A stretch of DNA of 64,000 nt from Anaerolineae bacterium (GTDB lineage: Bacteria; Chloroflexota; Anaerolineae; Aggregatilineales; Phototrophicaceae). Position numbers and translations under genes: made by a program. The DNA lies in the NCBI GenBank assembly GCA_022843385.1, contig JALHNT010000003.1:1-64000 (forward strand), read 5' to 3'. Numbering within the stretch: position 1 is the first letter of the stretch; every line of letters starts with the position of its first letter. Of the stretch, positions 1 through 64,000 are shown one piece after another. The notes under the pieces were generated by a model, which was not told the origin of the DNA, searched no databases, and saw nothing but the letters and a program-made list of their open reading frames with translations.

Positions 1-2
1 AT

Positions 3-863
3 CCGTTTCCTACCCCGCTGCCGTTCATCCCCGGAAGTGAGGTGGCCGGGGTGGTCGAAGCATTGGGTGAGGGAGTAGCGGGACCGCCGGTCGGCACTGC
101 GGTATTTGCTCTGGTCGGTACGGGATCCAACGGCTATGCCGAATACGTCACCACGCCGGCAGCCCAGGTCATACCCATTCCACCGGGAATTTCCCTGGAT
201 GAAGCGGCGGCGCTGCCGGTGGCAGGGACAACTGCGCTGATTATCATCCGTGAAATCGCACAATTGCAGCCCGGCGAAAGCATTCTGATTCAGGGGGCAG
301 CCGGCGGAGTAGGCAGCTATGCCATTCAAATTGCCCGCAGCCTGGGTGCTGGGCTGGTGATCGGCGCGACCAGCTCGCCTGCGAAGGCGCAGACCGTGCT
401 GGCTCTGGGCGCACATCAGGCGATTGACTATACCCAGCCGGATTGGCCGGGACAGGTGCGGGCGATGACTGGTGGACGCGGGGTGGATGTGGTTCTGGAG
501 ATGAATGGTGGTAACATCTTCGCCCAGAGTCTGAGCTGCCTGGCGCCCTTTGGGCGGGCTGTTGTGTACGGCGTTGCCAGTGGCAATCCACTCCATCTGG
601 ATAACGAGTCCATCCTCCATTTCTTCTATAACCCGTCGCTTAACCAGTCGATCCATGTGTTCAACCTGGGATTGTGGTTTGGGTTGCGACCCCAGGCTGC
701 TGCCAAAGCAATGGGCGACCTGATTGGATATGTGGCCTCGGGTGAGCTGAAAGTCAATATCAACCATGTGCTGCCCCTGTCAGAGGCGGCGGAGGCGCAC
801 CGGATGATTGAAGAACGCCGCACAACGGGTAAGGTCATCCTGAAACCCTGGAGCACCAGCTAG
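3..863 (+). CDS. Zinc-type alcohol dehydrogenase / NADPH:quinone oxidoreductase family protein (5' truncated by window edge)
   Basis: Frame is open to the window start (PFPTPLPFIPGSEVAG upstream of listed ATG); MDR motifs GSEVAGVV, AALPVAGTTA, IQGAAGGVGSYAIQIA. Confidence 0.9.
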   Translation, partial: PFPTPLPFIPGSEVAGVVEALGEGVAGPPVGTAVFALVGTGSNGYAEYVTTPAAQVIPIPPGISLDEAAALPVAGTTALIIIREIAQLQPGESILIQGAAGGVGSYAIQIARSLGAGLVIGATSSPAKAQTVLALGAHQAIDYTQPDWPGQVRAMTGGRGVDVVLEMNGGNIFAQSLSCLAPFGRAVVYGVASGNPLHLDNESILHFFYNPSLNQSIHVFNLGLWFGLRPQAAAKAMGDLIGYVASGELKVNINHVLPLSEAAEAHRMIEERRTTGKVILKPWSTS

Positions 864-929
864 TCAAAGGTGTAGTCAGGAATTGCGGCACTTGTACACC
901 GAGGCTCAAATGCCCCCAGAGTTGTTTTT

Positions 930-967
930 CTCCCCTCGCCCCGTGGGAGAGGGGCCGGGGGTGAGGG
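930..967. repeat. REP-like palindromic intergenic repeat (ctcccctcgccccgtgggagaggggccgggggtgaggg)
   Basis: Self-complementary CTCCCctcgccccgtGGGAG followed by ggggccgggggtgaggg; resembles a widespread dispersed bacterial motif. Confidence 0.5.
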
Positions 968-1055
968 CAAACACTAGGGTCATTTAGGCCAAGCTGTACT
1001 TGTACCGTGATGGTGGGGGGCGCATTCCCTATGGAACACGCCTCCCATGGGCTGC

Positions 1056-2081
1056 TCATTTGCTCCAGCCGTCTTCATCGACGGTACGGCGCGAGATGTC
1101 GGCCTGGACATTGCGGTTCTCATCGATATGGCGCTGCCACAGCCGGTGAAAGATGGCTTTGGCGTCGGCCTTCAGACCATAACGATTAAAGTATTCACAG
1201 ACGCGCTCGATGTCGCGCTGTAAGATGAATTTGGCCTGCTGGTTGAAGCGGCTGTCGGTCACCTGTGGGAAGTCGATCATCGTGATCTGGCCCTCCCAAT
1301 AGAGGATGTTGTAGGCCGAAAGATCACCATGAATGAAGCCGAGTGTCAGCATGAGGTCGATGTTACGCAGCGTCTCCTGGAACAGGCTCTCGGCTTCGTC
1401 GGCTTCCAGTTCGACCACGCTCAGGGTTGGCCCGGCCAGCTCGCCATCACCGATGTATTCCATCAGGATGGCATTCTCGGCACTGGCATAGGGTTTTGGC
1501 ACAGCGGCACCAGCTTGGTGAAGCTGTTGTAAGGTGTTGAACTCATACATCAGCCACGACGAGTGTTCGACCTGCACCCCGTAATCGGTCTTCTTGCCGA
1601 TGGCGCGGATGATGCGGTGATCGGTCTCTTTGACGACATCGCCCTCTGGTGTCAGGATGGCGCGTCCTTCGCGGTACATCTTGTCGTTGCGAAGCTGGCG
1701 GAACTGGCGCGGACGATACACCTTCGCTGCCAGATACTCCACACCCAGGTCGGGACGCGCCGCGCAGCGATAAACGCTGGCTTCCTTGCCGCCGCGCACC
1801 TGTCCCAGCACATCGGTGATGTATTCCTGCCGGTAAAATTCCTGCAAAGACTCCATCAGCCAGCCGGCTTCATAGCGCGATGGGTTGTAAGTCGTCTCGA
1901 AGTTGCGATCTTCCGAGGCATTCACGTCGGCCAGTTCGGCCACGATCTGTGATTGCGACTTCTTTGGCAGATGCTTGGCTTTCTGTTTGCGTTTGCGCCG
2001 CGCCTGACGTTCTTCCATGAACTGTGCGCTCACGTCGGCATAGTCGTCACTGTTGATGTCGATCCAATTCTTGCTGTACAA
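1056..2081 (-). CDS. RIO-type serine/threonine protein kinase
   Basis: VRGGKEASVYRC, AAKVYR, GFIHGDLSAYNILY, ITMIDFPQV motifs of RIO1-like kinases. Confidence 0.9.
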   Translation of the reverse strand: MYSKNWIDINSDDYADVSAQFMEERQARRKRKQKAKHLPKKSQSQIVAELADVNASEDRNFETTYNPSRYEAGWLMESLQEFYRQEYITDVLGQVRGGKEASVYRCAARPDLGVEYLAAKVYRPRQFRQLRNDKMYREGRAILTPEGDVVKETDHRIIRAIGKKTDYGVQVEHSSWLMYEFNTLQQLHQAGAAVPKPYASAENAILMEYIGDGELAGPTLSVVELEADEAESLFQETLRNIDLMLTLGFIHGDLSAYNILYWEGQITMIDFPQVTDSRFNQQAKFILQRDIERVCEYFNRYGLKADAKAIFHRLWQRHIDENRNVQADISRRTVDEDGWSK

Positions 2082-2306
2082 TGTTGATAACCCTCAATAG
2101 GTTTGGCCTTCAAGCGGAAGGCGTGATTCAGGTTGCTGATGAACAGCGTTCGTGAGGGTCGTACTGTCTGGGGGGAATCACCACAGGCAAACACCATCCT
2201 CCGAACCCGGTAACGGTCAGATGGATGAATGCGCCTGAATCGCAGCTCACGGCAGAAGCAACTGCCAGCCGCGCTGCCTAATGGATAAGAGAACGAGGGT
2301 GAGCGA

Positions 2307-2369
2307 CTACTTCGCTTTGGAGCTGTTCAGGCGCACTCGGATTGTGACAAGGACTTTCACTTGAGCCAT
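2307..2369 (-). CDS. Putative 20-aa leader peptide MAQVKVLVTIRVRLNSSKAK upstream of RIO kinase
   Basis: ATG preceded by GGAGG with 8 nt spacing, downstream of a TTGACA-18-TACAGT promoter; short, so coding status uncertain. Confidence 0.4.
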   Translation of the reverse strand: MAQVKVLVTIRVRLNSSKAK

Positions 2370-2406
2370 ACCGAACGCCTCCTCAATAAATAAGAACAAC
2401 AGCCAC

Positions 2407-2436
2407 ACTGTAGCACAGGTTGGTCGCGGTTGTCAA
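2407..2436 (-). promoter_or_regulatory. Sigma70-like promoter of RIO kinase leader
   Basis: Minus strand TTGACA (2436-2431), 18 bp spacer, TACAGT (2412-2407). Confidence 0.55.
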
Positions 2437-2479
2437 AGGGGTTTGGTGGGTCAGGACGATAAATCCGTCGAAAGGCGGA

Positions 2480-3478
2480 TCAGGCTTCCCAGCGCATGTG
2501 GACGACTTCGCGGCGCGGCTTGAAGTGATAGCGGCGCAGCACCTCGCTGGTGGTGATGCGGTCGGTCGGGTGTTCCAGCGTCAGCGTGTCGCTGCCGAAG
2601 CGCCGGATAACGGTGTTGAGCAGGGCTTCATCATACACGCCTTCATAATCAGGGTGCACCAGCAGGGTGAGCTGGGTGCTGGGCATGGTGAAGCTGTTCT
2701 CCACCCACAGCGACGCCAGGAGTTCGGCCTCAGCGCGAATGATCAGCCGTTCAGTGCGGCGGAGTGCGAACCAGTCCTTGATCTGCCCCAACCAGCCTCG
2801 CCGAAAATAATGTGGATGCAGCGGACGCAGCCAGCCCAGCCCACCCATGAGCGCTGGACGAACTTCGGTTGCCAGGCGGTACTCGGCCTGCCACTCATCG
2901 CTGCGGCGGTGGGTGATATGGGGGCGAGGATCATGATTCATCGGCTGTGGTTGGGCATAATTGGCGCTGCGCCGCCAGGTAGTCCAGGCGCGTTCTTCGA
3001 TGAACCCCAGCCGCAGATAGAGGCGCCGCGCCGTCGGATTGTCGGCATCGACTTGCAGGATGGCGTGTTTTCCGCCGCGCTGCGCGATCAATTCCAGGCT
3101 CGATTTCATCAACTCATAGGCGATACCGCGCCCGCGATAATCCGGGTGTACCGCCACATTGACGACCACCCAGGTCGTGCCATCAAAGCCGGTGCCGTCC
3201 GCTGGATAGACCGAGACATTGCCCACCAGCCGGCCATCCTGTATCCAGACGAAGCCTGTACCCATCCCCTGCATCAGCGCGTTGCCGATCAGTCCCAAGC
3301 CGGGCATATGGCTGACCGTCCGCATTTCGCGCACGGCGGCTCGTCCGCTGCTATCCATGCTGCTGGCGAAAGCGATTTCGATGAGGTCGGCCAGCGCCGC
3401 CAGATCGGTGCGAAGATTGACCGGACGCGGGCCATCCTTGCCGGTTGCTGAATCAGTGAGCAGTTGCGCGCCAACCAC
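2480..3478 (-). CDS. GNAT family N-acetyltransferase
   Basis: VNVAVHPDYRGRGIAYELMKSSLE...DADNPTARRLYLRLGF acetyl-CoA binding motif. Confidence 0.9.
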   Translation of the reverse strand: MVGAQLLTDSATGKDGPRPVNLRTDLAALADLIEIAFASSMDSSGRAAVREMRTVSHMPGLGLIGNALMQGMGTGFVWIQDGRLVGNVSVYPADGTGFDGTTWVVVNVAVHPDYRGRGIAYELMKSSLELIAQRGGKHAILQVDADNPTARRLYLRLGFIEERAWTTWRRSANYAQPQPMNHDPRPHITHRRSDEWQAEYRLATEVRPALMGGLGWLRPLHPHYFRRGWLGQIKDWFALRRTERLIIRAEAELLASLWVENSFTMPSTQLTLLVHPDYEGVYDEALLNTVIRRFGSDTLTLEHPTDRITTSEVLRRYHFKPRREVVHMRWEA

Positions 3479-3595
3479 GGCGAGTATCCTGAAAAATGAC
3501 GGTTCGAGTTAAGCGTAACCCCTGTGTAAAGGGCTGTCAAGCGCCATAGGCAGCGTGTAAAATAGCAGGATTGTATCGATACGATCAGGCGACCC

Positions 3596-4186
3596 ATGCT
3601 CAAAGGACTTTTCGGCTTCTCCAAACCGCTGCTGATTCAGCAGATGGGCAGCAGCGATAATCAACAGGCGCTGCAAGCTGTCGAGGCGCTCAAGGCCAAA
3701 GGCTGGTTCCGCGATGGTTCGCTGCGACAGGCCCGCTTGGAAGGTGCCAATCTGCGCGGCGCGGCGCTGGCGAAGGCCGATCTGGAAGGGGCTAATCTGC
3801 GACAGGCCGACCTGACGAAGGCTTACCTGGGCGAGACCATTCTGCGCGGCTGCCAGTTGCAGCAGGCGATTTTGCGCGAAGCCAACATGCGCGATATTGT
3901 GCTGTGGGATGCCGACCTGACCGGTGCGGATCTGGGTAAAGCTTATGTACCTTCAGCCCGATTGCGCGGGGCATGCCTGGAGCAGGCTGATCTGCGCGAG
4001 ACCAACTTCTGGCAGGCTGATCTACGCGGAGCCAGTCTGCGCGGGGCGCGGCTGACGGGCGTGCTGTTCTACGAGACGCTGTTGGACGAGTCAACCATCC
4101 TGCCGGATGGGTCGAACTGGTCGGCTACGGTTGATCTGGCGCGGTTCACGCAATCGGATCATCCGCAATTCTGGGAAGGCGAATAA
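3596..4186 (+). CDS. Pentapeptide repeat protein
   Basis: Tandem A(D/N)LxxA pentapeptides: ANLRGAALAKADLEGANLRQADLTKAYL. Confidence 0.9.
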   Translation: MLKGLFGFSKPLLIQQMGSSDNQQALQAVEALKAKGWFRDGSLRQARLEGANLRGAALAKADLEGANLRQADLTKAYLGETILRGCQLQQAILREANMRDIVLWDADLTGADLGKAYVPSARLRGACLEQADLRETNFWQADLRGASLRGARLTGVLFYETLLDESTILPDGSNWSATVDLARFTQSDHPQFWEGE

Positions 4187-4192
4187 GCTGTT

Positions 4193-4561
4193 ATGGGCAA
4201 CAAAGGTTGTCGGGCCATCCTATCCTTTATCGCTCCACCGCTAGCTGTTCTCGACAAAGGCTGCGGCACCGTCGTGATCGTCACGATTCTGTGGCTGGCC
4301 GGCTGGTTCCCAGGTGTGATTGCTGCCTTGTTGATTAACTTTCTTTCTTCGCCGGAAAGCGACGCCATGCGCCGCCGCACGATTATTGATGAGCGCGGTC
4401 GGCGCTATGTCGAGATTTTTCATGATGAACCGGTTCGGGCGGCGCCGGTGGCTGACGAGAAAGCCAAAGGGGCCTATATCCGGCTGGCCGACGGTGAAAC
4501 CGCCGAAGTGGTCGAAGCCGAAGACGAAATCCGCCAGCGCCGCAGCCGTCTGAGCCGTTGA
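4193..4561 (+). CDS. YqaE/Pmp3-type small membrane protein with charged C-terminal extension
   Basis: ILSFIAPPLAVLDKGCGTVVIVTILWLAGWFPGVIAALLIN matches Pmp3 pattern. Confidence 0.75.
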   Translation: MGNKGCRAILSFIAPPLAVLDKGCGTVVIVTILWLAGWFPGVIAALLINFLSSPESDAMRRRTIIDERGRRYVEIFHDEPVRAAPVADEKAKGAYIRLADGETAEVVEAEDEIRQRRSRLSR

Positions 4562-4588
4562 ATGCTAACCCAAATACGAGCCAATACC

Positions 4589-5419
4589 ATGACCCAAACA
4601 TTTGCTAAATGCTGCTTCGCTGGGCTGCTACTGTTGGCTGCCGCCTGTTCGCCGCTGGCTGCGCCAACACCCACCCTGCCGCCGGTTGCGACGCTTGTGC
4701 CTTCCCTCACGCCCAGCACTACGCCAGATGTACAGGAGCTTGTCAACGGCACGCTGACGGCGCTGGCGCTCACGACTGCGCCCCTGCCCAGCGCGACGCC
4801 TTCTCCGGTGCCTTCACCGAGCGAGACTCCACTGGTGATTACGCTGCCGGCCGTCACTGGCAATCAGGTGCCACCTCCGTTCGACATCACGCTGCCGTCC
4901 GGTTGGGGAATGGCTTATGATGCCCAGGTATTGCAGGATGTCGATGGCGCGATTCTGGCCGTGCCGGTCGCGGTCTACAGCGGGCCGATCACCAACGGCA
5001 CCGGCTTCATTGTTGTGTACTGGGGTTTCCCTAACTTCATCCCGCCATCTGAAGGGGAGATGCTGGGCATGGCGACTTCCGACCCAACCAGCGAAGCCCC
5101 TGACTTATGGGCGGATGGGTTGCGGCTGCTGCGACTGGCAATCGTCGAGCAGGGCTGCAACACCGGCACCGATCTCAAACGCAGCTACCGGGTCGGGCTG
5201 CTGGCGGCGGTTGGCACCCAGTTCGCGGCAGTGGATTGTCCAGAGTTGCCGGATACACGCGGTTGGTTCGCCGGTGTGATTGAGAAGGGGATTAACTTCG
5301 TCTTTTACGCCTATGCGGATCCGATCAGCGCCATGGATACCAGCAGTGGCGAATTGCAGGCCATTCTCGACACGGTGCGCTTCCGTGTGCCAGAAGTGAC
5401 CGTTACGCCTGCGCCCTAG
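4589..5419 (+). CDS. Hypothetical lipoprotein with Pro/Thr-rich N-terminus
   Basis: Signal peptide with lipobox LLLAAAC; preferred start at internal Met (MTQTFAKCC). Confidence 0.7.
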   Translation: MTQTFAKCCFAGLLLLAAACSPLAAPTPTLPPVATLVPSLTPSTTPDVQELVNGTLTALALTTAPLPSATPSPVPSPSETPLVITLPAVTGNQVPPPFDITLPSGWGMAYDAQVLQDVDGAILAVPVAVYSGPITNGTGFIVVYWGFPNFIPPSEGEMLGMATSDPTSEAPDLWADGLRLLRLAIVEQGCNTGTDLKRSYRVGLLAAVGTQFAAVDCPELPDTRGWFAGVIEKGINFVFYAYADPISAMDTSSGELQAILDTVRFRVPEVTVTPAP

Positions 5420-5531
5420 AGAAGTTGTTAGTTGTTAGTTCCTGGTTGTTCGTTGTGGGTTCAGGTCACGCCTGTTGTGAACAGACTTTGCTCGGTGTAG
5501 ATTCAATCTGTTTGCTCTGATCCTGCACCGG

Positions 5532-6722
5532 TCAGACCTGTCGGGCAGCCGCCTTCAGGATAGCCCGCAGATCGGTATCGAAACGCTGCTGGCTGAAGAG
5601 ATTTGCTGTTTGGTGCGCTGCTTGTTGGGAGAGCCGCTGGCGCAGCGCCGGATCGCGCAGTCGCAGCAACTGGCGGACATACCCATCCGCATCGTCCGCC
5701 AGCAGCAGATGCTCGTCATCGGTGAAGAGATAACCGGCCAGCGCCCGGCGGTGAGTGATGGTGGGGAAGGCGCGGCACAATGGCTCGAACACTTTCTGCT
5801 GCATCCCGACTCCGGCCAGCGAGGGCGCGAGGGCGATGTCCATTGACTCCAGGTGAGCTTCCAGATCATCCACATAGCCATCGAAGATCAGATCATTGGC
5901 CCCCGTGCGCTGGACATCGGCGGGGACTTTGCTGCCGAGGATATGAAATTCAAAGCTGCCAGGGGAGGCGGCGCGGGCGCGTGGCACGACCTCGTTGACG
6001 AGGAAACGCAGCGCAGCGGCATTATGGGGGACGCTGTAGGTGGCACCCATCGCGAACACGCGCAGCGGCTTTCGCTCGACGGGTAGACGCGCCGGACGGA
6101 GCAGATGCGGAAGGGTACGCAGTGGCAGCAGACGAACTGTGGCATCCGGATCGAGCCGCTGGTAGATGGCGAGTTCATCGGGCGTGATGGCTGCCAGCAC
6201 ATTGGATGAGCGCAGTGACTCGATTTCCGCCCTTTGTTTGCCGATGAAGCGGATGCGGTTGGGCAGCGAGACTCCTTTTTCGTGCAGCAGTTGCTCTGGC
6301 TCGTAATTGACCGACCGGATGACGATGGCGGCCTTGTATTGCACAGCACACCGCGCCGCGCTCCACATCCACGTCCCATGACACCACACCCAATCGGGAT
6401 CAACTGCTTCCAACGCCTGCCAGACGGCTGACTGAAAGGCGGGATGCCCATATTCCCAGGAGGCACCATCGAGATAACCCGGATGGCGCAGCCGTTCCCA
6501 GCGCAGTTTTTGTTGACTCAGGGCGACCAGTGTGACCGGAATGCCGCGTTGATCGTAGTAGGTTTGCACCTCTTGATGGCGCTGATACGACGGATGACCG
6601 GTCAGTAGATGGACAGCGTGACCCAGCCGCTTCAGATCGGCAATGTTCTGCATCCGATCCTGCTCGCAAGCCCCCAGACTCGTCAGCCGCAGCAGTGCCG
6701 GATTAATGACCAGGATTCGCAT
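5532..6722 (-). CDS. Glycosyltransferase (GT4-like)
   Basis: MRILVINPALL start; C-terminal FEPLCRAFPTITHRRALAGYLF glycosyltransferase-like; the longer listed ORF overlaps the divergent gene, so start moved to 6722. Confidence 0.75.
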   Translation of the reverse strand: MRILVINPALLRLTSLGACEQDRMQNIADLKRLGHAVHLLTGHPSYQRHQEVQTYYDQRGIPVTLVALSQQKLRWERLRHPGYLDGASWEYGHPAFQSAVWQALEAVDPDWVWCHGTWMWSAARCAVQYKAAIVIRSVNYEPEQLLHEKGVSLPNRIRFIGKQRAEIESLRSSNVLAAITPDELAIYQRLDPDATVRLLPLRTLPHLLRPARLPVERKPLRVFAMGATYSVPHNAAALRFLVNEVVPRARAASPGSFEFHILGSKVPADVQRTGANDLIFDGYVDDLEAHLESMDIALAPSLAGVGMQQKVFEPLCRAFPTITHRRALAGYLFTDDEHLLLADDADGYVRQLLRLRDPALRQRLSQQAAHQTANLFSQQRFDTDLRAILKAAARQV

Positions 6723-6806
6723 TTCTGAGCCAATTCTTAAACCCATTGAGCCTTCGGCGATGATACACTGTACAAGAAGGCAAAACCATACGCAAGGAAA
6801 CTCGTC

Positions 6807-7628
6807 ATGCTTCTGGCTGTCAATTACTCTCGTCCGACGGCGGCGCTGCTGGACGACGGTCGCATCGCGCTCGATCTCTACAAGACGACTGAATGGCCGG
6901 AGATGATCGCCGAGGCCGAACGTCAACGTCCGGCTTATGTTCATTTCCCCTTCCTCGCCGGACGGCACGATCTGGAGAAGATCAGCCCGGAGCGCGTCGA
7001 GACCATTCTGGCGACCACTGCCACCCGCTATGTGAATACCCATCTCGCGCCCCGCGCCAGCGATTTCGGGCTGCCGCTGACCGAGATGAACCGCGATCAT
7101 CTCCCCAGGCTGATGACCGCCATGCGCCAGGATATAGACGTAATGGTGGCGCGCTATGGACGTGAGCGCGTCATCCTGGAGAACGCCAACTGGGACCCCA
7201 ATTATGACCTGCTGGCGCTGCTGATCCTGCCCGATGTCATCACTGAAGTGGTCGAAAGCACGGGCTGTGGTTTTCTACTCGATCTGGCGCACGCCCGCAT
7301 GGCGGCGACTTATTTTGGCATGGATGTGTACGAGTACATAGAGCAACTCCCGACACAAGCGCTGCGTGAACTGCACATCGCCGGGACGTTGTATGATGAG
7401 GGGCAGGCGCGGCTGGTCGATCATCATCCGATGACCGAGGCCGACTGGGAACTCACGGAATGGGCGCTGGGGCAAATCCATCGGGGTGCCTGGCCGGAGC
7501 CGGCGCTGGTGGCGCTGGAGTATGGTGGGATGGGGCCAGCTTTCGCCAACCGCAGCGATCCGGCAGTGCTGGCATCCGATGTTCCACGCCTGGCGCAGGC
7601 TGTTGCCGGGCTGCGTCAGGAAGTCTGA
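6807..7628 (+). CDS. DUF692 (multinuclear iron oxygenase-like, MbnB/TglH superfamily) protein
   Basis: NTHLAP, ILENANW, GFLLDLAHARMAA, LRELHIAG, VDHHPMTEADW, VALEYGG motifs. Confidence 0.75.
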   Translation: MLLAVNYSRPTAALLDDGRIALDLYKTTEWPEMIAEAERQRPAYVHFPFLAGRHDLEKISPERVETILATTATRYVNTHLAPRASDFGLPLTEMNRDHLPRLMTAMRQDIDVMVARYGRERVILENANWDPNYDLLALLILPDVITEVVESTGCGFLLDLAHARMAATYFGMDVYEYIEQLPTQALRELHIAGTLYDEGQARLVDHHPMTEADWELTEWALGQIHRGAWPEPALVALEYGGMGPAFANRSDPAVLASDVPRLAQAVAGLRQEV

Positions 7629-7629
7629 G

Positions 7630-7941
7630 CTATGCCCCGCCGTCCTGCCCACTGATGTGACGTTGACGGCGGGCGTACTGGATGGCGTAATTCATGCGCT
7701 TCAGGCTGCCGACCTCACAGGCCACCACATAACCATCCGGCTTCTGCCGTCCCTGGTTGCGTTCATGCACGAACTCGGTGAAATCGACGCCTTCGTTGGC
7801 GACGACGATCTCGCCCTCGCCCCAGATTTCGGCGATCACTTCGCGCACCGCATCGGCAATCGGCTCCGGTTCGCCATCAACCATCATGACAAACTCCCGA
7901 TCATCTGGAAATCGCACCACGCCCACATAGACCTTCAACAT
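7630..7941 (-). CDS. Hypothetical protein
   Basis: 103-aa ORF filling the gap between two genes; no recognised family. Confidence 0.55.
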   Translation of the reverse strand: MLKVYVGVVRFPDDREFVMMVDGEPEPIADAVREVIAEIWGEGEIVVANEGVDFTEFVHERNQGRQKPDGYVVACEVGSLKRMNYAIQYARRQRHISGQDGGA

Positions 7942-8087
7942 GCTGCCTGCTCCCTGTATTGGACTGAAGTCGGTTGATTATACGCCATAATCGGCAGCAG
8001 ACCGATTCAGCCAATACTCATCCGAAGTCATATAATCAACGGTGTCGCAGGTTTGCGATATTCGTCAACGAGAGTGAAGGGATCACC

Positions 8088-9236
8088 ATGCGTTACTGGA
8101 TGATGTTGTGTCTTTCCATCCTGATGACCCTGCCGGCTGCGGCACAGGACACCGCGACGGTCATCACCCCGCCGGATGGATCGCAGTATGAATGGGTGGA
8201 AGTCAGCAGCGGCTTCGAACGTCCGCTGTTCGTCACCGGGGCTAATGACGGAAGGGATCGCCTGTTCATCGTTGAGCAGGGCGGCATGATCTACGCCATA
8301 GAAGATGGGGAGATGAGCGACTTCATGGATGCGACGGTGTTGGTCAGCCGCAATGCCAATGAGCGCGGTTTGCTCGGCCTGGCTTTCCACCCCGACTTTG
8401 CCACCAACGGCACCTTCTTCATCAACTACACCGATAGCAATGGCGACACGGTGGTGGCGCGCTATCAGGTGACCAGCGATGGCAACCAGGCTGATATGGA
8501 CAGCGGCGCATTCATCATTCGCATCGGTCAGCCTTATCCGAACCACAATGGCGGCGACATCGCCTTCGGCCCGGATGGCTATCTCTATGTCGGCATGGGC
8601 GATGGCGGCTCGGCCGGCGACCCGCAGGGCTACGGGCAGAATCCGCAGTCGTTGCTGGGCAAGATGCTGCGCCTGGATGTGGACAATGGCTCGCCCTATG
8701 CCATCCCGACTGATAATCCGTATGCCACTGTGAACGATCAGCTTGCCCCGGAAATCTGGTCGTGGGGGCTGCGTAATCCCTGGCGCTTCAGTTTTGACCG
8801 TGCCACCGGTGACCTGTACATCGCGGATGTCGGGCAGAACCAGTGGGAAGAGGTCAACTTCCAGCCGGCGGCTAGTCCCGGCGGTGAAAACTATGGCTGG
8901 AACATCATGGAAGGCTCGCAGCGCTATTCCGGTGAACCGGTTATCGATGGGCTGGTCAACCCCTTCGCTGAGTACAATCATGGGCAGGGTTGTTCTGTGA
9001 CCGGCGGCTATGTTTATCGCGGTGCGGCACTGCCGGATTTGCAAGGCGTGTATTTCTTTGGCGATTATTGTAGCGGCATCATCTGGGCCAGCTACCGCGA
9101 CGCGGCGGGGGAGTGGCAGACGAATGTGTTCATGGATACCAACCTGACCATCAGTTCGTTCGGGTTGGATGATGCTGGCGAACTCTACCTCGTCAACCAT
9201 GGCGGCAATGTGCTTCAGTTGGTCGCCAATAACTGA
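8088..9236 (+). CDS. PQQ-dependent sugar dehydrogenase (glucose/sorbosone dehydrogenase family)
   Basis: Signal peptide MRYWMMLCLSILMTLPAAAQ; RGLLGLAFHPDF, YPNHNGGDIAFGPDGYLYVGMGDGG, EIWSWGLRNPWRFSFD. Confidence 0.92.
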   Translation: MRYWMMLCLSILMTLPAAAQDTATVITPPDGSQYEWVEVSSGFERPLFVTGANDGRDRLFIVEQGGMIYAIEDGEMSDFMDATVLVSRNANERGLLGLAFHPDFATNGTFFINYTDSNGDTVVARYQVTSDGNQADMDSGAFIIRIGQPYPNHNGGDIAFGPDGYLYVGMGDGGSAGDPQGYGQNPQSLLGKMLRLDVDNGSPYAIPTDNPYATVNDQLAPEIWSWGLRNPWRFSFDRATGDLYIADVGQNQWEEVNFQPAASPGGENYGWNIMEGSQRYSGEPVIDGLVNPFAEYNHGQGCSVTGGYVYRGAALPDLQGVYFFGDYCSGIIWASYRDAAGEWQTNVFMDTNLTISSFGLDDAGELYLVNHGGNVLQLVANN

Positions 9237-9269
9237 CCCCGAACCGTTTCGATCCGCAAATACGTACTA

Positions 9270-9307
9270 TAAAACAGGATGTGGCTGTGCAAGTCATATC
9301 CTGTTTT
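9270..9307 (+). terminator. Rho-independent terminator after sugar dehydrogenase
   Basis: AAACAGGAT...ATATCCTGTTTTTC hairpin plus T-run. Confidence 0.7.
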
Positions 9308-9401
9308 TCATGGATTGTGACTTACGTGCTGGATGTCAGGTCGCACGGCCATGTGCTGCTGCATTCCCTGAACAGTGTGAGTCCTGTTGCACAAGGAGAT
9401 G

Positions 9402-10937
9402 ATGATGAAGTGGCTCAATACCTTCCTGCTCGGCTTTCTGCTGCTGCTGGCGCTGACCCCGGCCCTGGCGCAGGAGGCGACGGTTGAATTGGAAGCCTAT
9501 ACCGATGACAATTTTGGCTTTAGCAGCGTGCGGCCTGCCGGTTGGCAGGATGGCGGCTTTGGTCTGTATCGCCGGGCGGACGGTGCGGCCGACATCACGC
9601 TGATCGCGCAACAAGCAGCGGCGGCCGCACCAGAAGTGCTGATGGAATCCATTCTGCCACAGCTTGGCCTGAGCGCGGCGCCAGAGAGCATCGGCACCCA
9701 TGAGTCGGAAACGATGATCTGGACACTGTACCAGGTGGATGTTCCGGCTGGTGCCATGACCATTCGGGTGCATTTTGGCATGGCGCAGGCCGACAGCCGT
9801 ACTTACGTCGTCTTCCTGCAATCTCCAGCCGAGGAATCGGATGTGCTGTACGAACAGGTCTTCGTGCCAATGCTCGATGCCCTGACGCCGGTCACAGTGG
9901 CGGTGGAAGACCTGCCGTATATCGTGGAAGATGTGACATTCGATAACGGTGATGTTACGCTGGCAGGTAACCTGACGCTGCCCGAAGGCGCTGGGCCGCA
10001 CCCGGCGGTGGTGCTGGTCAGCGGCAGTGGGCCACAGAACCGTGACGAAGACCTGGGTTTGGGATTGAAACCCTTCAGTGTGATCGCCGATTACCTGACG
10101 CGCCAGGGGATCGCCGTGCTGCGTTACGATGATCGCGGTGTGGCTGAATCGACCGGGACATTTGCTCAGGCGACGATTGATGACTTCGCCAGCGATGCCC
10201 AGGCGGCCGTCACCTATCTGCTGACTCGTGATGACATCAACCCGGAACAGATCGGCATCCTCGGTCATAGCGAAGGCGGCATCGTGGCGGCGCGGCTCGG
10301 TGCCACCGATGACCGGCTGGCGTTCCTGGTTTCGATGGCGGGGACGGCGGTGAACGGGCTGGAGATTCTGCTGCGACAGAACGAACTGTTGCTCAAGGCC
10401 GAAGGCTTCAGCGACGAATACATTCAGTTGCAGGTCGACTTTTTGACACAGGTCGCTGAACTTCTGCCCGCTGACGATCTGGAAGCGATTGAGCAGCTCA
10501 CCCGCGATACCATCAGCCAGCAGTACGCGCTGCTGCCCGACGATCAGAGGGCGGCGCTGGGCGATCTCGATGATGCAGTGGACAAGGCAGTTCAGTCGTT
10601 CATGCATAACTATGCGGCCAATGCCTGGTTCGAGTCTTTCCTCAACAATGATCCGGGGCTGGACTGGGCGCAGACGACTATACCCGTGTTGTTCGTTCTG
10701 GGGGGCAAGGATTTGCAGGTGCCGGCTGATGTGGTTCAGGCTCCATTTGAAGCGGCGATGGCCCAGGCCGGTAACGAGGACTTCGAGGTGGTGGTATTCC
10801 CCAACGCCAATCATCTGATGCAGGAAGCTGAGACCGGCGCGATTTCGGAATATGCGACGTTGGCGCAGGAATTCACACCGGAGTTCCTGCCGACTGTCGC
10901 CAAGTGGATTCTGGAACGGGTGGATGTAGCAGGTTAA
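9402..10937 (+). CDS. Secreted alpha/beta hydrolase (S33-like)
   Basis: Signal peptide; VVLVSGSGPQNRDED, RYDDRGVAEST, ILGHSEGGIVAA nucleophile elbow. Confidence 0.9.
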   Translation: MMKWLNTFLLGFLLLLALTPALAQEATVELEAYTDDNFGFSSVRPAGWQDGGFGLYRRADGAADITLIAQQAAAAAPEVLMESILPQLGLSAAPESIGTHESETMIWTLYQVDVPAGAMTIRVHFGMAQADSRTYVVFLQSPAEESDVLYEQVFVPMLDALTPVTVAVEDLPYIVEDVTFDNGDVTLAGNLTLPEGAGPHPAVVLVSGSGPQNRDEDLGLGLKPFSVIADYLTRQGIAVLRYDDRGVAESTGTFAQATIDDFASDAQAAVTYLLTRDDINPEQIGILGHSEGGIVAARLGATDDRLAFLVSMAGTAVNGLEILLRQNELLLKAEGFSDEYIQLQVDFLTQVAELLPADDLEAIEQLTRDTISQQYALLPDDQRAALGDLDDAVDKAVQSFMHNYAANAWFESFLNNDPGLDWAQTTIPVLFVLGGKDLQVPADVVQAPFEAAMAQAGNEDFEVVVFPNANHLMQEAETGAISEYATLAQEFTPEFLPTVAKWILERVDVAG

Positions 10938-10950
10938 TCCTGCAATCGGT

Positions 10951-10985
10951 GCATTCCCCTCCTGGTCCAATGAATCAGGAGGGGG
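10951..10985. terminator. Bidirectional hairpin terminator
   Basis: CCCCTCCTG-gtccaatgaat-CAGGAGGGG between convergent genes. Confidence 0.55.
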
Positions 10986-10990
10986 GCATG

Positions 10991-11335
10991 CTAATTCAGG
11001 ATTAAGATCAACCCGACGACGAGTTCAAACGCTGCTGTGCTGATGAAGCTGCCGGTCAGCGCCGGACGATCCAGCGCGACGCTGACCAACCGGCTGATCA
11101 GCACCAGCAGGAAAACCGCGCCGACGGTCTGATATACCACAGCCTGATTCAGTAGCAGCGGCACAACCCCCAGCGCGAGGGACAATGCCCCAAAATTGAC
11201 ACGAATTTCCAGCAGACCGTTGCCGTCATTCGGCGTCAGATGACCGATGGCTGCGGCGGCTTTAGGCTGGGCGAAGGCGTAGAGGCCGAACAGGATCAGC
11301 GCGATGCAGGCTGCAATGTTCAGGATCATTTCCAT
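10991..11335 (-). CDS. Small integral membrane protein (DUF4345-like)
   Basis: Four predicted hydrophobic helices in 114 aa; overlaps the MarR gene by one base. Confidence 0.6.
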   Translation of the reverse strand: MEMILNIAACIALILFGLYAFAQPKAAAAIGHLTPNDGNGLLEIRVNFGALSLALGVVPLLLNQAVVYQTVGAVFLLVLISRLVSVALDRPALTGSFISTAAFELVVGLILILN

Positions 11336-11805
11336 CAGCTTGAATCTCCCACAAGGCTTTGTGTCTGCATCAGGTCAATATAGCGCGTCAGATACTGGAT
11401 GAAGTGCTGGCGTTCCTCATGGTTCAGCAGGCTGAAGAGGGATCGCACCTGTTCGAGCAGATCGGTCTGGATGGCCTGAAACCGTTCCCAGCCGGCCTGT
11501 GTCAGCAGCACATCCACCGAGCGCCGATCAGCTTCGCGCTGTTCGCGCACCACCAGCGGTGGACTGACTGACTCCAGGCGCTTGACCAGGCCAGTCATGG
11601 TGGCGCTGGTCAGATGATGCTGCCGGGCGATTTCGCCAATCGGGCAGCGGCCATTCCGTTCAGAAAGGGTTTTCAGGACATAGAATTGAGGCGGGGTCAG
11701 TTGATGAGCCGCCAGATACGCGCCGAGTCGCTTTTCACCATCCAGGACAATGGTGAACAACAGCGACCACAGGACATTGACATCCGAATCGAGGTGCGTA
11801 TCCAC
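11335..11805 (-). CDS. MarR family transcriptional regulator
   Basis: LTPPQFYVLKTLSERNGRCPIGEIARQHHLTSATMTGLVKRLE...READRRSVDVLLTQAG. Confidence 0.92.
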   Translation of the reverse strand: MDTHLDSDVNVLWSLLFTIVLDGEKRLGAYLAAHQLTPPQFYVLKTLSERNGRCPIGEIARQHHLTSATMTGLVKRLESVSPPLVVREQREADRRSVDVLLTQAGWERFQAIQTDLLEQVRSLFSLLNHEERQHFIQYLTRYIDLMQTQSLVGDSS

Positions 11806-11823
11806 GAGCCTTTGAGCAGCACA

Positions 11824-11844
11824 ATGAACGAATAATGTTGTTCA
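11824..11844. promoter_or_regulatory. Candidate MarR operator
   Basis: Inverted repeat TGAAC-N11-GTTCA just upstream of the marR start. Confidence 0.35.
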
Positions 11845-11855
11845 GTGTAGCTTGT

Positions 11856-12344
11856 TTAGAGCGCAGACGCTACTGTCGGCAGATCCTCCAGAATATCGTG
11901 CAGCTTCGGCCAGATGCGATCATCCGGCACCAGCCACTTGCGGCTCACCAGAAGGTGGTGGTCGAGCAAGACCATGCCATGAAAGCGCTCCATGCTCAAT
12001 GCCTGGTGTACCCGCCCATCCGTATCAGCCAGCAAGGGGAATTCAGGGGGCATGGCACTGCTGACGTAAAATCCGTACAACAGATGTGGCTCGTCGCGCG
12101 CAACCAGCGCCATGTTCACGCCCTGCCGTTTGAAGCTGTAAAAGTTACGTTGCAACCACAGGATGCGCTGGATGCTGATGGCATTCCAGACATCACTGAT
12201 GAAGCCCAGCATCAGCCCATTTTCGCCGATGAGATCAGCCAGAAAATGAGTCTTGTTCGCATGGTCGCGAATCAGGAAGTTGGTAATGGAATGGCTGAGC
12301 GGCGGGCCAAGCTCCAACGTCACGTTGGCAGAATCATAGTTCAT
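11856..12344 (-). CDS. Peroxiredoxin/thioredoxin-fold-like protein without cysteines
   Basis: PPEFPLLADTDGRVHQAL resembles AhpC/TSA PFPLLADxxGxVxxAYG; no Cys in the sequence. Confidence 0.5.
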   Translation of the reverse strand: MNYDSANVTLELGPPLSHSITNFLIRDHANKTHFLADLIGENGLMLGFISDVWNAISIQRILWLQRNFYSFKRQGVNMALVARDEPHLLYGFYVSSAMPPEFPLLADTDGRVHQALSMERFHGMVLLDHHLLVSRKWLVPDDRIWPKLHDILEDLPTVASAL

Positions 12345-12528
12345 TGGGTGTAATGCTCCTCATTGCACGGACTACCCTTAGTATAAAGCATTAATTTGGC
12401 GAATCTAATCAATCCTGAATTAAGGTTTTGTGGCAGATAGTCGCCAAATCTTAAGTGGACGGTTGAGTCGAGCAGCGTGAGAGGCGGTACAATACAAGTT
12501 AACATAAATGAGCAGGAGGGCAGCGACG

Positions 12529-14118
12529 ATGGGCGGTACAAACTTCATGCTGCAATGGCCGACGGCTGATGGTCGGGTGACACGACCCTACGATGCTGTC
12601 ACCGGCCTGATTGGACTGGCAGCACCCGCCGGTACACCGGTGAAATCCGGTGCACCAGGAATTGTCATCATGGCGGATGCTGATACTGTGCAGATCAAGT
12701 CCGGGTTGTACAGTGTGATCTATGACAACCTGCGCCAGATTCGGGTGCAATTGGGTGATGATGTCAGCGCCGGCGACCTACTGGGCGAATCGGCTGGGCC
12801 GGAGATTCGCCTGAGCATTCACCAGACGATTGATCCGACGCCGCTGCTGATGGCTGCGCCACCTCCAGCGGTTGCTCCGGCGGCGCCGCCTGCGCCGGTG
12901 CCAGCTCCAGTGCCAGCAGGTGGCGTGGCTACGACGAAATGGTATGTGACGCCCGTACAGAGTGGGCTGCGCATTCGTGAGAAGCCGGTGGATGGCAACC
13001 CGATTGGTCAGGCTGGCATTGGTGACATCCTCGAAGTATTGGACTCACCAGCGGTTGCTCGTTCCCGGCTGGGCGTTGAAGGCCAGTGGGTCAATGTGCG
13101 GACATTGTTCGGGGTGACCGGCTTCAGCGCGGCGCAATTCCTGCGCGAGTACACCGGCCCGATTACGACACCTGCGCCACTCCCGCCTATGCTCGGTGTG
13201 ACTGGCATGAATCTCGATCCGCACAATCCGCTGGGGCATCCTGCGCCAGAACGGCTGAAAGGGTTGGGCTGGATACGGGTCAAGTTCAATGTGTCGTATA
13301 ACCCGGATAACAACAGCTTCGGCAACACCGATGTCAATGCCACCTTCAACCGGATGCGCCCGTTTCTGAAACCCTACACCGATGCCGGCCTGAAAGTGCT
13401 GATGGTCTTCACCCATCAGTTGTTCGGCGAGGGGGCAGGCTATCACTGGCCGTCGATGGACAGCGGCCGCTGGAATGAGTTCATCCCACGTTATGCCGAT
13501 TTCGCCAAACGGACGGCGGCGCTCTTCGCCGGGCTGGGACTGGTTCACGCCTACCAGATCTGGAATGAACAGGATACTGACCCCGCAGTGGCGCGCGCGG
13601 CGGTTCCGATTCCAGCCGGGGATTATGGCAACATGCTGACCCAGACCATTCGCGCCATCCGCAGCGTCGACTCCAGCACGCCGATCCTCACTGGCGGTCA
13701 CGTCGGCGGGCCAGATCGTGGCAGTGCTTATGCCCGTGCTACGCTCTCGGCCATGCCACCCGATGTGCGCCCGGATGGCATAGCGACTCATCCCTACGGG
13801 CGCGGCGTCAGTGGTCATCCCTTCAGCAATTGGGGGCCGCTCGATGAAGAAATCCGTAAGTACGCTGCTGTCATGCCGGGGCGTCCGTTGTGGATCACTG
13901 AATGGGGAGTGCTGGATCGGCAGGGTGACATGGGCGTGGTCAACGATGTTGCCAGTTATGCCCAGGGTTTCATCAACATCATCAAGTCACAGTTCAGCGG
14001 GCAGATCGCCGCTGCCATCTGGTATGCCTGGGCGGATGGGATGGATAATGGTTATGGTCTGGTGGGGCGCGATGACCAGCCGAAGCAGCCCCTCTGTCAA
14101 CAATTTCTGACGCTTTAG
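12529..14118 (+). CDS. Glycoside hydrolase-fold protein with N-terminal M23-like and SH3b-like domains
   Basis: SGLRIREKPVDGNPIG SH3 region; VHAYQIWNEQD and PLWITEWGV acid-containing strands of clan-A hydrolases; AGGAGGG RBS upstream of 12529. Confidence 0.75.
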   Translation: MGGTNFMLQWPTADGRVTRPYDAVTGLIGLAAPAGTPVKSGAPGIVIMADADTVQIKSGLYSVIYDNLRQIRVQLGDDVSAGDLLGESAGPEIRLSIHQTIDPTPLLMAAPPPAVAPAAPPAPVPAPVPAGGVATTKWYVTPVQSGLRIREKPVDGNPIGQAGIGDILEVLDSPAVARSRLGVEGQWVNVRTLFGVTGFSAAQFLREYTGPITTPAPLPPMLGVTGMNLDPHNPLGHPAPERLKGLGWIRVKFNVSYNPDNNSFGNTDVNATFNRMRPFLKPYTDAGLKVLMVFTHQLFGEGAGYHWPSMDSGRWNEFIPRYADFAKRTAALFAGLGLVHAYQIWNEQDTDPAVARAAVPIPAGDYGNMLTQTIRAIRSVDSSTPILTGGHVGGPDRGSAYARATLSAMPPDVRPDGIATHPYGRGVSGHPFSNWGPLDEEIRKYAAVMPGRPLWITEWGVLDRQGDMGVVNDVASYAQGFINIIKSQFSGQIAAAIWYAWADGMDNGYGLVGRDDQPKQPLCQQFLTL

Positions 14119-14127
14119 GATCATTTC

Positions 14128-14880
14128 ATGCCCACACCCTTCACCCACCTGGCGAGTGCCCAGCGCATGTTGCATGACGCTGCGCTACCTGCTGATCTGC
14201 GGGACACACTGACGGCGGAATGCCCGGCTTTTCTGCTGGGCAGCATCGCCGCCGATGCCCGCAACAGCGGTGACCTCAAGCGCGAGGATACCCACTTCTA
14301 TTCCTACGATCAGGGCATCCACGACCATCCCTGGCGGGTGATGCTGGGGCGCTTCCCCCAGTTGTGGCAGCCGAGTTCCCCTGCCCAGCGGGCTTTTCTG
14401 CTCGGTTATGTCGGCCACCTCTCGATGGATGAACGCTGGTCGCTGGACATGCTGGGGCCTCACTTCGCCCAGCGCGAGTGGGGGACGCGGACGTTTCGCT
14501 TTCTGATGCTGCACATCTTGCTGATTTATATGGACGAGCGTGATCAGCAGGCGTTGGAAGGGTGGCAGGCCGGGACGCTGCTGCGGGCCGATCCGCAGGC
14601 TTGGACACCCTTCATGACCGATCTCATCCTGCGCGACTGGCGTGACTTCATCGGTGCACAAATCCTGCCCGGCGGAGCCAGCCAGACGTTGGCGGTCTTC
14701 GGCGGGCGGATCAACAAACAGCCGGAAGAACTGCGCGCCATCCTCGATGTGCCGCAGCGGATGCAAACCGACCTCTGGGACAATATCGCGCCCGATGTTC
14801 TGGCCGAGGTCGAAGCCGGCATGTATGCCCATGCTGTTCAGCAGATGACCTTGTTCTGGGAGACGATGCGATCAAGCTGA
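14128..14880 (+). CDS. Zinc-dependent phospholipase C-like protein
   Basis: MPTPFTHLASAQRML, AFLLGSIAADA, REDTHFYSYD, FLLGYVGHLSMDERW. Confidence 0.65.
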   Translation: MPTPFTHLASAQRMLHDAALPADLRDTLTAECPAFLLGSIAADARNSGDLKREDTHFYSYDQGIHDHPWRVMLGRFPQLWQPSSPAQRAFLLGYVGHLSMDERWSLDMLGPHFAQREWGTRTFRFLMLHILLIYMDERDQQALEGWQAGTLLRADPQAWTPFMTDLILRDWRDFIGAQILPGGASQTLAVFGGRINKQPEELRAILDVPQRMQTDLWDNIAPDVLAEVEAGMYAHAVQQMTLFWETMRSS

Positions 14881-14914
14881 TGTACAATGATGTCAACCAA
14901 AAGGGTGACCACCG

Positions 14915-15229
14915 ATGACCAATCACGCGACTCATCAGTTAGGCATTGCCGAGATCATCGGTGACAAACGCGACGCCATTTTGCGATTGGCTGACCAATA
15001 TGGCGCATCCAATGTGCGAGTGTTTGGATCGGTGGCGCGGGGTGAAGCCCGGCCTGACAGCGATGTGGATTTGCTCGTGAGTTTCCCGCCAGATCGTAGC
15101 ATCTTTGTTCTGGTGGGATTATGGCTCGATCTCAAAGACCTGATGGGGCGCAATGTCAGCCTGGTCGCCGATGGGATCGATGATAAGCCCTTTCTCGAAC
15201 GGATTCTTCAGGATGCCACCACATTATGA
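14915..15229 (+). CDS. MNT-type nucleotidyltransferase domain protein (MntA-like antitoxin)
   Basis: VRVFGSVARGEARPDSDVDLLVSF GS-X10-DxD motif. Confidence 0.88.
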   Translation: MTNHATHQLGIAEIIGDKRDAILRLADQYGASNVRVFGSVARGEARPDSDVDLLVSFPPDRSIFVLVGLWLDLKDLMGRNVSLVADGIDDKPFLERILQDATTL

Positions 15230-15336
15230 CTTCTCGGAGAGTAGAATTGGGCATCATCCACAGCGAGTGCGCGGCGAGATCACTGGCTGCTGGAGGTCGG
15301 GCGGGGTGTCATCTTCGTGCAGGCTGCCGACGATGA
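15226..15336 (+). pseudogene. Possible truncated HEPN (DUF86-like) toxin start
   Basis: ATGA overlap with the MNT stop; reads MTSRRVELGIIHSECAARSLAAG..., resembling only the first few residues of DUF86 proteins, then stops. Confidence 0.35.
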
Positions 15337-16852
15337 TATAGGGTGTGCCGCCCACCGCTGTCAGATCGACATCATTCAGGAACGGGAAGTAATCGCAGTC
15401 AGCAGGCGGCAGATCGATCGCCAGAAGGCCATCATCATCGGGGGTCATCAGCCGCTTTTCCGTCAGGCTGTAGCGCATCACCGCCTTATCGCCCACCGCT
15501 AACTGGAGCGTCACCGGATCGAGCGAGTTATTCCACACCACATACAGCCTTTCACGACGGTCAGGCTTATCGAAGCGGATCACCGTCGCCCGGTTGTCGA
15601 TGGTCTGAATCACGGGATTGGTCAGCCGTCCCTGACCGAACAGATCGGCCACCAGCCGGTAGGCCAGCGCCGCCGGGCGGGGTGTCCCCGGCAGTGGATG
15701 ATGGCTGAAGCACACCGCGTTGGCCTCGTTGCGATACAACCCAAAAGCGTCGCCGCTGCACAGTGCGCCGTTCAGGCACATCTCACCATAGTGAAAACGG
15801 AAGTTGGTTCCGCCGGGTTGGTTGCCACAGTCGTCATACAGTTGATGATAGAACACCACTTCCGCGCCCTCGGCCCAGGCATAGGCGCTGCTCTGAATGA
15901 AGAATCGCGCCTGCTGCGCGGCGGTAGAGTAAAGCTGTTTTTCTTCCGGTTGTTCTGACCATATGCGCCCCGGATAATCATCCCAGACCGGTGTGCCGCT
16001 CTCGTTCAGCCAGATCGGGCGCTCCAGCTCATAGGCGATCAGCGTCTGTTTGACCCACTTCACCAGCCAGCCGCTGCGCCAAGGATAGGTGTAGTTGTGG
16101 ACGGCGACGGCATCCATGTACCAGTTGTACTGTTCGCGCAGTGGATCGTCCTCGTAGATCGCCAGCACCCAGGCCAGCCAGTTATCCTGGGTAGCGAACA
16201 GCAGGCCGCCGAACATCACCTGCGCTTCCGGGTCGATCCACTTGATGAGGATGTAAGCGGTCTTGAGCAGCCGGGCGTAATCAAGGATGCTGGCTTCCCA
16301 GAATGGTTTGTGATCCGGCTCGTTCCAGATTTCCCACAGGCGGATGCCCTCGTCATCCGACCAGCCGAGTTCCTGTGCCAGCGCCCCGCCGGGTTTGTAG
16401 CGCTGGACAGCCTCGACCACAAAACGCGCCCAGGGATTATCCGGGTTGATGGCTTTGCCTTCACGTGGCGTATCGCTGCCATCGGCGAAGATCGGCAGTT
16501 GCAGCCCCTTCATGCGGGTGCCGTCGCGGTAAAACTCGGGCTTGCCCAGCAGGATGGCGTTGATGCTCAGGCCATGCGCCAGATCTTCCCGCACCAGCCG
16601 ATCATAGCCGCTCCACTCGAATTCGCCCGGCGCGGTCTCGACTCGACTCCAGTATAGCGGCCAGCGGTTCCAGCCAGCTCCGAGTTCCAACGCTTTCTGA
16701 TAGCGTTCGTCGCTGGTGTCTTCCTCGACGCCGCTGATGTGGTTGATGCCCAGTCGAGGTGAACGCAGATACTCGTCACGGGCATTGCTGGCCGATGAGA
16801 ATTGAAGGCCGAGCAGGAGCGTGAGAATCAGGAGTGGCAGCGCGCGCTTCAT
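15254..16852 (-). CDS. Secreted glycoside hydrolase-like (TIM-barrel) protein
   Basis: Signal peptide MKRALPLLILTLLLGLQFSSA; ELGAGWNRWPLYWSRVE, IRLWEIWNEPDHKPFW, PIWLNESGTPVWDD. Confidence 0.8.
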   Translation of the reverse strand: MKRALPLLILTLLLGLQFSSASNARDEYLRSPRLGINHISGVEEDTSDERYQKALELGAGWNRWPLYWSRVETAPGEFEWSGYDRLVREDLAHGLSINAILLGKPEFYRDGTRMKGLQLPIFADGSDTPREGKAINPDNPWARFVVEAVQRYKPGGALAQELGWSDDEGIRLWEIWNEPDHKPFWEASILDYARLLKTAYILIKWIDPEAQVMFGGLLFATQDNWLAWVLAIYEDDPLREQYNWYMDAVAVHNYTYPWRSGWLVKWVKQTLIAYELERPIWLNESGTPVWDDYPGRIWSEQPEEKQLYSTAAQQARFFIQSSAYAWAEGAEVVFYHQLYDDCGNQPGGTNFRFHYGEMCLNGALCSGDAFGLYRNEANAVCFSHHPLPGTPRPAALAYRLVADLFGQGRLTNPVIQTIDNRATVIRFDKPDRRERLYVVWNNSLDPVTLQLAVGDKAVMRYSLTEKRLMTPDDDGLLAIDLPPADCDYFPFLNDVDLTAVGGTPYIIVGSLHEDDTPPDLQQPVISPRTRCG

Positions 16853-16888
16853 AACTATCCCTGGATGACCTAACAGACAACAGAAGAG

Positions 16889-16907
16889 CGAACCAGATAG
16901 GTTCGCC
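16889..16907 (-). terminator. Hairpin terminator after ammonia-lyase gene
   Basis: GCGAACC-N5-GGTTCGC followed on the minus strand by tcttctgttgtctg. Confidence 0.5.
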
Positions 16908-16937
16908 CCCATCTCAGATTATAGCGAAAAGGCGCGA

Positions 16938-17897
16938 TTATGCTTCGTTGAGAATCTGGCTCATGGTCGCGGCGTCGATGTTGCCGCCGGAGATGACCAC
17001 GCCCACCCGTCCCTTGGCCTGGGCGGCACTGCTGAGAACCGCCGCCAGCGCCAGCACACCCGATGGTTCCATCACCAGTTTGAGGGTGAAGAAAGCGAAG
17101 CGCACCGCTGCCTTGATGTCTTCTTCCGTCACCGTCACCATATCATCGACGTGTTCCAAAATCAGCGGGAAAGTCAGTTCGCCCAGTGCTGTCGTCCGCG
17201 CGCCATCGGCGATAGTCATGGGGTAGGGGATGGTGACAAGCTGGCGGGTGCGGAATGATTGGGTGGCATCGTCGCCTAGCGCTGGCTCTGATCCGATCAC
17301 GCGACAGTTCGGCAGCAGCCCTTTGGTCGCTACAGCACAGCCGCTCAGTAATCCCCCGCCGCCTACACAGGCCAGCAGCAGATCCAGCGTTCCGGTTTCC
17401 TCGATCAGTTCCAGCGCGGCTGTCCCTTGCCCGGCTATGACATGCGGATGGTCGAAGGGCGGGATGATGGTGTAACCGTGTTCGGCAGCCAGCGACTCGG
17501 CTACCTGCTTACGGTCACTCTCGCTCGGTTGGTACAGCACGACCGTCGCGCCATACCCGCGCGTCGCTGCCAGCTTGGTCGCCGGGGCATTATCTGGCAT
17601 GACGATGGTGGTCTGCACCCCCAGCAGCTTGCCGGAGAGGGCGATGGCCTGGGCATGGTTTCCGGAAGAATAGCTGATGACGCCCCGTCGTTTCTCGGCA
17701 TCGCTCAACCGTGACATGGCGTTATAGGCACCGCGAAACTTGAACGCCCCCATGCGTTGCAGGTTCTCGCACTTCAGAAAGACCTCGGCTCCGGCGCGTT
17801 CGTTCAGGATGCGCGAGGTGATGACCGGTGTTCGATGAGCAACATCCTTCAGGCGTTCGGCAGCCGATTGCACATCAGCCAGTGTGACAGCGGACAT
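16938..17897 (-). CDS. Threonine ammonia-lyase / PLP-dependent dehydratase
   Basis: LKCENLQRMGAFKFRGAYNA PLP lysine motif; YSSGNHAQAIALSGKLLG; VGGGGLLSG. Confidence 0.93.
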   Translation of the reverse strand: MSAVTLADVQSAAERLKDVAHRTPVITSRILNERAGAEVFLKCENLQRMGAFKFRGAYNAMSRLSDAEKRRGVISYSSGNHAQAIALSGKLLGVQTTIVMPDNAPATKLAATRGYGATVVLYQPSESDRKQVAESLAAEHGYTIIPPFDHPHVIAGQGTAALELIEETGTLDLLLACVGGGGLLSGCAVATKGLLPNCRVIGSEPALGDDATQSFRTRQLVTIPYPMTIADGARTTALGELTFPLILEHVDDMVTVTEEDIKAAVRFAFFTLKLVMEPSGVLALAAVLSSAAQAKGRVGVVISGGNIDAATMSQILNEA

Positions 17898-17977
17898 AGG
17901 ACCTCATTCAGTGGGTGAAATGGATGAAGAAGGGAAGAAAATACCATCAAGTCTACAAACAATCGCCGGCTGGATTC

Positions 17978-18286
17978 TCATCCAGGTAGAATTGGAGATC
18001 CGCCATGAGCGATCCACTCGGCTTTCAGACGTCTGGCGGTTGCGATCTGGTCACGCACATCGACATCGATGTCGGATTTGTGGTCATAGTAATAGGATAG
18101 GGCAGCATGAACCGCTGCTAATGACACACCGTATCCATCTGCAATCTCATCCGGCGTCTGCTGGTGATACAGTGTCGCAATCACCACATCGCTGACGCGC
18201 AGCCCCGTGCCAGCGATACAGGGACGTCCGCCCCGTATCGATGGCGTGCTTGTAATCAGGTTAATGCTCAGGATGACCGTATCCAA
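17978..18286 (-). CDS. DUF433 domain protein (antitoxin-like)
   Basis: GGRPCIAGTGLRVSDVVIATLYHQQTPDEIADGYG..LAAVHAALSYYYDH. Confidence 0.88.
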   Translation of the reverse strand: MDTVILSINLITSTPSIRGGRPCIAGTGLRVSDVVIATLYHQQTPDEIADGYGVSLAAVHAALSYYYDHKSDIDVDVRDQIATARRLKAEWIAHGGSPILPG

Positions 18287-18321
18287 CGCGCAACTCCAAA
18301 GCCCATTTGTTGGTATTCAGT

Positions 18322-19482
18322 CTACCGCTGCAAGACGACCTGCGCCACCTGGCGTCCGCTGGTGGTCAAGTGCATATGACCATTCTGCCGTTCGATGAGA
18401 CCCTGCTGTGCCGCCTGTTTTACGGCTGTCTGGGCGAAGGTCGCTTTCCATTTCAGTTGATCGGTCAGGTGCGCCATCTCGCTCTCATGTTCCTCGCCGG
18501 CCTGCGTCTCGTGCTGGCTCAGATGCACCAGCAGCATCTCGATGGCAAAGCGCTGCCGACGCCGACTGCGCTCCAGCCGCCGGGCGATCAGGCCGCGTTC
18601 AGGCGCGAATACCAGCGCCGCCAGGAAGAAGACACCGGTCATGGTCGCCATTGCGCCGGCGATATTGACATTGCCGATCAGCCGCGCCGCCCAGTAGCCA
18701 CTCAGCGCCGAGGCCACGCCGATCAGCACGCTCAGGATCAGCATCCGATTGAGCCGGTCGGTCAGCAGATAGGCCGCCGCCGGTGGCGCAATCATCAACG
18801 CGACGACCAGGATCGCGCCGACGTGATCGAATGCGCCGACAACCGTCACCGAGACAACCGTCATCAACCCGTAGTGGATCAGGCTGGGGGCGAAACCGAG
18901 CGCCGCCGCCAACCCGGCATCGAACGTCGCCAGCTTCAGTTCTTTGTAGAACAGGATGATGAAGCCCAGGTTGAGCAGCCCGATCAGCCCCATCACCCAC
19001 ACGCCGCGTGGCAGGTCAAGCCCCAGGATGATCGAACGGTTGAACGGCGCGAAGGCCAGTTCACCCAGCAGCACAACATCCGTATCCAGATGAACGCCGC
19101 TGAAGTCGCGGCTGATGATGATGACGGCGATGCTGAACAGCGCCGGGAATACCAACCCAATCGCCGCGTCAGATTTCACCCGTCCGGTTCGCAGCAGCAG
19201 TTCCGAGAGCGAAACGGTCAGGACGCCACTCAACACCGCGCCGACGAACAGCAGCGGATTGTGCAGATCACCGACCAGCATGAACATGATGACGATGCCG
19301 AACAGCACCGTATGGCTGATGGCGTCGCTCACCAACGACATCCGCCGCAGCACCAGAAACACCCCTGGCAGGGCACAGGCCGCTGCCACCAGCGCGGCGA
19401 CCACTTGAATTTCAATCATCGAAGCATTCATCGTTCCATCACCTATTCCGGCATCCCAACGCGCGGGAGGCCGTCGTATCAC
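18322..19482 (-). CDS. Metal ABC transporter permease (ABC-3 family) with C-terminal winged-helix-like tail
   Basis: FLVLRRMSLVSDAISHTVLFGIV, ALMIAPPAAAYLLTDRL; tail FAIEMLLVHLSQ...LIERQNGHMHLTTSGRQVAQ. Confidence 0.9.
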   Translation of the reverse strand: MIRRPPARWDAGIGDGTMNASMIEIQVVAALVAAACALPGVFLVLRRMSLVSDAISHTVLFGIVIMFMLVGDLHNPLLFVGAVLSGVLTVSLSELLLRTGRVKSDAAIGLVFPALFSIAVIIISRDFSGVHLDTDVVLLGELAFAPFNRSIILGLDLPRGVWVMGLIGLLNLGFIILFYKELKLATFDAGLAAALGFAPSLIHYGLMTVVSVTVVGAFDHVGAILVVALMIAPPAAAYLLTDRLNRMLILSVLIGVASALSGYWAARLIGNVNIAGAMATMTGVFFLAALVFAPERGLIARRLERSRRRQRFAIEMLLVHLSQHETQAGEEHESEMAHLTDQLKWKATFAQTAVKQAAQQGLIERQNGHMHLTTSGRQVAQVVLQR

Positions 19483-19486
19483 ACTT

Positions 19487-20638
19487 TCACCCAGCGGCGT
19501 ATACTGTGTCAGCCTGGGTCGATTGCAGCAGCTTACGCACCTGTTCGACGCCAGTGGGGGTTAAGGCCCATAAGCCAGGGAAGGCTTCCCGCGCCAGTCC
19601 GGTTTCAGCCAGCGCCTTGAGCGCCTGCGGTACATCGCATTGTGGTACTGCCGCCTGCAAACTCTTGAGCGGATGGGCGTGCAGCGGATCGCCATGATGT
19701 TCGCCCATCTCATACAACGCTTCCAGCACCGCCGCTGTTCGCAACTGCCGCCGGTTGCGCCGCTGCCTCATCCAGTCCCACACGATGCCGCGTTCAGCCG
19801 CGAACAACAGCGAGAGCAGGGTGATGACGCTGATGACCAGCACGATCACCGGCCCGGTTGGCAGTCCACGCTCCAGGCTGCTGATGAGTGCGCCGATGAC
19901 CCCGGAAGCCGCGCCAAATCCACCGGAGAGCCCGACCATCAGACCAAAGCGATTCGTCCACTGCCGCGCCGCCACCCCTGGGGCGACGATCATGGCGCTC
20001 ATCAGCACCACGCCGACGGTCTCCAACCCAATGACGACGGCGATGACAATTAGCGCCGTCAGCAGCAGGTCGAGCAGCCGGGCATTGAAGCCGAGGGTGG
20101 CAGCATAGTGCGCGTCGAAACTCAGCAGCTTGAATTCCTTCCAGAAGATGATGACCAGCGCCAGCGCGATCAACCCGACCAGCGCCATCCACACCACTTC
20201 ATCCTGCACCAGCGCTGCCGCCCGTCCAAAGATGAACTTATCCAGACCGGCCTGATTGGCGTTGCCCTGTCGCTGTACCCAGGAGAGCAGGGCTACCCCC
20301 AGGCCGAAGAACACCGCCAGCACGATGCCCATCGCGCTGTCTTCCTTGATGCGTGTCTGCTGGGTGATGGTCAGCATCAACAGCATCCCCAGCCCACACA
20401 TCACTGCCGCGCCGATCATCAGTGGCAGGGGAGCTTTAACGCCGATCACCAGAAAGGCGATCACCACCCCGGGCAGCGCCGCGTGACTCATCACATCGCC
20501 CATCAGACTTTGCTTACGCAGCACGGCGTAGGCGCTCAACACGCCGCTGACCAGTCCGATCACGGCTGCGCCCAGCGCGACGGTGCGGATGGTGTAATCG
20601 GTCAGGAGCAGTTCAAAGATATTCATGGTGATACTCAC
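19487..20638 (-). CDS. Metal ABC transporter permease (ABC-3 family) with C-terminal winged-helix-like tail
   Basis: [36 protein letters not shown]; tail [14 protein letters not shown]...[19 protein letters not shown]. Confidence 0.9.
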
Positions 20639-21381
20639 TTATTCAGCAGCAGTTCGACCTTGCCGCCATAGGCACGGCGCAGGTTGTCCGGGGTGAAGAC
20701 CGCCTCGACCGGCCCGGACGCGATGGCGCGCACGTTGAGCAGCAGCACCCGGTCAAAATACTCCGGCACAGTTTGCAGATCGTGATGAACCACGACTACC
20801 GTCTTGTTGGCTTTCTTGAGTGACCTCAGGACATCGACGATGGTTTTCTCCGTCGTCGCGTCCACACCCTGGAACGGCTCGTCCATGAGATAAATCTGGG
20901 CTTGCTGCGCCAGCGCCCGCGCCAGGAAGACGCGCTGCTGCTGACCGCCGGAAAGCTGGCTGATCTGGCGGTTGGCATAATCTTCCATGCCAACGGACTT
21001 CAGCGCATCCAGCGCGATCGCACGATCAGCGGCGCTGGGGCGGCGCACCCAGCCCAGCGCCCCGTAACGCCCCATCAGCACCACATCCAGCGCATTGGTC
21101 GGGAAGTCCCAGTCAACGCTGCCGCGCTGTGGCACATAGGCCACCTTCTGTCGCTGCTGACGGTACGGCTTGCCATAGATCAACACCTGCCCGGCAGAGG
21201 ACTCGATCAGCCCCAGGATGGCCTTGATGAGGGTCGATTTGCCGGCACCGTTGGGGCCAACAATCGCCATCAGCGTTCCTTCCGGTACTTCCAGATCAAC
21301 ATCCCACAGCACCGGCGCTTCACGGTAAGCTACCGTCAGGTCTTCAACCATGATCGGGTAGCGGTCATGATGCTCGGTCAT
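20635..21381 (-). CDS. Metal ABC transporter ATP-binding protein
   Basis: Walker [26 protein letters not shown] signature; Walker B IYLMDEP. Confidence 0.95.
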
Positions 21382-21382
21382 G

Positions 21383-22360
21383 TTATTGTCCTTGTTGTGG
21401 CGTGGGATTCAGGGCAGCCACAATGGTGTCAACATTATGGCGGATCATGCCGGCGTAAGTGCCGTCCTGGGTATCCGGCTGCCCCATTGCATCCGAGTAC
21501 AACGCCCCGCCGTTGGCGACGGTCACACCCTGAGCCGCTGCTCCAGCGATGATGGCGTCCATCACATCCGGCGGCACACTGGTCTCGACGAAGATCGCCG
21601 GCACTTTGCGGTCGATGATGAGCTGAATGGTGCGGCGAATGTCTTCCACTCCAGCTTCGGCAGCCGTGGTGATGCCCTGCGGGGCGAACACTTCAATGTT
21701 ATAGGCCCGTCCAAAGTAAGCGAAAGCGTCATGCGCGGTGATGAGAATGCGCTGCTCCTCTGGAATAGTGGCAATGGTTTCCAGCGCCATGTTGTGTACA
21801 TCGTTCAGGCTCTGGCGATAGGCATCAGCCGCCAGGCTATACCGCCCGCTGCTATCTGGATCGAGTTTCGTCAGTTCGTCGCGCACGATAGTCACCAGTT
21901 GCGCCCACAGGCTGACATCCATCCAGATGTGCGGGTCTGGCGCATCGTAGCCTTCATGTTTCTTGATGAGTTCCGGTGGCAGCCGATCTCCCAGCGCGAT
22001 GACTGGCTTGCTCTGGCCGATCTGTTGGAAGATTTCGCTCAGGCGCGCTTCCAGATTTAAGCCGTTGTAAAAGATGATCTGGGCATTGCTGATCGTCTGC
22101 ACATCATTCTCGCTGGCGGTGTACAGGTGCGGGTCAACCCCTGGCCCCATCAGTTGGGTGACATTCACGCGGGTGCCGCCAATGCTCTTGACCATATCGG
22201 CGATCATCCCAGTTGTGACGACGACATTGATGGCTGGGCGCGCGTCTTCGGTTGGGATGATGATCTGTGCTGCTTCCGGGGTGGGCGTAGCTGCCGGTGT
22301 TCCCGCGCAAGCTGCCAGCAACAGGGCAAGGATGAGCAGTAGTCCGTAACGAATGGGCAT
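21383..22360 (-). CDS. Metal ABC transporter substrate-binding lipoprotein (Zn/Mn cluster A-I)
   Basis: Lipobox [57 protein letters not shown]. Confidence 0.95.
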
Positions 22361-22440
22361 GGTGTTGGATCTCCTTGATTATACGTGATGACGATTGTTT
22401 AATGGATTTAATCCAACCTTTAATCGCATCACATATCGTT

Positions 22441-22456
22441 TTTAGTCATGTCTAAA
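22441..22456. promoter_or_regulatory. Candidate metalloregulator operator (TTTAGTCATGTCTAAA)
   Basis: Near-perfect 16-bp palindrome immediately downstream of the -10 of the metal ABC operon promoter. Confidence 0.6.
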
Positions 22457-22484
22457 TAGTAGGGATGAAAGTGTATTTTGTCAA
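22456..22484 (-). promoter_or_regulatory. Promoter of metal ABC operon
   Basis: Minus strand TTGACA (22484-22479), 17 bp spacer, TACTAT (22461-22456). Confidence 0.7.
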
Positions 22485-22546
22485 GGCAGGTGCGGGCATA
22501 AATGGACTGAATTGGCTCGGACTAAAGACAGATTTTCGAAGCTTAG

Positions 22547-24718
22547 TCAGCGGATCCAGATCGCGCCTTCACCGCCACCGTTGGTCAACTGAACCACATC
22601 GCTGCCATCCGGACTCATCATGAAGACTTCCTGCTGCTCGCTGAAGGGGGACACCGCGTTGAAGGTGATCCAGCGACCATCCGGGCTGAACTGTGGATTC
22701 TGCTCCCAGGCCAGACCATCGTAGAGGATACGTATATCGCTGCCGTCGTGGCTCATGATGGCGAGCGCCGCCCGACCATTGGCTTCCTGATCGCCATTAA
22801 GACTGGTGCTGTAGATGATCTGGTCGCCATCCGGGCTGTAAGTCGGCAACCAGTCACGCGCCTGATTATTGGTCAGGCGGGTCACCTCGCCTGTCTCGAA
22901 GCTGAACTCAGCGATCTCGTGGGTATCCTGATCGTCGGCCTTGCCGGTGGTGAATACCAGGTATTGTCCATCGGGACTGTAGCGTGGCTCGGTGTTCAAT
23001 TGCCCATTGTTCACCAATTCTTCCAGGCCGCTGCCATCGGGACGGATGCGATACAGCCGCATGTTACGGTTCTCATCGGTATCGCTTGAGAAGGCGATCC
23101 ACTCTCCATCGGGACTCCAACTGGGCGAACGATCCAGCACTCCATTGTTGGTCAACTGACGGAGATCACCTGTCACCAGATTGAGGATATACAGGTCAAA
23201 ATCGCCATCCCGGTTGGACTGAAACACCAGCGATTGTCCATCGGGTGCGACGCTGAGATAGGTATCATTACCGCCGTCGCTGGTCAACTGAGTTTGGTTG
23301 CCCGTCGCCATATCCATGCGGTACAGATCATAATTGTTGTTGCGCCGGGCAAAGAAAATCATCACCCCGCCGATGTCCTGGGCGATGGGGTTGACTGCCT
23401 CGGCCTCACGCACCCCGACCGGTATCAGGGTTGGCGTCGTCGCCAGCGTTGGCAGGACACTCCCATTCGGCACCAGCGTAGCGCGCCCGGCTTCGCTGGT
23501 CGGGTCAAGCGTCGGGATGACATTCTGAGAATCGTTCACCGGCGCGGTCGGATTGTTCTCGATGGCGGTCGGCTGAATCGACACACCAGCACCGCCCGAC
23601 GTCAGAAAATTGACCACGATCACCACGATCACTACCAGCACCGCCAATAATCCGCAGCCGATCACACCGCCGATAGCCGCGCTCAGCCAGATGTTGTTGC
23701 TCTTCTGTTTGCGCCGCCGCACATAACCACCGAGGTAATTGGTGCTGACTGGTGCCGGGGTCATCGGCGCGGCCTGGGGTACGTTGTAGACGGGCTGTGG
23801 TTGCACCACAGGCTGCGGTTGTGACATCACCGGCTGAGTATTCTGCCGCAGTTGCGCATTGGGCTGGGTATCATGCAGTGTCGAAAGCGGGCGGTTGAGC
23901 GCTTTCTTCAGTCCATCGCTCAGGGCCACTGCCGTCTGAAAGCGTTCCTCTGGCTTCTTGCGCAGCGCCTTCAGGATCATCTCTTCCACGCTCAACGACA
24001 GGTTGGGGTTGAACAACCGGGGTTGCGGTGGGGGAGTCGTCACCTGCATCACGGCGATGCCATAGGGGGTATCGGCATGGAAAGGACGCTTGCCGGTCAG
24101 CATCTCGTACAGCATCACGCCCAGCCCATAGATGTCGCTGCGTCCATCCAGCGTCAGACCCTGCGCCTGCTCTGGACTCATGTAGCTCGGCGTTCCGACC
24201 ACGCCCTGGGTGGTGATGCCGCTGGTCGCCTGTTCCCCCAGCACGCGGGCGATACCAAAATCGGTCAGGTAAGCGCCGCCGTCGTCATCCAGCAGCACAT
24301 TACTCGGCTTCAGATCGCGGTGCAGCACATTCTTGCTGTGGGCAAAGTCCAGCGCCGGGGCGATTTGCTCGATGATGTTGAGCGCGACTTCCGGCTCAAG
24401 CGCCCCCTTTGCCAGCAGATCATCTATTGAGCCGCCGTTCATCAGCCGCATCACAATGTAGGGGCGCCCGTTGTACTGTCCATAATCATGCACCGGCACG
24501 ATATTGCGATGTTCCAGTTTGGAGACGATGGCGACTTCCTGATTGAAGCGCTGGAGGTAGGTATCGTCGTTGATATACTGCTCCGGCAAAACCTTGACGG
24601 CCACCGAACGATTCATCGAGACCTGATGAGCGCGGTAGACGGTTGCCATCCCGCCTTTGCCCACCACTTCCTCAATCGCATAGCCGTTTATCGTCTTGCC
24701 GATCAGATCATCCGCCAT
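22547..24718 (-). CDS. PknB-type Ser/Thr protein kinase with TM segment and C-terminal TolB-like beta-propeller
   Basis: VVGKGGMATVYRAH, VLHRDLKPSNVLLDDDGGAYLTDFGIAR; repeated SPDGQ/W propeller blades. Confidence 0.93.
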   Translation of the reverse strand: MADDLIGKTINGYAIEEVVGKGGMATVYRAHQVSMNRSVAVKVLPEQYINDDTYLQRFNQEVAIVSKLEHRNIVPVHDYGQYNGRPYIVMRLMNGGSIDDLLAKGALEPEVALNIIEQIAPALDFAHSKNVLHRDLKPSNVLLDDDGGAYLTDFGIARVLGEQATSGITTQGVVGTPSYMSPEQAQGLTLDGRSDIYGLGVMLYEMLTGKRPFHADTPYGIAVMQVTTPPPQPRLFNPNLSLSVEEMILKALRKKPEERFQTAVALSDGLKKALNRPLSTLHDTQPNAQLRQNTQPVMSQPQPVVQPQPVYNVPQAAPMTPAPVSTNYLGGYVRRRKQKSNNIWLSAAIGGVIGCGLLAVLVVIVVIVVNFLTSGGAGVSIQPTAIENNPTAPVNDSQNVIPTLDPTSEAGRATLVPNGSVLPTLATTPTLIPVGVREAEAVNPIAQDIGGVMIFFARRNNNYDLYRMDMATGNQTQLTSDGGNDTYLSVAPDGQSLVFQSNRDGDFDLYILNLVTGDLRQLTNNGVLDRSPSWSPDGEWIAFSSDTDENRNMRLYRIRPDGSGLEELVNNGQLNTEPRYSPDGQYLVFTTGKADDQDTHEIAEFSFETGEVTRLTNNQARDWLPTYSPDGDQIIYSTSLNGDQEANGRAALAIMSHDGSDIRILYDGLAWEQNPQFSPDGRWITFNAVSPFSEQQEVFMMSPDGSDVVQLTNGGGEGAIWIR

Positions 24719-24836
24719 AAGGGTTCCTTGTGGAAGCCGGATTATTCGTTCATTATACGGCATGGTCAGGGCTGAAAACAAACCGTGAATCGGTTATGAT
24801 CGAGGCATCGTCTCATGATGCCGCTGGATCGCTCCC

Positions 24837-24976
24837 ATGACTCGCATCGCACCTGACAACCTCATCCATCTGCGCGAAGTCGCCCGCACCCAGCGCGGCT
24901 GGATTTATCGATCACCTCAGTGCCATTTGAGTAGCAACCGGACCACAAATCTCTATACTTGGCACATCGCATAACA
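24837..24976 (+). pseudogene. 5' remnant of a WD40 protein gene
   Basis: MTRIAPDNLIHLREVARTQRGWI duplicates LREVARTQRGWI at the start of the 25717 WD40 ORF (about 38 of 39 nt identical), then diverges and stops. Confidence 0.6.
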
Positions 24977-25013
24977 TCTATAATCTGGGTATCAGAAGTC
25001 GTCTAGCGAGGGA

Positions 25014-25484
25014 GTGAACCTCACAATGCACATCATTAAAGGCTGGATGGACCCGGATACCCGTTCTATCGTCTATGTTCGGTATCTGCCCGGCTGGACA
25101 TGGGAGGACCATCACCAATCAGTCAAAGCACTAGCTGACAGTGATACTCCTGTGTCGCCTCCCGTGCAGTCTCCACCCTTTACATATACCATCGTTGATT
25201 GGCGTGGCACACGCCTGCCTTTGAAGGGATCAATTTCTGCCCAATACCGCAAGCTGCCGGACAATGTACTGGTGGTCATCGTTCTGACTGATTCCTTCGC
25301 TCATAGTATGGTGCATATTGGGATTAAGATGCGTAACGATAACCAGTTTGTCACCTGCCGCAGCATTGAAGAAGCTGAGAAGATCATCAACCGTCATCGG
25401 GCTGAACGTAGTTTGCCTACCCTCGAGCTGGTCAACTGGGTCAATACCTTCGCCACTTCTATGGCTCTTTCACCAGACCCTTAG
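25014..25484 (+). CDS. Hypothetical protein
   Basis: 156-aa ORF located between the WD40 remnant and the intact WD40 gene. Confidence 0.6.
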   Translation: MNLTMHIIKGWMDPDTRSIVYVRYLPGWTWEDHHQSVKALADSDTPVSPPVQSPPFTYTIVDWRGTRLPLKGSISAQYRKLPDNVLVVIVLTDSFAHSMVHIGIKMRNDNQFVTCRSIEEAEKIINRHRAERSLPTLELVNWVNTFATSMALSPDP

Positions 25485-25643
25485 TACGCTTTTTGAGTGT
25501 GGTTTCAAATGCTTCCCGCTTGCATCAGGTGTTAGGCAGTACTGGGCTCACATCACCCTACCCCTGACAATGACCAGCGCCGTCCTTGTTGAAAGCAAGG
25601 TTCTGTCTTTGCGTTCCAACTGGATGAGTGAATGGTAATGATC

Positions 25644-25675
25644 GCTCTCGCATCAGGCAAAGTGAGAGCATTTTT
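25644..25675 (+). terminator. Rho-independent terminator
   Basis: GCTCTC-N14-GAGAGC-ATTTTT. Confidence 0.6.
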
Positions 25676-25716
25676 GCTACACTGGCGCAGCCGGTCATTA
25701 TGAGGAAGCTGTCGAA

Positions 25717-26610
25717 TTGCTCAGCCAACATAACATTACTCATCTGCGCGAAGTCGCCCGCACCCAGCGCGGTTGGATCAAGGCGCTACTCTGGTCGCCC
25801 AATGGTCGCTCGGTGGCGATTGCCAGCGCCGACGGGATCACCTTTCACGATGCCCAAACGCTCAAACTGATTGCACCCCTCAAAGGTCATGATGCGCCGG
25901 TCAAAGCCATCGCTGTTGATCGAAGCGGTTCAATCCTCGCCTCGGCCAGCGCCGACACCACTGCCCGTCTCTGGCGTTTGCAGCAGGGTGGGGCGCAGAC
26001 CCTCCTGACCGGACATGCCGACTCGGTGGATGCAGTGGCGCTCTCGCCGGATGTTGCCCTGGTCGCTACTGGCAGCGCCGACAAAACGGTTCGGATTTGG
26101 GATGTCGCCAGCGGTCAGCAGCGGATGGTATTGACCGACCACACCGATGAGGTGACGAGTCTGGTATTTCTCTCCAACAGCCAGTTCGCCAGCGGCAGTT
26201 GGGATCGCACGGTGCGCATCTGGGACATCGAGTCCGGGGGCTGCCAGCACACGCTGCTGCATCAGGATTGGGTGCGGCATCTCACGCTCAGCCCGGATGG
26301 TCAAACCCTGGCCTCGTCCAGCCGTGATGCCACGGTGCGCCTGTGGGATGTGGAAACAGGGACAGAGAAGCTCCGCCTGACCGCCCACGCCAACGGAGCC
26401 GACTGTGCCGCCTTCAGCCCGGATGGTCAGCTGCTGGCGACTTCGGGCCGCAACAACGCCATCACGTTCTGGTCGCTGCCGACAGGTCAACCGCTGCATG
26501 TCATCCGCGACCACGACAAACCTGTCCTGACGCTGGCCTTCAGCCCGGATGGGACGCGCCTGGCGACGGGGAGCGGCGACAATACGGTGCGGATGTGGGG
26601 CGTGGACTGA
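25717..26610 (+). CDS. WD40 repeat protein
   Basis: Six or more WD blades: GSADKTVRIWDVASG, GSWDRTVRIWDIESG, SSRDATVRLWDVETG. Confidence 0.93.
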   Translation: MLSQHNITHLREVARTQRGWIKALLWSPNGRSVAIASADGITFHDAQTLKLIAPLKGHDAPVKAIAVDRSGSILASASADTTARLWRLQQGGAQTLLTGHADSVDAVALSPDVALVATGSADKTVRIWDVASGQQRMVLTDHTDEVTSLVFLSNSQFASGSWDRTVRIWDIESGGCQHTLLHQDWVRHLTLSPDGQTLASSSRDATVRLWDVETGTEKLRLTAHANGADCAAFSPDGQLLATSGRNNAITFWSLPTGQPLHVIRDHDKPVLTLAFSPDGTRLATGSGDNTVRMWGVD

Positions 26611-26737
26611 AGGGAATTAACCCCCGATGCGTAAAATCAGCGATTGCGAGATGGCTCCGTCATAGAGACGACAAACCTTAACTTGAAAAAGAACTAAAGT
26701 TCTATTATAATCGACTTGAATCAAAACGGGATGATCC

Positions 26738-27256
26738 ATGACCACCTATGCTCTGACTGTTTTGCGGGGACAATTCCAGTTTGCCCAGGAGTGGCTCACC
26801 AGTACGATGGAGGAGGTAACACCCGAAGTCGCTGCCTGGCTGCCACCCGGGCTGGCGACGCCCATCAGCGCCCAGTATGCTCACACGCTCACCAGCGCCG
26901 ATCTGCTGGTGCTGGTTGCCGCTGCGGGGAGCGAACCGCTGATGGCATCAAGCTATGCCGGTCGTACGGGTTTCTCCCTTGCCCCAGAAGGCGAATGGTA
27001 CGAATGGGGGCGCAGCCTTGAGATCGATCTGGAGGCGGCTCACGCCTATGGTCGCGCGGTCTTTCAGGCCATCGATGATTATCTGGCAACCCTGACCGAT
27101 GAGGCGTTGTTCGAAACGGTTGATGGTCGTGAGTACGGGCTGGACATCATTCCCCGCTGGGATGTCCTCAGCCTGGCGCTGCTCGATCTCCATGTCCATT
27201 CCGGCGAGATCGCTGCCCTCAAAGGCTTGCAGGGATTGCGTGGCTACCCGTTGTAG
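26738..27256 (+). CDS. DinB-like family protein
   Basis: Helical-bundle pattern with AYGRAVFQAIDDYLATLTDEAL and LDLHVHSGEIAALKGLQG. Confidence 0.65.
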   Translation: MTTYALTVLRGQFQFAQEWLTSTMEEVTPEVAAWLPPGLATPISAQYAHTLTSADLLVLVAAAGSEPLMASSYAGRTGFSLAPEGEWYEWGRSLEIDLEAAHAYGRAVFQAIDDYLATLTDEALFETVDGREYGLDIIPRWDVLSLALLDLHVHSGEIAALKGLQGLRGYPL

Positions 27257-27290
27257 GGCTATGCCGGCTGTCACGTGAGACCGTAACAAA

Positions 27291-27332
27291 CAGGCCATCA
27301 CGCTGGTCTTCAGCCCAGAAGGGACGCACCCT
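27291..27332 (+). pseudogene. WD40 3' remnant
   Basis: acaaacaggccatcacgctggtcttcagcccagaagggacgcacc resembles 26515-26560 of the WD40 gene (acaaacctgtcctgacgctggccttcagcccggatgggacgcgcc). Confidence 0.5.
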
Positions 27333-27345
27333 AAAGGGCTGTGAG

Positions 27346-29901
27346 TCAGGCTGTGGGCTTGTTTTCAACCGGCGCAGTCAGTCTGCCGGGGAACCAGGCC
27401 CATCGGCCCAGCAGCACGGTGATCGCCGGGACGAGCATGGTACGGACCACGAAGGTATCCAACAGTACACCCACTGCAACAGCGAATCCCAGTTCAATCA
27501 GCCCGATAATCGAGCCAGTCATCAGCGCCGCGAAGGTGCCAGCCAGAATGATGCCGGCTGAGGTGATGATCGCGCCGGTGGCTGCCACGGCATGATGGAC
27601 ACCATCCCGGTTGCCACGTATCGGAACTTCTTCCTTGATACGTCCGACGAGAAAGATGCTGTAATCCACCCCCAGCGCCACCAGGAAGATGAAGGTGAAG
27701 AAGGGCATATACCATGACAGTCGTTCGACACCCAGCGTCAGCCGGAACACCACATCAGTCAGCCCCAGCGTGAAGGCGAAAGTCAACGCGACCGTGAGGA
27801 TCAGATACAGCGGTGCCACAAGGCTGCGTAGCATCAGCAGCAACACCAGGAATATCCCCAGCAGCACAAATCCCAATGTGCGCCCAAAATCCCGACTGAT
27901 CGTATCGCGCACATCGGTCAGCACGGCTGTCTGTCCGGTGACGACGGCCTGTTTGCCATCGGTGGCAAAAGCTGCCAGATGCTGGCGAATGGCCGTCACC
28001 GTGTCCATGGCCGGGAAGCTCGCCGGATTCTCGCTCAGGAACAACGTGAGCTTGAAGGCCGTATCGTCCTGGGCGACATAGGTGCTGGTCAATTGATTAA
28101 TCGAATCTGTTCCACCTAATGCAGGCGCAGCAGCCAGCAGCGGTGCCAGTGCTGAAGGCATCAGATAGGCATCTGGCATCGCTTCAAAACGCTGCGAGAC
28201 ACCCTCCAACGCGGCGAACAGGTCATCCAGCCCGCCAATTAAGGCTAACGGGTTGCCCAGAAGATCCTGAGCTACGAGCAGGTTTGGGTCATCGGCCATC
28301 TCCGGGAAACGTTCCCCCAACAACACCACATAATCATTGAGCGCCGTAAACGCTGCCAGCAGGTTTGTCCCGCCCAATCCTGCTGCTCCGCCTTCCTGCC
28401 CATTCTGCACCTGATTGAGGATCAGGCGAAGCTGCCCATCGACTCGCAGCAAGTTGGTGAATGCACTTCCGGTACCCAGTGGCGCATTCAGGCTACGCAC
28501 ATCGGCCACGCCGGGAATGGCGCGAAGGTCATCTGCCAGTGCTACGATTTGACCGGCGAGCGCATCCGGCTTAACGCCTGTGACAACGATGTTCAATGGT
28601 GCCGTTGTCCCCGCGCCGAATGAGTCACGCACCAGATTATAGCCAACCACAGCCGGGCTATCGGCGGGTAGGTCTGCCAGAAGGTCAAAACTCACGGGCG
28701 ATCCCAGACCATAAATGGCAAGCGGTAGCAGGGCTACGGTAATCACCACCAGCACTCGCAGCGGACGGTTGCTGACCCAGCGCGAGATCCGTTCGTAGTA
28801 GCCGCCAGTGGGTCGATGCACCGCCTGTCCCGGCCAGAAGGCGTACTTGCCCAGCAGCGCCAGCAGCGCCGGAACCAGTGTCAGCCCTGCTACCAGCATG
28901 ATCGCCACGCCAATCGCCAGCACCGGCCCAGTCGTCTTGAACAATCCCATCTCGGCAAAGGCCATCGCCATAAATCCGACAAAAATGGTCCCGGCACTGC
29001 TGGCAATCGTTTCGCCCACTCGTTCGACCGTGCGCACTGTGGCGCGTTTCGCGTCCGGGTCGAGCGCCATTTCTTCGCGAAAACGGCTGATGAGGAAGAG
29101 ACAGTAATCGGTGCCAGCGCCGTACAGCACCACCACCAGCAGCACGACAGCATAGGCGCTCACGGTCATGCCGGCGCTGGCGATCAGGGCCACCACACCG
29201 CTGCTGACCAGATACACCAGGGTGACAGCCAGCAGCGGCAACAGCGGACTGATGGGGGAGCGATATATCACTAGCAGCAGCACAATCACCAGCACGATCG
29301 TCACACCGAAGGTGCTGTCGGCTGTCTGCCCGATGGACTCAGTGGTCGCCTGGGTAATGGCAAAGCCGCCGGTCAGACTGACGCTCACCCCTTCGGGCTG
29401 ATGCTCCTTGAGCCATGACTCTATCGCCAATGTGGTTTCGCGGGCGGGAGCAGTGGATACATAACCCACATTCACCAGCGCTACCTGATTCGCTTTATCA
29501 ATCAACAGATCAGCAATCAGCGGTGAATCCAGCGGACTATTGACTTGTTTGATGTTTCCAGGGCCGTCGTCATTCAGCAGCCATGCCTTGAACTCAGCCA
29601 TGAATCGACCTGAAGCCGTATCGACACGGGCTGCAAAATCCGTCTGGTCAGGGTTCAATATGGCCGGGGCTTTGACCACCACCAACACGGTTGTCGCGGA
29701 AAAGTCGTTGGGGAAAGTCGCCTGATACAGCACCCCAGCAGCGCGAAAAGGCGCATCCACCGGCAAGAAGGAACTGATATCAGATGTTGTCAACGAGGCA
29801 AGACGGGGTGGAAGCAGCGTCATGAGTACAGCCAGGAGAACCCACACAACAACCACTGCCACACGGTAACGCGCTGCGAGAAAGCCAATTCGTTGATACA
29901 T
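27346..29901 (-). CDS. MMPL/RND family transporter
   Basis: Two MMPL halves; YGAGTDYCLFLISRFREE and LGVDYSIFLVGRIKEE motifs; start placed at MYQRIGFLAARYR. Confidence 0.92.
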   Translation of the reverse strand: MYQRIGFLAARYRVAVVVVWVLLAVLMTLLPPRLASLTTSDISSFLPVDAPFRAAGVLYQATFPNDFSATTVLVVVKAPAILNPDQTDFAARVDTASGRFMAEFKAWLLNDDGPGNIKQVNSPLDSPLIADLLIDKANQVALVNVGYVSTAPARETTLAIESWLKEHQPEGVSVSLTGGFAITQATTESIGQTADSTFGVTIVLVIVLLLVIYRSPISPLLPLLAVTLVYLVSSGVVALIASAGMTVSAYAVVLLVVVLYGAGTDYCLFLISRFREEMALDPDAKRATVRTVERVGETIASSAGTIFVGFMAMAFAEMGLFKTTGPVLAIGVAIMLVAGLTLVPALLALLGKYAFWPGQAVHRPTGGYYERISRWVSNRPLRVLVVITVALLPLAIYGLGSPVSFDLLADLPADSPAVVGYNLVRDSFGAGTTAPLNIVVTGVKPDALAGQIVALADDLRAIPGVADVRSLNAPLGTGSAFTNLLRVDGQLRLILNQVQNGQEGGAAGLGGTNLLAAFTALNDYVVLLGERFPEMADDPNLLVAQDLLGNPLALIGGLDDLFAALEGVSQRFEAMPDAYLMPSALAPLLAAAPALGGTDSINQLTSTYVAQDDTAFKLTLFLSENPASFPAMDTVTAIRQHLAAFATDGKQAVVTGQTAVLTDVRDTISRDFGRTLGFVLLGIFLVLLLMLRSLVAPLYLILTVALTFAFTLGLTDVVFRLTLGVERLSWYMPFFTFIFLVALGVDYSIFLVGRIKEEVPIRGNRDGVHHAVAATGAIITSAGIILAGTFAALMTGSIIGLIELGFAVAVGVLLDTFVVRTMLVPAITVLLGRWAWFPGRLTAPVENKPTA

Positions 29902-30039
29902 GAAGGCTGATCCTAACGTGAGTTTACCCACGACCATGGTAACGCGCCGCGCAGACCGATGCCATTGCCGCAGCTTGCATGGACTCAATGAGTATTCCAT
30001 CAATTACTGCGACTCGTCGTTTTTCCGCCCATCAGGGGC

Positions 30040-30069
30040 TTGACAGAATTAGCCCTTTTGTTCTATCAT
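30040..30069 (+). promoter_or_regulatory. Sigma70-like promoter of copy A
   Basis: TTGACA (30040-30045), 18 bp, TATCAT (30064-30069). Confidence 0.65.
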
Positions 30070-30374
30070 GGGTGTTGTGGGAAACCCAATACATCCCCCG
30101 TGCAACTTAACAAGTGTATCCATCTCTCCAATCAGACCAGCGCCGGGCAACTCGTCCCGTAAACTGACCGCGCCGAAGCTGAGCGGTCCGCCACCACAGG
30201 GAAGTCGTCAGTGAAGAGGCTGAAAGCTAAAGGTCAATTGTCACAACAGTGGCTTCTGACATTGACGACTTTGACGACATTTGTGAGTTGAAAGGGCTGA
30301 GGCTCAGTTCAAAGTGAATGACTTGGCTTGCTCTGTGTGTTGGTTTTTTGCTGATGGCTGACCGCTGAAAGCCA

Positions 30375-30423
30375 TTCTGCACAAACTGCAAAAAAGGAAG
30401 TGCAGAAATTGCCGCATTTGCAG
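30375..30423 (+). ncRNA. Candidate H-type pseudoknot / alternative stem module, copy A
   Basis: TTCTGCAC(aaa)CTGCAAA(N7)GTGCAGAA(N9)TTTGCAG; crossing 8-bp and 7-bp helices conserved in copy B. Confidence 0.4.
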
Positions 30424-30568
30424 ATTCTTGTGCAGACTGACTCTGATTTCTCTCTGTGTCCTCTGCGGCTCTGTGGTCAGTTCTTCTTCGTCTTTTTAGC
30501 AGTCAATTGCTTTCGGCGGCGGATCGCTCCCGGCGTTCCGCCACCGCAAATCCGATCCGCCGGCGGTG

Positions 30569-31111
30569 CTATTCCTGCACCTGCTCGATCTGGTTGAAGC
30601 TGCCGGTCACGGTCACCGATTTTCCATCAGCGCTGGTGGCTTTGAAGGAGAACTGACCAGTCAGCGGCTCGATAGATTGCAGGATGAGCGAACTCTCGCT
30701 CAGGCTGTTGAAGTCGATCAGATAGCCTTCGGGTGTCAACATGCTGAAGTCCACCCCGACCGCCCGGATGACCGGCTGGGTCGGGTCAAGCGCACTGTCG
30801 TAGGATTGTGGCGGGCAGCGCCCCGGCGTGATGCCCATCGGCAGCGCCAGATGCACCGTCGTGCCCACCAATCCTTCTGTGCCGCTCAGGTTGAGGAGAT
30901 AGCCATTATCTTCCGATCGGACGAAGCTGGCCTCGCCGCTAAAACTGCCGTTGCTTTCGCCAGTCACCGTCGCCTGGAATGTCCCAACGGCGACAGCGCT
31001 CACATCAACGGTCGCCCCATCCAACGGTGAACAGACCCTGCTGGTCGCCGGGCTTCCCCCACAGGCGGTCAGTACCATCAGCAGCAGGACCAGAATCGGA
31101 GTACGCATCAT
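30569..31111 (-). CDS. Hypothetical lipoprotein
   Basis: MRTPILVLLLMVLTACGGSP lipobox. Confidence 0.75.
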   Translation of the reverse strand: MMRTPILVLLLMVLTACGGSPATSRVCSPLDGATVDVSAVAVGTFQATVTGESNGSFSGEASFVRSEDNGYLLNLSGTEGLVGTTVHLALPMGITPGRCPPQSYDSALDPTQPVIRAVGVDFSMLTPEGYLIDFNSLSESSLILQSIEPLTGQFSFKATSADGKSVTVTGSFNQIEQVQE

Positions 31112-31124
31112 GCTCTCTTTCGCT

Positions 31125-31985
31125 TCAGTTCATCAGCGCTTTGAAGCGGCGCAGCGCTTCGAGATGCTGATCGAGACGGGTATATCCAGCCCCCATCGTA
31201 CTCAGGCAGACATGACTGATGCCCATCGCAGCCAGTTGTCCGGCTTCATCGGCCCAACCGCTTTCCGGCGTCCGGCTGACGTGAATTCGGACATCCACAC
31301 CAAAGGTCGAAAGGTCGCGCCCGTACTCGTTCAGATAACCGCGCAGCACACTCAGTTGGTCGCGCAGCTTGTCCAGCGGCATCCAGTTGGGGATCCAGCC
31401 ATCGCCCAGGCGCGCGGTGCGTCGCAGCGCCACATCAGCATCGCCACCAAACCACACTGGGATCAGGTGCGGGGAGAGAGGATTGATGCCGGCATCCGGT
31501 ACCGTATCGAACTGCCCGTTGAACGTCACCAGCGGCTCGTTCCACAAGCGGCGCAGCAGGGGTACCTGTTCATCTAATCGCTTGCCGCGCGTGTGGAAAT
31601 CCTCGCCCAGCGCCTCGTATTCAACCGTATTCCAGCCGATCCCCACGCCCAGCCGCAGTCGTCCACCGGAAAGCAGGCTGACCTGTGCTGCCTGTTTAGC
31701 AACCAGCGCTGTCTGACGCTGCGGCAGGATCAGGATGCCCGTCACAAACTCCAGATGCTGGGTGAGCGCCGCCATCCAACTGAACGTCACCAGCGGCTCG
31801 TGGAACGTCTCACGAAAGGTATAGGGCCCGCGCCACCCGCCAGGGCGCTCAGGGTTTGCCCCCAGGACATGGTCATAGGTCAGCAGGTAGTCGTAACCCA
31901 GGCTCTCAATTTCGCTTACATAAGTTCGCAGATCAGCCGGATTTGCGCCGATCTCAGTTTGAGGGAATACTGCGCCTAACTTCAT
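31125..31985 (-). CDS. LLM class F420-dependent oxidoreductase
   Basis: MKLGAVFPQTEIG, LLTYDHVLGA, TGILILPQRQTALVAKQAAQVSLLSGGRLRLGVGIGWN. Confidence 0.93.
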   Translation of the reverse strand: MKLGAVFPQTEIGANPADLRTYVSEIESLGYDYLLTYDHVLGANPERPGGWRGPYTFRETFHEPLVTFSWMAALTQHLEFVTGILILPQRQTALVAKQAAQVSLLSGGRLRLGVGIGWNTVEYEALGEDFHTRGKRLDEQVPLLRRLWNEPLVTFNGQFDTVPDAGINPLSPHLIPVWFGGDADVALRRTARLGDGWIPNWMPLDKLRDQLSVLRGYLNEYGRDLSTFGVDVRIHVSRTPESGWADEAGQLAAMGISHVCLSTMGAGYTRLDQHLEALRRFKALMN

Positions 31986-32015
31986 GACATGATCGCTTTC
32001 GGGTGGATTGTGAGT

Positions 32016-33578
32016 CTAACGACGCTTACGCTTATCAGCCCGCGATGCCTCGTCTTCGACGATCTCTTCCAGTTCGCCGTCGTCAGTCAGGCGCATCCGG
32101 GCATCGCGCTTGGGTTTTTCGAGTACAGCAGTGCGTTCCATCTCACGCTCGATTTCGCGTTGAATGGCACGTTCATGAGCCACTGCGCCGGGGCCATACT
32201 TTCTATAATAGTCCCAGGCATGAAAGACCAGTCCAATGCCCCAGAAAACAGTAATCCACATAGGCCAGGGGAATTCATTCCCACCACCATCGCCCAGCCA
32301 CATTAACCAGAACATCAGGTTTACGGCAAAATACGGGATAGCGTGACCGACCAAACCCTGGAATTCTTTGGTGCGCTTTTCGATCCGTTTGCGGGCGCGT
32401 GCTTCGGCCTGAGAAATCGGGTCTTTCTGCCCAACGGTGACATATTTGGCGTCGTCTGTGGCTTCACGGGCAGCCTGTTCGATGGTCTGCCCCATTTTTT
32501 CCATCCAGCTCGCGCCCTTCTGGACGTTGGATTTGATTTGTTCGCTCAGTCGGCCCATGTCGCTCAGATCAAGAGCCACTTCAACCCGGTTGCGTCCTGT
32601 CGGCTGCGACGGGATCGGAGCCTGAATCACCGGTTGTGCCGGCGTCTTCTCGTTGATTGTTGGGCCATCGTCGTCCAGAAGGGGATGTTTGCGTTTGGCG
32701 AAGGACTGCTCGGCGATCTGCTGTCGATCTTCCGGCAGGCTGGTCAGGTTCGATTGCCGCACTGCCTCGCGTAAGGCAACGACCATCTCATTCGCCGTTG
32801 CAAAGCGCTCTGAGGGACGTTTCGCCAGCGCCTTCAGCAGCACATCTTCGACCGCCGGGGTCAGCGCCGGATTGATCTCGGTGGGGCGCGGTAGTTCGGT
32901 ATAGATGTGGTCATGGACAATGGCGTAGGGCGTGTCGGCATTGAAGGGGACGCGACCGACGATCATCTCATACAGGATGACACCCAGCGAGTAGATATCG
33001 GTGGCCGGAGTCAATTCGACCTGACCGCTGGCCTGCTCCGGCGAGATGTACTGCGGCGTCCCCAGCACCATATCAAGGCTCATGGTCGAGGCGCCCTGCC
33101 GCGCCACCCGCGCCAGCCCGAAGTCGGTCAGGTAAGGGACACCGTTTTTGTCGATGATGATGTTGGAGGGTTTGATGTCGCGGTGCAGCACACCCTGCTG
33201 ATGGGCATAGGTCAGGGCATCGCCGATGGCGGTCAGGATACGCAGGGTCTCATCCAAATCAGGCGGGTTCTTCAGCAACCGGCGCTTGAGCGTGTGGCCT
33301 TCGATGAACTTCATGACGATGTAGGGCTGGTTTTCGGTCTCGTTGTAATCATAAACCGGGACGATGTGCGGGTGTTCCAGCTTGGCGACGATCTGGGCTT
33401 CGCGCTCGAAGCGGGCGACGAAATCCTCGTCTTCCAGCAGACCCTTGTGCATGATCTTGACCGCGACATGACGATCCAGTTTGGCATGATAGGCCTTATA
33501 CACCGATGCCATACCGCCCTGGCCCAGCGGTCCAATAATCTTGTACGGCCCGATCAATTGCCCTTCTTGCAGCGCCAT
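32016..33578 (-). CDS. PknB-type Ser/Thr protein kinase with C-terminal 2TM domain
   Basis: PLGQGGMASVYKAY, VLHRDIKPSNIIIDKNGVPYLTDFGLAR; C-terminal two-helix membrane domain. Confidence 0.92.
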   Translation of the reverse strand: MALQEGQLIGPYKIIGPLGQGGMASVYKAYHAKLDRHVAVKIMHKGLLEDEDFVARFEREAQIVAKLEHPHIVPVYDYNETENQPYIVMKFIEGHTLKRRLLKNPPDLDETLRILTAIGDALTYAHQQGVLHRDIKPSNIIIDKNGVPYLTDFGLARVARQGASTMSLDMVLGTPQYISPEQASGQVELTPATDIYSLGVILYEMIVGRVPFNADTPYAIVHDHIYTELPRPTEINPALTPAVEDVLLKALAKRPSERFATANEMVVALREAVRQSNLTSLPEDRQQIAEQSFAKRKHPLLDDDGPTINEKTPAQPVIQAPIPSQPTGRNRVEVALDLSDMGRLSEQIKSNVQKGASWMEKMGQTIEQAAREATDDAKYVTVGQKDPISQAEARARKRIEKRTKEFQGLVGHAIPYFAVNLMFWLMWLGDGGGNEFPWPMWITVFWGIGLVFHAWDYYRKYGPGAVAHERAIQREIEREMERTAVLEKPKRDARMRLTDDGELEEIVEDEASRADKRKRR

Positions 33579-33651
33579 GCCTGATCCCCACTCGTCACTT
33601 GTATTGGATGGCAGCATTATAACCGATGCTGCTTGTTTTGCGCCCCATGCT

Positions 33652-34149
33652 TTAGGATAGCCGCTGGCGCTTAATTGCCTCGTCAGTTGCCGGTTCATCA
33701 ACAATTGACTCCAGCTCACCATCATCGCTGAGCTGCATCGAATGCTTGCGTTTTTCGCGCGGCTCTTCATCTTCCAGCCCCAACCGCATCATCTCGTTGG
33801 CGATTTCCCGCCCGGTCAGCCGTTCGCGCAAACTCTGCTCGCCGACTTTGGTATCCAACATCAACGAGATGAACTGGAACAATAGCGAAGTTCCCCAGCC
33901 GACACTGAGCATAATCATCGCGCCGGTCAGGGGATCGGTATTGCGATCCACACCAGGGATATTGGTGAAGTCACTGGCTGTAGGGGCAACACCGCCGTTG
34001 CTGGTGAACATGCTCCAGGCAAGCGCCAGGAACAGGATGAACATGAACAGGCTGACCACAAAGAACACGCCACGCGCGATGGTCTTTTGCTTTTGCAGCC
34101 CTTGTTCTACCCGTCGCCGCACTGCACGATAATCAATCTGCTCGCTCAT
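33652..34149 (-). CDS. 2TM membrane protein, paralogous to the kinase tail
   Basis: Two TM helices; ends in a KRKHSMQLSDDGELESIVDE motif shared with the kinase C-terminus (RLTDDGELEEIVEDE). Confidence 0.65.
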   Translation of the reverse strand: MSEQIDYRAVRRRVEQGLQKQKTIARGVFFVVSLFMFILFLALAWSMFTSNGGVAPTASDFTNIPGVDRNTDPLTGAMIMLSVGWGTSLLFQFISLMLDTKVGEQSLRERLTGREIANEMMRLGLEDEEPREKRKHSMQLSDDGELESIVDEPATDEAIKRQRLS

Positions 34150-34296
34150 CTCATGCCCCTATCTGTTCATGCCTGTATACGCATTTCGCAGTATAACAGT
34201 TGTGAGGATTGCCTCCAGATGGCCGAACGCTGGAAGCCCCCTGAAATGAGGGGGCAATCCGATGGCAGTTGCCAGTACAATTTGCTGGAATGAGCG

Positions 34297-34596
34297 ATGG
34301 AGCACATGATGATGGAACAGCGACCGATCACCGGACATGATGGCGAACTGCTGCAAGCCGATCAGCAGGTCAATCAGGCGGATTACGCGCATTACACTGG
34401 GCGTCAGGTGACCCTGTTTGAGGTGCCATTCACCCAACTGGTAGCAGCGCTCTTCCATTTTCAGGCGCAGCGGCAACAGGATGCCGAACGCTACCAGCAG
34501 GAACGCGCGACTTTTCAGCGACAGACGATGGCACTGGCTGCCGGACTGTTGCTTCTGACAGCGCTGGCGCTTCTCTATCAGGGAATGATGCCATAA
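34297..34596 (+). CDS. Hypothetical protein with C-terminal TM helix
   Basis: 99-aa ORF; TMALAAGLLLLTALALLYQ. Confidence 0.55.
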   Translation: MEHMMMEQRPITGHDGELLQADQQVNQADYAHYTGRQVTLFEVPFTQLVAALFHFQAQRQQDAERYQQERATFQRQTMALAAGLLLLTALALLYQGMMP

Positions 34597-34625
34597 AGCC
34601 GACTCGTGTGAGCCGGCTTCAGATT
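34596..34625. terminator. Bidirectional terminator hairpin
   Basis: AAGCCGACTC-gtgt-GAGCCGGCTT between convergent genes. Confidence 0.6.
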
Positions 34626-34628
34626 TGA

Positions 34629-36728
34629 CTACTCGGCACCAATCAGACGCGGATCGAAGGTTGTGTCCAACGTCAGGTTCAGCACTTCGGCAACCGCCGC
34701 CCAATCCACCAGCTTGAAGTTCTGGGTTTCTTCGGGGTCGATATTCAGATCGTCCTGCACCACCAGCAGCCCCTGAGGGAAAGCCGAGCCTAAGGGGAAA
34801 TTGGTCACATCCAGACCATCGGTGCCGGATACGGCATCGACGCCTGGAACCTCGACGATCTGGATGGTTCCAACGTAGGCATTATCGCCCTGCCGTTCGT
34901 AGATCACAAACTCGCTGCTGCCCTGGCTGGAGACGATCAGATAACCTGTCCCATCCGCTCCGTAGTACAGCGCCATTCCCTCGACATCAGCGGTCAGATT
35001 GCCGCGCACATTATCCACCTGGGTTCGGCTGTCGTCGGCATCCGGTTCAGCGCTGTATTTCCACACGCCAACCGCTTCTTCGCCCACATAGAGCATGGCC
35101 GTCTCGTCGTCAGCGACACACCCCTCGGTCTGTGAACCGACTACGAACGTTCGTACCAATTCGGCATCCACCTTGCCAGAGCCATCATCAAACAGGCGGT
35201 ACTGCTCTACCTCGCCGGTGTCGGCGCTATTGATGAAGGCGAAGGTGTCCCCGCTGATCGGGCTGCGATACATACAGAAGCCGTAGACTTCTTCCACGGC
35301 CGAGACAATCGACCGGGCTGCTACATCTTCGAGCTGGCGCGTTTCTGGATTGACGCGGTACAGAACCAGGCTGTTCAGTGTGCGATTGGTCGCGCCGACC
35401 AGGGCGACACGTTCCCCACCCAGGTCGAAGTTATAGCGCAGATCGACATTATTCACCCGCCCGATGTTGATGGCTTGCAGTGTGCTGCCGGCCAGGTCAT
35501 ACACCACCAGGCCGTTCGTTTTGTCCGTGCCAATGATGGTGCTGAGGGCGGTATCCGTCGGGTGGATCCAGATCGACGGGTCATCCGCCGCATCGGTGCC
35601 GCTGGGGACCGGGTCGGTCTCGACGCTGGCGCTGATGGTGATAGCCGCTGTCGTCTCCACGACGGCTTCCAGACCAACCTGACGCGGATCATAAACGCCG
35701 CTCTCCAGCCCAAGCGCTGTGACCACATCCGCCCAGGAGACCAGCTTGAAGTTGTTATCCGCATTCGGGTTGCTGTTGACATCATCCGAGGTCACGAATA
35801 AGCCCTGGGGAAAGGCGTCACCCAATGGCACGCTGACGGCGGCCATGCCGTTCGGCTCGCTGATGCTATCAATCGTCTCTGATGCGCCCATGCTGAACTG
35901 ACCCACGAAGGCGTTATCACCAGTGCGTTCATACACCAGAATGGCGTCGGCCTGTTCGTTGGCTGCCAATAGGTAGCCGGTTCGTTCGCCAGTGCGAATC
36001 AGAGTGACGCCTTCGACCTGCTCGATGATGCGACCCACGCCGCCTTCGACGATGCTGCGATTGATGCCATCTTCCGGTTCAGCGCCATAGCGCCACAGCA
36101 CCGGCGTTTCTTCTTCAGCAATGTACAACCGCCCCAGCTCATCATCGGCCACACAGCCTTCGACTTCAGAGCCGATGTTGATGGCGCGCGCCAGCGTGGT
36201 CTGCCATTCGCCATCTTCATCCTCGATGGCATATTGTTCCATCTCGCCCAGCTCGCTGTTGGCGATGACATAGAGCGTCCCCGTCAGGCGGCTGCGATAC
36301 ATACACAGACCGTTGAGACGCAGCGTGGTCGGGAATGAACCCAGCGGCTCCAGCCGGCGAGTATCGTTGTTGACTGTATAGAGATCAACGCGCGGCTCAT
36401 CCTTGATTCCGACAGCGATCAGGGCGATCCGCTGTCCCCGATACGGTACGTTATAGCGAATATCGATGTTGCTCGTCGCGCCGCCATCGCTGATGAACTG
36501 AAGCAGCTTACCTTGCAGATCATAGACACCCAGACCCTCGTTGTCATCGGTTCCCATCACCAGGCTCAAGGCTGGATCAGTCGGGTGAATCCAGATCGTC
36601 ACCGCCGTAGCACCATCGCCGGGCGAGGCTTCGGTCTCGGCAATGGAAGTCACGGCTACGGGTTCCTGCGCCGCTGCTGGCATCAGCCACATGAAAGTCA
36701 TCACAAACAGTAAAATCATCACACGCAT
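34629..36728 (-). CDS. Secreted tandem beta-propeller phytase-like protein
   Basis: Two copies of ADDPSIWIHPTD...GTDKTNGLVVYDL and GCVADDE...LYVGEE; signal peptide MRVMILLFVMTFMWLMPAAAQ. Confidence 0.9.
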   Translation of the reverse strand: MRVMILLFVMTFMWLMPAAAQEPVAVTSIAETEASPGDGATAVTIWIHPTDPALSLVMGTDDNEGLGVYDLQGKLLQFISDGGATSNIDIRYNVPYRGQRIALIAVGIKDEPRVDLYTVNNDTRRLEPLGSFPTTLRLNGLCMYRSRLTGTLYVIANSELGEMEQYAIEDEDGEWQTTLARAINIGSEVEGCVADDELGRLYIAEEETPVLWRYGAEPEDGINRSIVEGGVGRIIEQVEGVTLIRTGERTGYLLAANEQADAILVYERTGDNAFVGQFSMGASETIDSISEPNGMAAVSVPLGDAFPQGLFVTSDDVNSNPNADNNFKLVSWADVVTALGLESGVYDPRQVGLEAVVETTAAITISASVETDPVPSGTDAADDPSIWIHPTDTALSTIIGTDKTNGLVVYDLAGSTLQAINIGRVNNVDLRYNFDLGGERVALVGATNRTLNSLVLYRVNPETRQLEDVAARSIVSAVEEVYGFCMYRSPISGDTFAFINSADTGEVEQYRLFDDGSGKVDAELVRTFVVGSQTEGCVADDETAMLYVGEEAVGVWKYSAEPDADDSRTQVDNVRGNLTADVEGMALYYGADGTGYLIVSSQGSSEFVIYERQGDNAYVGTIQIVEVPGVDAVSGTDGLDVTNFPLGSAFPQGLLVVQDDLNIDPEETQNFKLVDWAAVAEVLNLTLDTTFDPRLIGAE

Positions 36729-36762
36729 CGGTTCCTCTTTCAAGAAACTAACCACAGGTCTG

Positions 36763-36796
36763 TAAAACAAACACGGGGCAGCACTTGCCCCGTGTC
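36763..36796 (-). terminator. Rho-independent terminator
   Basis: Minus strand ACACGGGGCA-agtgc-TGCCCCGTGT-TTGTTTT. Confidence 0.8.
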
Positions 36797-36815
36797 ATGG
36801 TGACCGTCGGATGAA

Positions 36816-38396
36816 CTACATCCCCGGATTGATCTGATAGATGGTGGTCGAGCCGCTGATTTCGTTGGTTGTCACCAGCAGATCGCTGCCGTTCGGGCTG
36901 TCGGTGGCCGCGATGAAGAGCAATCCCTCCGGCCCCAGATCGCCGGCGGTTCCGGCCTCGGCGTCACCGCTGAAGTCGCGGTTGTTGACATAGGTGACGA
37001 AAGCGGGCGCAGTCGGGTCGGTGATGTCATACACCATCACGCCGCCGATGCGTTCCAGACCGATGAAGGCGTAGGTGCGTTCACCGATGACACCCAGCGC
37101 GACGCCTTCGGGTTCTGGCCCTTTGTTATCGCTGCGATCATCAAATGAACCATTTTCGTCGTTGGTGGCGTTGAAGTCATCGGGATAGGTTTCGGCTGTG
37201 ATGCGTTCGAACTGGTCGCCACTGTCGAAGATCAGCGCGCCATCCGCGCCCCAGATCGAGAACGAGCGTCCGCCCGGCAGATACAGGGCGTCATAATCGC
37301 CATCGCCATCGGTGTCGCCCTGAGTATTGGTCACTTCCAGCTTGCCCAGATTGGCTTCCGCTTGCAGCTCGGCTGCATTGGGGAAAACTGTTGGATCAAG
37401 CGTCAGTTCGCTGACCTCAGCCTCTTCGCTGAAGCCGTCCTCAAAGTCGCGCGTGTCACCTTCATTGGCGGTCACCAGATACACCCTATCATTGACGGCA
37501 TACGCGGCAATTTCATCGGCCTGATACATACCCAGCACCGGCCAGTTGGTGATATTGATCGCGCCATCTTCGTTGCTGGCGTCCAGCGCATTAGCTTCCA
37601 GACTGTGATCCTTGAAGCCCAACGACTTCAGGGCGACGATGCTCCCGCTGGCGATGTCGATCACCGCCAGGGCATTCGCTTCCTGCACGGTCACATAAGC
37701 GGTGCTGCTGTCCGGCGAAACGGCGATATACTCCGGCTCAAGGTCCTGGGCGCGGCTGGCATTGGGGCCATAGACGCGAATGGCCGGGTCGAATTCGGCT
37801 GCACGTGAGCCGCCCTCGTTGAAATCAGTGAAGCCCACCGTCGTGACATTGGCCTCGGTCAAGCCAGCAGCCCCACCCGCCAGGTCGATGATGCTGACCG
37901 AACCCTCCGGATCAACGCTGTAGTCATCGCTCGGTTCGCCTTCATTCGCGGTCAGGACCTTGCTGCCATCAGGCGTGAACGTGACCATATCCGGCAGTGC
38001 GCCGACTGGCACCTGGCTGATGAATTCGCCGGCTGTGCTGAAGAAGACGACTGAACCGGGTTCCTGCGACGGATCAGCCTGGACGGCCACAGCGACCAGA
38101 TCGCCGAAGGTCGCCACACTGTTGGGGCTGTCACCATAGGCTTCCAAATTCAACTGGCTGGTCAGCGTGGGGGAGGCCGGATCGCTGATATTGATCAGCT
38201 CGATGGTGTCGGCGTCACCGTTCACCACAAACAGGGTTTGGGTGGCCGGGTCATACGCCGCGATTTCCGAAGCGCCTTCATCGAAGACACCGGTCGTGTA
38301 GCTGCCCAGCACTTCCAGCGTCAGGGCCGGGCCCTGCGCCATCGCCGGAACGATGCTCAAGGCCAGCACAACCATAAGCAGAACAAAACGTTTCAC
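36816..38396 (-). CDS. Choice-of-anchor I family protein (secreted beta-propeller)
   Basis: Signal peptide; FTPDGSKVLTANEGEPSDDYSVDPEGSVSIIDL, YITVQEANALAVIDI, NEGDTRDF, LPGGRSFSIW, DNKGPEPEGVALG. Confidence 0.85.
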   Translation of the reverse strand: MKRFVLLMVVLALSIVPAMAQGPALTLEVLGSYTTGVFDEGASEIAAYDPATQTLFVVNGDADTIELINISDPASPTLTSQLNLEAYGDSPNSVATFGDLVAVAVQADPSQEPGSVVFFSTAGEFISQVPVGALPDMVTFTPDGSKVLTANEGEPSDDYSVDPEGSVSIIDLAGGAAGLTEANVTTVGFTDFNEGGSRAAEFDPAIRVYGPNASRAQDLEPEYIAVSPDSSTAYVTVQEANALAVIDIASGSIVALKSLGFKDHSLEANALDASNEDGAINITNWPVLGMYQADEIAAYAVNDRVYLVTANEGDTRDFEDGFSEEAEVSELTLDPTVFPNAAELQAEANLGKLEVTNTQGDTDGDGDYDALYLPGGRSFSIWGADGALIFDSGDQFERITAETYPDDFNATNDENGSFDDRSDNKGPEPEGVALGVIGERTYAFIGLERIGGVMVYDITDPTAPAFVTYVNNRDFSGDAEAGTAGDLGPEGLLFIAATDSPNGSDLLVTTNEISGSTTIYQINPGM

Positions 38397-38528
38397 AGCA
38401 GTTATCTCCTGAGTACCGAGTGGCGTGAGTTGTTGGATACCGCGATACTATAGGGGATGAGCAGCAACGCCATGTTAAGTTTTCTTGTCACATATGTTAA
38501 GCAATTTGTGGGGAATGTTAACCAATTT

Positions 38529-38969
38529 ATGAAGCCCAACAAGGTTCGCCCGTTAGCACTGGGTATCTTCCGCCGCGACGACGCCATCCTGGTCGCCAGA
38601 GGTCATGATTCGGTTAAGCACCAAACCTACTATCGACCATTAGGGGGTAAGATTGAGTTCGGCGAATTGGGTGCGGAAACCGTTGTGCGCGAACTGCGAG
38701 AAGAGATCAACGCTGAAGTCGTCAACGTTCGTTATCTCGGCACGCTGGAGAATATTTTCACTTATGAAGGGCAGGCCGGTCATGAGATCGTGCTGGTCTA
38801 CGAGGCTGAATTCGCCGATGCGGCACTCTACCGGCGCGACACGCTTGAGGGCAACGACGATCATGAACTGCTGTTCACGGCGCTGTGGCTGCCGTTGAGC
38901 GCTTTCACCGGCCCGGATGCCCCACCGTTATACCCCGATGGCTTACTGGAGCTGCTTCAACGATCGTGA
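38529..38969 (+). CDS. NUDIX hydrolase
   Basis: GGKIEFGELGAETVVRELREEINAEV Nudix box. Confidence 0.92.
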   Translation: MKPNKVRPLALGIFRRDDAILVARGHDSVKHQTYYRPLGGKIEFGELGAETVVRELREEINAEVVNVRYLGTLENIFTYEGQAGHEIVLVYEAEFADAALYRRDTLEGNDDHELLFTALWLPLSAFTGPDAPPLYPDGLLELLQRS

Positions 38970-38976
38970 AGTCGTT

Positions 38977-40158
38977 TCATGACCGTGACATTGTGCCGCG
39001 TTTGCGCGTCAGAATCCCTCGGTATAATCCATCCAGATCCTGCATCAGACGGTCAATGCCATAGCGATCGATCATCAGTCGTTGCGCCGACTCGCCATCA
39101 GGCGGGGATTTTAGCGTCTGGCTGATAGCCTGGCTCATCGCCTCCACGTCATCCGATGGAGTCAGCCGACCCAGTTTGCCATGATCCAGCAGATCGGGCA
39201 GGCCGCCGACCTCGGTTGATACGACCGGGCAGCAGTTCGCCAGCGCTTCGATGACCACCACCGGCGTCCCTTCATTGATGCTGGTGACGACCAGCACATC
39301 CAGGTCGCTGTAAATCGGTGCCATATCTTTCTGCCAGCCGGTCAAAATCACCGCCGGGCGCAGCCCCAGTTCATCAACTTTGGCTTCAATATCCCGTCGC
39401 GACTCGCCATCCCCCACGATCACAAAGCGTGCAGCGGGGAACTGCTGCCGGAGGCGCTGGGCTGCTTTCAGAAACAGGGTGTGATTCTTGATCGGCGTCA
39501 GACGGCCGATGATGCCGACGAGCGGGGCATCCGGTGAGATATTCCAGGCGGCGCGGAACTGCCCCTGATGGCGCGGCGTCTGGATGAATGGCTCCAGGTC
39601 CAAACCGAGCGGCAGGACGGTGATACGGCCTTTACGGGTGATGTGATACTCTTCGGCCAATTCACGCCGCAGTCCATCGGAGAGCGTGATGATGGTGTCG
39701 GATAGGCGGGCGGTCAGGCGTTCCAGCCAGATGAAGATGCGGGTGCGCGACGGGCTGAAGTAGCCGCGAAAGACATGTCCATGAAAGGTGTGGACGATGA
39801 CCGGGACGCCAGCCATCCAGGCCGCCACACGCCCGACAAAGCCGGCCTTAGCCGCATGAGTATGGACGACATCCGGCTGCCGTTCGCGGATGAGCTGATA
39901 GACCTTCCACAAGGTCTTGATGTCGCGTACCGGACTGAGTGACCGACCCAATTCCGGGATGATGATCGGTTCGACGCCGCGCTCGACGGCGTAATAGGTC
40001 ATATCCCCTTCGCCGGGTTCGATGGTGCCGCAGACCAGATCACTCTCGTAACCGCGTTCACGAAACTTCTGCGCCAGCATCGTCACCGCGACAGCTGGGC
40101 CGCCGATGTTGAGCCGCGCCACAATATTCATGATGCGGATGGGTTGGTTGGCGCTCAA
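38977..40158 (-). CDS. Glycosyltransferase family 4 protein
   Basis: MNIVARLNIGGPAVAV, VHTHAAKAGFVGRVAA, IGRLTPIKNHTLFLKAA, EGTPVVVIEALANCCPVVST. Confidence 0.93.
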   Translation of the reverse strand: MSANQPIRIMNIVARLNIGGPAVAVTMLAQKFRERGYESDLVCGTIEPGEGDMTYYAVERGVEPIIIPELGRSLSPVRDIKTLWKVYQLIRERQPDVVHTHAAKAGFVGRVAAWMAGVPVIVHTFHGHVFRGYFSPSRTRIFIWLERLTARLSDTIITLSDGLRRELAEEYHITRKGRITVLPLGLDLEPFIQTPRHQGQFRAAWNISPDAPLVGIIGRLTPIKNHTLFLKAAQRLRQQFPAARFVIVGDGESRRDIEAKVDELGLRPAVILTGWQKDMAPIYSDLDVLVVTSINEGTPVVVIEALANCCPVVSTEVGGLPDLLDHGKLGRLTPSDDVEAMSQAISQTLKSPPDGESAQRLMIDRYGIDRLMQDLDGLYRGILTRKRGTMSRS

Positions 40159-40619
40159 TCCGTATTCATTCCTTGAACGGGAAATCCTGACTCGCGCATC
40201 CCACGAGTATAGGTCTCCCAGGCCTGGCGTGCCAGCCGTTCGGTTTCCTGGTCTTGCGTCTCCGACGGTTGTGTACGGGTGGCCTCGATCGCCTTTTCTA
40301 CCTCCAGCACAGCCCGTGTTGTTTGTAGCAGCCGCCTGACCAGCGCGCCTCCGCCAAAGCGTCGCTCTGCCCAGCGCCAGGTGGAATAAGTGGCCGCGAC
40401 GACGACCAGGAAGGTGCTGATGGCCGTCGTCAGGTTCAGGAATGAGTCGTTGAAGGTTTCGCCCACGTAGCGCCGGGCATAATCGCCGATCAACCAGGTG
40501 ATGATGAACACGATCCAGGGGATGCCAAAGGTGAACAGCAGGACGCGAAAGATCGCCCCGCTGTGCTGGCGTGTATGCTGGCGGATGGCGTCGATGAGCT
40601 GCTGGTCAATGCGCGTCAT
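40155..40619 (-). CDS. Hypothetical membrane protein
   Basis: Two TM helices; 4-bp overlaps with both neighbours. Confidence 0.65.
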   Translation of the reverse strand: MTRIDQQLIDAIRQHTRQHSGAIFRVLLFTFGIPWIVFIITWLIGDYARRYVGETFNDSFLNLTTAISTFLVVVAATYSTWRWAERRFGGGALVRRLLQTTRAVLEVEKAIEATRTQPSETQDQETERLARQAWETYTRGMRESGFPVQGMNTD

Positions 40620-41347
40620 GAACCGTTCTCCGGTGGCGGAGGATCGCGCCGCAGCTTCATCACCTTGAAGGTCTCGGCATAGCCGAAGCCGCTGGCTTTG
40701 CCCGTCTCACGATCCCAGCCGCGCACCATGTCACCGACTTCCGGCCCCAGTTGTGACTTGTGACAGAGCAGCGATTGCAGCTTGCGCTCGATCTGCGGCG
40801 TAACATCGATGACGGTGTTGTGGCGTTCCGGGAAGAGCAGCCATAATTCATTGACATCGTGCGGCTCAAAACCTTCCGCCAGCAGTTCGGGGAAAATCGG
40901 GCGCGTCCCGGCGCTGGGGAACACCGCATACAGGGCCGCTTCGCCGGCAGCCCGATGATCCGGGTGGTTAATGTAGAAGTCACCGGCCAGGATTAGCGTC
41001 GGGTCCTGGCACATCACCACATCGGGTCGGATTTCGCGGATCAGCCGGGTCAGTTCGCGGCGCAGTTCCATCGTCGCCTGCAATGCCCCATCCGCGTGGC
41101 CGAGGAAACGCACATCCTGGACGCCGACCAGCGCGGCCGCCTGACACTGCTCATCCTGCCGCTGCCGAATCAATGCTTGCAAATCTTCACCGGGTTTGTT
41201 GCTGCCCGCGGCGCCATTCGTGACCATGCAGTAGATGACCTGGGCACCGGCGTCGGTCCAGTTGGCTATCGTTCCGGCTGCGCCAAATTCGATGTCGTCG
41301 GGATGAGCGGCGATCACCAGGGCGCGCCTGGGGGTTGAAGTCGTCAT
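40616..41347 (-). CDS. PIG-L family deacetylase
   Basis: RALVIAAHPDDIEFGAAGTIA; FYINHPDHRAAGEAA. Confidence 0.93.
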   Translation of the reverse strand: MTTSTPRRALVIAAHPDDIEFGAAGTIANWTDAGAQVIYCMVTNGAAGSNKPGEDLQALIRQRQDEQCQAAALVGVQDVRFLGHADGALQATMELRRELTRLIREIRPDVVMCQDPTLILAGDFYINHPDHRAAGEAALYAVFPSAGTRPIFPELLAEGFEPHDVNELWLLFPERHNTVIDVTPQIERKLQSLLCHKSQLGPEVGDMVRGWDRETGKASGFGYAETFKVMKLRRDPPPPENGS

Positions 41348-41419
41348 ATGAACACGTCCTCGTTGGCCGGGTTGGAGTATCCTATTCTAACGACGAAAGC
41401 CGCAAACATGAACGCCGAA

Positions 41420-41746
41420 TTAGGTCGGAGTGCTGCCCCCCGCTTCCTCATAAACCTCGGCAAAGTAGGCCTGATAGCTGTTTGGCTCGAAGCGACGCCC
41501 CAGTTCAGCGCCAGCTTCCTGCCCGGCCTTGGAACGCAGCGATATCTGGAACTGGTCAAGGTTGGCGAAATAGATTTCCAATGCGCGATAGAAAGGTGGT
41601 TCGCCTACCGGACTGCCCAGGACATCGACCACCTGACGTCGCTGAATATCGGGCATCCGTTCGATCAGCGCCAGCAAATCGGTATAAGCTGTCTCAAAGT
41701 TGGGGAGGTTTTTTGGACGATGAAAGATGATTACAAATTTGACCAT
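41420..41746 (-). CDS. EthD family reductase-like protein
   Basis: MVKFVIIFHRPKNLPNFETAYTDLLALIERMP. Confidence 0.75.
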   Translation of the reverse strand: MVKFVIIFHRPKNLPNFETAYTDLLALIERMPDIQRRQVVDVLGSPVGEPPFYRALEIYFANLDQFQISLRSKAGQEAGAELGRRFEPNSYQAYFAEVYEEAGGSTPT

Positions 41747-41761
41747 GTATCGTTCCTGAAT

Positions 41762-41792
41762 GAAAAACCGGGCTGCTGCCAACCCGGTTCAT
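41762..41792 (-). terminator. Rho-independent terminator
   Basis: Minus strand AACCGGG-ttggcagcag-CCCGGTTTTTC. Confidence 0.7.
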
Positions 41793-41815
41793 TCATCGTG
41801 GCTGAATGATTGACC

Positions 41816-42184
41816 TTAATTCCTGTCGCCACCGCGCAGCATCAGCCCCAGCACCAGTCCGATGATGAGAGCGACAATTGCAATCTGCATGGGGTTGTTG
41901 CGGACTACCTTGGTGGCCTGCTTGCCCATCTCTTCCACTGGATGATGGTTCAGGTAATGAGCGGCCTTTTCCAACCCTTTTGCTACTTCATCAGCCGTCT
42001 TGTGCAGATCGGTCTCTTGGCTGTTTTCGCGGGCTTCGCGGCGAATGGTCTCGGCAGCGCTGTTCAGAGTCTTGACGGCATCCTTGCGGACTTCGTTGGC
42101 CTTGTCGCGCAGTTCGCGCCCGATTTCGCCCAGGTCTTTGACGACATCCTGTACTTTGTCAGCGGTTCCGTTTGCGCCAGTCAT
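41816..42184 (-). CDS. Amphipathic coiled-coil protein with C-terminal TM (DUF883/ElaB-like)
   Basis: NPMQIAIVALIIGLVLGLMLRGGDRN C-terminus, long amphipathic helix. Confidence 0.6.
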   Translation of the reverse strand: MTGANGTADKVQDVVKDLGEIGRELRDKANEVRKDAVKTLNSAAETIRREARENSQETDLHKTADEVAKGLEKAAHYLNHHPVEEMGKQATKVVRNNPMQIAIVALIIGLVLGLMLRGGDRN

Positions 42185-42459
42185 GATCCACTCCTTTTGC
42201 CTACGGCTAACCTGTTTACGCTATCATTGTACCGCGAGTACGGCTGTGCTGGCGAGTGTCACTCTCGCCATCCCATAATGATTCAGGTGCAGCAGCCTGA
42301 ATGGGACAAAAGTGCTATCGCTCTTGTTTGCAAACGTTCCGAGTTCGATTTCAGGATGTTTATTTTTTGTAAACGCTGCGTACTCAACTCCTATAGACCC
42401 ATTTCTGAAAAACGTATATGGTGGCAGGGAGTTTAACGCTATCTTACGTTTGGGGCCTT

Positions 42460-45400
42460 ATGATCCGTTCAAAACATCGCTTGACTACATGGATCGGTGC
42501 AGCGCTGATGGCTGCCATCAGCCTCGTTATTCAATCAAATGTGATGGCGCAGACACCATCGCCGGTTTCGCAGGAATGGACGCAGGAGGCACACGATGCC
42601 CAGCGTACTGGTTATACACCTGAGAATCCTCTCTTGCCCTGGACATTTCTATGGAGTTGGAATGGCCCCGATGCCAACGGCGGCACTGGAGGACATTTCT
42701 ATAATGCGCCACCCGAAGCCCGCACGGTAACGGGTGGGAGCTTTGTGTATGTGCCGGCTGGCAGCCGCGGTCTGTATGCGCTGAATAAACGCACAGGACA
42801 GCAGGCTTGGAATGTCACGGCAGCGACCTTCAACGCGACTCCGGCTTATGACCCGGCTACGGGTTTTGTTTATGTCGGCGGTGCCGATGGTCGTCTGTAC
42901 AAGATCGATTCGCGCAACGGCAGTGTGACAGGCAGCTACAACGCTGGCAATCCGCTCAACAAATCGATGCTGCTGGTCGGTGGTTTTGCCTATGTGGTGA
43001 CTGATAATGGGCAGCTTCATAAGGTCGATACAGCCACGATGGCGCGCGTCTGGGTCTATAGCGGCAACGCGGCTATTGCCACTCCGCCTTCGTACTCGGC
43101 CTCGCGTGATGTGCTGGTGTACGCGACCAACGACCTGTTTGTTCATGCTGTCGGCAACAGTAATGGTGCTGGACGCTGGCGCGTCAAGCCAACGCCTAAT
43201 CCGGCTGGTTTCCCCAACGAGTTCGATGGTATGTGGCCGGTCATCGCCGAACAGCATGGCATCGTGTTCGTGCGGATGCGCCTCGATCACAACGCCGGAT
43301 TGTGGGGTGGACCAGGGCCAAATGGGATGTACCCGAACAGTAATGCTGAGACACGGACATTCCTGCAAAATAACCCTCGTCTGAAAAACCTGTTTGCCTT
43401 GAGTCTCGACACCGGCAGTGAGGCTTTCATCCCGGCAGTTGGCTATGGTGGGGTCGAGGCGCTGGTGAACAATACCCCGTATATGGATGTTGGACCGGTG
43501 CCGGTCATCAAAGTCCTGCCCGATGGCAAAGAAGTCGCCTATATGAATTTTCGCAGCGGTCAGGGTAATCCGCCAGATGGTCGCTGGGATTCACACATGG
43601 GCGAGATGGTACTGGATAACACAACGGTTCCGGGTCTGGTGGCCGGGGATCTGCGCTTTGTGGCCTACCCCAATTCATCCATGAAAGTGACGGACGAGCA
43701 GACACCCTTTACGTTGGCTGCCAACACACTGTTCCGGGCGCACTGGGGTGCCAGCGAGAGCGTCACCATTCAAAACCGGGCTAACAATCTTGGGCTGACT
43801 TTCGCCAGTCCGATCACGGCCCAGGCCAACCCAACCGTCATTCGGCGGCAGACGGCCTGCAACAACTTCAATCCGACCACGCGCTGGACCACCTGCGGTC
43901 TCACCTTGTTTCAGGATGGTCGTTTCTGGAATGGGCCAGGATTCTGGGTGTATTGGAACGTTCTTGATCCACCAACGCCGCTACGCAGCGCCTATAGTGA
44001 CGGCCTGCTGCCGCGCTACACCTATGTCAGCGATGGTCTCATCATTGTTCAGGGCAATGGTGGCGAGCTGTTCGTCCTGCGACATAGCGGCACTCCGTTG
44101 ACGGGCGGAGCGACACCTACACTAGGATCTGCTACTGCGACTTCTGCCGCAGCGACGGCTACTTCAGTGCCGCCAACCGCGACCCGTATCCCGCCGAGCG
44201 TGACAGCAGTGCCCAATCAAGGGGGCAGCAGTACACCACTGGTGACAACCATCGCCGCTAGTGCCTCACAGGTCGGGCGCTACCAGCGCTATGAGGTAAA
44301 CTTCCAGATCAGCAAGAGCTTCCCGGCGGACTCAATGCTGCCTTATTACTACTATGATCCGAGCGACACAGTGGGCGTGAATGGTATAACCATCGATGGT
44401 CATTTCACGTCGCCCAGTGGTCGGGCGCTGGTGCTGCCAGCCTTCTATTATCAGGATTACACTCGCTCGAATACTGCGCCAGTGGTGATGACGCCGAGCA
44501 ATACCTATCTATGGAAGCTGCGGTTTGCGCCAGAAGAAGTGGGCAACTACACCTACCACATCACCATCACCGACAGGCATGGCACCACCCGCTACCCGGC
44601 CATTGGTACCTTGAACGTGAGCGTCACCAACTCGGCGTCGCGTGGCTTCGTCCGCGTATCGCCCCGCGACTCGCGATTTCTGGAGTTCTCGAATGGCGAG
44701 AGCTTCGTCCCGATTTCCAGCGGACGTCAGTGGTGGCGACCTAACGGGCTGCGCAGTCTGGATTATGAACAGACCTTTGACGAATTCGGACGCAATGGGA
44801 TCAACCTGACCCGTATCTGGGATCAGAACGATGGCTTTGGATTGACGGTTGAAGGTCATTTCGATCAGTATAAGTATCCGGATGACTTCAACCCTGAGGA
44901 TCGTGGCACGGATCTGAACACGATCCCCAAAGGTACTCAGATGAACCAGCGCGGCAATTATGAGCTGGACAAGATCTTTGAAGCGGCGGAACGCAACGGC
45001 GTCTACATTCAGTTGACCGCCAAAGGCGATCCCTATTGGATCTGGGATGCCTCGGTGCACAACAATCCGCCAGTGGCCTGGGATAATCCGGCACGGCTAC
45101 GGTACTGGCAGCGCAATTTCCGCTACCGGGTGGCGCGCTGGGGCTATTCCACATCCCTCATGGCGTGGGAACACTGGAACGAGCTGGGGCATGTGTCGCT
45201 CAGTTCAGATGTATATCGCTTCTACCAGGCTTACTCAACCTACCAGCGGCAGACTGATCCCTATCGCCACCTGCTGACCACCTCGCAAGGGTCGCAGGCG
45301 TGGAGTCCAGCCTTCTGGTCGTCGCCGGTGGTGGATATCGCCAATTATCACGACTACATGATGATCTCGCGCTACGGCCCTGATCTGACCTATGATGCAG

Positions 45401-47475
45401 CCAACTTCGTCTATCGCTTCGCCCAGTGTTTACGCACCCCTACCGGTGGGCAGTGCGGGCTGGGGCTGGGCGATGGCTCAACCTGGCAGGGTGCGCCACG
45501 CCCGATCATCTGGGGTGAGCTGGATACTGGAACGACCGCCTGGAATGAAGCCAATCCGCAGCCGAAAGCGACACATGATATGCGCTGGGCCGGGTTGTTC
45601 TCGCCGGTGGGCATGGCACCGATTGACTGGTACTTCCTAAATCAGTCAGATAGTTTCATCGCAACTAAGCATCGCGAAGCTAAGATCGCCGCAGATTTTT
45701 TTCGCGGGATGGATTATGCCGGCAAACGCTTCACTTATCTCTCGACCGCCGATGTGCGGCTGACCAGCGAACTCATCACGACTGGCAATCCCCAACTGCG
45801 TGTGCTGGCGATGCGGGCGGGAGATGGCACGGAAGCCTATGCCTGGGTGCAGAACAAGGGTAATGCTCGCTGGGATCAATCGGCTGTGCCAGCGCCCTTG
45901 ACGACCACCTTCGTCATCAGCGGGTTGGCAGCCGGCAACTATCGGATTGAATACTGGGATACCTACACTGGACAGGTGACCGCTGGCGGCGTGGTCAGCG
46001 CGGTGAACGGTTCGGTCACGGTGCCAGTGAATGGGCTGACGCGCGATGTCGCCATCAAGATCATCGGCACCCGCCAGACGGCTGCTACTTCCACACCGAC
46101 GTCGCCCGTTGCCCAGCCCAGCGCGACCCCGACCCTGACACCCACTGTCACGGCTACGCTGACTGCGACGGTTACGCCGACGAACACGCCGACGGTCACG
46201 GCCAGCGCAACCGCGACAGCAACCTCAACCAATACATCGGTGCCACCAACGGCAACCTTCACTCCGACCAACACGCTGGTACCGCCGACCGCGACGTTCA
46301 CCATCACGCCGAGCTTCACACCAGTACCACCAACGGCAACCTTCACTCCGACCAACACGCTGGTACCGCCGACCGCGACGTTCACCATCACGCCGAGCTT
46401 TACGCCGGTGCCACCAACAGCAACGTTTACAGTCACACCGAGCTTCACACCAGTACCACCGACGATGACGTTCACCAGCGAACCGCCGACAGCAGCGCCG
46501 ACTGTGACTTCGGTCAGCCCGACCATCGTTCCGTTGACGCGAGGTGTGCGGCTGCGGGTCAGCCCGGCGACGGCCAATGTGAATGAGACGGTTCAGGTGG
46601 CGCTCGATCTGGTGGATGTCACCGATGTCTATGCGCTGCAAGCCCGCTGCCAGGTTGATCCAAACGTCTTGGGTGGCATCAGGTATGCTGGGTCAGATGG
46701 CTTCAATACCAGCAACAGCTTCTTCGTGGATCGGGGCTATCAACCGGATGGCAAGTGGACGATTGCAGCTAGCCGTCTAAAGCCCAACCCGGCGATCACC
46801 GGCAGCACGACGGCCTTCATCCTGAACTATCAGGTGCGCTCGACCGGCAGCACGCCGATCATCTGTGAAATCCTGGCAGTGGACATCAACGGGCGCGATA
46901 TTCCGATGGATGTGACCAACGGGTTGTACAACGATCCATCCGGCGTGGTGCTGCCACCGATCATCTCACAGCCGACTGCCACGCCGACGCTGACGCCGAC
47001 ACCGCTGCAACCGTCTGCCTCACCGACGCCGGGCTTGTTGAGCAGCGTGGCCGGTGTGGTGCGCTATCCAAACATCAGCAACACGGCTGGCATCGTGGTG
47101 GGGTTGTTCGCGGGTGATACCCTGCTGGCACGGCTGGAACCGGATGCTAATGGCAATTACCGCTTCATCGATGTGCCGGTGGGCAGCTACCGGGTCGTGA
47201 TGGGCGCGGCCCAGTCGTTGATCGTCCAGTTCAATGTGATCATCCAGAGCGATGGTCAGATGATCGATCTGGGGACAGTCTTCCTGCCGATGGGGGATAC
47301 CGATGGCAATGGAGTTATCGACATCGCCGATGCCGGTCTGGTCGGGGCGAACTTCGACAATGCCAGCACCATCGTCCCGGCAGCCGATCTGAACCGCGAT
47401 GGCGTCATCAACATCTATGACCTGGTGGTGGTGGGTGGCGGTTTCGGACTGACATCACCCGTCATCGCAAACTGA
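42460..47475 (+). CDS. Giant secreted multidomain protein: PQQ-like propeller, DUF5060-like and GH5-like catalytic region, PT-rich linker, cohesin-like domain, C-terminal dockerin
   Basis: Signal peptide; GLYALNKRTGQQAW blades; MAWEHWNELGHV; VSPATANVNETVQVALDLVDVTDVYALQ; DTDGNGVIDIADAGLVG and DLNRDGVINIYDLVVVG. Confidence 0.88.
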   Translation: MIRSKHRLTTWIGAALMAAISLVIQSNVMAQTPSPVSQEWTQEAHDAQRTGYTPENPLLPWTFLWSWNGPDANGGTGGHFYNAPPEARTVTGGSFVYVPAGSRGLYALNKRTGQQAWNVTAATFNATPAYDPATGFVYVGGADGRLYKIDSRNGSVTGSYNAGNPLNKSMLLVGGFAYVVTDNGQLHKVDTATMARVWVYSGNAAIATPPSYSASRDVLVYATNDLFVHAVGNSNGAGRWRVKPTPNPAGFPNEFDGMWPVIAEQHGIVFVRMRLDHNAGLWGGPGPNGMYPNSNAETRTFLQNNPRLKNLFALSLDTGSEAFIPAVGYGGVEALVNNTPYMDVGPVPVIKVLPDGKEVAYMNFRSGQGNPPDGRWDSHMGEMVLDNTTVPGLVAGDLRFVAYPNSSMKVTDEQTPFTLAANTLFRAHWGASESVTIQNRANNLGLTFASPITAQANPTVIRRQTACNNFNPTTRWTTCGLTLFQDGRFWNGPGFWVYWNVLDPPTPLRSAYSDGLLPRYTYVSDGLIIVQGNGGELFVLRHSGTPLTGGATPTLGSATATSAAATATSVPPTATRIPPSVTAVPNQGGSSTPLVTTIAASASQVGRYQRYEVNFQISKSFPADSMLPYYYYDPSDTVGVNGITIDGHFTSPSGRALVLPAFYYQDYTRSNTAPVVMTPSNTYLWKLRFAPEEVGNYTYHITITDRHGTTRYPAIGTLNVSVTNSASRGFVRVSPRDSRFLEFSNGESFVPISSGRQWWRPNGLRSLDYEQTFDEFGRNGINLTRIWDQNDGFGLTVEGHFDQYKYPDDFNPEDRGTDLNTIPKGTQMNQRGNYELDKIFEAAERNGVYIQLTAKGDPYWIWDASVHNNPPVAWDNPARLRYWQRNFRYRVARWGYSTSLMAWEHWNELGHVSLSSDVYRFYQAYSTYQRQTDPYRHLLTTSQGSQAWSPAFWSSPVVDIANYHDYMMISRYGPDLTYDAANFVYRFAQCLRTPTGGQCGLGLGDGSTWQGAPRPIIWGELDTGTTAWNEANPQPKATHDMRWAGLFSPVGMAPIDWYFLNQSDSFIATKHREAKIAADFFRGMDYAGKRFTYLSTADVRLTSELITTGNPQLRVLAMRAGDGTEAYAWVQNKGNARWDQSAVPAPLTTTFVISGLAAGNYRIEYWDTYTGQVTAGGVVSAVNGSVTVPVNGLTRDVAIKIIGTRQTAATSTPTSPVAQPSATPTLTPTVTATLTATVTPTNTPTVTASATATATSTNTSVPPTATFTPTNTLVPPTATFTITPSFTPVPPTATFTPTNTLVPPTATFTITPSFTPVPPTATFTVTPSFTPVPPTMTFTSEPPTAAPTVTSVSPTIVPLTRGVRLRVSPATANVNETVQVALDLVDVTDVYALQARCQVDPNVLGGIRYAGSDGFNTSNSFFVDRGYQPDGKWTIAASRLKPNPAITGSTTAFILNYQVRSTGSTPIICEILAVDINGRDIPMDVTNGLYNDPSGVVLPPIISQPTATPTLTPTPLQPSASPTPGLLSSVAGVVRYPNISNTAGIVVGLFAGDTLLARLEPDANGNYRFIDVPVGSYRVVMGAAQSLIVQFNVIIQSDGQMIDLGTVFLPMGDTDGNGVIDIADAGLVGANFDNASTIVPAADLNRDGVINIYDLVVVGGGFGLTSPVIAN
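46243..46410 (+). repeat. 84-bp tandem repeat in PT-rich linker
   Basis: ggcaaccttcactccgaccaacacgctggtaccgccgaccgcgacgttcaccatcacgccgagctt recurs with 84 bp period (28 aa). Confidence 0.85.
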
Positions 47476-47499
47476 TATGCGGGAAATCTGACTTAAACA

Positions 47500-47532
47500 A
47501 GGGGCGGCTTTTCAGGGCCGCCTTTTGTTTTA
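47500..47532 (+). terminator. Rho-independent terminator
   Basis: GGCGGC-ttttcagg-GCCGCC-TTTTGTTTT. Confidence 0.75.
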
Positions 47533-48489
47533 CACCTTCTTGTCGCTGCGCGGATCGAGGGCGTCGCGCAGGCCATCGCCGACGAAGTTGATGCTCAACA
47601 CTGTCAGCAGGATGAGCAGGCTTGGGAAGAACCAGTACCAGGGCGCGTCACGGATGATCTGGAACTGCTGCGCTTCGGTCAGGATGTTGCCCCAACTGGC
47701 GGTGGGAGCCTGTACACCTAAGCCGAGAAAGCTGATATAGGCTTCCGAGAGGATGGCTGAAGCGACGCCGAGTGTGAGCGCGACGATGATCGAGGCCAGG
47801 GTATTGGGCAGGATGTGGGCGGTGATGATGCGCCAGTTGGGCAGCCCCAACGCCCGCGCCGCCAGCACAAATTCCGTTTCTTTGAGCGACAGCACATTGG
47901 AACGCACGATGCGTGCCAGACTCATCCAGCTCGTCAGGCCGATGATGATGATGATGACGACCACACTGCCGCTGAGGGTGCGCCCGAACAGCTCAATATC
48001 CGGGATGCGGCTGCCAAACGATTTCGCCATCACCAGCAGGAACAACAAGGATGGAATACTGAGCATGGCTTCGGTCAGGCGCATCAGTAGCGCATCGATC
48101 AGGCCGCCATAGAACCCGGCAATCGCGCCAACGGCTGTGCCAACCGTGACTTCGACCAGCACCGCCAGCAAGCCGATCAGCAGCGAAATCTGCCCACCAT
48201 AAATGGTACGCGCCATGATGTCGCGCCCGATGCGATCGGTGCCGAAGGGATGTTCTGCCGAGGGCGGGAGCAGCCGGATGCTGGTGTCGTTGCGATTGGC
48301 GTAGGCTTCAGTGAAGATGAACGAACCAACCACGATGTAGAGGATAACCCCGATCAGAATGACCAGGCCGAACATGGCCGCCCGATGCCGTAGAAAGCGA
48401 CGGATCACGCGCTGGGTTGGCGACTGGGGCTGAATATGGGCGTCAGTGGCGGCCAGCCGAACGGGTTGGGTGGTGGCGCTGCTTGCCAT
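47530..48489 (-). CDS. Oligopeptide/dipeptide ABC transporter permease (DppC-like)
   Basis: HPFGTDRIGRDIMARTIYGGQISL; EFVLAARALGLPNWRIITAHILPN. Confidence 0.93.
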   Translation of the reverse strand: MASSATTQPVRLAATDAHIQPQSPTQRVIRRFLRHRAAMFGLVILIGVILYIVVGSFIFTEAYANRNDTSIRLLPPSAEHPFGTDRIGRDIMARTIYGGQISLLIGLLAVLVEVTVGTAVGAIAGFYGGLIDALLMRLTEAMLSIPSLLFLLVMAKSFGSRIPDIELFGRTLSGSVVVIIIIIGLTSWMSLARIVRSNVLSLKETEFVLAARALGLPNWRIITAHILPNTLASIIVALTLGVASAILSEAYISFLGLGVQAPTASWGNILTEAQQFQIIRDAPWYWFFPSLLILLTVLSINFVGDGLRDALDPRSDKKV

Positions 48490-48503
48490 GGGGTGCCGCC
48501 TCC

Positions 48504-49529
48504 TTAGGTATAACGAATACGCGGGTCGAGCCACGTATAGACCAGATCGGTCAGCAGTTGAAAAACGACGACGGCCACCGTGATGAGCATCAGGATGCCC
48601 ATGATGACCGAATAATCCGCCCGTCCCAGGTGGTCGATGAACAGGCGCCCCATGCCGGGCCAGGCAAAAATGCTCTCGGTGACAATGGCACCGCCCAGCA
48701 GGAACGGCAGATCGAGACCGATGAGCGTTGCCAGCGGCAGGGCGGCATTCTTGAAGGCGTGGCGATAGAGGATGTTGCGCTCGGTTAGCCCTTTGGAACG
48801 CGCCGTGCGGATGTAATCCGAACTGATGACTTCGAGCATGTTGGAGCGAATGTAACGGCTGTAGGCGGCGATGCTGATGAGCGAGACCGTCAGCACCGGC
48901 AGCGTCATCGTCCAGACCAGTTCACCCAGGCTTTGGGTATCGCCGGGGTTGCTGATGGTGGGGAAGTAGGGCAGACCCCATTCACGGAACTTGACGGCGA
49001 AGATATACATCAGGCCGAAGCCGAGCAGGAAAATCGGCATCGAGAACATGATGAAGGAAAAACTGGTCAGGATGTTATCGATCAACGAATACTGACGGAT
49101 AGCCGATATGACGCCGATGAACAGCGCAAAGGCCCAGATCAGGACTTCCGCCGAGAGCATCAGCAGCAGGGTGTTGGGCAGCCGGTCCGCAATGATCTCA
49201 ATCGCTGGCTGGCGGGTGACAATCGAAATGCCAAAATCCCCCAGCAGGACACCGCGCCGGGTGCCGGGGGTTTCGGCGATGCCATCGCCATCGCGATCAA
49301 ACAGCGCCCACTGGTTGCCGATCAGCCAGTAGAGATATTGTTCCACCAGCGACTTATCCAGCCCCAGTTGACGCCGCAGCCGTTCCCGATCTTCAGCGCG
49401 GGGTGGCACCCGTCCGCCGAGGGTCGCCAGCGGGTCGCCAGCCGACTGGAGCAAGGCAAAAATGACAAAGCTGACAAACAACAATAACGGGATAGCCTGT
49501 AACAAGCGGCGGATGATATAACGCCCCAT
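48504..49529 (-). CDS. Oligopeptide/dipeptide ABC transporter permease (DppB-like)
   Basis: MGRYIIRRLLQAIPLLLFVSFVIF; DYIRTARSKGLTERNILYRHAFKNA. Confidence 0.93.
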   Translation of the reverse strand: MGRYIIRRLLQAIPLLLFVSFVIFALLQSAGDPLATLGGRVPPRAEDRERLRRQLGLDKSLVEQYLYWLIGNQWALFDRDGDGIAETPGTRRGVLLGDFGISIVTRQPAIEIIADRLPNTLLLMLSAEVLIWAFALFIGVISAIRQYSLIDNILTSFSFIMFSMPIFLLGFGLMYIFAVKFREWGLPYFPTISNPGDTQSLGELVWTMTLPVLTVSLISIAAYSRYIRSNMLEVISSDYIRTARSKGLTERNILYRHAFKNAALPLATLIGLDLPFLLGGAIVTESIFAWPGMGRLFIDHLGRADYSVIMGILMLITVAVVVFQLLTDLVYTWLDPRIRYT

Positions 49530-49598
49530 CGCCTCTTCCCCTGATAGGCGGAGGGGCGCACCCATGCAGTGCGCCCCAGCGTCGCGTCGTCGATGGTG

Positions 49599-51227
49599 TT
49601 AGCTGCTGATTTCCCAGTTGATGGCGTTCCACAGGGGATCAGCGCCGCTCACCAGGGTGTTGCTAATGCGGCCATTGATGGCCCACAGATCGGGGTCATA
49701 CCAGATGTTGGTCCAGACGACATCATCGAAGAGCATCTGGTCGATCTGATGGAAGAGGGCAACACGAGCTTCAAAGTCGGTGGTTTGGGCCTGTTCAGCG
49801 AAGAGGGCATCCAGTTCCGGATTGCAGTAGTAGTTGTCGTTGCTGCCATCCGGGTTCTCATCGCTGGGAACCTGAGCGCAGAGGAAGCGCGACACATCGG
49901 GGTCCGGGAAGAAGGGCGATGACGAGTATTCACCCATGTCATATGCACCGGTGGACATCGGACCGCCGTCGCCATAGCTGGCGAAGAAGATATCCGAGTC
50001 GAAATTCTGAATATCGACGCCGACGCCGGCATCAGCAAACGACTGCTGGACAATGGCCTGAACATCCTTACGAATCTGGCGCTGGTTGGTGACATAGCGC
50101 AGCACCAGCTCGACGCCATCCTTGTCACGGGTGCCATCGCCGTTGCTATCGACCCAACCGGCTTCGTCGAGCAAGGCCATCGCGCCGGCCGGATCATAGG
50201 GGATGGGTTCGGCGTTCGGGCGCATGTAAGGGGTGTTCTGCCAGAAGCTGGCACCGGTGCTGACCAGGCCGAGGTTGAGGTCGGCGTTGATGCTGTCGCG
50301 GTCAATCAGCATGACCAGGGCGCGACGCACATTGACATCTTGGAGGGCGGGATGACCGCGTTCCGGGCTGACATTGAAGAACAGACCTTCATTGTAGCCA
50401 GATGCAACTAACTCAACATTAACGCCGGCTTCGGTGAGCGCCGGGGTGTCGCCAGCAGCGACGAAGGTGCCAACATCGGCATCGCCGCTGACCAGCGAGG
50501 CCACCACTGTCGCGTCATCCGGGACGAACTGGACAGTGACATTCTCAATGTTGGCGCTGCCGAGGAAGTAATTGGCGCTGCGGGTGAACTTCATATTGCT
50601 GCCGGCTTCCCATTCCACGAACTGGTACGGGCCGCTGGTGACCGAGGGAGCGCGGTTGAATTCGGCTGCGTCCAGGCTGCCATCGGCCTCAAAGACCGGG
50701 CGCAGAATGTGGGCGGGCAGCGGCGCGGATGTGTTGCTGAACAACTGCGCCAGCCAGGGAGCAAAAGGCTGGTTGAAGGTGACCACGACGGTCGAGGCGT
50801 CCGGCCCTTCGACGCTCTTGATCTCGCTGTCATAGGGATATTTTGAACCAATGGTGTTCGAGTCCGATAGGATCATTTCGTAGGTGAAGACGAAATCATC
50901 CGAGGTGATGGGCGTGCCATCCGACCAGACCGCGCCATCCCGAATCTTGATGGTGATGACACTTCCATCTTCGCTGATGCCGCCATTTTCCAGGCTGGGG
51001 ATTTCAGCCGCGATGACCGGCACCGGGTTCAGCTCGTTGTCGATGAACCAGGGCGGGGCATAAAGCAGATCGGTCAGGGTGGTGGTGAACCACATCTGGG
51101 TATACATCGGGTTAAGGGTATCCGGCTCCTGCTGGAAAGCGATAGTCAGGGCGCTGTCATCCTGCGCCAGGGCGGGGGTAACCGCCAGCGCCAGCAGCAG
51201 CACCATTAAGAACAGACTGCGTTTCAT
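49599..51227 (-). CDS. Peptide ABC transporter substrate-binding protein
   Basis: Signal peptide; LTIAFQQEPDTLNPMYTQ; DGAVWSDGTPITSDDFVFTYE; NVRRALVMLIDRD. Confidence 0.93.
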   Translation of the reverse strand: MKRSLFLMVLLLALAVTPALAQDDSALTIAFQQEPDTLNPMYTQMWFTTTLTDLLYAPPWFIDNELNPVPVIAAEIPSLENGGISEDGSVITIKIRDGAVWSDGTPITSDDFVFTYEMILSDSNTIGSKYPYDSEIKSVEGPDASTVVVTFNQPFAPWLAQLFSNTSAPLPAHILRPVFEADGSLDAAEFNRAPSVTSGPYQFVEWEAGSNMKFTRSANYFLGSANIENVTVQFVPDDATVVASLVSGDADVGTFVAAGDTPALTEAGVNVELVASGYNEGLFFNVSPERGHPALQDVNVRRALVMLIDRDSINADLNLGLVSTGASFWQNTPYMRPNAEPIPYDPAGAMALLDEAGWVDSNGDGTRDKDGVELVLRYVTNQRQIRKDVQAIVQQSFADAGVGVDIQNFDSDIFFASYGDGGPMSTGAYDMGEYSSSPFFPDPDVSRFLCAQVPSDENPDGSNDNYYCNPELDALFAEQAQTTDFEARVALFHQIDQMLFDDVVWTNIWYDPDLWAINGRISNTLVSGADPLWNAINWEISS

Positions 51228-51387
51228 CGAGTAGCTCCTTAAACGAATATTCATCACGCCTTTACCTGCGTGGCACGAATGATAACTCACACTGTTATCC
51301 ATGCAAGTTTTCGACTGATCGAGTTTTTCGTCAGCGGCGTTGTGATGAATACCCCTTGACAGGGAGCCGGGTTCATATTGAGCGTCT

Positions 51388-51756
51388 GCCGCCGGCGGAT
51401 CGGAATTGCGGTGGCGGAACGACGGGAGCGATCCGCCACTATCCGCCGCCGGAAGACTTCACCACTGGGAAGCAGAGCGAGCCTGCGTAAATTTCTGCAA
51501 ATGCGGCAAATTCTGCACCGCCTTTTTTGCAGTTTGTGCAGAATAGCTTTCAGCCATCATCCTTTAGTCTGCTGACTATCGACTGACGACTGATCGCGGC
51601 GCGGACAGTTCGGTTTCGGCGCGGTCAACTCACGGGAGCAACTGCCTGGCGCTGGCCTGTACTGGAGGCTATATGGGGTTGTTAAGTTGCACGGGGAAAT
51701 GATGCCATCTCCCACATGATTAGTATAGAACAAAAGGGCTAAGTCTGTCAAGCCCC
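51388..51756 (-). repeat. Non-coding promoter-bearing element, copy B (adjacent to RT-TIR gene)
   Basis: Reverse complement collinear with 30035-30566 in at least five conserved blocks separated by variable spacers. Confidence 0.85.
51722..51751 (-). promoter_or_regulatory. Sigma70-like promoter of copy B
   Basis: Minus strand TTGACA (51751-51746), 18 bp, TATACT (51727-51722). Confidence 0.7.
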
Positions 51757-51853
51757 GCATTAGTGGGGTATCCTAGCATCATACTGTAAATACAGACACA
51801 TAAGAGTACTCCATACACTATGATATACTGTAGATAACATCCTTGGAAATGAG

Positions 51854-54451
51854 TTGTTGCATTACTTTGGACACAACCCTCACATGACCAGCCTCAACGA
51901 TCAAGAATTCAATAGTTTTCTCAGTATTGAAAACTTCCTATTAGCATGGGAGCGTCTCCAGCGATCAACAAGGTACGAAACCAAGGATCGCCTGGGATTA
52001 GCTGTTTACAAGCCGCAAATTGAGCAACATATTCAACTATTGGTAGACAAGATTGTGGCTGGAACCTATCTTCCCGAAGAACCTCATGTTATTTTCCAGC
52101 CCAAAAAAGATGGCACAAAACGGATGTTATCCTTCTTGTCTATGGATGACCGCCTAGTCTACCAAGCCTTGGGAAATATCATCATCAACAACACGTATTC
52201 TGAAATTTGGAAATTGCATCAAGAGAAGCGAATATATGCAAACATTCCCAATCGACCAGAAGATGTTAAGGCCTACCCCCATATCTTTAAGCCAACATTT
52301 ACTATCAACCCCGGTACCTCATATGCTGTGATAGGGCAATACGAAATATTTGTTTCAGATGTAATCAAGGCTGTAAAGGATTTGCGGGATCATTCTAAAG
52401 AATCTTGGTTGATTCGGACGGATATCTCCAGTTTTTATCCTTCAATATCTCACGAGCTTTTCCTTACCATGCTTGCTGAAAGGCAATGGTTAACTGATGA
52501 ACGCTTGATAAGATTACTAGGAGAGTGTCTATTTATTTGGAGAGAAGACAAGACAACAACACGTGGACTTCCAGTCGGATATGAAACCTCCGATTATCTG
52601 GGAGGTTTATTCCTGCAAAATTTTGATAGGTCAGATCGATTTAAAGATCTTCGCTTATTGCGATACGTGGATGACATATATGTTTTTGTCGAATCTAGAA
52701 GTTTGCTTCGGAAGACGTTGAGGGACATTGATATTGAATTTGAGAAATTGTTGCTGAAACGAAATGTAGAGAAGACCAAGAAGTTTAACTTGGCTATTAC
52801 TCCCATAGACAATATTATTTCAGATATTCAGAATCACCTTTCTCATATTTTGATTGACGTACAAGGACATCAATCTCAATTAGCATTGCGTCAGGAATTC
52901 TCCAAAGCCTATACTTCAAATCCAAGCAAAGATACTGATCCGCTTGGTGTATGTAGCCCGGAAAAAATGATTGTACCTTCCACAATTGCATTTGTACTTT
53001 ACCGGTTATGTGTAACGGATGATAATGTACGCGAAGTTGCGCTGGGCATGTTGGTAAGTTATCCCAAATACGCAAAACATGCGGCAACTTATCTTGCTAA
53101 GAACTACGCTCTTGATGATGAAGTTGTTGAGTTCTTGGGGCACATACTAAGTGACGAGGAAGAACACTCTTCAGTGCGATTCCATGCTCTTGAAGGTCTT
53201 GTGCAGATGCGAGGCTTTAAGCACGTTGAAGATTACCTGTTTTCTTCGTATTTTGATATGAATCTGCAATATAAGATTTTGGATTTATTTGATCGCTATG
53301 CTGACTGGGATAATCGACATTTTGAATACTGCAATCACCTTTTGCATTGTGACAGGTATGATGTATCAGCCAAAGCATTAAAGATTATCTTTGATCGAAT
53401 CAGCGATGTAAACGACAAGATTGAACTAATCAACTTTGGATTGGATAGCTCGCACTCTTTTTTGCGAAGAACAGCCATTTTTTTGTGGCGCAGTCAGATT
53501 GATATAGACGATAGCAATTTGCACTTGTCGAATGTGCCACTTGAAGAACGGGACAAATTATTACCTACAAATACTATTCAGTTACTCAGAAGTTTTTCGA
53601 ATAACTTAGGAAAGTTATTTGGAATTAATTTTTCCAATAAATTCCCTTTTTATATGTTGGAGCTTAACAAAATACAGTTGAATCAGAAAATCCTCACAAT
53701 ACGCGACACAAATGACGGGAAGCTGTTTATCAAAAATATTAACGACATTACGGTTGAACTTCTTAATGCCATTGCAGCAGTTGAAGGCAATCACAAAAAG
53801 TCTATCCTTGAAATAGAGACTATATGCAAGGAATTATATCATAAAGATGATATAGTGTGGAATAATACCAGCTTGTTGCGCGACACTGTCAAGAAGTTAA
53901 ACCCCGAAGAAGCTCCAGAATACTCAACGCGATCCGCGATAATGACTCAACTGAGCAAGCTTTTTCGACATCTATTCGCACAATTGCATGACAGATTCCT
54001 GGGAGTTCCTATGCGTGATCTAATTTTTGTATGTTATGCAAAGAAGAATAAATCCTGGCTGGAAGACAAATTGCTACCCGCGTTGCGTGGACGAATTGGT
54101 GACAAGTCTAGGATTTGGTATGATGAGGTCGGGATAGAAGGAAGTGATATTTGGAGGCAAAAAATAGACTCGGCGTTACATCGAGCCAAAATCGCAGTGC
54201 TCTTGGTCAGTGCTGAGTTTTTTGATTCAGATTTCATCATGAATCATGAATTGCCGTACATATTGGATCACCATGGGTTAGGCGAAATCCTCATTTTCTG
54301 GATACCTATCGGGCATAGTAGAGTTGATTCCCACGAACTGTATGAAATCCAGTGTGTGGTTGATCCTCAAAATCCACTCGTAGGAAAGAGTGAGGCTGAA
54401 ATACAGGCAGCATTTAAGAAGCTGGCAGATGCTGTCTATAAAATTCTATAG
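51854..54451 (+). CDS. Reverse transcriptase - HEAT-like - TIR fusion protein, putative anti-phage defence
   Basis: RT: KKDGTKRMLSFLSMDDRLVYQAL, RTDISSFYPSIS, TTRGLPVGYETSDYLGG, LRYVDDIYVFV. TIR: RDLIFVCYAKKNKSWLEDKLLPALRGRIGDKSRIWYDEVGIEGSDIWRQKIDSALHRAKIAVLLVSAEFFDSDFIMNHELPYIL. AT-rich relative to neighbours. Confidence 0.92.
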   Translation: MLHYFGHNPHMTSLNDQEFNSFLSIENFLLAWERLQRSTRYETKDRLGLAVYKPQIEQHIQLLVDKIVAGTYLPEEPHVIFQPKKDGTKRMLSFLSMDDRLVYQALGNIIINNTYSEIWKLHQEKRIYANIPNRPEDVKAYPHIFKPTFTINPGTSYAVIGQYEIFVSDVIKAVKDLRDHSKESWLIRTDISSFYPSISHELFLTMLAERQWLTDERLIRLLGECLFIWREDKTTTRGLPVGYETSDYLGGLFLQNFDRSDRFKDLRLLRYVDDIYVFVESRSLLRKTLRDIDIEFEKLLLKRNVEKTKKFNLAITPIDNIISDIQNHLSHILIDVQGHQSQLALRQEFSKAYTSNPSKDTDPLGVCSPEKMIVPSTIAFVLYRLCVTDDNVREVALGMLVSYPKYAKHAATYLAKNYALDDEVVEFLGHILSDEEEHSSVRFHALEGLVQMRGFKHVEDYLFSSYFDMNLQYKILDLFDRYADWDNRHFEYCNHLLHCDRYDVSAKALKIIFDRISDVNDKIELINFGLDSSHSFLRRTAIFLWRSQIDIDDSNLHLSNVPLEERDKLLPTNTIQLLRSFSNNLGKLFGINFSNKFPFYMLELNKIQLNQKILTIRDTNDGKLFIKNINDITVELLNAIAAVEGNHKKSILEIETICKELYHKDDIVWNNTSLLRDTVKKLNPEEAPEYSTRSAIMTQLSKLFRHLFAQLHDRFLGVPMRDLIFVCYAKKNKSWLEDKLLPALRGRIGDKSRIWYDEVGIEGSDIWRQKIDSALHRAKIAVLLVSAEFFDSDFIMNHELPYILDHHGLGEILIFWIPIGHSRVDSHELYEIQCVVDPQNPLVGKSEAEIQAAFKKLADAVYKIL

Positions 54452-54501
54452 GCTACTTTCCATTTATACTAACTTTCGTCAATAGTGATAATGGCGAACC
54501 A

Positions 54502-54534
54502 CAAAAGGGCGAGCCACACGGATGTGACCCGCCC
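54502..54534 (-). terminator. Rho-independent terminator of M16 peptidase operon
   Basis: Minus strand GGGCGGGTCACA-tccg-TGTGGCTCGCCC-TTTTGT. Confidence 0.75.
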
Positions 54535-54542
54535 GGCGGAGA

Positions 54543-55823
54543 TCAAGCGTCGGGGCCGGCGACGGCCACCACAAAGGCGTCGGGGTTCCAGTAGCGGCGG
54601 ATGGCCTGCTGCAAGTCGTCCTGGGTCAGGCGGTTGATGTCGTCGGTGAAACGGAGCAGGTTATCCAAACCGAGGTTGTACATCTCCATGTTGAGGATCG
54701 ACCCGGCGATGCCCTCATTGCTTTCCAACTGCAAGGGCAGGTGGCCGGTGAAATACGACTGGTTATCGCTCAGGTCGTCGGCGCTGACCGGTTCATCGAG
54801 CATAACCTTGACCTCGTGGATCATGGCGTCGATGGCCTTCTGCACATTGGCCGGGTTGACGCCAGCGCTCAGGCTCCAGGCCCCCGGCCCCTGTCCGCCT
54901 TCGATGCTGCTATAGGCGTAGTAGGCCAGCCCCAGTTCTTCACGCACATGCTCACCGATGCGCCCCATCATGCCGAACTGCCCCAACACACTGTTCGCCA
55001 GCGTGGCGGCGCGGTAATCCGGCTGGTAGCGCGATGGCCCCGGCACGCCGATGACAATATCCGATTGTGATTTGCCCGGCACATTGACCGAGGCGCGGCG
55101 GATTTCCGCTGGCGCTTGCAGATCGGGCAGGGTGGGCTTGGGCGGCTGGGCCGGGTTAGCCCAATCGCCGAGCTTCTGCCGTACGATCTCGACCGCTTCC
55201 TGGGTTTTGACGGCACCGACGATGGTGATGACCAGCCCGCGCGGGCCGTAGTGCTGCTGGTGGAACTGCGCCAGATCGCTGAGGGCGATGTTGGGCAGCG
55301 TCTCCAGTGTGCCGCGCGCGCTGTAATGATAGGGGTGGCTTTCCGGGTAGAGGTTCTCGCGGAAGGCGCGGTTGGCGCGGTAGCGGGTGTCCTGCTGGCG
55401 GTACTGCATATAGGTCAGGGCTTCGCCGCGCAGTCGTTCTACCTGTGACGCCGGGAAGGTGGGGTAGCGCAGCACATCGGCGAGCAGATCAATCAGCAGC
55501 GGTAAATCTTCGGCCAGCGCCTTGCCGCTGAAGCCGGTGGTGTGTCCGCTGGCGCCTACGTCCATATCGGCACCGATGTCTTCCAACGCCGAGTGGATGG
55601 CATCGAAATCGCGATGCTGCGTCCCGCGCATCAGGGCGCTGGCGGTCAATGAGGCTAGGCCGGATTTCGCCGGCGCTTCCTGTAGGCTGCCGGTTTGCAG
55701 CGCCCCGGCCATGACTACCGATTGGGCGGCGTAATTCTCATAGGCCAGGATGGTGATGCCGTTCTCCAGCTCGACGCGGGTGATACTATCCGGCCCAGGC
55801 AGCGATAGTCCGTTGACGCTCAT
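54543..55823 (-). CDS. M16 family metallopeptidase-like protein, probable non-catalytic subunit
   Basis: ENGITILAYENYAAQSVVMAGALQTGSLQE; no HxxEH motif; M16 C-terminal domain pattern. Confidence 0.88.
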   Translation of the reverse strand: MSVNGLSLPGPDSITRVELENGITILAYENYAAQSVVMAGALQTGSLQEAPAKSGLASLTASALMRGTQHRDFDAIHSALEDIGADMDVGASGHTTGFSGKALAEDLPLLIDLLADVLRYPTFPASQVERLRGEALTYMQYRQQDTRYRANRAFRENLYPESHPYHYSARGTLETLPNIALSDLAQFHQQHYGPRGLVITIVGAVKTQEAVEIVRQKLGDWANPAQPPKPTLPDLQAPAEIRRASVNVPGKSQSDIVIGVPGPSRYQPDYRAATLANSVLGQFGMMGRIGEHVREELGLAYYAYSSIEGGQGPGAWSLSAGVNPANVQKAIDAMIHEVKVMLDEPVSADDLSDNQSYFTGHLPLQLESNEGIAGSILNMEMYNLGLDNLLRFTDDINRLTQDDLQQAIRRYWNPDAFVVAVAGPDA

Positions 55824-57121
55824 TCCATCTCCTCCTCAACCATCTCGCCGTTCTCGGTCGCCACCGGCACGAACCAGCCGACAGTGCGGTTCGACGGGCG
55901 GAGATACTGCTGGGCGACGGTCTGCACATCATCGATGGTGACCGCTTCCAGTCGGGCGAGGTAATTCTCGAACCAGGTGTGACTCTCGAAGTTCTCGGCG
56001 AAGGCCAGCCAGAACGCCTGGGCGGTGACGCGCTCGGTGCTATAGGCGAAGAGCGCCCGCGCCTGCTTGCGGGCTTTGTCCAGTTCGCGCTGGCTGATCG
56101 GCTCATTCAGCACCCGTTCGATCTGGGTATCGAAGGCGGCTTCGACTTCTTCCAGCGTCCGGCCATCACGCACCGTTGCTACGAAGTCATAGAGATACGG
56201 GTCAATCGACGGCAGCAGCCCGCCATCGATGTCGGCGGTTAGCTCGGTCTCGACCAGCGACTTGTACAGCCGGCTGGTCTTGTTGTCGATCCCGCCGCCG
56301 CCCATGCCACTGGGGCCGGTCAGCACGCTGTTGAGGATCGCCAGCTTGAACCAGTCATCGTGGGTTGCGGGTGGGACGCGGTAGGCGATTTCGAGGAACT
56401 GGGTGTTGCCCGTCCGCTCGACCATCACGCGCCGTTCGCCCTTCTGCTCTGGTTCAGGCCGGACGAACAGATCAACCTTCTCGCCTGATGGAAGGGTGCC
56501 GTAGAGTTGATTGACTCGCTTGAGCATGTCGCTGGTCTTGAAGTCCCCGACGGCGACGGCGATGGCATTGTTGGGCATGTAGTGACGCTTGTAGTGGCCG
56601 TAGAGATCATCACGGCTCATCGTCCGCAGGTCAGTCTCGTCGCCGATGATCTCGTGATGATAGCCATGCACCCGGAAAGCCGCCGCCCGCACTTCCTCAC
56701 CCAGCCAGAACAGTGGCGAGTTTTCTGACCCCTGCCGTTCCGAGATGATGACGGTGCGTTCCGACTCGACTTCTTCCGGGTCGAACAGGGCATTGACCAT
56801 ACGATCGGCTTCCAGCCGCAGGCCGAGGTCGATGCGGTCGGCTGGCATGGTCTCGTAATAAGCGGTGTAATCCATCGAGGTCTGGGCATTCCAGTTGCCG
56901 CCCTCGCGGCTGATCTGACGATCCAGGTCGCCGCCGGGGAACTGTTCGGTGCCTTTGAACATCATGTGTTCGACCCAGTGCGAGACACCGGTCTTGCCGG
57001 TTGGCTCGTTGCGACTGCCGATGCGATACAGCACCCACCAGCTAATGACCGGGGCACTGTGCTGCTCTTTCAACAAAACAGTCAATCCATTATCCAGGAC
57101 ATGGCGGGTAACACCGGCCAT
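55820..57121 (-). CDS. M16 family metallopeptidase (catalytic)
   Basis: GVSHWVEHMMFKGTE (HxxEH) zinc motif. Confidence 0.93.
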   Translation of the reverse strand: MAGVTRHVLDNGLTVLLKEQHSAPVISWWVLYRIGSRNEPTGKTGVSHWVEHMMFKGTEQFPGGDLDRQISREGGNWNAQTSMDYTAYYETMPADRIDLGLRLEADRMVNALFDPEEVESERTVIISERQGSENSPLFWLGEEVRAAAFRVHGYHHEIIGDETDLRTMSRDDLYGHYKRHYMPNNAIAVAVGDFKTSDMLKRVNQLYGTLPSGEKVDLFVRPEPEQKGERRVMVERTGNTQFLEIAYRVPPATHDDWFKLAILNSVLTGPSGMGGGGIDNKTSRLYKSLVETELTADIDGGLLPSIDPYLYDFVATVRDGRTLEEVEAAFDTQIERVLNEPISQRELDKARKQARALFAYSTERVTAQAFWLAFAENFESHTWFENYLARLEAVTIDDVQTVAQQYLRPSNRTVGWFVPVATENGEMVEEEME

Positions 57122-57323
57122 TGTGACTCCTTACAATGCTCCGCAGACAAGGGGGTGTCGGCGACGATTGAACGACAAAATAGGGGACGTTACTGCCATC
57201 CCCCGACGATCTGTAGTGTATCAGCCTGTTAAATCAATTGCTACTGGCATAAGGGGTAGGGCAAGACGATCACCCGATTGCAGTCCATGATGGGATACTC
57301 GGAGCGTGTGAAAAGTGTGGCCT

Positions 57324-57842
57324 ATGCTGACGGTCAAGGAATTGACAGCCGAGGAATTTCTGACGCTGGCCGAGATGCACCCGGACAAACGCTTTGATTT
57401 CATGGATGGGGAGCTGGTTGAAGCCTCATCCAAGCCGCTGTACGGTCGCAAGCAAGTGTTGTTCGCCGTCGCTTTTGAAGCCTATGTCCAGCGGAATCCG
57501 GCGGGCGTGGTGTATACCGAAGTGCTGCACATGCTGGCGGGCGAGAAATTCATCCCGGATGTGTGCATCAATGTGACGACAACCGACGATTATCTGACCG
57601 TGCCGCCGTTATGCGTGGTCGAAATTCGCTCGGATACCCAATCGCGCGAGTCGCAGCGGCGCAAAGCACGGGCTTATGTGCAGCACGGCATCCGGCTGAT
57701 GATTCTGGTGCTGCCGGGCGAACAAGTCGAAGTGTATCAGCCAGGGCGCACGGTTCAAATTCTGCTGGCTGATGATGTGCTGGATGGCGGCGCTGTGCTG
57801 CCAGGATTCCGGCTTCCCCTGGCAGCCATCCTGAGCATCTGA
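57324..57842 (+). CDS. Uma2 family (DUF820) endonuclease-like protein
   Basis: LTAEEFLTLAEMHPDKRFDFMDGELVEA; FIPDVCIN; PPLCVVEIRSDTQSRESQRRKARAYVQHGIRLMILV. Confidence 0.88.
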   Translation: MLTVKELTAEEFLTLAEMHPDKRFDFMDGELVEASSKPLYGRKQVLFAVAFEAYVQRNPAGVVYTEVLHMLAGEKFIPDVCINVTTTDDYLTVPPLCVVEIRSDTQSRESQRRKARAYVQHGIRLMILVLPGEQVEVYQPGRTVQILLADDVLDGGAVLPGFRLPLAAILSI

Positions 57843-57849
57843 GCGTTGG

Positions 57850-58680
57850 CTATTTCGCAGTGCTGTCGCGCAGCTTCTTGAGTTCGTCGCGCATACGGGT
57901 GCATTCCTGGAGGGCGTTGACGGGCAGCATCCCGTGCCAGCCGGGCGTATTCATGTATTCGATGCACAGCAAGCCGGGATACTTGGCCTTACCTAGGTCG
58001 GTCATCAGCCGCTTGAGATCGATGCGTCCCCGATCAAATGGTGTCTGAAGCTGCGCCCGCGCCGCCTGCCGAAGCTGGATGTGAGCCGCCTGGGGGATGA
58101 GCTTGGCGATGTCCTCATGAAACACATCCTGACACACCATCTGCGCCCAATCGAGCGTGAGCGCCAATCCTGGAACATCCTTGAGCAGCTTTAGCGTTTG
58201 CTCCGGGGTTTGCGCCATCGAGTCCATGTGCGGTTCGAAGCTCAGTCGCAGGCGGGCGCTCTGGGCTGCTTTGACCATCTCGCGCAGGGCGGCGACTGTG
58301 CGATCCCAGGCCTCTTGATCGTCCGCCGGGTGAACCATGCCCGATGACAGGGTGATGCCAGGGGTGCCGAGGGCGGTGGCGAACGGGATGAGCGCCTTGA
58401 ACAGATCGATGTCTTTCTGTCGTTTTGGCTCGTCGGCCAGCGAAATGCGCGGCAGCAGCAGGTAGAGATCGCTGACCTTGAGGTTGAACAAATCGAGTTC
58501 TGTGCGGATGTCGGCGGCTTCCTTGCGCGGATTATCAGCAGCACGCTGGGTATTCAGGTGGCTGCCGCTGCCAATATCGACATAGCGGAAACCCATGCGG
58601 GCAATCGTCCCCAGCGCTTCCGGCAGCGTCAGATCGGTGAACGCCCAGGTGTGGCAGGCAAATTCGAGCATGGTCAACAC
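57850..58680 (-). CDS. Sugar phosphate isomerase/epimerase family protein
   Basis: TIARMGFRYVDIGSGSH; LRLSFEPHMDSMAQTPEQTLKLLKDVPGLALTLDWAQM; YPGLLCIEYMN. Confidence 0.88.
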   Translation of the reverse strand: MLTMLEFACHTWAFTDLTLPEALGTIARMGFRYVDIGSGSHLNTQRAADNPRKEAADIRTELDLFNLKVSDLYLLLPRISLADEPKRQKDIDLFKALIPFATALGTPGITLSSGMVHPADDQEAWDRTVAALREMVKAAQSARLRLSFEPHMDSMAQTPEQTLKLLKDVPGLALTLDWAQMVCQDVFHEDIAKLIPQAAHIQLRQAARAQLQTPFDRGRIDLKRLMTDLGKAKYPGLLCIEYMNTPGWHGMLPVNALQECTRMRDELKKLRDSTAK

Positions 58681-58749
58681 AGCCTCTCGCTGATAATCGA
58701 ACGCAGTTTATCAACCGACATCATGAAAGTCTCAGCGCCAGGCAAGAGA

Positions 58750-58859
58750 AGACTCGACCGCAGAGGCGCAGAGGACATTGAGAGAGCAAGCAGAGGCCTT
58801 TCACTTTCTCAGCACTTTCAACTTATGGAGCAGAACAAACCAGGTCTTCCACTTTGAAC
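58750..58859 (-). repeat. Partial relative of copy A element
   Basis: Minus strand gttcaaagtggaagacctggtttgttctg (58859-58831) resembles 30307-30335, and ctctctcaatgtcctctgcgcctctgcggtcgagtc resembles 30450-30483. Confidence 0.5.
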
Positions 58860-58936
58860 TCAACACTTCACCCGTTAGCTGTTCTGATTCTGCCGCAGGG
58901 CAGGCACAATTTCAAACTTATGCTATGATAGGTGGC

Positions 58937-59479
58937 ATGATACCGAAACCGGATGTGTTACCTGACTATCATTTTCTGGTCATCGCGCCCAACCTGGGCG
59001 GTGAATGGCTGTTCGATGCGGGTCGGCTGTACTGGGAAGCCTTTCGCCCGATTGTCGTCAGCGATCTGGAGCTGCCGCGACTGATCCCGAACCCCTTCAC
59101 CGTGATCGTGACGGCTGTGGTGCGGCGTGACATCGCGGCGCAGTGGGGTGTGTGGGTGGCGCAGACCTTGCCGAATGCGTTGTTCGACCCGATCTCGTTT
59201 GATTTGTTTGATGAGATGAAAGCCGCGCTGAATGCCCGCGCTGCCTCTAATCAGCCATTCGGTGTGCCGCTGATGTCGACCGCCACACCGGTCCCACCGA
59301 TCAGTCCCACACCGGGTTCGATCATTGGTGGCGCACCTGTCCAGGTGGTGCCGACTCGTCCGGCCGGCGGGTTTGTCACCCAGACGCCAACACTAGGCAG
59401 CGAGGTGCTGCCAACCGGGACGCCAGAGCCGACGCAGGGGCCGCTCTATCCCACGCCGGGCGCGATCACCGGGGGATAG
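58937..59479 (+). CDS. Hypothetical protein with Pro/Thr-rich C-terminus
   Basis: MIPKPDVLPDYHFLVIAPNLGGEWLFDAGRLYWEAFRPIVV; upstream part of the listed ORF covers repeat DNA. Confidence 0.6.
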   Translation: MIPKPDVLPDYHFLVIAPNLGGEWLFDAGRLYWEAFRPIVVSDLELPRLIPNPFTVIVTAVVRRDIAAQWGVWVAQTLPNALFDPISFDLFDEMKAALNARAASNQPFGVPLMSTATPVPPISPTPGSIIGGAPVQVVPTRPAGGFVTQTPTLGSEVLPTGTPEPTQGPLYPTPGAITGG

Positions 59480-59659
59480 CAGAGAAACGAACGAGCATGA
59501 CAAATCCAAATCGCGTCGCCGAGAAAAGACTGAGACATAGCGGACGCTGAGGACAAGGTTTCCGATGCGTCGGTATACGTCGCTTTTTCAAGCAGCGGCT
59601 CCCAACGAACCCCTTTCAATTCAACCGATTTCAGATAGATTTCTCGATATGAGCAAACC

Positions 59660-60277
59660 ATGACCGACTGGTATCTGATTGTGGGGCTGGGGAATCCCGG
59701 CAAGGAATACATCGAGACGCGGCACAATGTCGGGTTCCGGGTGGCCGATGAACTAGCGCGGCGGCATGGGCTGACGTTCGGCAAGACCGAACGCAAGGCG
59801 CAGTCGGCCAGCGGCGTCATCCGGGGTAAAAAAGTGATCCTGACCAAGCCGCAGACCTATATGAACCTGAGCGGTGAAGCGGTGCGTTCGTTGGTCGATT
59901 TCTACAAGGTCGAGCTGCCGCGAATCTTCATCATCTCGGACGATCTGGACATTCCGTTGGGGACGGTGCGGCTGCGGAAGACCGGCAGCGCGGGTGGTCA
60001 GAATGGTCTGAAGAGCATCATCCAGCACCTCGGTACCCAGGAATTCAACCGGCTGCGCTTTGGCATCGGGCGTCCGCCGGGCAAGATGCGCGCCAGCGAT
60101 TATGTGCTGGGCGTGTTCAAGGATGATGACGCGATTCTGGCGGCGCAGGTGATCGACCGGGCGGCTGATGCTGCTGAAACCTGGTTGACCGATGGCATCG
60201 AACTGGCGATGACGCGCTATAATGGGTCAATTGACGAACCCAAACCAGCAGCGAAACCGAATCCGAAGCAGGAATAA
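59660..60277 (+). CDS. pth: Peptidyl-tRNA hydrolase
   Basis: LIVGLGNPGKEYIETRHNVGFRVADELA; KPQTYMNLSGEAV; SDDLDIPLGTVRLRKTGSAGGQNGLKSI. Confidence 0.95.
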   Translation: MTDWYLIVGLGNPGKEYIETRHNVGFRVADELARRHGLTFGKTERKAQSASGVIRGKKVILTKPQTYMNLSGEAVRSLVDFYKVELPRIFIISDDLDIPLGTVRLRKTGSAGGQNGLKSIIQHLGTQEFNRLRFGIGRPPGKMRASDYVLGVFKDDDAILAAQVIDRAADAAETWLTDGIELAMTRYNGSIDEPKPAAKPNPKQE

Positions 60278-60287
60278 AGAGGTGACT

Positions 60288-60713
60288 ATGTTATCTGGAC
60301 GCGACCCGATTGCTGAAGAGTATGCCGATGTCCTGCAAAATCTGGAATTCGCCGTTGTCCTGTTATATCGCCAGCACCCAGAACTTCTCGATCATCAGGT
60401 GAACAAGGTGATCGAAGGGCTGGAACGTTCTTACACTACCGAGATGAACGGTCGGAAAGCGCCGAACCTGCGATTGGCACCACTGGAAGCAGAACTGTTC
60501 GACAAGCTGAAGGTCCTGTGCGATTGGCGTCTGGGTCGCGCTACACAGTCTGAGGCGGGGCTGCCTGAAGAGGTCGAGGCGCTGGATGTGGATGAAATCA
60601 TCCTATGCCTGAAGCGTATCCTGCGCTCGATCAAGCTGTGGACAAAAGAGTACGGGATGCGCGGCTATCTGGATTATGTGAACCAGTTCTTCCCTGCTCC
60701 CCAGTCGGAGTGA
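60288..60713 (+). CDS. Hypothetical protein
   Basis: 142-aa ORF with RBS AGAGGTGACT; no recognised family. Confidence 0.65.
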   Translation: MLSGRDPIAEEYADVLQNLEFAVVLLYRQHPELLDHQVNKVIEGLERSYTTEMNGRKAPNLRLAPLEAELFDKLKVLCDWRLGRATQSEAGLPEEVEALDVDEIILCLKRILRSIKLWTKEYGMRGYLDYVNQFFPAPQSE

Positions 60714-60716
60714 GCC

Positions 60717-60998
60717 ATGATCCCGGATGCGATCAAGACCTTCATGGATGACGCAGGGCGGCTGACCCAGTGGCCGTCCAAACGCTCGCAGCAGTTGGTG
60801 GCGCTGGAGTATCTGGCGAGCAAGATCGCGCCCGACAAGCATTACACCGAGCGCGAGATCAACGAACTGCTCAACCTGTGGCACAGCTTCGGTGACCCGG
60901 CGCTGCTGCGACGTGAATTGTTCGAACTGGGTTACGTCAACCGCGAGCGGAATGGCAGTGCGTACTGGCGCACCCCGAACACCAAACTGTATGAATGA
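60717..60998 (+). CDS. DUF2087 domain protein
   Basis: WPSKRSQQLVALEYLASKIAPDKHYTEREINELLNLWHSFGDPALLRRELFELGYVNRERNGSAYW. Confidence 0.88.
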   Translation: MIPDAIKTFMDDAGRLTQWPSKRSQQLVALEYLASKIAPDKHYTEREINELLNLWHSFGDPALLRRELFELGYVNRERNGSAYWRTPNTKLYE

Positions 60999-61963
60999 CG
61001 ATGCAGCTTAACCTGCCCATCCTGGAGCAACTGGCGGACAGCCGCCGCATCCTGATCGCTGGGGCCGGCGGTGGCTTCGACATCTTCGCCGGGCTGCCGC
61101 TGTACTTTACGCTGCGGGCGCTGGGCAAACAGGTACACCTCGCCAATTACAGCTTCACCCCGTTCGATCTGGCTGCCGTCGTGGGCGCAACCGAGACGCT
61201 GCTGGATGGGGTGATGGTTGGGGCACGTTCTCCCGTACATATTCCGGTCAATTACTATCCCGAAGGCTATCTGGCGCAGTGGTTTCAGAAAGTGCACGGG
61301 GACGATGTGACGGTGTGGATGCTGGTGGGCGAAGGCGTGGTGCCGCTCATCAAGGGCTATCAGGCTTTGGTTGAACATCTGAAGATTGATGCGGTGCTGC
61401 TGGTGGATGGCGGCGTTGACTCGCTGATGCGCGGCGATGAAGTCGGCGCGGGGACGCTGGTCGAGGACTCGATCTCATTGGCGGCCGTCGATGCGCTGGA
61501 TGTGCCGGTCAAAATGCTGGCCTGCATCGGCTTTGGCACCGAGCAGGAAGAGAAAGTCTGTCATTATCATGCGCTGGCGAACATCGCGGCGCTGGCAAAG
61601 GCCGGCGGCTTCCTGGGGAGCTGTGCGCTGACGCCACAGATGGACGTGTTTCAACAGTACGAAGCCGCCTGCCGTTATGTCTGGGAGCAACCTGGGCACG
61701 ACAAGAGCCACATCAGCACGCGCATCATCCCGTCAGTGCATGGCGAATTCGGCCAATACCGGATGTACCCCGACCACCCGTATGTCCCCTTTATCTCGCC
61801 CTTGATGAGTCTGTACTGGTTCTTTGATGCTCGTGTCGTCATCCAGCACAGCCTGCTCATCCCTCGGATTCGTCAGACGGTTCACAAGCGCGATGCCATC
61901 ACCCTCTGCGCTCAGCTGATGAGTGAGGGCAATCTGCGCCCCTGTCAGCCAATCCCCCACTAA
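60995..61963 (+). CDS. DUF1152 domain protein
   Basis: RRILIAGAGGGFDIFAGLPLYFTLRALGKQVHLANYSF; VLLVDGGVDSLMRGDE; ATGA overlap with the upstream gene. Confidence 0.88.
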   Translation: MTMQLNLPILEQLADSRRILIAGAGGGFDIFAGLPLYFTLRALGKQVHLANYSFTPFDLAAVVGATETLLDGVMVGARSPVHIPVNYYPEGYLAQWFQKVHGDDVTVWMLVGEGVVPLIKGYQALVEHLKIDAVLLVDGGVDSLMRGDEVGAGTLVEDSISLAAVDALDVPVKMLACIGFGTEQEEKVCHYHALANIAALAKAGGFLGSCALTPQMDVFQQYEAACRYVWEQPGHDKSHISTRIIPSVHGEFGQYRMYPDHPYVPFISPLMSLYWFFDARVVIQHSLLIPRIRQTVHKRDAITLCAQLMSEGNLRPCQPIPH

Positions 61964-61998
61964 ATCGCACAGGTTTCATCGAATGCTTATCTCTGGTA

Positions 61999-62045
61999 GT
62001 TGACAGTGTCAACTGTCTCGTTCTACTATTGTTGACAGTGTCAAC
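61999..62045 (+). promoter_or_regulatory. Promoter with twin palindromic operators GTTGACAGTGTCAAC
   Basis: Identical 15-bp palindromes at 61999-62013 and 62031-62045 (32 bp apart); -35 TTGACA at 62000-62005 and -10 TACTAT at 62024-62029. Confidence 0.8.
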
Positions 62046-62220
62046 CATTAGGGATGGAGTACGATGGGCAGGCAACGAGTGGCAGCGCAACCAGCCGTTT
62101 ACGAAGGCTGCCGGGAACAATATCTAACCTGGGTCATGGTCATAGCGGATTCGGATGACAAAAGGCACACGGTTCAAGCGAACTCACTTTCTGGTCGTTT
62201 ACTGACAAGGACAAATCGCC

Positions 62221-63087
62221 ATGCAAGATAAAACAACGGTCATCGTCACGGGTGCAACCAACGGTATCGGCGAAGTCACCGCCTGTGAACTCGCCCGACA
62301 GGGTGCCCATGTGGTTCTCATCAGCCGCAGCGCTGACCGCTGTCGCGCTTCTGTCGAAGCGATCCAGAAGGCCACAGGCACAAAACGAGTGGAATACATC
62401 GCCGCCGATCTCTCATCATTGGCAGAGACACGCCGGGCTGCTTCAGTTTTCCTAGCCAGACATCAGCGTTTGGATGTGCTGGTCAACAACGCTGGCGCGG
62501 TATTCACGAGTTATGCCGCATCGATTGATGGCTATGAGATGACGCTTGCACTCAATCACCTCAACTACTTTCTGCTCACCCACGAACTGCTGCCGGTACT
62601 GAAGACGACTGCCGCAGCAACAGGCGACGCGCGAATCATCAATGTGGCATCAGAGGTGCATTTCAGCGTCAAACGACTTGATGTCGATGCACTGCCTACC
62701 AGCAAAGAGGCGCGGTTCGGTGGGTACAGCAAATCCAAGCTCATGAATGTCCTCTTCACCTATGAGCTGGCTGAACGGCTGCAAGGCACGGGGATTATGG
62801 TGAATACCCTTCATCCGGGAGTAGTCCGCAGCGGATTTGGCAAGAACAATGGGCCGCTGGTGGGCCTCGTATTCAGCGCTATCCAGCGCTTGGCTGGAAT
62901 CACGGTTGAGGAAGGCGCAGAAACGACCATTTATCTGGCTTCTTCGCCAGAGGTTAAGGGCATCACAGGCAAATACTTTGACAAGAAGTGGGCGGTGGAG
63001 TCCAGCCCACTCTCTTATGACCACAATCTGCGTCGGCGGTTGTGGGCGGCATCCGAAAAAATGGTGGGACTGACTGCCAGTGTGTAA
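62221..63087 (+). CDS. SDR family NAD(P)-dependent oxidoreductase
   Basis: VIVTGATNGIGEVTA; VNNAGAV; YSKSK (YxxxK variant context GGYSKSKLMN). Confidence 0.93.
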   Translation: MQDKTTVIVTGATNGIGEVTACELARQGAHVVLISRSADRCRASVEAIQKATGTKRVEYIAADLSSLAETRRAASVFLARHQRLDVLVNNAGAVFTSYAASIDGYEMTLALNHLNYFLLTHELLPVLKTTAAATGDARIINVASEVHFSVKRLDVDALPTSKEARFGGYSKSKLMNVLFTYELAERLQGTGIMVNTLHPGVVRSGFGKNNGPLVGLVFSAIQRLAGITVEEGAETTIYLASSPEVKGITGKYFDKKWAVESSPLSYDHNLRRRLWAASEKMVGLTASV

Positions 63088-63158
63088 GACGGTCAATCAT
63101 CCGGCAAGTCAAGGATCAGTGAGTCATGCTTGTAAATTCAAGATTCAAAGGATAAGTC

Positions 63159-64000
63159 ATGCCAACACTAAATGAACATCCCACCGTCAGGAAGATGACG
63201 GCGCAGGGGTTGTCACGCGAGCAGGAGCCGCCTGTATCGCTGGAGGCCGGATTTCTGCGGGAATTGTTTCTGGAAGCCGGCGCAGACGATGTCGGGTTCG
63301 TCAGCATTGACCGCCCCGAACTGGATGACCAACGCGATGATCTGTTGCGGCTGTTCCCGGCAGTCCGAACAATCATTCCCTATGTGGTGAAGATGAATAA
63401 GGAGCTGACGCGCGCACCATTTCGTTCGATTGCCAACCACGAATTTCACAGCACTGGCGATGAGGTGGACGATGTGGGGCGACACGCAGCAGAACGGTTG
63501 AATAAACAGGGCATTCGCGCTCTGAATCCGCCGGTAGCTTTTCCGATGGAAGCCAACCGCTTCCCAGATGAAAAGACCTGGGTGATTTCGTACAAGCCGA
63601 TTGCGGTGGCTGGTGGATTGGGACACATGGGCATCCACCGCAATGTGATTCATCCACGATTCGGCAATTTCATTCTGTTGGGAGCCGTGTTGGTGGCGGC
63701 AGAGGTCAGCGAACAGCAGCAGCCACTGGACTATAATCCGTGCCTGGAGTGTAAATTATGCGTGGCGGCCTGCCCGGTTGGGGCCATTGGAGCCGACGGC
63801 TGGTTTGACTTCAACGCCTGCTTCACCCACAACTATCGTGAGTTCCTGGGTGGTTTCAGCAGTTGGGTGGATGCACTGACTGACAGCGGCAGCGCTGCCG
63901 CTTATCAGCAGCAGTTCAGCAAGGGCGAAACGGTATCGATGTGGCAAAGCCTGGCTTTTGGACCGAATTATAAGGCGGCCTACTGCATGGCGGTCTGCCC
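63159..64000 (+). CDS. QueG-like 4Fe-4S ferredoxin-type reductase (truncated by window end)
   Basis: CLECKLCVAACPVGAI and AYCMAVCP cluster motifs; GGLGHMGIHRNVIHPRFGNFILLGAVL. Confidence 0.85.
   Translation, partial: MPTLNEHPTVRKMTAQGLSREQEPPVSLEAGFLRELFLEAGADDVGFVSIDRPELDDQRDDLLRLFPAVRTIIPYVVKMNKELTRAPFRSIANHEFHSTGDEVDDVGRHAAERLNKQGIRALNPPVAFPMEANRFPDEKTWVISYKPIAVAGGLGHMGIHRNVIHPRFGNFILLGAVLVAAEVSEQQQPLDYNPCLECKLCVAACPVGAIGADGWFDFNACFTHNYREFLGGFSSWVDALTDSGSAAAYQQQFSKGETVSMWQSLAFGPNYKAAYCMAVC

Follow-up and report, generated by a model that had tools for sequence, protein, structure and literature searches.

Domain architecture

The analysed window, a stretch of 64,000 nucleotides (contig C3; total assembly size 7.85 Mb), harbors a reverse transcriptase (RT) gene whose product continues into a helical middle and a C-terminal TIR domain (Table 1). 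This gene is on balance probably a one-gene phage-defence system, because its combination of a UG19 RT, a scaffold and a TIR has been acquired and recurs in three further genomes of the same family. It would accordingly represent a horizontally acquired antiphage system that unites a class-1-like RT of the UG19 branch, a helical scaffold and a TIR effector.

The sequence-only reading had described a single 865-aa ORF at 51854–54451, and exactly one uninterrupted frame was found there on the plus strand, starting with TTG at 51854. The in-frame ATG at 51884 (855 aa) agrees better with the N-terminus of the relatives in the alignment than the TTG. Both terminal domains had been recognized correctly, since the 855/865-aa protein exceeds the Pfam cut-offs of RVT_1 (E=5.4e-17) and TIR_2 (E=1.8e-8), and the YVDD motif is located precisely at the proposed position 52664–52675. 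The catalytic aspartates of the RT are intact, with D180 and the RYVDD motif being invariant across the aligned relatives. The recurrence of the architecture in three other genomes documents that the fusion is not an assembly chimera.

Table 1. Features of the RT-helical-TIR gene and its surroundings (positions in the window) and further fusions
Feature	Position	Strand	Remarks
RT-helical-TIR gene	51884..54451	+	855 aa from ATG; alternative TTG start 51854, 865 aa
Reverse transcriptase domain, UG19-type, residues 1-310	51884..52813	+	RVT_1 E=5.4e-17; PADLOC RT_UG19 E=1e-65
RT motif A Asp D180	52421-52423	+	invariant among aligned relatives
YVDD catalytic motif, residues 261-264	52664..52675	+	invariant, 7/7 aligned RTs
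Helical HEAT-like middle, residues about 311-700	52814..53983	+	UG19 profile coverage; weak HEAT_2; contains the stretch aligned with the HEPN-like C-terminus of UG19, without R-x-H motif
TIR domain, residues 708-855	54005..54448	+	TIR_2 E=1.8e-8; AbTIR alignment
Presumed catalytic Glu E789	54248-54250	+	invariant in four fusions
AT-rich island, probable extent of acquired DNA	51700..54500	.	about 39% GC vs about 60% surroundings
Direct repeat 10 bp, left copy ACAAAAGGGC	51730..51739	+	at GC boundary
Direct repeat 10 bp, right copy ACAAAAGGGC	54501..54510	+	at GC boundary
Further fusion P0004 (L023)			868 aa
Further fusion P0005 (L024)			850 aa
Further fusion P0006 (L026)			863 aa

The helical repeat-like character that had been ascribed to the middle receives indirect support from a HEAT_2 match below the threshold (E=0.015) and from its co-linear alignment with the UG19 profile. 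Two single-sequence AlphaFold models were of low confidence (pLDDT 38.7 for the window protein and 46.8), and fold searches with both returned no match at E<=0.001, so that structural confirmation was obtained neither for this HEAT fold nor for a HEPN fold in UG19.

Affiliation of the reverse transcriptase

The best PADLOC model for the window protein is RT_UG19 (E=1e-65, 220.9 bits), which aligns residues 18–686 with profile positions 2–542 of 562 and thereby spans both the RT and the helical region; it reaches twice the bits of the next model, RT_UG21 (105 bits). RT_UG19 is the top match of all four fusions, and the scores of the other three exceed those of the next group as well (311 vs 175, 196 vs 137 and 183 vs 136, compared with 221 vs 105 in the window). 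In the maximum-likelihood RT tree the four fusions form one clade (support 94/95), and UG19 (L003, L004, L039), the UG19-like RT L035 and UG21 branch near them at open forks. As the tree comprises few taxa with long branches, it places the fusion clade only loosely relative to UG19, UG21 and L035. Judged from profile scores and branching pattern, the fusion RT is assigned to, or beside, the defence-RT group UG19. The gene had been announced as a candidate new RT defence system; a role in defence is indeed likely, but its RT is not unplaced, since it falls within or beside this group.

The UG19 proteins proper of the same class (L003 and L039, 697 aa) lack a TIR. The members examined (L003/L013, L039) end in a HEPN-like R-x-H region instead, and the window protein scores about half their level and sits in its own fusion clade. 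As these canonical members lack a TIR, the RT does not fall inside a well-described TIR-fused clade, an outcome that would have refuted the sequence-only reading. A group II intron RT, for which the sequence-only reading had seen no obvious signs, was rejected because the maturase model matches the RT core only, with 78.5 bits versus a cut-off of 300. More generally, the window protein stays far below the cut-offs of the NCBIfam models for group II maturases, Drt3a, Drt5 and Retron-TIR.

Possible exchange of the C-terminal domain

The C-terminus of the UG19 and UG19-like proteins contains a conserved block that reads RNLVPGSH in L003, RNKLPSSH in L039 and RNRVDH in L035, and for the C-terminus of L035 there is a weak match (E=0.0018) to the HEPN portion of a CARF-HEPN model. 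The UG19 motif RNLVPGSH resembles the RNSNPVSH of the HEPN domain of AbiA, an RT with alpha-solenoid and HEPN domain whose polymerase is required for defence (PMC11077055). The fusion shares with AbiA the RYVDD motif and the succession of RT, helical solenoid and additional C-terminal domain, but it has a TIR instead of, or after, the HEPN domain, and AbiA represents a distinct group. The R-x(4-6)-H motif of the UG19 members examined is absent from the aligned position in all four TIR fusions, and a HEPN remnant in them was not significantly supported when profiles were compared with each other. The HEPN-like end of UG19 may have been replaced, or followed, by the TIR.

Certain TIR domains can destroy cellular NAD. 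The glutamate in MNHELPYIL, which had been singled out as a plausible NADase residue, is E789 and aligns with the glutamate of the NYEL motif in AbTIR, which we take to be the catalytic one; its equivalent is kept in all four fusions. The window TIR matches AbTIR, a solved NADase (8g83), with E=1.8e-6, and its nearest counterparts among the solved structures are NADase-type TIRs. TIR_2 is also recovered in P0004 (E=3e-11) and P0006 (E=4e-11), and slightly below the Pfam cut-off in P0005 (E=1e-5), whose TIR may be degenerate. P0005 and P0006, the closest pair, are 71% identical in the RT and 53% in the middle, whereas their TIRs share 26%, which indicates that the TIR has been exchanged or diverges far faster than its carrier. 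The TIR of P0006 is 30% identical to that of the window and thus at least as near to it as to that of P0005. With dN/dS values of about 0.14 for the RT and 0.23 for the middle, both parts are under purifying selection in this pair.

Horizontal acquisition and genomic context

The fusion gene was recently acquired by horizontal transfer. Its GC content is 39% between flanks of 59–60%, and those of the relatives' genes are 42–45% in surroundings of 59–63%. None of 16 congeners contains a match to the UG19 profile at the threshold used. The pair of M16 peptidase genes adjoining the fusion gene is conserved in all 16, and no RT-TIR gene is present in the M16 loci of congeners examined, some of which extend little past the gene. 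The two 10-bp direct repeats at the GC boundaries possibly represent a target-site duplication; chance is possible as well, as the expectation for such a pair is about 0.13. The right copy overlaps a terminator-like hairpin on the minus strand (54507–54534).

The window copy stands alone between a peptide transporter and the M16 peptidases, outside any defence island; a putative endonuclease of the Uma2 family (PF05685, E=1.5e-21) is encoded at 57315–57842 of the window. In two relatives' loci (L032, L033) genes for two UvrD-type helicases and a PD-(D/E)XK nuclease precede the RT-TIR gene, as seen in a Pfam scan of the L033 genes; 2 nt separate the preceding stop from the ATG of the fusion, and the next gene begins 13–21 nt behind it. 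This operon was rejected as an obligatory partner because a related helicase pair occurs without an RT on another contig of the window genome, where the second helicase (59% identical) is preceded by a UvrD-like gene. The UG19-like RT L035 with its HEPN-like end is located directly behind HsdR, HsdM and HsdS, i.e., in a defence setting. The coordinates L044:6789-9137 and 9298-13780 mark a UG19-like RT that ends in a HEPN-like region, lies directly downstream of a type I restriction operon and precedes two large ORFs of 962 and 533 aa, the former without a Pfam match.

Distribution and novelty

A search of the window's order (154 genomes) with the UG19 profile returned matches in 11 genomes, four of which, including that of the window, harbor the RT-helical-TIR fusion; the RT gene of L028 was left out of this reading. 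All four belong to the same family, and the three relatives likewise encode RT, helical middle and TIR within a single frame. The matches read from samples of the phylum (399 and 301 genomes), the class (396) and another order (250) included no further fusion. Peptide-pattern searches of GTDB contigs yielded no close homologue, and a second one retrieved only UG19 members and short RTs that are of the diversity-generating type as judged by eye. IMG/VR contained no close homologue, the plasmid and phage searches gave none covering most of the query, and a search of PubMed Central for RT-TIR or TIR-RT found nothing. In the papers, plasmids, phages and viral contigs searched, a set to which the catalogue 10.1093/nar/gkac467 does not belong, the UG19/helical/TIR architecture was not encountered, and its status as a new variant is provisional on that basis. 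What is provisionally novel is this combination; the union of RT and TIR (Retron-TIR) and UG19 as a catalogued group are already known.

Proposed mechanism and alternative explanations

Class 1 UG/Abi RTs synthesize protein-primed, untemplated DNA as oligomers, and in DRT1, a class 3 RT-nitrilase, such DNA controls the fused nitrilase (PMC13275509). The fusion has in common with the class 1 enzymes the layout of an RT with a helical domain and no adjacent ncRNA. DRT1 provides the mechanistic model, as it also combines an RT and an oligomerization-dependent effector in one polypeptide, but its effector is a nitrilase and it is not the RT group nearest to that of the window. Because there is no sign of an ncRNA, the simplest interpretation is that the fusion would work like DRT1, with a TIR as its effector. 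The RT would synthesize protein-primed, probably untemplated DNA on itself, and this DNA would act together with the helical scaffold to fix an oligomeric state in which the TIRs are kept apart or locked. The complex would be disturbed by proteins of the phage or by changes that the phage causes in the nucleotide pool, whereupon the TIRs would come together and either cleave NAD+ or produce a signal of the cyclic-ADPR type, halting the cell ahead of phage release. The domains, the catalytic residues, the UG19 affinity, the single TIR-fused clade and the recent acquisition rest on observation; the untemplated synthesis, the oligomer gating, the NADase activity, the phage trigger and the defence role are inferred, and so is the RT-gated NAD depletion that the sequence-only reading had proposed. 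We tentatively entertain the more specific idea of a new defence-RT type, in which a UG19 RT-solenoid swapped its HEPN-like end for exchangeable TIRs and self-primed DNA synthesis directly switches the NADase. A link of DRT polymerization to NAD depletion was not found described. The role of the untemplated DNA from class 1 defence RTs is an open question (PMC13275509), and a class 1 RT-TIR fusion with an easily measured output (NAD+ loss or cyclic-ADPR) would make it testable in one protein. The fusion clade, with its closely related RTs and very different TIRs, moreover amounts to a natural experiment in effector exchange.

An RT of the retron or class-2 kind would instead copy a dedicated ncRNA, and the DNA-RNA or the product would restrain the TIR until phage disturbs it, which we consider unlikely here. 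The class-2-like models named alongside Retron-TIR are DRT2/DRT9, and Retron-TIR itself reportedly goes back to Gao et al. 2020. TIR-RT polypeptides do exist among retrons (PMC10952713), and the Retron-TIR model (NCBIfam NF042941; 464 aa, 'TIR domain-containing anti-phage reverse transcriptase') likewise has RT and TIR in one protein, but the window protein possesses a helical middle of ~390 residues, shows no sign of msr/msd RNA and scores 26 bits against a cut-off of 600, so that identity with Retron-TIR was rejected. In favour of an ncRNA, the window gene is preceded by a non-coding, AT-rich stretch of about 180 nt, and the region upstream of one relative's RT-TIR gene (L031:7780-7992) contains a perfect 17-bp palindromic hairpin (z=-3.8), no counterpart of which was seen ahead of the window gene. 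However, the 184 nt upstream of the window gene fold no better than shuffles (z=+1.0) and Rfam has nothing relevant near it, and for L032 and L033 an adjacent ncRNA was rejected because the genes abut on both sides, as documented by the intergenic gaps given above. It is possible that an ncRNA is encoded elsewhere.

The TIR might also act as a signal producer, as in Thoeris, where ThsB supplies a cyclic-ADPR isomer and thereby switches on a separate effector. This scenario is decidedly unlikely for the window gene. The TIR of P0004 is ThsB-like (124 bits with the ThsB model), but that of the window is a weak match (28.7 bits) whose nearest solved structures are of the NADase type. Thoeris itself has no RT. 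The window genome encodes one or more other proteins with TIR-like regions (e.g., L002, G000:C10), but no ThsA-like gene was recognized beside the window gene or the relatives examined among the neighbours scanned. We regard it as very improbable that the gene is no defence gene at all but serves host DNA repair, its RT having been domesticated and its TIR being a scaffold without catalytic activity. The tight co-directional position behind the UvrD-UvrD-PDDEXK operon in L032 and L033 would fit such a role, but the related helicase pair of the window genome manages without an RT, the RT gene is AT-rich against the operon, its distribution is patchy (4 of 154 genomes), and the TIR glutamate is conserved.

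Further reverse transcriptases

Several genomes of the same class encode RTs of the UG35 kind as whole ORFs of 946–1100 aa, assigned by PADLOC (L010, L011, L012) or by their grouping with these in the tree (L029, L030). Their N-terminal region is weakly methyltransferase-like, and their C-terminus is long and helical. Another RT (L027), whose frame spans no fewer than 863 aa (1398 aa as reported), continues into a long helical region and a C-terminus that resembles a protein kinase by eye.
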